Below, piece after piece: positions 1 through 14,519 of a stretch of 14,519 nucleotides of DNA (position 1 is the first letter of the stretch; the number at the start of each line of letters is the position of its first letter). The notes beneath the pieces are model-generated. The model was not told where the DNA came from and ran no database searches. It saw nothing but the letters and a program-made list of their open reading frames with translations. Position numbers and translations under genes: made by a program. This DNA is from Oribacterium sp. (lineage in GTDB: Bacteria; Bacillota_A; Clostridia; Lachnospirales; Lachnospiraceae): contig JAGAXP010000113.1 of the NCBI GenBank assembly GCA_017940955.1, positions 1-14,519 of the forward strand, in the 5' to 3' direction.

Positions 1-133
1 CTGCTCCCTTAGTTCCAAAACAGGGGCTGTTGCCGATAGATTTCATGGATTAACGTCTCAGAAAATGAGGCGCTCATTTAAAACAAAAGTGACTGAATTT
101 TCAATGAACTTTTGACTGAATTTTCAGTTGACA
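1..133. mobile_element. Probable terminal end of an IS21-like insertion sequence (rest lies outside the window)
   Basis: Two direct copies of TGACTGAATTTTCA lie at 90-103 and 113-126, and the segment ends in TTGACA at 128-133. Read from the other strand the end begins TGTCAACTGAAAATTCAG. IS21-family elements start with TG, end with CA and carry repeated binding blocks near their termini, and this segment fits that layout. A frame is open from base 2 to a TGA near 118, but its product cannot be assigned to IstB with any confidence. The other end, the transposase genes and the target duplication are outside the window, so the family call is inference. Confidence 0.35.
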
Positions 134-208
134 AATACAATTCACTATTCGTTATTTAACATATGTATAAAGCGATTTAGAAAGAGGTATCATATTAAAA
201 CATCACTT

Positions 209-682
209 ATGCCAAAAGCATTTATGGTTTTATTGTTACTAATATCTGTAGAATGCTTTACTTCTCATGCTGAAAGTTATAGTTATGCATCTGCGGAAAA
301 AGCAATAGCGGCTCTGCTTCCTATTATCGATCCTGATATGTCTGACTATGATAAAGCAGTTGCAGCTCATGACTGGTTATGTGCCAACTGTGCATATAAC
401 GAATACTCTTATAACAATGATATTGACATAGCTAGCGATTATACAGCTGATGGTCCTCTATTGTATGGGACATCTCTTTGTGAGGGCTATGCTGAAGCAT
501 TCCGTTTATTCATGAATATTTTACAGATAGAAAACAGAATGGTCGTAGGATATGCCGGAGGCGGAGATCACGCATGGAATGAGGTCAAAATAGATGGGAA
601 GTGGTATGCGGTTGATACCACATGGGATGACCCTATTATTGTTGGCTCTTCAGGGATGATGGTGGGTGAAAATCACCCCTAA
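209..682 (+). pseudogene. Secreted transglutaminase-like protein, C-terminus cut off by an IS-derived palindrome
   Basis: This is a bacterial transglutaminase-like (papain-fold) protein. The Cys-His-Asp triad is visible: Cys91 in SLCEGYAEAF, His121 in DHAWNEV and Asp136 in AVDTTWDDP (numbered from the ATG at 209). A hydrophobic stretch (FMVLLLLISVECFTSHA) after basic residues looks like a signal peptide, so it would act outside the membrane. The frame is open back to a TTG at 128, but that codon lies inside the putative IS21-like end; AGAGG at 183-187 is too far from the ATG for a good ribosome site, so the native start may be lost. From 644 the frame reads only IS-end sequence (GSSGMMVGENHP) and stops at 682. 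Family members normally continue past the DTTWDDP motif, so this one is truncated and may be inactive. A decayed tail may persist at 689-823. Confidence 0.7.
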
Positions 683-688
683 AGAGCC
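644..688. repeat. 45-bp palindromic ISL3-type solo end (mini-element)
   Basis: Bases 644-678 match the reverse complement of the ISL3 right end (3542-3576) at 34 of 35 positions. After that match the segment closes with CTAAAGAGCC, so the whole unit begins GGCTCTT and ends AAGAGCC: an outer inverted repeat GGCTCTTcAGGG/CCCTaAAGAGCC. It also holds an inner hairpin GGGTGA-AAA-TCACCC. It interrupts the transglutaminase gene. The flanking octamers (TTATTGTT and ATATTTTA) agree at 5 of 8 positions, so a decayed 8-bp target duplication is possible but not proven. Confidence 0.7.
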
Positions 689-823
689 ATATTTTAAATG
701 ACATTAGTGACTAAAGAATTAATCATTATCAAATCATACATATTTCTTCATTTGCAGTAAGTGCTTATCCTCTTGAAAATCAGAGAGGTTATATAGTATT
801 ACTCGTATAGGCATTGCAGCTTT

Positions 824-1990
824 TTAACTTTCTTTGAGTTTTGACAAGAAGTTAAGGTAAAAGAGCGGCGATTTCCTGACTCTTTCTCTTTCATCTTCGG
901 ATGCCTGCCAGGGAAGCAGCTTAACTCCTTGGTTTTCTATGATAGATTCAAATTCATCAAAGTCAGTCCACTCCGATGGCGGTTGAAAAAAGATATGTCC
1001 AGCTTTGAATTCATCATATAGTCTGAGCAGATCCTTGCACAATGAACGTGTACGCTGTTCTTTGGCTAGATTCAAAACATTTCCATCGTTATCGAAAAGA
1101 GGAGCACTATACACCGAAGAAGAAAATGCATATGTCCTAAATTTGTTTATATTTATATTAGTATTAGTCTTATAATCTTCAAGATATCTCTCATAAAGAT
1201 TTCTATAATAATGTCGGTCTGTGCCGCCTATACCACGACCTATAAGAGTATTCGGATCATACCACACCGGCAAGCTTGTCAAAACAGTTTCGGAGCCCAT
1301 CATCAAGAGCGGTTCACTCGGATTCCAGAAATAGGCACCTTCTATCACATCGGCGTTTGGAAAAGCAAGCCGGAATATATGTTTTGCAATCTCCAATGTA
1401 GAGCCGGTTCTTGATACCTCGTCCACAATAATAATTCTCTTTCCATCAAGAATAGTGGGCTGGCTACTAATCCAGTCAGCATCTTCTTTTTCTATGCCAC
1501 CCGGTATGTATAGAGCTCTTATTTCCGCTAGGTGTCTGGGATCAAGATTATGAATATTGTTTACAAAATCCTTGTATGTGGCTAGCTCACCATTTTCTTT
1601 CTGCCGTCCATCGTCGCTGACATTTATTCCAACATTCCTAAACCAAGGGGCGCGATCTATATTTATATATGAATGAGGTGGTCTCGGAAATACACTATCA
1701 CCCTGTTTATTTGCAAACTCCTCCCAGAACATATTAATCAACCATGACACCGGTCTGGCTGATTTATCAAGGTACACTATATGGTCATATGGTTTTCCAC
1801 CTTCTAGTCTCCCATCTATTTTAGAGATCAGCAGTGCAGTATCTTGAATATAATGAATCAGATTCTCATTGATATTTATTCTTTCATTAATAGTTTTTTT
1901 ATCACGTATAATCTTGTGAGTCTGTTCCATAAGCACAGGAAACTCTTCAGGTGCATGTCGATATTTCAACATCAATTCTTCTTCTGTCAT
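824..1990 (-). CDS. Phosphoribosyltransferase-like protein (388 aa)
   Basis: The central segment RIIIVDEVSRTGSTLEIAKHIF (near residues 185-206) has the PRPP-binding loop pattern of type I phosphoribosyltransferases: hydrophobic strand, two acidic residues (D190, E191), then R-T-G-S-T (194-198). A conserved-looking block YLDKSARPVSWLINMF lies in the N-terminal half. At 388 aa it is much longer than a housekeeping PRTase (about 180-220 aa), so it has extra N- and C-terminal regions with no recognised domain and its substrate cannot be named. ATG at 1990 is preferred because GAAAGGA lies about 10 nt upstream; an in-frame TTG six bases earlier is possible. No terminator was found after the stop. 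The gene runs opposite to its neighbours and lies between the solo IS end at 644 and the ISL3 element, so it could be cargo of a larger unit. Confidence 0.8.
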   Translation of the reverse strand: MTEEELMLKYRHAPEEFPVLMEQTHKIIRDKKTINERININENLIHYIQDTALLISKIDGRLEGGKPYDHIVYLDKSARPVSWLINMFWEEFANKQGDSVFPRPPHSYINIDRAPWFRNVGINVSDDGRQKENGELATYKDFVNNIHNLDPRHLAEIRALYIPGGIEKEDADWISSQPTILDGKRIIIVDEVSRTGSTLEIAKHIFRLAFPNADVIEGAYFWNPSEPLLMMGSETVLTSLPVWYDPNTLIGRGIGGTDRHYYRNLYERYLEDYKTNTNININKFRTYAFSSSVYSAPLFDNDGNVLNLAKEQRTRSLCKDLLRLYDEFKAGHIFFQPPSEWTDFDEFESIIENQGVKLLPWQASEDERERVRKSPLFYLNFLSKLKES

Positions 1991-2041
1991 TGGCAACTAA
2001 TCCTTTCTGATAATCAGAATTTCCAAATTCTTTAATTTTAG

Positions 2042-2065
2042 GAAGCTTCTGGCATGATGGTGGGT
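2042..2065 (+). repeat. Left terminal inverted repeat of the ISL3 element (degenerate)
   Basis: Reads GAAGCTTCTGGCATGATGGTGGGT in outline; the inner 11 bases equal the right end, while the outer 13 carry six differences. A separate small stem (CTGGCAT at 2049-2055, ATGCCAG at 2068-2074) overlaps it. Confidence 0.6.
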
Positions 2066-2164
2066 ACTATGCCAGTCCTCTGATGTACATTTACAATTGA
2101 AAAACCATCTGTGTTCCTTTAGAGTATTAGCAACCAAACCAAACTCGAAAAGGAGTACCCACAG

Positions 2165-3519
2165 ATGGTTTCTGCTAATACATTATGTAAAAAGTTGCTC
2201 AACGTCAAGACCGCTAGCTTGTAGAAAGTGCAGATTTCTACTCGGATCAGGATGGAGTAAATCACATCCGTATCCATGCCAGACCCAACATATGGCACGA
2301 GAACGACTGTCCAATCTGCCATAAGCGATGTAAATGCTATGACACGAAGAATCCTCAGCCTCGTTCTTGGCGGGCATTAGACTGGGGTGCAACACTTGTA
2401 GAAGTCGTTTATGACACCCATCGTATTGAATGCCCTGAGCACGGAGTTCTCGTTGCTGATGTCCCTTGGGCGTATCCTAGCAGTGGCTTTACGAAGGACT
2501 TTGACCTTACCGTAGGTTGGCTTGCCGTTTATCTACCCCGTAGTGTCGTTTCCGAGTATATGAGGATCGACTGGGAAACGGTTGGAAGATGCGTGCACCG
2601 CACCTTGAACGACATTGAGCCGGAGCGCTCCCGCAGGCTTGATAACCTGGTAAATATAGGCATTGATGAAACCAGCTACAAGAAGGGGCACAAATACATT
2701 ACGGTCATTGTTAATCACGATACCAACGCGGTTGTCTAGGCAGCTCAGGGACACGGAAAAACGGTTTTGGAGTCGTTTTACAAACAGCTGTCAAAAGAAC
2801 AGCTTTCCAGCATCAAAGTGGTTACCGGCGATGAAGCCTGGTGGATCACCGACTGTGTCAGAGAATTCACACCTGACTGCGAGCGATGCGTTGATCAGTT
2901 CCAAGTCGTTCAATGGGCGATGGAAGCTCTCGATGAAGTCCACCGTAAGGTCTGGAATGAAGCATACGCCGATGTAAAACAGCTCAAGAAGGAGCACCCA
3001 CGAGGCAAAGGTCGCCCAAAGGAAGATGATTCTTCCACAGCGATTATCAGGGCCGCGAAAGAGAAAGCTGAAGAAATAAAAAACTCAGCATATGCTCTTG
3101 GAAAGGCACCGGAACACCTGACAGAGAAGCAACAACTTCGAGTCCAGATGATTGCCGAAAACAACAACCGACTATACCGTGCCTATCGTATGAAAGAAAT
3201 GCTTCGACTGATTCTTAAAATAAAAGACGTAGATGAAGCAGAGACAACCCTCAAACGCTGGCTATGGTGGGCATCGCATAGCAGAATACCCGCTTTCAAG
3301 GAGCTTTATGAAAAAATCAAACGTCACAAGCAGCATATACTCAATGCGATCCGACTCGGGATGAGTAATGCTCGTATTGAAGCAACTAACAAGAAGATCA
3401 AGCTGATTATTCGCAAGGCATACGGCTTTCGAAACATACAAAATATGCTGGATATGGTATACCTTGTTTGCTCGGATTTAAGGGTCCCGCTTCCTAACCG
3501 AAAACCTAAAGCTACATAA
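2165..3519 (+). pseudogene. ISL3-family transposase, frameshifted and with an in-frame stop
   Basis: Assembled across two lesions, the gene encodes about 451 residues, the normal ISL3 transposase length. ATG at 2165 starts MVSANTLCKKLLNVKTA; the frame then changes near 2214-2218 (a one-base loss or two-base gain) and continues ...FYSDQDGVNHIRIHARP. A zinc-finger region follows (CPICHKRCKCY, later RIECPEHG). At 2737-2739 a TAG interrupts NTNAVV*AAQGHGKT where the family commonly has Trp (TGG). The DDE core is otherwise intact: D in NIGIDETSYKKG, D in VVTGDEAWW, and E in ARIEATNKKIKLIIRKAYGFRN. The longest remaining open part starts at ATG 2767 and would give a 250-residue C-terminal product. 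Two independent lesions make transposition in cis unlikely. Confidence 0.9.
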
Positions 3520-3540
3520 TCAGCATAAATACTGGGGTTG

Positions 3541-3576
3541 TGGGTGATTTTCACCCACCATCACCCCTGAAGAGCC
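3541..3576 (-). repeat. Right terminal inverted repeat of the ISL3 element
   Basis: Read inward on the minus strand it starts GGCTCTTCAGGGGTGATGG and contains GGGTGA-AAA-TCACCC, a perfect 6-bp hairpin with a 3-nt loop. The first 35 bases match 644-678 at all but one position. Confidence 0.85.
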
Positions 3577-3590
3577 AAATAAAGAAACAT

Positions 3591-4169
3591 ATGTCAGAAC
3601 GACTTCATGACGATGACATGGTACATCCAATTCATTCGGAAATTGCAGAACTTCTAATGAATATCTATTTAGACGGGATAAAGGAAGGTGATTCAGACTA
3701 TATGCGTAAACTGGCCTCGCTATATTATACTGGCAGCGCCGGAGAGCAGGATTATAAAAAGGCGGCTGAGTATTATCACATGGCTGAAAAATCCAAAAAA
3801 GAGCGGGCAAGCGAAAAGCTAGATAATATCAATGTAAAGAACCATGAGACAGAAACCAGAAGGGTAAAAGAGGATATATCCTTGAATGATTTTGATATGA
3901 TACGAAAGGATAGGAATAAGATCCTTAATGATATCAAAAAAGACTATGATATTCTTCAGGTATCGTTTGATACGTGGTTTAAACCTCTAAGATTATACGG
4001 TCTAAATAAGAATGAATTATTGATAATAGTACCTGAAGAAGGTTATGTAAGAGTCCTCGAGAAAAGATACTCACTATTTATTAAATATACTATTGAAAAT
4101 AACTATAACATCCCAATTAAGCTACGCTTTATTACTGGGTCTGAAGCAAAAAAATTATCAATTAAATAA
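3591..4169 (+). CDS. Sel1-like repeat protein with DnaA N-terminal-like domain (192 aa, probably lost its 5' part)
   Basis: Residues about 15-65 form one or two Sel1-like helical repeats (SEIAELLMNIYLDGIKEGDS, then YYTGSAGEQDYKKAAEYYHM), usually protein-binding scaffolds. After a charged linker, residues about 107-190 resemble DnaA domain I, the helicase- and regulator-binding domain of the replication initiator: VSFDTWFKPLRLYGL, ELLIIVPEEGY and LEKRYSLFIKYTI correspond to the family pattern S-F-(E/D)-T-W / P-(N/D)-x-(F/Y) / L-x-x-R-Y. There is no AAA+ or DNA-binding part. The frame is open back to a GTG at 3540, but that stretch is the IS end; ATG 3591 has only a weak upstream purine run, so the native protein probably began further upstream. 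Role unknown; binding to a DnaA-domain-I partner is inference. Confidence 0.75.
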   Translation: MSERLHDDDMVHPIHSEIAELLMNIYLDGIKEGDSDYMRKLASLYYTGSAGEQDYKKAAEYYHMAEKSKKERASEKLDNINVKNHETETRRVKEDISLNDFDMIRKDRNKILNDIKKDYDILQVSFDTWFKPLRLYGLNKNELLIIVPEEGYVRVLEKRYSLFIKYTIENNYNIPIKLRFITGSEAKKLSIK

Positions 4170-4208
4170 AACATTACTCGTTAATAGAAGTTTGAGTTAG
4201 CTTTTTTG

Positions 4209-4262
4209 ATCAAACGTTTTGTGAAAACAATCGATTTTTCCAAAACGCTTAATTGATTTTTT
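4209..4262 (+). terminator. Probable terminator after the Sel1/DnaA_N gene
   Basis: CGTTTTG (4215-4221) pairs with CAAAACG (4241-4247), extended by ATCAA (4209-4213) with TTGAT (4253-4257), followed by T at 4257-4262. The loop and internal asymmetry are large, so efficiency is uncertain. Confidence 0.5.
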
Positions 4263-4378
4263 AATCCCGTTGTATTATTTATATTATATGTGACAGGATA
4301 GAAGTAATTTGCACGTATCAATGACGAACAGTCATATTCCTAAAAAACCTCTCATACTAAAAATGGAGATCTATTAAT

Positions 4379-5215
4379 ATGTTTTTTAATAATTTGTTCA
4401 AAAAAAGCGAGACAAAAACTGAGAACATAGATACGAGGAATTGCGAGAATTGTTATATTTTAGAAGGACATGAACAATCTGTGTATTATGCTAACGAGAG
4501 TTTGTTTGATTCATATCCATTTTTCAAAGAAACTGCCAAGGCAATCGTATCTATTTGCGCTGATAGGCTTGATGTCAAATACAGAGTTTATTATGAATAT
4601 AACAAATCACATTCCTGTGATTGTATTATTCGTCCAAATCAGGATAGCTTAGGAAATCTTCCGAATAATATACAAAATGTAGTTGATAGACTATTAATTC
4701 ATGATTTTGTTATTAAATTAGCTAATAAAATTTCAGAATTATTTATTAATGGTTCTAGTGATTACAATTATTATCGTTTTTATAAAAAGGAGCGAGGATT
4801 TCTTATTAATATTGGAAAATCAAGATTATCATATTCAGATAAAGTAATGTTGTTTCCTAGTAAAATAACAAATAAATACATAACTGATTATGAGGATAAC
4901 AGTGGTTTTGAGATAGTTAATTATAATGATTACGGTATGGCCTACTTTAATGACTATCAAACCCTTTTAGGTTTTGCTATTGCACTTACTATAAAAATTT
5001 TAGCCAAAAATGATGCTTTCAAGGAGAGGAATATTGACTTACGCAGCATTTTCCAAGCATGTTCTGTTAAATATGGAGATTATGGATATACATCGCCCAA
5101 TCAGTATCAATATGGAATAAGCATTCTCTTTGCAAGTCATCCAAAGATGGCTATAGACAATAATATAAGTTCCAGTAGTCTAGACCAGAAACAAAGCACA
5201 TTTCGTCAATGGTGA
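4379..5215 (+). CDS. Hypothetical protein, 278 aa, AT-rich
   Basis: A complete reading frame starting MFFNNLFKKSETKTEN with GGAG at about 4365-4368, roughly ten bases before the ATG. No family is recognised. It has no signal peptide and no convincing membrane segment apart from a mildly hydrophobic stretch (LLGFAIALTIKILAK near residues 200-215). The N-terminal part has Cys pairs (NCENCYI, then HSCDCIIR) that might bind metal or be incidental. Tyr and Asn are abundant, mostly reflecting base composition, which is clearly lower in GC than in the downstream operon; recent transfer is possible. A poor promoter candidate (TTGATT at 4253 with TATTTA 17 bases on) overlaps the upstream terminator. 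It stands alone, with a long intergenic region after it. Confidence 0.75.
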   Translation: MFFNNLFKKSETKTENIDTRNCENCYILEGHEQSVYYANESLFDSYPFFKETAKAIVSICADRLDVKYRVYYEYNKSHSCDCIIRPNQDSLGNLPNNIQNVVDRLLIHDFVIKLANKISELFINGSSDYNYYRFYKKERGFLINIGKSRLSYSDKVMLFPSKITNKYITDYEDNSGFEIVNYNDYGMAYFNDYQTLLGFAIALTIKILAKNDAFKERNIDLRSIFQACSVKYGDYGYTSPNQYQYGISILFASHPKMAIDNNISSSSLDQKQSTFRQW

Positions 5216-5220
5216 AATAC

Positions 5221-5252
5221 TTATATAGTTTGTTTAATGAAATACTATATAA
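5221..5252. repeat. Perfect inverted repeat abutting a promoter
   Basis: TTATATAGT (5221-5229) and ACTATATAA (5244-5252) are perfect inverted arms separated by 14 bases. There is no T-run after them, and the right arm touches the -35 box at 5253, so an operator-like role is more likely than termination. Confidence 0.45.
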
Positions 5253-5282
5253 TTGACACAAAAAAACAATTATGATTATACT
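5253..5282 (+). promoter_or_regulatory. Consensus sigma-A promoter in a gene-free stretch
   Basis: TTGACA (5253-5258) and TATACT (5277-5282) are separated by 18 bases. Transcription would start near 5289. The nearest coding start downstream is ATG 5750, which leaves a leader of about 460 nt containing a hairpin at 5310-5343 and the structured element at 5491-5622. It could therefore drive a long leader or a stand-alone small RNA. Confidence 0.55.
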
Positions 5283-5309
5283 GTCTGTGAAAATATTTTA
5301 AATTCTATA

Positions 5310-5343
5310 ATAAATCGCAGGATTATTATTAGCCTCGATTTAT
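5310..5343 (+). other. Hairpin in the long leader
   Basis: ATAAATCG (5310-5317) pairs with CGATTTAT (5336-5343), with an inner AGG/CCT extension (5319-5321, 5333-5335) and no T-run. It lies about 20 nt after the predicted start from the 5253-5282 promoter. Apart from this, 5344-5490 shows only AT-rich sequence with no gene I can support. Confidence 0.35.
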
Positions 5344-5490
5344 AATACATCTTGTAAGTGGCTATACAAAAGATTTCGATGATCTTCTGTTAACACTATA
5401 TATATGAAAATATTTAAAGGTTACATTTTATGCGTATAGTAATTGCTCATAAAACATAATAAAAAATAGTGGATCTGGCATATTAAATTT

Positions 5491-5622
5491 AGCCGTTGAT
5501 CTGATGACAAGCGTAGCTCAAGGAGATTCCGTAGGTGGAATCTGTCCTTGAAGCCTTTTCGCCAATCATCTGATTAACGGCTTTTTTGATGCGCAAAGGT
5601 CTGCACCTTGAAAACTTCATCC
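5491..5622 (+). ncRNA. Structured leader element, copy 1 (terminator-like, unknown family)
   Basis: A long outer stem pairs 5491-5507 with 5566-5582 (AGCCGTT with AACGGCT at the base; one mismatch and one G-U), immediately followed by T at 5582-5587. Inside is a second hairpin: TCAAGGA (5518-5524) with TCCTTGA (5545-5551), then GATTCC with GGAATC, a TG bulge and apical loop GTAGGT. Nineteen bases after the stem a motif beginning CTGCACCTTGAAAA (5601-5622) is shared with copy 2. The layout resembles an attenuator ahead of the 101-aa gene, whose ATG is 128 nt after the motif. A weak -10 candidate CATAAT (5455-5460) has no good -35. An alternative minus-strand reading as a 43-codon ORF (5489-5620) is treated in the findings. 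Confidence 0.5.
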
Positions 5623-5749
5623 CCGAAAGTATCTTTTGATCAACAAGAAAAGGAATGCTATCTGCTGTTCGTAGTACCTATAGATAAGCCGTACTCATAC
5701 AGCACCAATAAACATATCGATTTAAAAAGTGATGGAGGTCATGTGATTT

Positions 5750-6055
5750 ATGAGTAATACAATTATTTCGAAAGCTATTAACAGACACAACAATATCGTT
5801 TGCAACCTTAAGGTCGGAGACCATTTAAGAAGAATTCATGGATTAGAACATTTCAATACTGCCTATGACTACGAGGTAAAAGGTGAATATCCTTATCTAT
5901 ACCTTATTAAGATAAAATACAGACTCGGATCCAGTAATAGCTCCGATGATTACATTTATACTACTGTTTCCAAAGCTTCGATTTACTGCGGAAGCGTAGT
6001 ACTCATCAAGGAAGATGGAAAAAAGGTAGATGCTTATCAGAAAAATTTTTCCTGA
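5750..6055 (+). CDS. Hypothetical protein, 101 aa
   Basis: A small soluble protein starting MSNTIISKAINRHNN, with no signal peptide, membrane helix or recognised domain. The middle and C-terminal parts alternate hydrophobic and polar residues (YPYLYLIKIKYRL, DDYIYTTVSK, GSVVLIKEDGKKV), suggesting a compact beta-rich fold. GGAGG at 5734-5738 is 11 bases before the ATG. An earlier in-frame ATG at 5741 is followed at once by TGA, so it cannot be the start. The gene sits alone between the two copies of the structured element, the first of which probably forms part of its leader. Function unknown. Confidence 0.65.
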   Translation: MSNTIISKAINRHNNIVCNLKVGDHLRRIHGLEHFNTAYDYEVKGEYPYLYLIKIKYRLGSSNSSDDYIYTTVSKASIYCGSVVLIKEDGKKVDAYQKNFS

Positions 6056-6076
6056 TGTCGTGCTACCAAAATTCTC

Positions 6077-6105
6077 TTGCGGATTCAAGCCTACTGATGT
6101 AGAAT
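6077..6105 (+). promoter_or_regulatory. Candidate promoter before structured element copy 2
   Basis: TTGCGG (6077-6082), 17 bases, then TAGAAT (6100-6105; five of six consensus). Transcription would start near 6112, about 26 nt before the base of the copy 2 stem, so that the element would be the 5' end of the operon mRNA. The -35 is weak. Confidence 0.4.
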
Positions 6106-6137
6106 GAATTTCACAAATTGAATATGGTTTGTTTTCA

Positions 6138-6251
6138 AGCCGTTGTTTTGATGATAACCGAAAGATACTCCAGGGGTGGAGTCTATCCTTTCGGGGATTA
6201 TCAAAGCAACGGCTTTTTGTCGTGTACCCTTGCACCTTGACAATTTCATCC
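6138..6251 (+). ncRNA. Structured leader element, copy 2 (terminator-like, unknown family)
   Basis: The same plan as copy 1 with different sequence. The outer stem starts AGCCGTTG (6138) and closes with CAACGGCT (6207-6214), about 18 bp, followed by T at 6214-6218. The inner hairpin has CCGAAAG/CTTTCGG and ACTCC/GGAGT with apical loop AGGGGT. Relative to copy 1 the upper stem changes T-A to C-G (ATTCC/GGAAT to ACTCC/GGAGT), a compensatory change that supports pairing. The trailing motif (6230-6251, TTGCACCTTGACAATT...) lies 16 bases after the stem. The gene start is 122 nt further on. It probably attenuates the 237-aa/AAA+ operon; the signal is unknown. Confidence 0.55.
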
Positions 6252-6258
6252 GCAAATG

Positions 6259-6318
6259 GCCGGACGGCCGACCGGGGAAGCCTCGCGATGACATGAGCGG
6301 GCCAAGGAATAGTCCGGC
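6259..6318 (+). other. GC-rich hairpin in the operon leader
   Basis: GCCGGAC (6259-6265) is a perfect complement of GTCCGGC (6312-6318). Within the loop GCCT(C)GC (6280-6286) can pair with GCGGGC (6297-6302). The GC-rich island stands out from AT-rich surroundings. There is no T-run after it, so it is not a terminator. It lies between the copy 2 motif and the ribosome site of the 237-aa gene and may be a second regulatory fold. Confidence 0.4.
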
Positions 6319-6372
6319 ACATATTGCGACACAATTCTTATAAACGATAACACAGAAAGAGAGGTATGGATT

Positions 6373-7086
6373 ATGACAAATCATATGAAATTAGATTCTA
6401 CAGGTATTGCCAATATCGCGGCGCTTTCTATAGCTTCCGGTGAAGCTGATTACAACCGTGAAAGGGAAACAGCAAAGGTAAGCGAGAGGTTCCTTCATTC
6501 AGCTGCTCTGCTGTCTGAAAATGAAATTCTCGGAACACAGATAGCAGCGGATTCTGAAGGCAATATTACAGTATGTGCTTTCTCAAGTCATGGGATTAAG
6601 GTGTCTGAACAGGATTATGACTGGATCTTCAAAAGCTTTGGTACAGCGGAAAGCAGTAAATCCGTCGAGATTAGAGACTTATATGAGGGAGGCCGGAAAG
6701 TATATTCGCTCACACCTATTCAGGAACCATTAAAGGAAACCAACGAGCCAGGAAAGAAGGATAGTTATTTATACGCAGATGATGATTATTATGACACAAC
6801 TTCCGGTAGCTACTTTTCGGAAATGTTCACCATGTTATTTGAGGATGATGCCGTAATACGCCTAATTGCAGGTTCTGATGGGGAAAACGTGTCGGGACAG
6901 GGAATGATCCTTATCAGCCTTCCAGAGGAAATGACTCTCAGGATGAGGACTATTATATCCCTTGCCTTTCCTCATATGACGGCGGTAGAAGTTAATCCTT
7001 CGGAAGAAACCATCGAAAAGTACCCCCCTTTCGGACAGGTTACTTCTGAACGGAATGACACAATTCCTCTTCTCATTAATTTGTAG
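6373..7086 (+). CDS. Hypothetical protein, 237 aa, first gene of the AAA+ operon
   Basis: It starts [20 protein letters not shown], with AGAGAGG about eight bases before the ATG. No family is recognised. Three parts can be seen: an N-terminal region (residues 1-115) with helical and beta-like stretches; an acidic, Tyr/Asp-rich linker ([17 protein letters not shown], about 138-155); and a C-terminal domain beginning [20 protein letters not shown] and including [20 protein letters not shown] and [12 protein letters not shown]. The last segment alternates hydrophobic strands and a helix like an alpha/beta fold, but no nucleotide-binding motif is visible. Its stop is seven bases from the likely start of the AAA+ gene, so the two are cotranscribed and probably translationally coupled; it may be a partner or substrate adaptor of that ATPase (inference). 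Confidence 0.7.
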
Positions 7087-7093
7087 AGAGTTC

Positions 7094-8257
7094 ATGATGT
7101 CCACTAGAGCGCATAATGAGGTTGAAGTCGAATCGGAAAACCAGATTCTTGAGAATGAAATTGGGGATAAAAAATCCTGTAACGATAATCATCTCGGCTT
7201 TACGCCTATAGAAGATCTAGAGCTAAGTGTCCGTTCTTTAAACTGTCTTAGGCGTGCAGGGATACACAGCTTGGAGGAACTTCAGAAAATGACGGATGAA
7301 GATCTTATGCATGTAAGGAACCTTGGAAAAAAGTGCGTGTATGAGATCAAGCAAAAGCTTGCGGAGACTGAAATTACTACAGCTCCTGTTTCATTAAATT
7401 CTGAAAGCTATATAGATATGCTGAATAACATGGTTGGTCTTTCTGATGTCAAGGAGCAGATTGGTAAAATTACAGCTTTCGCCAGGATGAAGAAAGATAT
7501 GGCTGCTAACGGAAACAACAGCCTATCGATAGCATTGAACATGGAATTTGTAGGGAATCCCGGCACAGCTAAAACAACTGTAGCACGTATTGCCGCAGGC
7601 ATTTTTAATGAGATCGGCCTTCTTCCAGTAAATGGACTGATTGAGGTTGGCAGAGCCGATTTGGTAGCCAAGTATGAAGGACAAACAGCCTCAAAGGTTA
7701 AAGAGATTTTCAGGAAGGCAAAGGGGAAGGTGCTATTCATCGATGAAGCATACTCACTCGTAGAAAACTGGGAGGGTGAGTTCGGAGATGAGGCAATCAA
7801 CACTATCGTCCAAGAAATGGAGAACAACCGTGATGACACAATTGTGATATTTGCCGGTTACCCAGACAAGATGGAAAGCTTTTTTGCCAGGAATCCGGGA
7901 CTGAGGTCAAGGGTACCCTTCAGCGTTACCTTTAAAGACTACTCCGCCGATGAGTTGATGCAGATAGTGGAGCTTGAAGCAAAGAATAGGGGCTTTTCAA
8001 TAAACCAAAAGGCAAAGGATACGGTGCTATCAATCTGTGAGTCAGCAGCTGGAAAGTCTGACTACGGAAACGGACGGTTCTGCAGGAATCTTGTCGAGAA
8101 TGCAATATTGGGATATGCGTCAAGGTTGTATGGGCCAAAGATACCCGACTCTTATGAGTACTTTGAACTCGTAGAAACCGATTTCGTTGTTCCGAAAGCT
8201 TCTAACCATATACAGGAAAAGAAGCGCATAGGCTTTATTATCCCTGACGGAATGTGA
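7094..8257 (+). CDS. AAA+ ATPase of CbbX/SpoVK type with an N-terminal alpha-CTD-like domain
   Basis: Residues about 38-92 resemble the RNA polymerase alpha C-terminal domain ([19 protein letters not shown], then [19 protein letters not shown]), a DNA- and activator-binding helix-hairpin-helix fold. An AAA+ module of the CbxX/CfqX-SpoVK family follows: [15 protein letters not shown], Walker [10 protein letters not shown] (154-162, Lys160), Walker [11 protein letters not shown] (Asp217, Glu218), sensor region [11 protein letters not shown] and the arginine-finger segment NPGLRSR (Arg271/Arg273). The Walker A glycine before the lysine is Ala; the essential Lys and Thr are kept, so ATP binding is still expected. 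ATG 7094 (or 7097) fits the GAGAG at 7086-7090; the frame also opens at ATG 7055, overlapping the previous gene by 32 bases. CbbX-type ATPases are hexameric remodelling machines; a target at transcription complexes is inference from the fused domain. Confidence 0.88.
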
Positions 8258-8277
8258 ATATCAGCTTTCATTTATGA

Positions 8278-8314
8278 GCAAATGGACTCTCTTATACTGT
8301 CCATTTGCTTTTTT
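8278..8314 (+). terminator. Rho-independent terminator of the AAA+ operon
   Basis: GCAAATGGAC (8278-8287) and GTCCATTTGC (8299-8308) form a perfect 10-bp stem with an 11-nt loop, followed by six T. It lies 20 bases after the AAA+ stop. No clear promoter was found in the remaining 8315-8470 before the surface-protein gene. Confidence 0.9.
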
Positions 8315-8481
8315 CTGTTTTACCATTTCCTATTTGCATACCGGTAACATCCTGCATCTTTTTTTCAAAAATCTTCATGAAATACTTCAAAATCCATAAA
8401 TATCATCCTTATCCAAAAAATCCCCTTCCATAATTGATTTATCAGTAAGAAATAACATAAAACAGGAAGGGAGACAGCGAT

Positions 8482-11400
8482 ATGATTCGCTTCGGAAAAA
8501 AGATCAGAAAAAGTGTTTCGGCTCTGGCAGCTGCATCAGTGCTTGTAAACACTGGACTCACGGCCATTGCCGATAACTCAGGAAGTATTAAGACAGCAAC
8601 AAACAACGGTATCACATATGTCACAGGCATAACATCAGGGGACACCGCAGACGGAGTGCTTGTTATTCCGGACGACCTTGGAGAGACAATTTTCCTTGGT
8701 GATCCAAACGGAACAAAAACATTCCTTGTAAACAAGGATGTAAGTACCCTTGTCATTGGAGATAACGTATGGGGCGTTACAAGCTCAGCTTTTACCTATG
8801 CCGATTCACTCAGTACCATCATAGTACCTGAGACCAATACATCATTTGTAGCAGCCCAAGAAGGTCTTTATGGCTATATATCAGATAATAACTATTCCCT
8901 CATTAAGTACTATTCCGGTAATCCCAGACAGGATTTCGTCATACCGGATTACACAACAATGGTAATAAGTGCAGATGATGCGGAATTTGCAACACTTAAT
9001 CTTAACAGGGTATCAACTGTATATCCTCTTACTTTTGCAGGAACAAGCATAGACACACTCATTTTAACAAATGATGTCACAAATGCTGCGGCTGATGTTG
9101 CTGAAAGCTCCGATATCCTTTATGGCGCAAAGGTTGGCAGTTTTATGGCATCAGGAGCATTTCAGACAAACTATGACGGTTCGATCCTTTCAAAGAATGG
9201 ACGAATCATCAAGTTCTCAGAGTATGCGGACTCAAGCGTAGATGTTTCAGGATATACAAGCATTTCTCCATTTGCTTTCACAAGTATCGCTCAGTATGAG
9301 GACATCCGTGGTAATCTTCCGGATGAGATGATAAAGGATGTGGTATTCTCATTCTACGATCAGGGCGAAGCTGTTTTCTACGTTAATGACGAGATATGTT
9401 TCTGCTATAACTACGACAGATGGATGCCAGGACGAGTTAATAATAAGAACAGCTACATCCTTTCATCCAGCGGACTATCCGAGAGCCAGTACAATAACGT
9501 AAAGAAACTCATGTACTATGGTGTTCCTAACGACCAGACCGGGCTTTTTGAAGAAGTATTCGGGGTAGACTACGATTCAGTAAAGGGAACATTTGAGAAT
9601 GGCGATGCGGCCCTTAATGTTGTTTCAAGCCTTTTATATAGGTTTGTCACAGATGGTGCACATGAGCCTTCAGAGATAAAGGGAATTGACGGACAGATCT
9701 TTACCGAAGCAAAGGTGGTTGCTTATAGAAATGCCCTTCTCAGCGCCATACAGAATGATAATGCAGAAAGAGGAAATGTATCATTCAATGCAGATGAGGA
9801 TATAGTTTTCACACTTCAGGATGACAGCACCTATATGTCAAATGAAGTAACGATTACAGCTTCCGATGATGCGGTTCACACACTCAAGATCACAAGCGAA
9901 GGTATTACCGTAAGCGGAAGTGATGAATTCTCAACAGGTACACAGATCCACTTCACAAGTGATTCTAAGCCATCAGAGATTAAATTCACAACCGAAGACG
10001 TATCACTAAGCTTTTACGTAACTGATTCAAAACACCAGAACGTACTTACTTCTTCAACCACTACAGTAGAGCACACACTTCCTGTAAAGGAAAAAGAGGA
10101 AGTACATAACGAGATCCCGATCTCTAAGAAGGATGCAACAACTAAGGAAGAACTAAGCGGCGCATTCCTTGTACTCTACGATGAAGATGGCGAGGAAGTT
10201 GATTCATGGATCTCCGACGAGGAACCTCATCTTGTATATGACCTTCCTGACGGAACATACAAGCTTGTTGAATCCATCGCACCGGAAGATTATAGCGTTA
10301 CAGAAGACGTGACTTTCGAAGTTAAAGACGGAAAAGTAAAGAAAGAAGTTGTGATGTACGATGAGAAGATAGAAAAGGTTGCAACATCCTCTGAAATTCC
10401 TATCTCAAAGCAGGATATTACTAACGGTAAGGAGCTCCCCGGAGCGGAGCTTACACTCTATGACGAGGATGGCGAAGTAGTAGAGAGCTGGACTTCAAAG
10501 AAAACACCACACATCATGAAAAACCTTAAGGACGGATTCTATACACTTGAAGAAATAACTGCTCCTGAAGGTTATGATCTTGCTGAAGATATTGAATTTG
10601 AAGTAGTTGACGGAAAGGTTGCTGAAAGCGTCATCATGTATGATGCACCTCTTACAGAAGAGATTGCATCTGCATCAGAGATTTCAATCCGTAAGACAGA
10701 CATTACAAACGGAAAAGAACTTCCCGGAGCTAAACTTAAGATTACAAACGAGGACGGAGAAGAAGTTGAATCCTGGACATCCGGCGAAAAGCCCCATGTA
10801 ATAAAGAACCTTAAGGACGGTAAATACGTGCTTGAAGAGGTTACGGCTCCAGACGGTTACGAAATAGCAGAATCCATTGAATTTACTGTTGTCGAAGGTG
10901 AAGCTCAGACAATCGTAATGAAGGATGCTCCCACTAAAGAAGAACCGGAAGAGGAACCCGAGAAGACAAAGGTTGTTCTCCATAAGAAAGACTTTACTAC
11001 CGGCGATGAACTTCCTGGTGCAGAACTGATAGTTGAAGACTCAGAAGGAAACGAGATCGACAGCTGGGTATCCGAGGAAGAACCTCACGAAATCGAGGAC
11101 CTTTCGGACGGAACCTATTATCTCATAGAGATTACAGCTCCAGACGGCTACCTTGTAGCAGAAAAGGTTGAATTCAAGGTATCATCCGGTAAATCCGTAG
11201 TAACCGTTACAATGAAGGATAAGAGAGAGCCGGAAGAAACAGTAAAGGAAGACACGCCCGAAGAGACACAGCTGGAAACTGAAGCCCCATTGGAAACACA
11301 GCCGGAGACTGAAGCATCAACTGAAACGCAACCAGAAACAGAAGCTACTAACGAGACTCAGCAAGAAACTGAGGCTCAAAAGGAAGAGAAAAAATCAGAG

Positions 11401-11685
11401 ACTCCTACATCTCATAAGTCAAGCGGCAGTCATTCAGGAGGTGGTGGCGGAAGCTATGTGATAGGCCGAGGACTTGAGTTCAATAAAAGAGCAGAGACAC
11501 CTGATCTTGTCACTACACAAGTGGATACTCCTATTACAGCTGATGTTCCTCAGAACGTAAGAGTTCTTGCAGCAAGAAGGACTCCCAAGACCGGCGAGAA
11601 CAGAAGTATGACAACTCTTTTGAGCGCTGCTGTGTTTATCACAGCGGTCTATGGATTCCTGAAGCCTGAAAAGAATAAGATTTAA
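8482..11685 (+). CDS. Sortase-anchored surface protein: BspA-like LRR, degenerate thioester-like domain, four Cna-B/SpaA domains
   Basis: 1067 aa, starting after GGAAGGGAG with MIRFGKKIRKSVSALAAASV, a signal peptide. Residues about 40-250 show BspA-type leucine-rich repeats (STLVIGDNVWGVTSSAF, LSTIIVPETN). About 295-410 resembles a thioester (TQXA-type) domain: Cys306/Cys308 in ICFCYNYDRW and LMYYGVPND, but the expected T-Q-x-A before the final helix is replaced by NVVSSLLYRF (379-388), so no thioester Gln is evident. Four Cna-B/SpaA repeats begin near 544, 638, 733 and 830, each with the K-x-D lysine (K549, K643, K738, K835), the Glu of L-x-E-x-x-AP and a final M-(Y/K)-D, consistent with intramolecular isopeptide bonds. 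Then come a T/E/P stalk, GGGGGS, sorting motif TPKTG (1034-1038), a hydrophobic segment and a basic tail. It is probably an adhesin; the ligand is unknown. Confidence 0.88.
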   Translation: MIRFGKKIRKSVSALAAASVLVNTGLTAIADNSGSIKTATNNGITYVTGITSGDTADGVLVIPDDLGETIFLGDPNGTKTFLVNKDVSTLVIGDNVWGVTSSAFTYADSLSTIIVPETNTSFVAAQEGLYGYISDNNYSLIKYYSGNPRQDFVIPDYTTMVISADDAEFATLNLNRVSTVYPLTFAGTSIDTLILTNDVTNAAADVAESSDILYGAKVGSFMASGAFQTNYDGSILSKNGRIIKFSEYADSSVDVSGYTSISPFAFTSIAQYEDIRGNLPDEMIKDVVFSFYDQGEAVFYVNDEICFCYNYDRWMPGRVNNKNSYILSSSGLSESQYNNVKKLMYYGVPNDQTGLFEEVFGVDYDSVKGTFENGDAALNVVSSLLYRFVTDGAHEPSEIKGIDGQIFTEAKVVAYRNALLSAIQNDNAERGNVSFNADEDIVFTLQDDSTYMSNEVTITASDDAVHTLKITSEGITVSGSDEFSTGTQIHFTSDSKPSEIKFTTEDVSLSFYVTDSKHQNVLTSSTTTVEHTLPVKEKEEVHNEIPISKKDATTKEELSGAFLVLYDEDGEEVDSWISDEEPHLVYDLPDGTYKLVESIAPEDYSVTEDVTFEVKDGKVKKEVVMYDEKIEKVATSSEIPISKQDITNGKELPGAELTLYDEDGEVVESWTSKKTPHIMKNLKDGFYTLEEITAPEGYDLAEDIEFEVVDGKVAESVIMYDAPLTEEIASASEISIRKTDITNGKELPGAKLKITNEDGEEVESWTSGEKPHVIKNLKDGKYVLEEVTAPDGYEIAESIEFTVVEGEAQTIVMKDAPTKEEPEEEPEKTKVVLHKKDFTTGDELPGAELIVEDSEGNEIDSWVSEEEPHEIEDLSDGTYYLIEITAPDGYLVAEKVEFKVSSGKSVVTVTMKDKREPEETVKEDTPEETQLETEAPLETQPETEASTETQPETEATNETQQETEAQKEEKKSETPTSHKSSGSHSGGGGGSYVIGRGLEFNKRAETPDLVTTQVDTPITADVPQNVRVLAARRTPKTGENRSMTTLLSAAVFITAVYGFLKPEKNKI

Positions 11686-11690
11686 CGGAA

Positions 11691-12095
11691 AACCTTGGAA
11701 ATGCTTTGAACAATACAGGAGCCGGAAAGATGATTGCTGATACGGTTATAAGCCTTACCGGTAATTCAAGCCCTACAGTTCTTATGGCTGCACTTTGGAT
11801 ACTTACCTGGGGTCTTACTCAGGTCATGAGTAATACAGCTGCCTGCACACATCTCTGTCCTATTGCATGGACAATAGCAGAAGCATTGGGAGCTGATCCA
11901 CGAGCTGTAGTAATCGCAGTATTTATTGCCAGCAGCGTAGCTGTTTGTACACCTATGGCTATACCTGCAAACTCAATGATCATCGGTCCGGGAAATGTTC
12001 GATTCAAAGACTTTATTAAACCGGGACTTGTTGTAAGCGCAGTGTGCTTCGTGGTAAGCATGATACTTCTTCCGATGTTCTATCCGTTTTATTGA
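11691..12095 (+). pseudogene. C-terminal fragment of an SLC13/DASS-type anion symporter
   Basis: About 134 codons, recognisable from NLGNALNNTGAGKMIADTVI on: the motif NALNNTGAGKMIAD, then LTQVMSNTAACTHLCPIAW (the second conserved N-T half-helix), PANSMIIGPGNVRFKDFIKP and a hydrophobic end. This corresponds to the last third of a sodium/dicarboxylate-sulfate (SLC13, also ArsB/NhaD-like) permease of about 450 aa; the N-terminal two thirds are absent. The fragment starts six bases after the stop of the surface-protein gene with no ribosome site; a TTG at 11706 is the only near start. The join looks like a deletion or insertion breakpoint. A short read-through product cannot transport on its own. 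Confidence 0.82.
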
Positions 12096-12140
12096 ACTGT
12101 TAGAAATGTTTCTGCAATGATCTGAATTTTCTAAGTGCAT

Positions 12141-12185
12141 AAAAGCTGTGAAGAATGATATGAACTTACATTCTTCACAGCTTTT
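12141..12185. terminator. Bidirectional terminator between convergent genes
   Basis: AAAAGCTGTGAAGAATG (12141-12157) and CATTCTTCACAGCTTTT (12169-12185) form a perfect 17-bp stem with an 11-nt loop, with A/T runs on both sides. It ends the surface-protein/permease-fragment transcript on the plus strand and the 47-aa gene on the minus strand. Confidence 0.88.
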
Positions 12186-12208
12186 CATTATGACGGTTAA
12201 ATAGCATA

Positions 12209-12352
12209 TTATCTTGGCTGCTTGAGGATAGTTACCTGTGTGTTGCTTCCTGTAACCATTTCATGAGTTATGTGTGAGGCCTTGCGTAAACCTGACTTCT
12301 CATAAGCTGCGATAACTACTCCGATGATTGCTGATGTGATGATGAATGACAT
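12209..12352 (-). CDS. Small single-helix membrane protein, 47 aa
   Basis: It starts MSFIITSAIIGVVIAAYEKS, with a perfect AGGAGG eight bases before the ATG (12361-12366 on the plus strand); the frame is open further upstream, but this site decides the start. Residues 3-17 form a short hydrophobic helix; the remainder is polar and mildly basic (KSGLRKASHITHEMVTGSN). No cleavable signal peptide or lipobox is visible. Too short for a family call. It is divergent from the LysR-type gene and ends at the shared terminator, so it is a one-gene transcript. The near-ideal ribosome site and terminator argue for real expression. A regulatory or toxin-like membrane peptide is possible but unsupported. 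Confidence 0.7.
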   Translation of the reverse strand: MSFIITSAIIGVVIAAYEKSGLRKASHITHEMVTGSNTQVTILKQPR

Positions 12353-12526
12353 GATATATACCTCCTTATAATTGGTGATCGAAACTGATGTATTCATTGG
12401 GGGATTGAAAACATGTAAGATATAAGCTCTATCTTTAAATGCGTTTCGGTCGGTGTGAATTTATGTTTCCTTACACTTCAAATGATATCGCGGTTATATA
12501 CATGAGTATAATTCAATAAATTCCTG

Positions 12527-12555
12527 TTTAAACATTCTTAAATGGAATGTATAAT
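12527..12555 (+). promoter_or_regulatory. Promoter of the LysR-type gene with an overlapping palindrome
   Basis: TTTAAA (12527-12532), 17 bases, then perfect TATAAT (12550-12555). The spacer holds a perfect inverted repeat ACATTC-N7-GAATGT (12532-12550), including the T-N11-A pattern favoured by LysR-type regulators, so autorepression is plausible. The predicted start lies almost at the ribosome site, giving a very short leader. Confidence 0.5.
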
Positions 12556-12576
12556 AGCTGTTGAGGAGAAGTGCAA

Positions 12577-13431
12577 ATGACAGATAAAGATATTGAGATT
12601 TTGAAGGACCTTGCAGAAACCAATAACATAACTAAAACCGCTCAGCGCCTGTACACTACTCAGTCAGCCCTTACAAAGCGTGTTCAGAGCATAGAGCAGG
12701 AGCTGGGGTGTCAGCTTTTTATCAGGTCTAAAAAAGGTGTTGTCCTGACTCCGGTTACTGAGTCCATACTTCCCCATGTAAGAAAGATCCAGCACAATCT
12801 CGAACAGATAAGAAGTATTGCAGAGAATCCCGAGGGTGAAATGGGAGGCACACTGAAGGTTGGAGTAGCGGTGAATTATGCCCGTTACAGGCTGGCGGAA
12901 ACATTGGAACGATACATAGAAAAATATCCAAAAGTAGAAGTCCAGGTCACTGCCAGAAGAAGTCCGGACTTATATAAAGAACTGATTTCAGGGGAGGCCA
13001 ATGTTGCTATCATACGTGGGGATTATCCATGGGCCGAAGGTGACGTGGTGCTTTTTGAAGAAAAGGTTTGTCTTGTTATGGGAAGAAAAATAGAGGAAAA
13101 AAACCTGAATGATTTCCCGTTTATAGATAGAACTTCAGATGTCGGGTTTGAGGCTGATGTCAGCAGATGGATGAATGAGAACAAGATCCGCAGACATACA
13201 GGTCTCCAGATAAATGATGTGGATTCCATTATGCAGATGGTAGAGCGAAATATCGGATGGTCAATTCTTCCTGAAATCTGCCTGTCGGGTTTTAAAGGTA
13301 TCGCTAAACCGCTCAATTTTAAATCCGGGGAAGCCTTTCTCAGGCGTACACATCTTTTGTATCGTCCGGAGTATTTCAAACTTCCTCAGGTGCAGGCATT
13401 TATCGAAACGGTTAAAGAGTGCAACAGATGA
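12577..13431 (+). CDS. LysR-type transcriptional regulator (284 aa)
   Basis: The N-terminal winged helix-turn-helix is clear (residues about 4-62: ILKDLAETNNITKTAQRLYT, TTQSALTKRVQSIEQELG, then LFIRSKKGVVLTP). A periplasmic-binding-like effector domain follows (about 88-284: GTLKVGVAVNYARYRLAETL, VNVAIIRGDYPWAEGD-like strand, IGWSILPEICLSGFKG). Length is normal for the family. ATG 12577 is chosen because GAGGAG (12563-12568) sits eight bases upstream; a GTG at 12571 is too close to it. LysR proteins usually control an adjacent divergent gene and themselves. Here the divergent gene is the 47-aa membrane protein, and an SLC13 permease fragment lies just beyond, so the original target may have been the now-broken transporter (inference). 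The effector is unknown. Confidence 0.92.
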   Translation: MTDKDIEILKDLAETNNITKTAQRLYTTQSALTKRVQSIEQELGCQLFIRSKKGVVLTPVTESILPHVRKIQHNLEQIRSIAENPEGEMGGTLKVGVAVNYARYRLAETLERYIEKYPKVEVQVTARRSPDLYKELISGEANVAIIRGDYPWAEGDVVLFEEKVCLVMGRKIEEKNLNDFPFIDRTSDVGFEADVSRWMNENKIRRHTGLQINDVDSIMQMVERNIGWSILPEICLSGFKGIAKPLNFKSGEAFLRRTHLLYRPEYFKLPQVQAFIETVKECNR

Positions 13432-13450
13432 CCTTGAAGGCTGTTTTTTT
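13422..13450 (+). terminator. Weak terminator overlapping the LysR stop codon
   Basis: AACAG (13423-13427) pairs with CTGTT (13441-13445), followed by a run of seven T. The stem is only 5 bp. A second small hairpin, AGCAA/TTGCT with T-rich loop, follows near 13460. Confidence 0.5.
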
Positions 13451-13534
13451 ACGATATTTTAGCAATATTTTTTGCTGTATTCTAAATCAATTCCGGTGGG
13501 TAAAACAGGATATCATTCGGAAACCCGGGCTGGA

Positions 13535-13563
13535 TTGACGATATTTTCCTGTTATGCTAACAT
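13535..13563 (+). promoter_or_regulatory. Extended -10 promoter of the metal-efflux gene
   Basis: TTGACG (13535-13540), 17 bases, then TAACAT (13558-13563) preceded by TGC, an extended -10. Transcription would start near 13570, about 40 nt before the riboswitch and 200 nt before the coding start. Confidence 0.6.
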
Positions 13564-13608
13564 GATTAAAAACCCTTGCACTGCAAAAACACATAAGTGT
13601 CATCTACA

Positions 13609-13714
13609 GTACAAACTGAGCAGGCAGTACTTTTCTAAGATGGAAAATGTATGTAGCCGGGTCGATAAACGACAGCAGAGAAGTCTAAAACGCATCTGCG
13701 GGACAGTAGTATGT
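13609..13714 (+). promoter_or_regulatory. NiCo (czcD) riboswitch aptamer
   Basis: The segment carries the conserved parts of the NiCo riboswitch in order: AACTGAGCAGGCA (13614-13626), GTAGCCGGG (13653-13661) with a small hairpin (TCG-ataaa-CGA) and CAGCAGA, and finally TCTGCGGGACAGTA (13695-13708). The four-way junction, with its repeated G-C-A-G-G/G-G-A-C-A purine motifs that hold the metal ions, can be drawn; the closing helix pairs GTAC..ACT with AGT.GTAT. Known members bind Ni(II)/Co(II), with Fe(II) also proposed, and switch on CDF efflux genes, which matches the downstream gene. Confidence 0.85.
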
Positions 13715-13732
13715 TCCGGGGTGCGTTTTTTT
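13689..13732 (+). terminator. Riboswitch-controlled terminator
   Basis: AACGCATCT (13689-13697) pairs with GGGTGCGTT (13719-13727, with G-U pairs), stacked on CGGGAC/GTTCCG (13699-13704, 13713-13718), followed by T to 13732. The 5' arm uses the last aptamer helix and the conserved GGGACAG segment, so metal binding and termination exclude each other: metal turns the efflux gene on. Confidence 0.85.
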
Positions 13733-13773
13733 ACCTCGATATGGATGATAATACCATACCAGGAGGTAATGTT

Positions 13774-14519
13774 ATGGAAGAAACCAGGATCATCAAAAAG
13801 CTGTCTCGAGTCGGAATCTGGGGCAATGTTTTACTTGCCGGATTCAAATTGGCTGCAGGAATCATGGGAAACTCCAGTGCAATGGTTTCTGATGCGGTTC
13901 ATTCTCTTTCAGATGTTTTCGCAACTTTTGTTGCATATCTTGGAGTACGACTGTCTATGAAGCCTGAAGATGAGAATCACCCTTACGGTCACGAAAGGCT
14001 TGAGTGTGTTGCATCTCTAATTTTGGGCCTCATCCTTGCAGGAACTGGTATTGGTATAGGATATACAGGTATCCAAAAAATCATGTCTCATGAAAAGTTG
14101 GTGATTCCCACCATGCTTCCGCTTGTTGCTGCAGTTATTTCAATAGTCGTTAAAGAAGCAATGTTCTGGTATACCATGATATATGCTAAGAAGCTTAATT
14201 CATCTGCATTTAAAGCAGATGCCTGGCATCATCGTTCTGATGCATTGTCTTCAATTGGTTCTTTCATCGGAATCGGACTGGCCATGATAGGATTTCCTAT
14301 TATGGATCCTATTGCAAGCCTTGTTATCTGTCTGTTTATTCTTAAAGTAGCTTATGATATCTCCCGGGATGCTCTGGATAAAATGCTTGATACATCCTGT
14401 GATAAGGATTTTGAAGAAAATCTACGGACTTTCATTGAAGATCAGCCAGGTGTGGAACATATCGACCTGCTTCACACAAGACAGTTTGGAAACAAGATCT
14501 ATATCGATCTTGAAATCGC
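13774..14519 (+). CDS. Cation diffusion facilitator (CDF) metal efflux protein, 3' end outside the window
   Basis: Starts MEETRIIKKLSRVGIWGNVL behind an ideal AGGAGGT six to seven bases before the ATG; 248 codons are visible and the frame is open at the window edge. The CDF membrane domain is clear: TM1 with GNVLLAGFKLAAGIMGNSSA, TM2 with MVSDAVHSLSD, the loop motif HPYGHERLE, TM5 with WHHRSDALSS, and the start of the cytoplasmic dimerisation domain (IEDQPGVEHIDLLHTRQFGN). The two metal-site motifs read H-x-x-x-D in both TM2 and TM5, a pattern usually associated with Zn-type CDFs, although Co/Ni/Fe export by such proteins is known. It exports divalent metal from the cytoplasm in exchange for protons. 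Control by the upstream NiCo riboswitch argues for Co/Ni (or Fe) as the physiological signal. Confidence 0.93.
   Translation, partial: MEETRIIKKLSRVGIWGNVLLAGFKLAAGIMGNSSAMVSDAVHSLSDVFATFVAYLGVRLSMKPEDENHPYGHERLECVASLILGLILAGTGIGIGYTGIQKIMSHEKLVIPTMLPLVAAVISIVVKEAMFWYTMIYAKKLNSSAFKADAWHHRSDALSSIGSFIGIGLAMIGFPIMDPIASLVICLFILKVAYDISRDALDKMLDTSCDKDFEENLRTFIEDQPGVEHIDLLHTRQFGNKIYIDLEI

Follow-up and report, generated by a model that had tools for sequence, protein, structure and literature searches.

A leader RNA with boxA, a conserved rod and a kink-turn-like tip ahead of a CbbX-like AAA+ gene in Oribacterium: a candidate canT-like antitermination element

What do two diverged copies of a structured leader do in front of adjacent genes of an Oribacterium genome? 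The stretch of DNA analyzed here (14,519 nt; hereafter, the window) had been noticed in a preliminary description for two such copies on the forward strand, each with a T-run followed by a common motif, and this arrangement was confirmed by folding. Copy 1 (5491-5587) has a 92-nt hairpin at 5491-5582 with a T-run at 5582-5587 (-45.3 kcal/mol, z = -6.92), and copy 2 (6137-6218) has a 79-nt hairpin at 6137-6215 with a T-run at 6214-6218 (-47.6 kcal/mol, z = -8.29); none of 200 shuffles folded as well as either one. The outer stem AGCCGTT/AACGGCT common to both copies, the GGT at the hairpin loop and a compensatory change in the upper stem (GATTCC/GGAATC vs ACTCC/GGAGT) are present as first described, and the gene starts said to follow the motif by about 125 nt lie 127 nt (ORF from 5750) and 121 nt (ORF from 6373) behind its 20-nt version. 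Chance alone is insufficient to explain this arrangement, given that the order of hairpin, T-run and motif recurs in other genomes. Both copies have a stable stem with a U-run directly behind it, as expected of intrinsic terminators. A simple terminator scan, which demands an unbroken stem, returned neither of the two long hairpins, so the label "terminator" rests on the fold and the T-run.

Behind the T-run, the two copies directly repeat one motif, at 5602-5627 and 6231-6256 with 85% identity over 26 nt; it reads GCACCTTGAMAAYTTCATCC in the two leaders (5603-5622 in copy 1, 6232-6251 in copy 2, both on the + strand). It had been placed correctly beyond the T-run, where it would be transcribed only on read-through, and had been left unrecognized. 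rRNA operons were located in two of the ten genomes searched for 16S rRNA, with GAACCTTGAAAATC before and GCACCTTGAAAATC behind the 16S rRNA gene in G383, and GAACCTTGATAATT and GTACCTTGAAAACT at the same places in G097. The leader motif matches the boxA of the rRNA operons in these two related genomes, and is by sequence a predicted NusB/NusE site, boxA; the copy 2 site was also recovered in the search with the rod model described below. The window leaders have the boxA letters of the rRNA-operon antitermination site in common, whereas in copy 2 it is a rod and a protein gene that stand behind boxA.

This rod (6251-6328, + strand) is the largest part of the leader, lies behind the boxA of copy 2 only, and was overlooked in the preliminary description. 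It forms one long stem composed of P0, P1, an internal loop, P2, a conserved GGGGAA/CAA loop, P3 and the tip. Across 22 rods, 92.6% of the cells were paired and 20 of 22 pairs changed on both sides, with a covariation score of 0.537 vs 0.190 in shuffles and at most 0.081 in slid controls, for an alignment that was fitted to the structure, which favors the score, and in which the L063 row is a 36-nt piece only. P0, for example, pairs as CGCAA/TTGCG in the window and as CGCAT/ATGCG or CATGA/TCATG in relatives. The suspected leader family, covarying and consistently placed before genes, is thereby borne out for copy 2, which behaves neither as a randomly placed element nor as a plain repeat.

Several other identities were considered for the rod. 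Neither the leaders nor the rod matched an Rfam family, which speaks against a known riboswitch or other Rfam RNA, and the cores of Hammerhead- and HDV-like ribozymes did not appear to fit. A short ORF over the rod, from a conserved ATG near 6256, was rejected by eye, as its frame is broken in L005, no Shine-Dalgarno sequence was seen and the sequence letters track the stems instead. A three-way junction was superseded by the single rod once relatives were compared.

A kink-turn, as described in PMC4316175, joins two helices through a three-base bulge and, following it, tandem G.A/A.G pairs. The rod tip in the window (6284-6301, + strand) reads CGC-GAT-GA-CAT-GA-GCG, and an anchored pattern, NGC-NNN-GA...N-GA-GCN, written after seeing the sequences, fits 20 of the 22 rods (all except L061 and L089) and at most 11% of shuffles per sequence. 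The pattern lies 47-56 nt after the boxA start in these 20 rods, counted from a chosen start in L063, where no clear boxA was seen. The window tip lacks the second helix that L067 and others possess; its two GA steps are bridged by a loop of just three bases, which makes it kink-loop-like. Of 24 leaders, 14 had fitted an earlier and stricter version of the pattern. The signature is absent from copy 1 and L025, and among 13 later members of the family it occurs in seven, the other six being mutual close relatives with a plain loop (L130-L135).

To place the leader among its relatives, genome contigs were scanned for the exact motif, which gave 26 loci, and viral contigs, which gave none. A hairpin ahead of the motif was found in eight of the 26 (L001, L003, L005, L007, L009, L014, L025 and L026, of which L003, L009 and L014 are near-identical), all in MAGs, five assigned to Lachnospiraceae, two to Eubacteriaceae and one to Bacillota; the other 18 lacked such a hairpin by eye. 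A covariance model built from three close sequences (R1) recovers L001, L003, L005, L009 and L014, each with an E-value no higher than 7.5e-12. Searching Lachnospiraceae genomes with such a model had been suggested at the outset, and R1 matched 14 of 397 genomes (E ≤ 0.01) of the family of G004, the genome of L007; a rod model with the outer stem added (R2) had matches at E ≤ 0.001 in three of 391 genomes of the class and in two of 42 of the genus, each time including G004; and a model from the 22 rods (R3) had matches in 19 of 344 genomes of the order (6 known, 13 new), the genome samples overlapping and the filters being strict, such that these counts are not exact frequencies. G004 and G003, among the 14 genomes of R1, were known beforehand. 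The distribution of the rod is patchy.

Copy 2 precedes an AAA+ protein that is split over two overlapping frames on the + strand, the first encoding its N-domain (6373-7086; ORF and relatives' alignment) and the second an RNA polymerase alpha-CTD-like domain plus a CbbX/SpoVK-like AAA+ ATPase (7055-8257; profile match and family names). In 11 aligned relatives these domains are fused in one chain, with family names obtained for L068, L069, L082 and the window. The split in the window may be either a frameshift or a programmed shift; the copy of the gene at L007 has a break near its end. The predicted AAA+ structure has the CbbX fold, and the structure model of the N-domain (pTM 0.44) identified no fold. 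The gene looks monocistronic in the window, and is followed by a terminator-like hairpin with a T-run (8277-8314, + strand; seen by eye, not in the simple scan output).

The N-domain protein links the gene to the RNA. It is encoded in seven of the 397 genomes, all of which carry the leader, six as R1 matches (6 of the 14 RNA-positive genomes) and the seventh, G081, at an R2 E-value of 3.6e-5. Behind the leaders of L003 and L005 lies another AAA ATPase. Elsewhere the rod precedes ClpP and a TraG-type coupling protein (L075), a serine recombinase 4.3 kb downstream (L074), a virion structural gene in a phage-like operon (L072), and, from reading of the sequence, replication and mobilisation genes (L129, L137). 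The rod thus stands before either the CbbX-like AAA+/alpha-CTD gene or mobile-element operons. This gene set also bears on the earlier suggestion of a ligand or protein sensor, with the rod as an undescribed aptamer. Conserved internal loops and covariation would suit an aptamer, and kink-turns are described as common in riboswitches (PMC4316175), but the downstream genes have no metabolic theme in common and Rfam offers no match; nothing was found in favor of small-molecule sensing, and we regard an aptamer as highly improbable.

The ORF behind copy 1 (5750-6055, + strand) encodes a 101-aa protein of no known family in profile and database searches, with eight database relatives. In the 397 genomes it has three matches, the single good one being a fragment interrupted by stops that lacks the leader. 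Because it lacks the rod and its 101-aa protein has few relatives, copy 1 (hairpin and boxA) is an incomplete or different variant; it and L025 score 19-20 bits against R1 (E about 0.01). In copy 1 (5623-5720) and L025 (3286-3345), another common stretch, AAAGTATCTTT...GGAAATGC-like, replaces the rod in these two examples, and L025 has no sense-strand gene behind it.

The long hairpin goes together with the AAA+ gene. Among 23 leaders scored for a hairpin with a T-run (L063 left out), it stands before boxA in all 13 of the AAA+ class (window copy 2, L001, L007, L026, L056, L057, L058, L061, L066, L088, L089, L090 and L094); in L026 it is farther away, by eye at more than 40 nt. It is also carried by copy 1, L003, L005 and L025. 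The gap between T-run and boxA is usually just 13-18 nt. In L067 a hairpin extends up to boxA, in L060 one is 57 nt away, L062, L064 and L065 have diffuse folds only (over 110 nt), and L059 has no hairpin with a T-run before boxA. Only L124 among the 13 later members has the look of the AAA+ class, with four lacking a hairpin and eight having folds that are diffuse, weak or distant. A regular occurrence of the long terminator-like hairpin is confined to the AAA+ class (13/13). Over five relatives, 9 of 34 hairpin pairs changed on both sides, with a score of 0.265 vs 0.175 in shuffled and at most 0.118 in slid controls, the L026 row being shortened. The hairpin tips (6167-6188 and 5524-5549) have a short stem, an NGGG-like loop and then AGTCT-(G/A)TC with a one- or two-base bulge. 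By eye this NGGG-like tip is common to many of the hairpins, not including L003, L005, L066, L088 and L094, and it could be a candidate protein site.

Whether transcription enters the leader ahead of the hairpin was approached through promoter-like sequences. Over 17 leaders, the mean match was 9.2 vs 6.2 in shuffles, in 12 of the 17 the matches ended 20-34 nt ahead of the hairpin, and five beat 99% of shuffles. The window copies do not reach that 99% level (0.41 and 0.33 of shuffles as good). Copy 2 has TTGCGG-17-TAGAAT (6077-6105, + strand; 8/12, equalled by a third of shuffles), and about 208 nt before hairpin 1 lies TTGACA-18-TATACT (5253-5282, + strand; 11/12), for which the evidence is weak because its region has fewer promoter-like sites (6) than expected from shuffles (9.5). 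The weak promoter evidence in the window would fit a hairpin that only insulates the gene against upstream transcription, with the gene read from an unrecognised promoter; the promoter-like matches before the hairpin across the 17 leaders and the short distance usually left between T-run and boxA make such insulation very unlikely. A small alternative hairpin in copy 2 (6124-6143, + strand), equalled by 2.5% of shuffles, would tie up the terminator's outer 5' arm. The mean for this hairpin over the 17 leaders is 11.9 vs 9.75 in shuffles, and it beats 95% of shuffles in four of them, copy 2 included.

A comparable plan was found in canT of Tn916, a 452-nt stretch between orf8 and xis reported, on experimental evidence, as a cis-acting processive antiterminator that most likely acts as RNA (PMC11658703); the main text of that report does not mention boxA or NusB. 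We mapped canT to pCF10 42079-41628 (minus strand), where the published S3 triplet falls at the expected place, and found there a boxA followed by CGC-CAT-GA-stem-C-GA-GCG. Five ICE relatives, examined among 34 plasmid records with BLAST matches, all have boxA and the kink signature (64-92 nt apart), and in L118, L119 and L120 this was not built in by the search, because the part matched by BLAST there includes neither boxA nor the stem. A boxA followed by a kink-turn stem thus occurs in the window rod and in six of six canT-type regions, by a criterion that was proposed in this analysis and lies outside the published definition of canT. The R3 model did not recover canT (E = 2, boxA only). 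The first, stricter kink pattern gave one match in pCF10 plus pLS20 vs 0.6 in shuffles, of which only the position inside canT is telling. According to the published constructs, the cloned canT fragment starts within boxA, the S3 mutation lies outside the stem, and an inactive deletion starts at the 3' strand of the stem. A second conserved part, the one matched by BLAST, stands behind the canT-type stem in L114 (41920-41800, minus strand), L118, L119 and L120, and also occurs in Tn1549-like elements.

Like copy 2, canT presents boxA and then a kink-signature stem in a non-coding transcript stretch feeding an operon, and it has the mobile-element setting of part of the rod family. It differs in its length of 452 nt, its second conserved part, the sequence and loops of its stem, and in having no long hairpin with a T-run ahead of boxA; its activity was tested experimentally, whereas the window RNA is known from its sequence. 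That the leader works like canT is a reasoned analogy, and we do not claim that it is a canT. RNA-based processive antitermination, the kind proposed here, is also reported for the conAn (pLS20), EAR and put RNAs (PMC8955417, PMC11658703); the first 50 kb of pLS20 contain no boxA with kink signature and no R3 match. The LoaP leader (dfn hairpin, PMC12691694) likewise combines a leader hairpin with an intrinsic terminator, but its hairpin is described with a UNCG loop and the window tips have AGGG and GTAGGT loops. Among the literature matches listed, which cover the field in part, none describes a boxA plus kink-turn leader.

By this analogy, the leader of copy 2 may be an attenuated leader feeding a canT-like processive-antitermination RNA, to which we give a probability of about one half. 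We infer the start site, termination at the hairpin, factor loading, antitermination, trigger and target as follows. In both copies, transcription would start upstream and mostly stop at the T-run of the long-stem intrinsic terminator, with read-through allowed by the alternative small hairpin or by a factor at the hairpin. In copy 2 only, polymerases that pass would transcribe boxA and the rod with its kink-turn-like tip; by analogy with canT, these elements could equip the polymerase with Nus factors and perhaps also with a kink-turn protein. The polymerase so equipped might then resist later termination across the AAA+ gene, and might even read through the terminator-like hairpin at 8277. 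The hairpin folds, the T-runs, their presence in all 13 AAA+ leaders and some hairpin covariation speak for these two stages, as do the boxA shared with rRNA operons, the covarying rod, its link to the N-domain protein and to mobile operons, and the boxA with kink signature in canT and its five relatives. Against them stand the failure of R3 to recover canT, the start of the cloned canT fragment within boxA and the place of the S3 mutation, the post hoc kink patterns, the plain loops in 6 of 13 later members, the weak promoter evidence in the window, the monocistronic look of the gene, and the place of the terminator ahead of boxA in the AAA+ class; because the terminator comes first, boxA and rod cannot act on it as such sites usually do, and the two parts must therefore act one after the other.

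The same order of parts would also fit an attenuator in which a factor or an alternative fold decides on read-through at the hairpin, and boxA and rod only aid the leader, by shielding its untranslated RNA from Rho or by helping it to fold, as rRNA boxA does. Pointing this way are the position of the terminator-like hairpin, immediately ahead of boxA in the AAA+ class, the small alternative hairpin that some members have, and the Nus complex and Rho protection described for rRNA in literature abstracts; the strong conservation of the rod, and rods without such a hairpin in mobile operons, would be left unexplained, and we consider this account unlikely. Alternatively, boxA might act in feedback, binding NusB/NusE in the 5' UTR and lowering expression of the downstream gene. 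In E. coli, suhB is reportedly such a boxA target. The position of boxA in the 5' UTR agrees with this, and repression by the Nus complex is reported in PMC5725501, but the rod would not be needed, and repression would have no obvious use before mobile operons, so feedback appears quite improbable.

Read as an antitermination leader, the element has a wider bearing. Few cases of RNA-based processive antitermination are known in Firmicutes; a compact, strongly covarying element, ~100 nt long and comprising boxA and a tip like that of a kink-turn, offers a concrete core to mutate and test. The boxA plus kink plan, common to ICE antiterminators and chromosomal genes, suggests roles of NusB and bacterial kink-turn proteins in mobile-element expression. 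YlxQ is an L7Ae-like protein whose gene lies within the nusA operon. In a broader and speculative reading, rather unlikely as a whole, processive antitermination RNAs with boxA and the kink-turn rod as their shared core would form a widespread class, represented in ICEs of the Tn916/Tn1549 type (canT), on plasmids, in phages and at domesticated AAA+ genes of the chromosome; the kink would recruit the host YlxQ, together with NusB/NusE, onto the polymerase; and the AAA+/alpha-CTD genes would stay silent behind their additional long-stem terminator until something changes the polymerase, such as a mobile element entering the cell.

Three further features of the window were observed. An ISL3-type transposase (2767-3519) is possibly incomplete, because its profile match begins inside the domain. 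After the terminator-like hairpin at 8277-8314, a large surface protein with four SpaA repeats is encoded at 8482-11685. A NiCo riboswitch (13606-13708; 70.8 bits, gathering threshold 37) lies directly before an ORF from 13711 that resembles, by eye, a cation-efflux protein.
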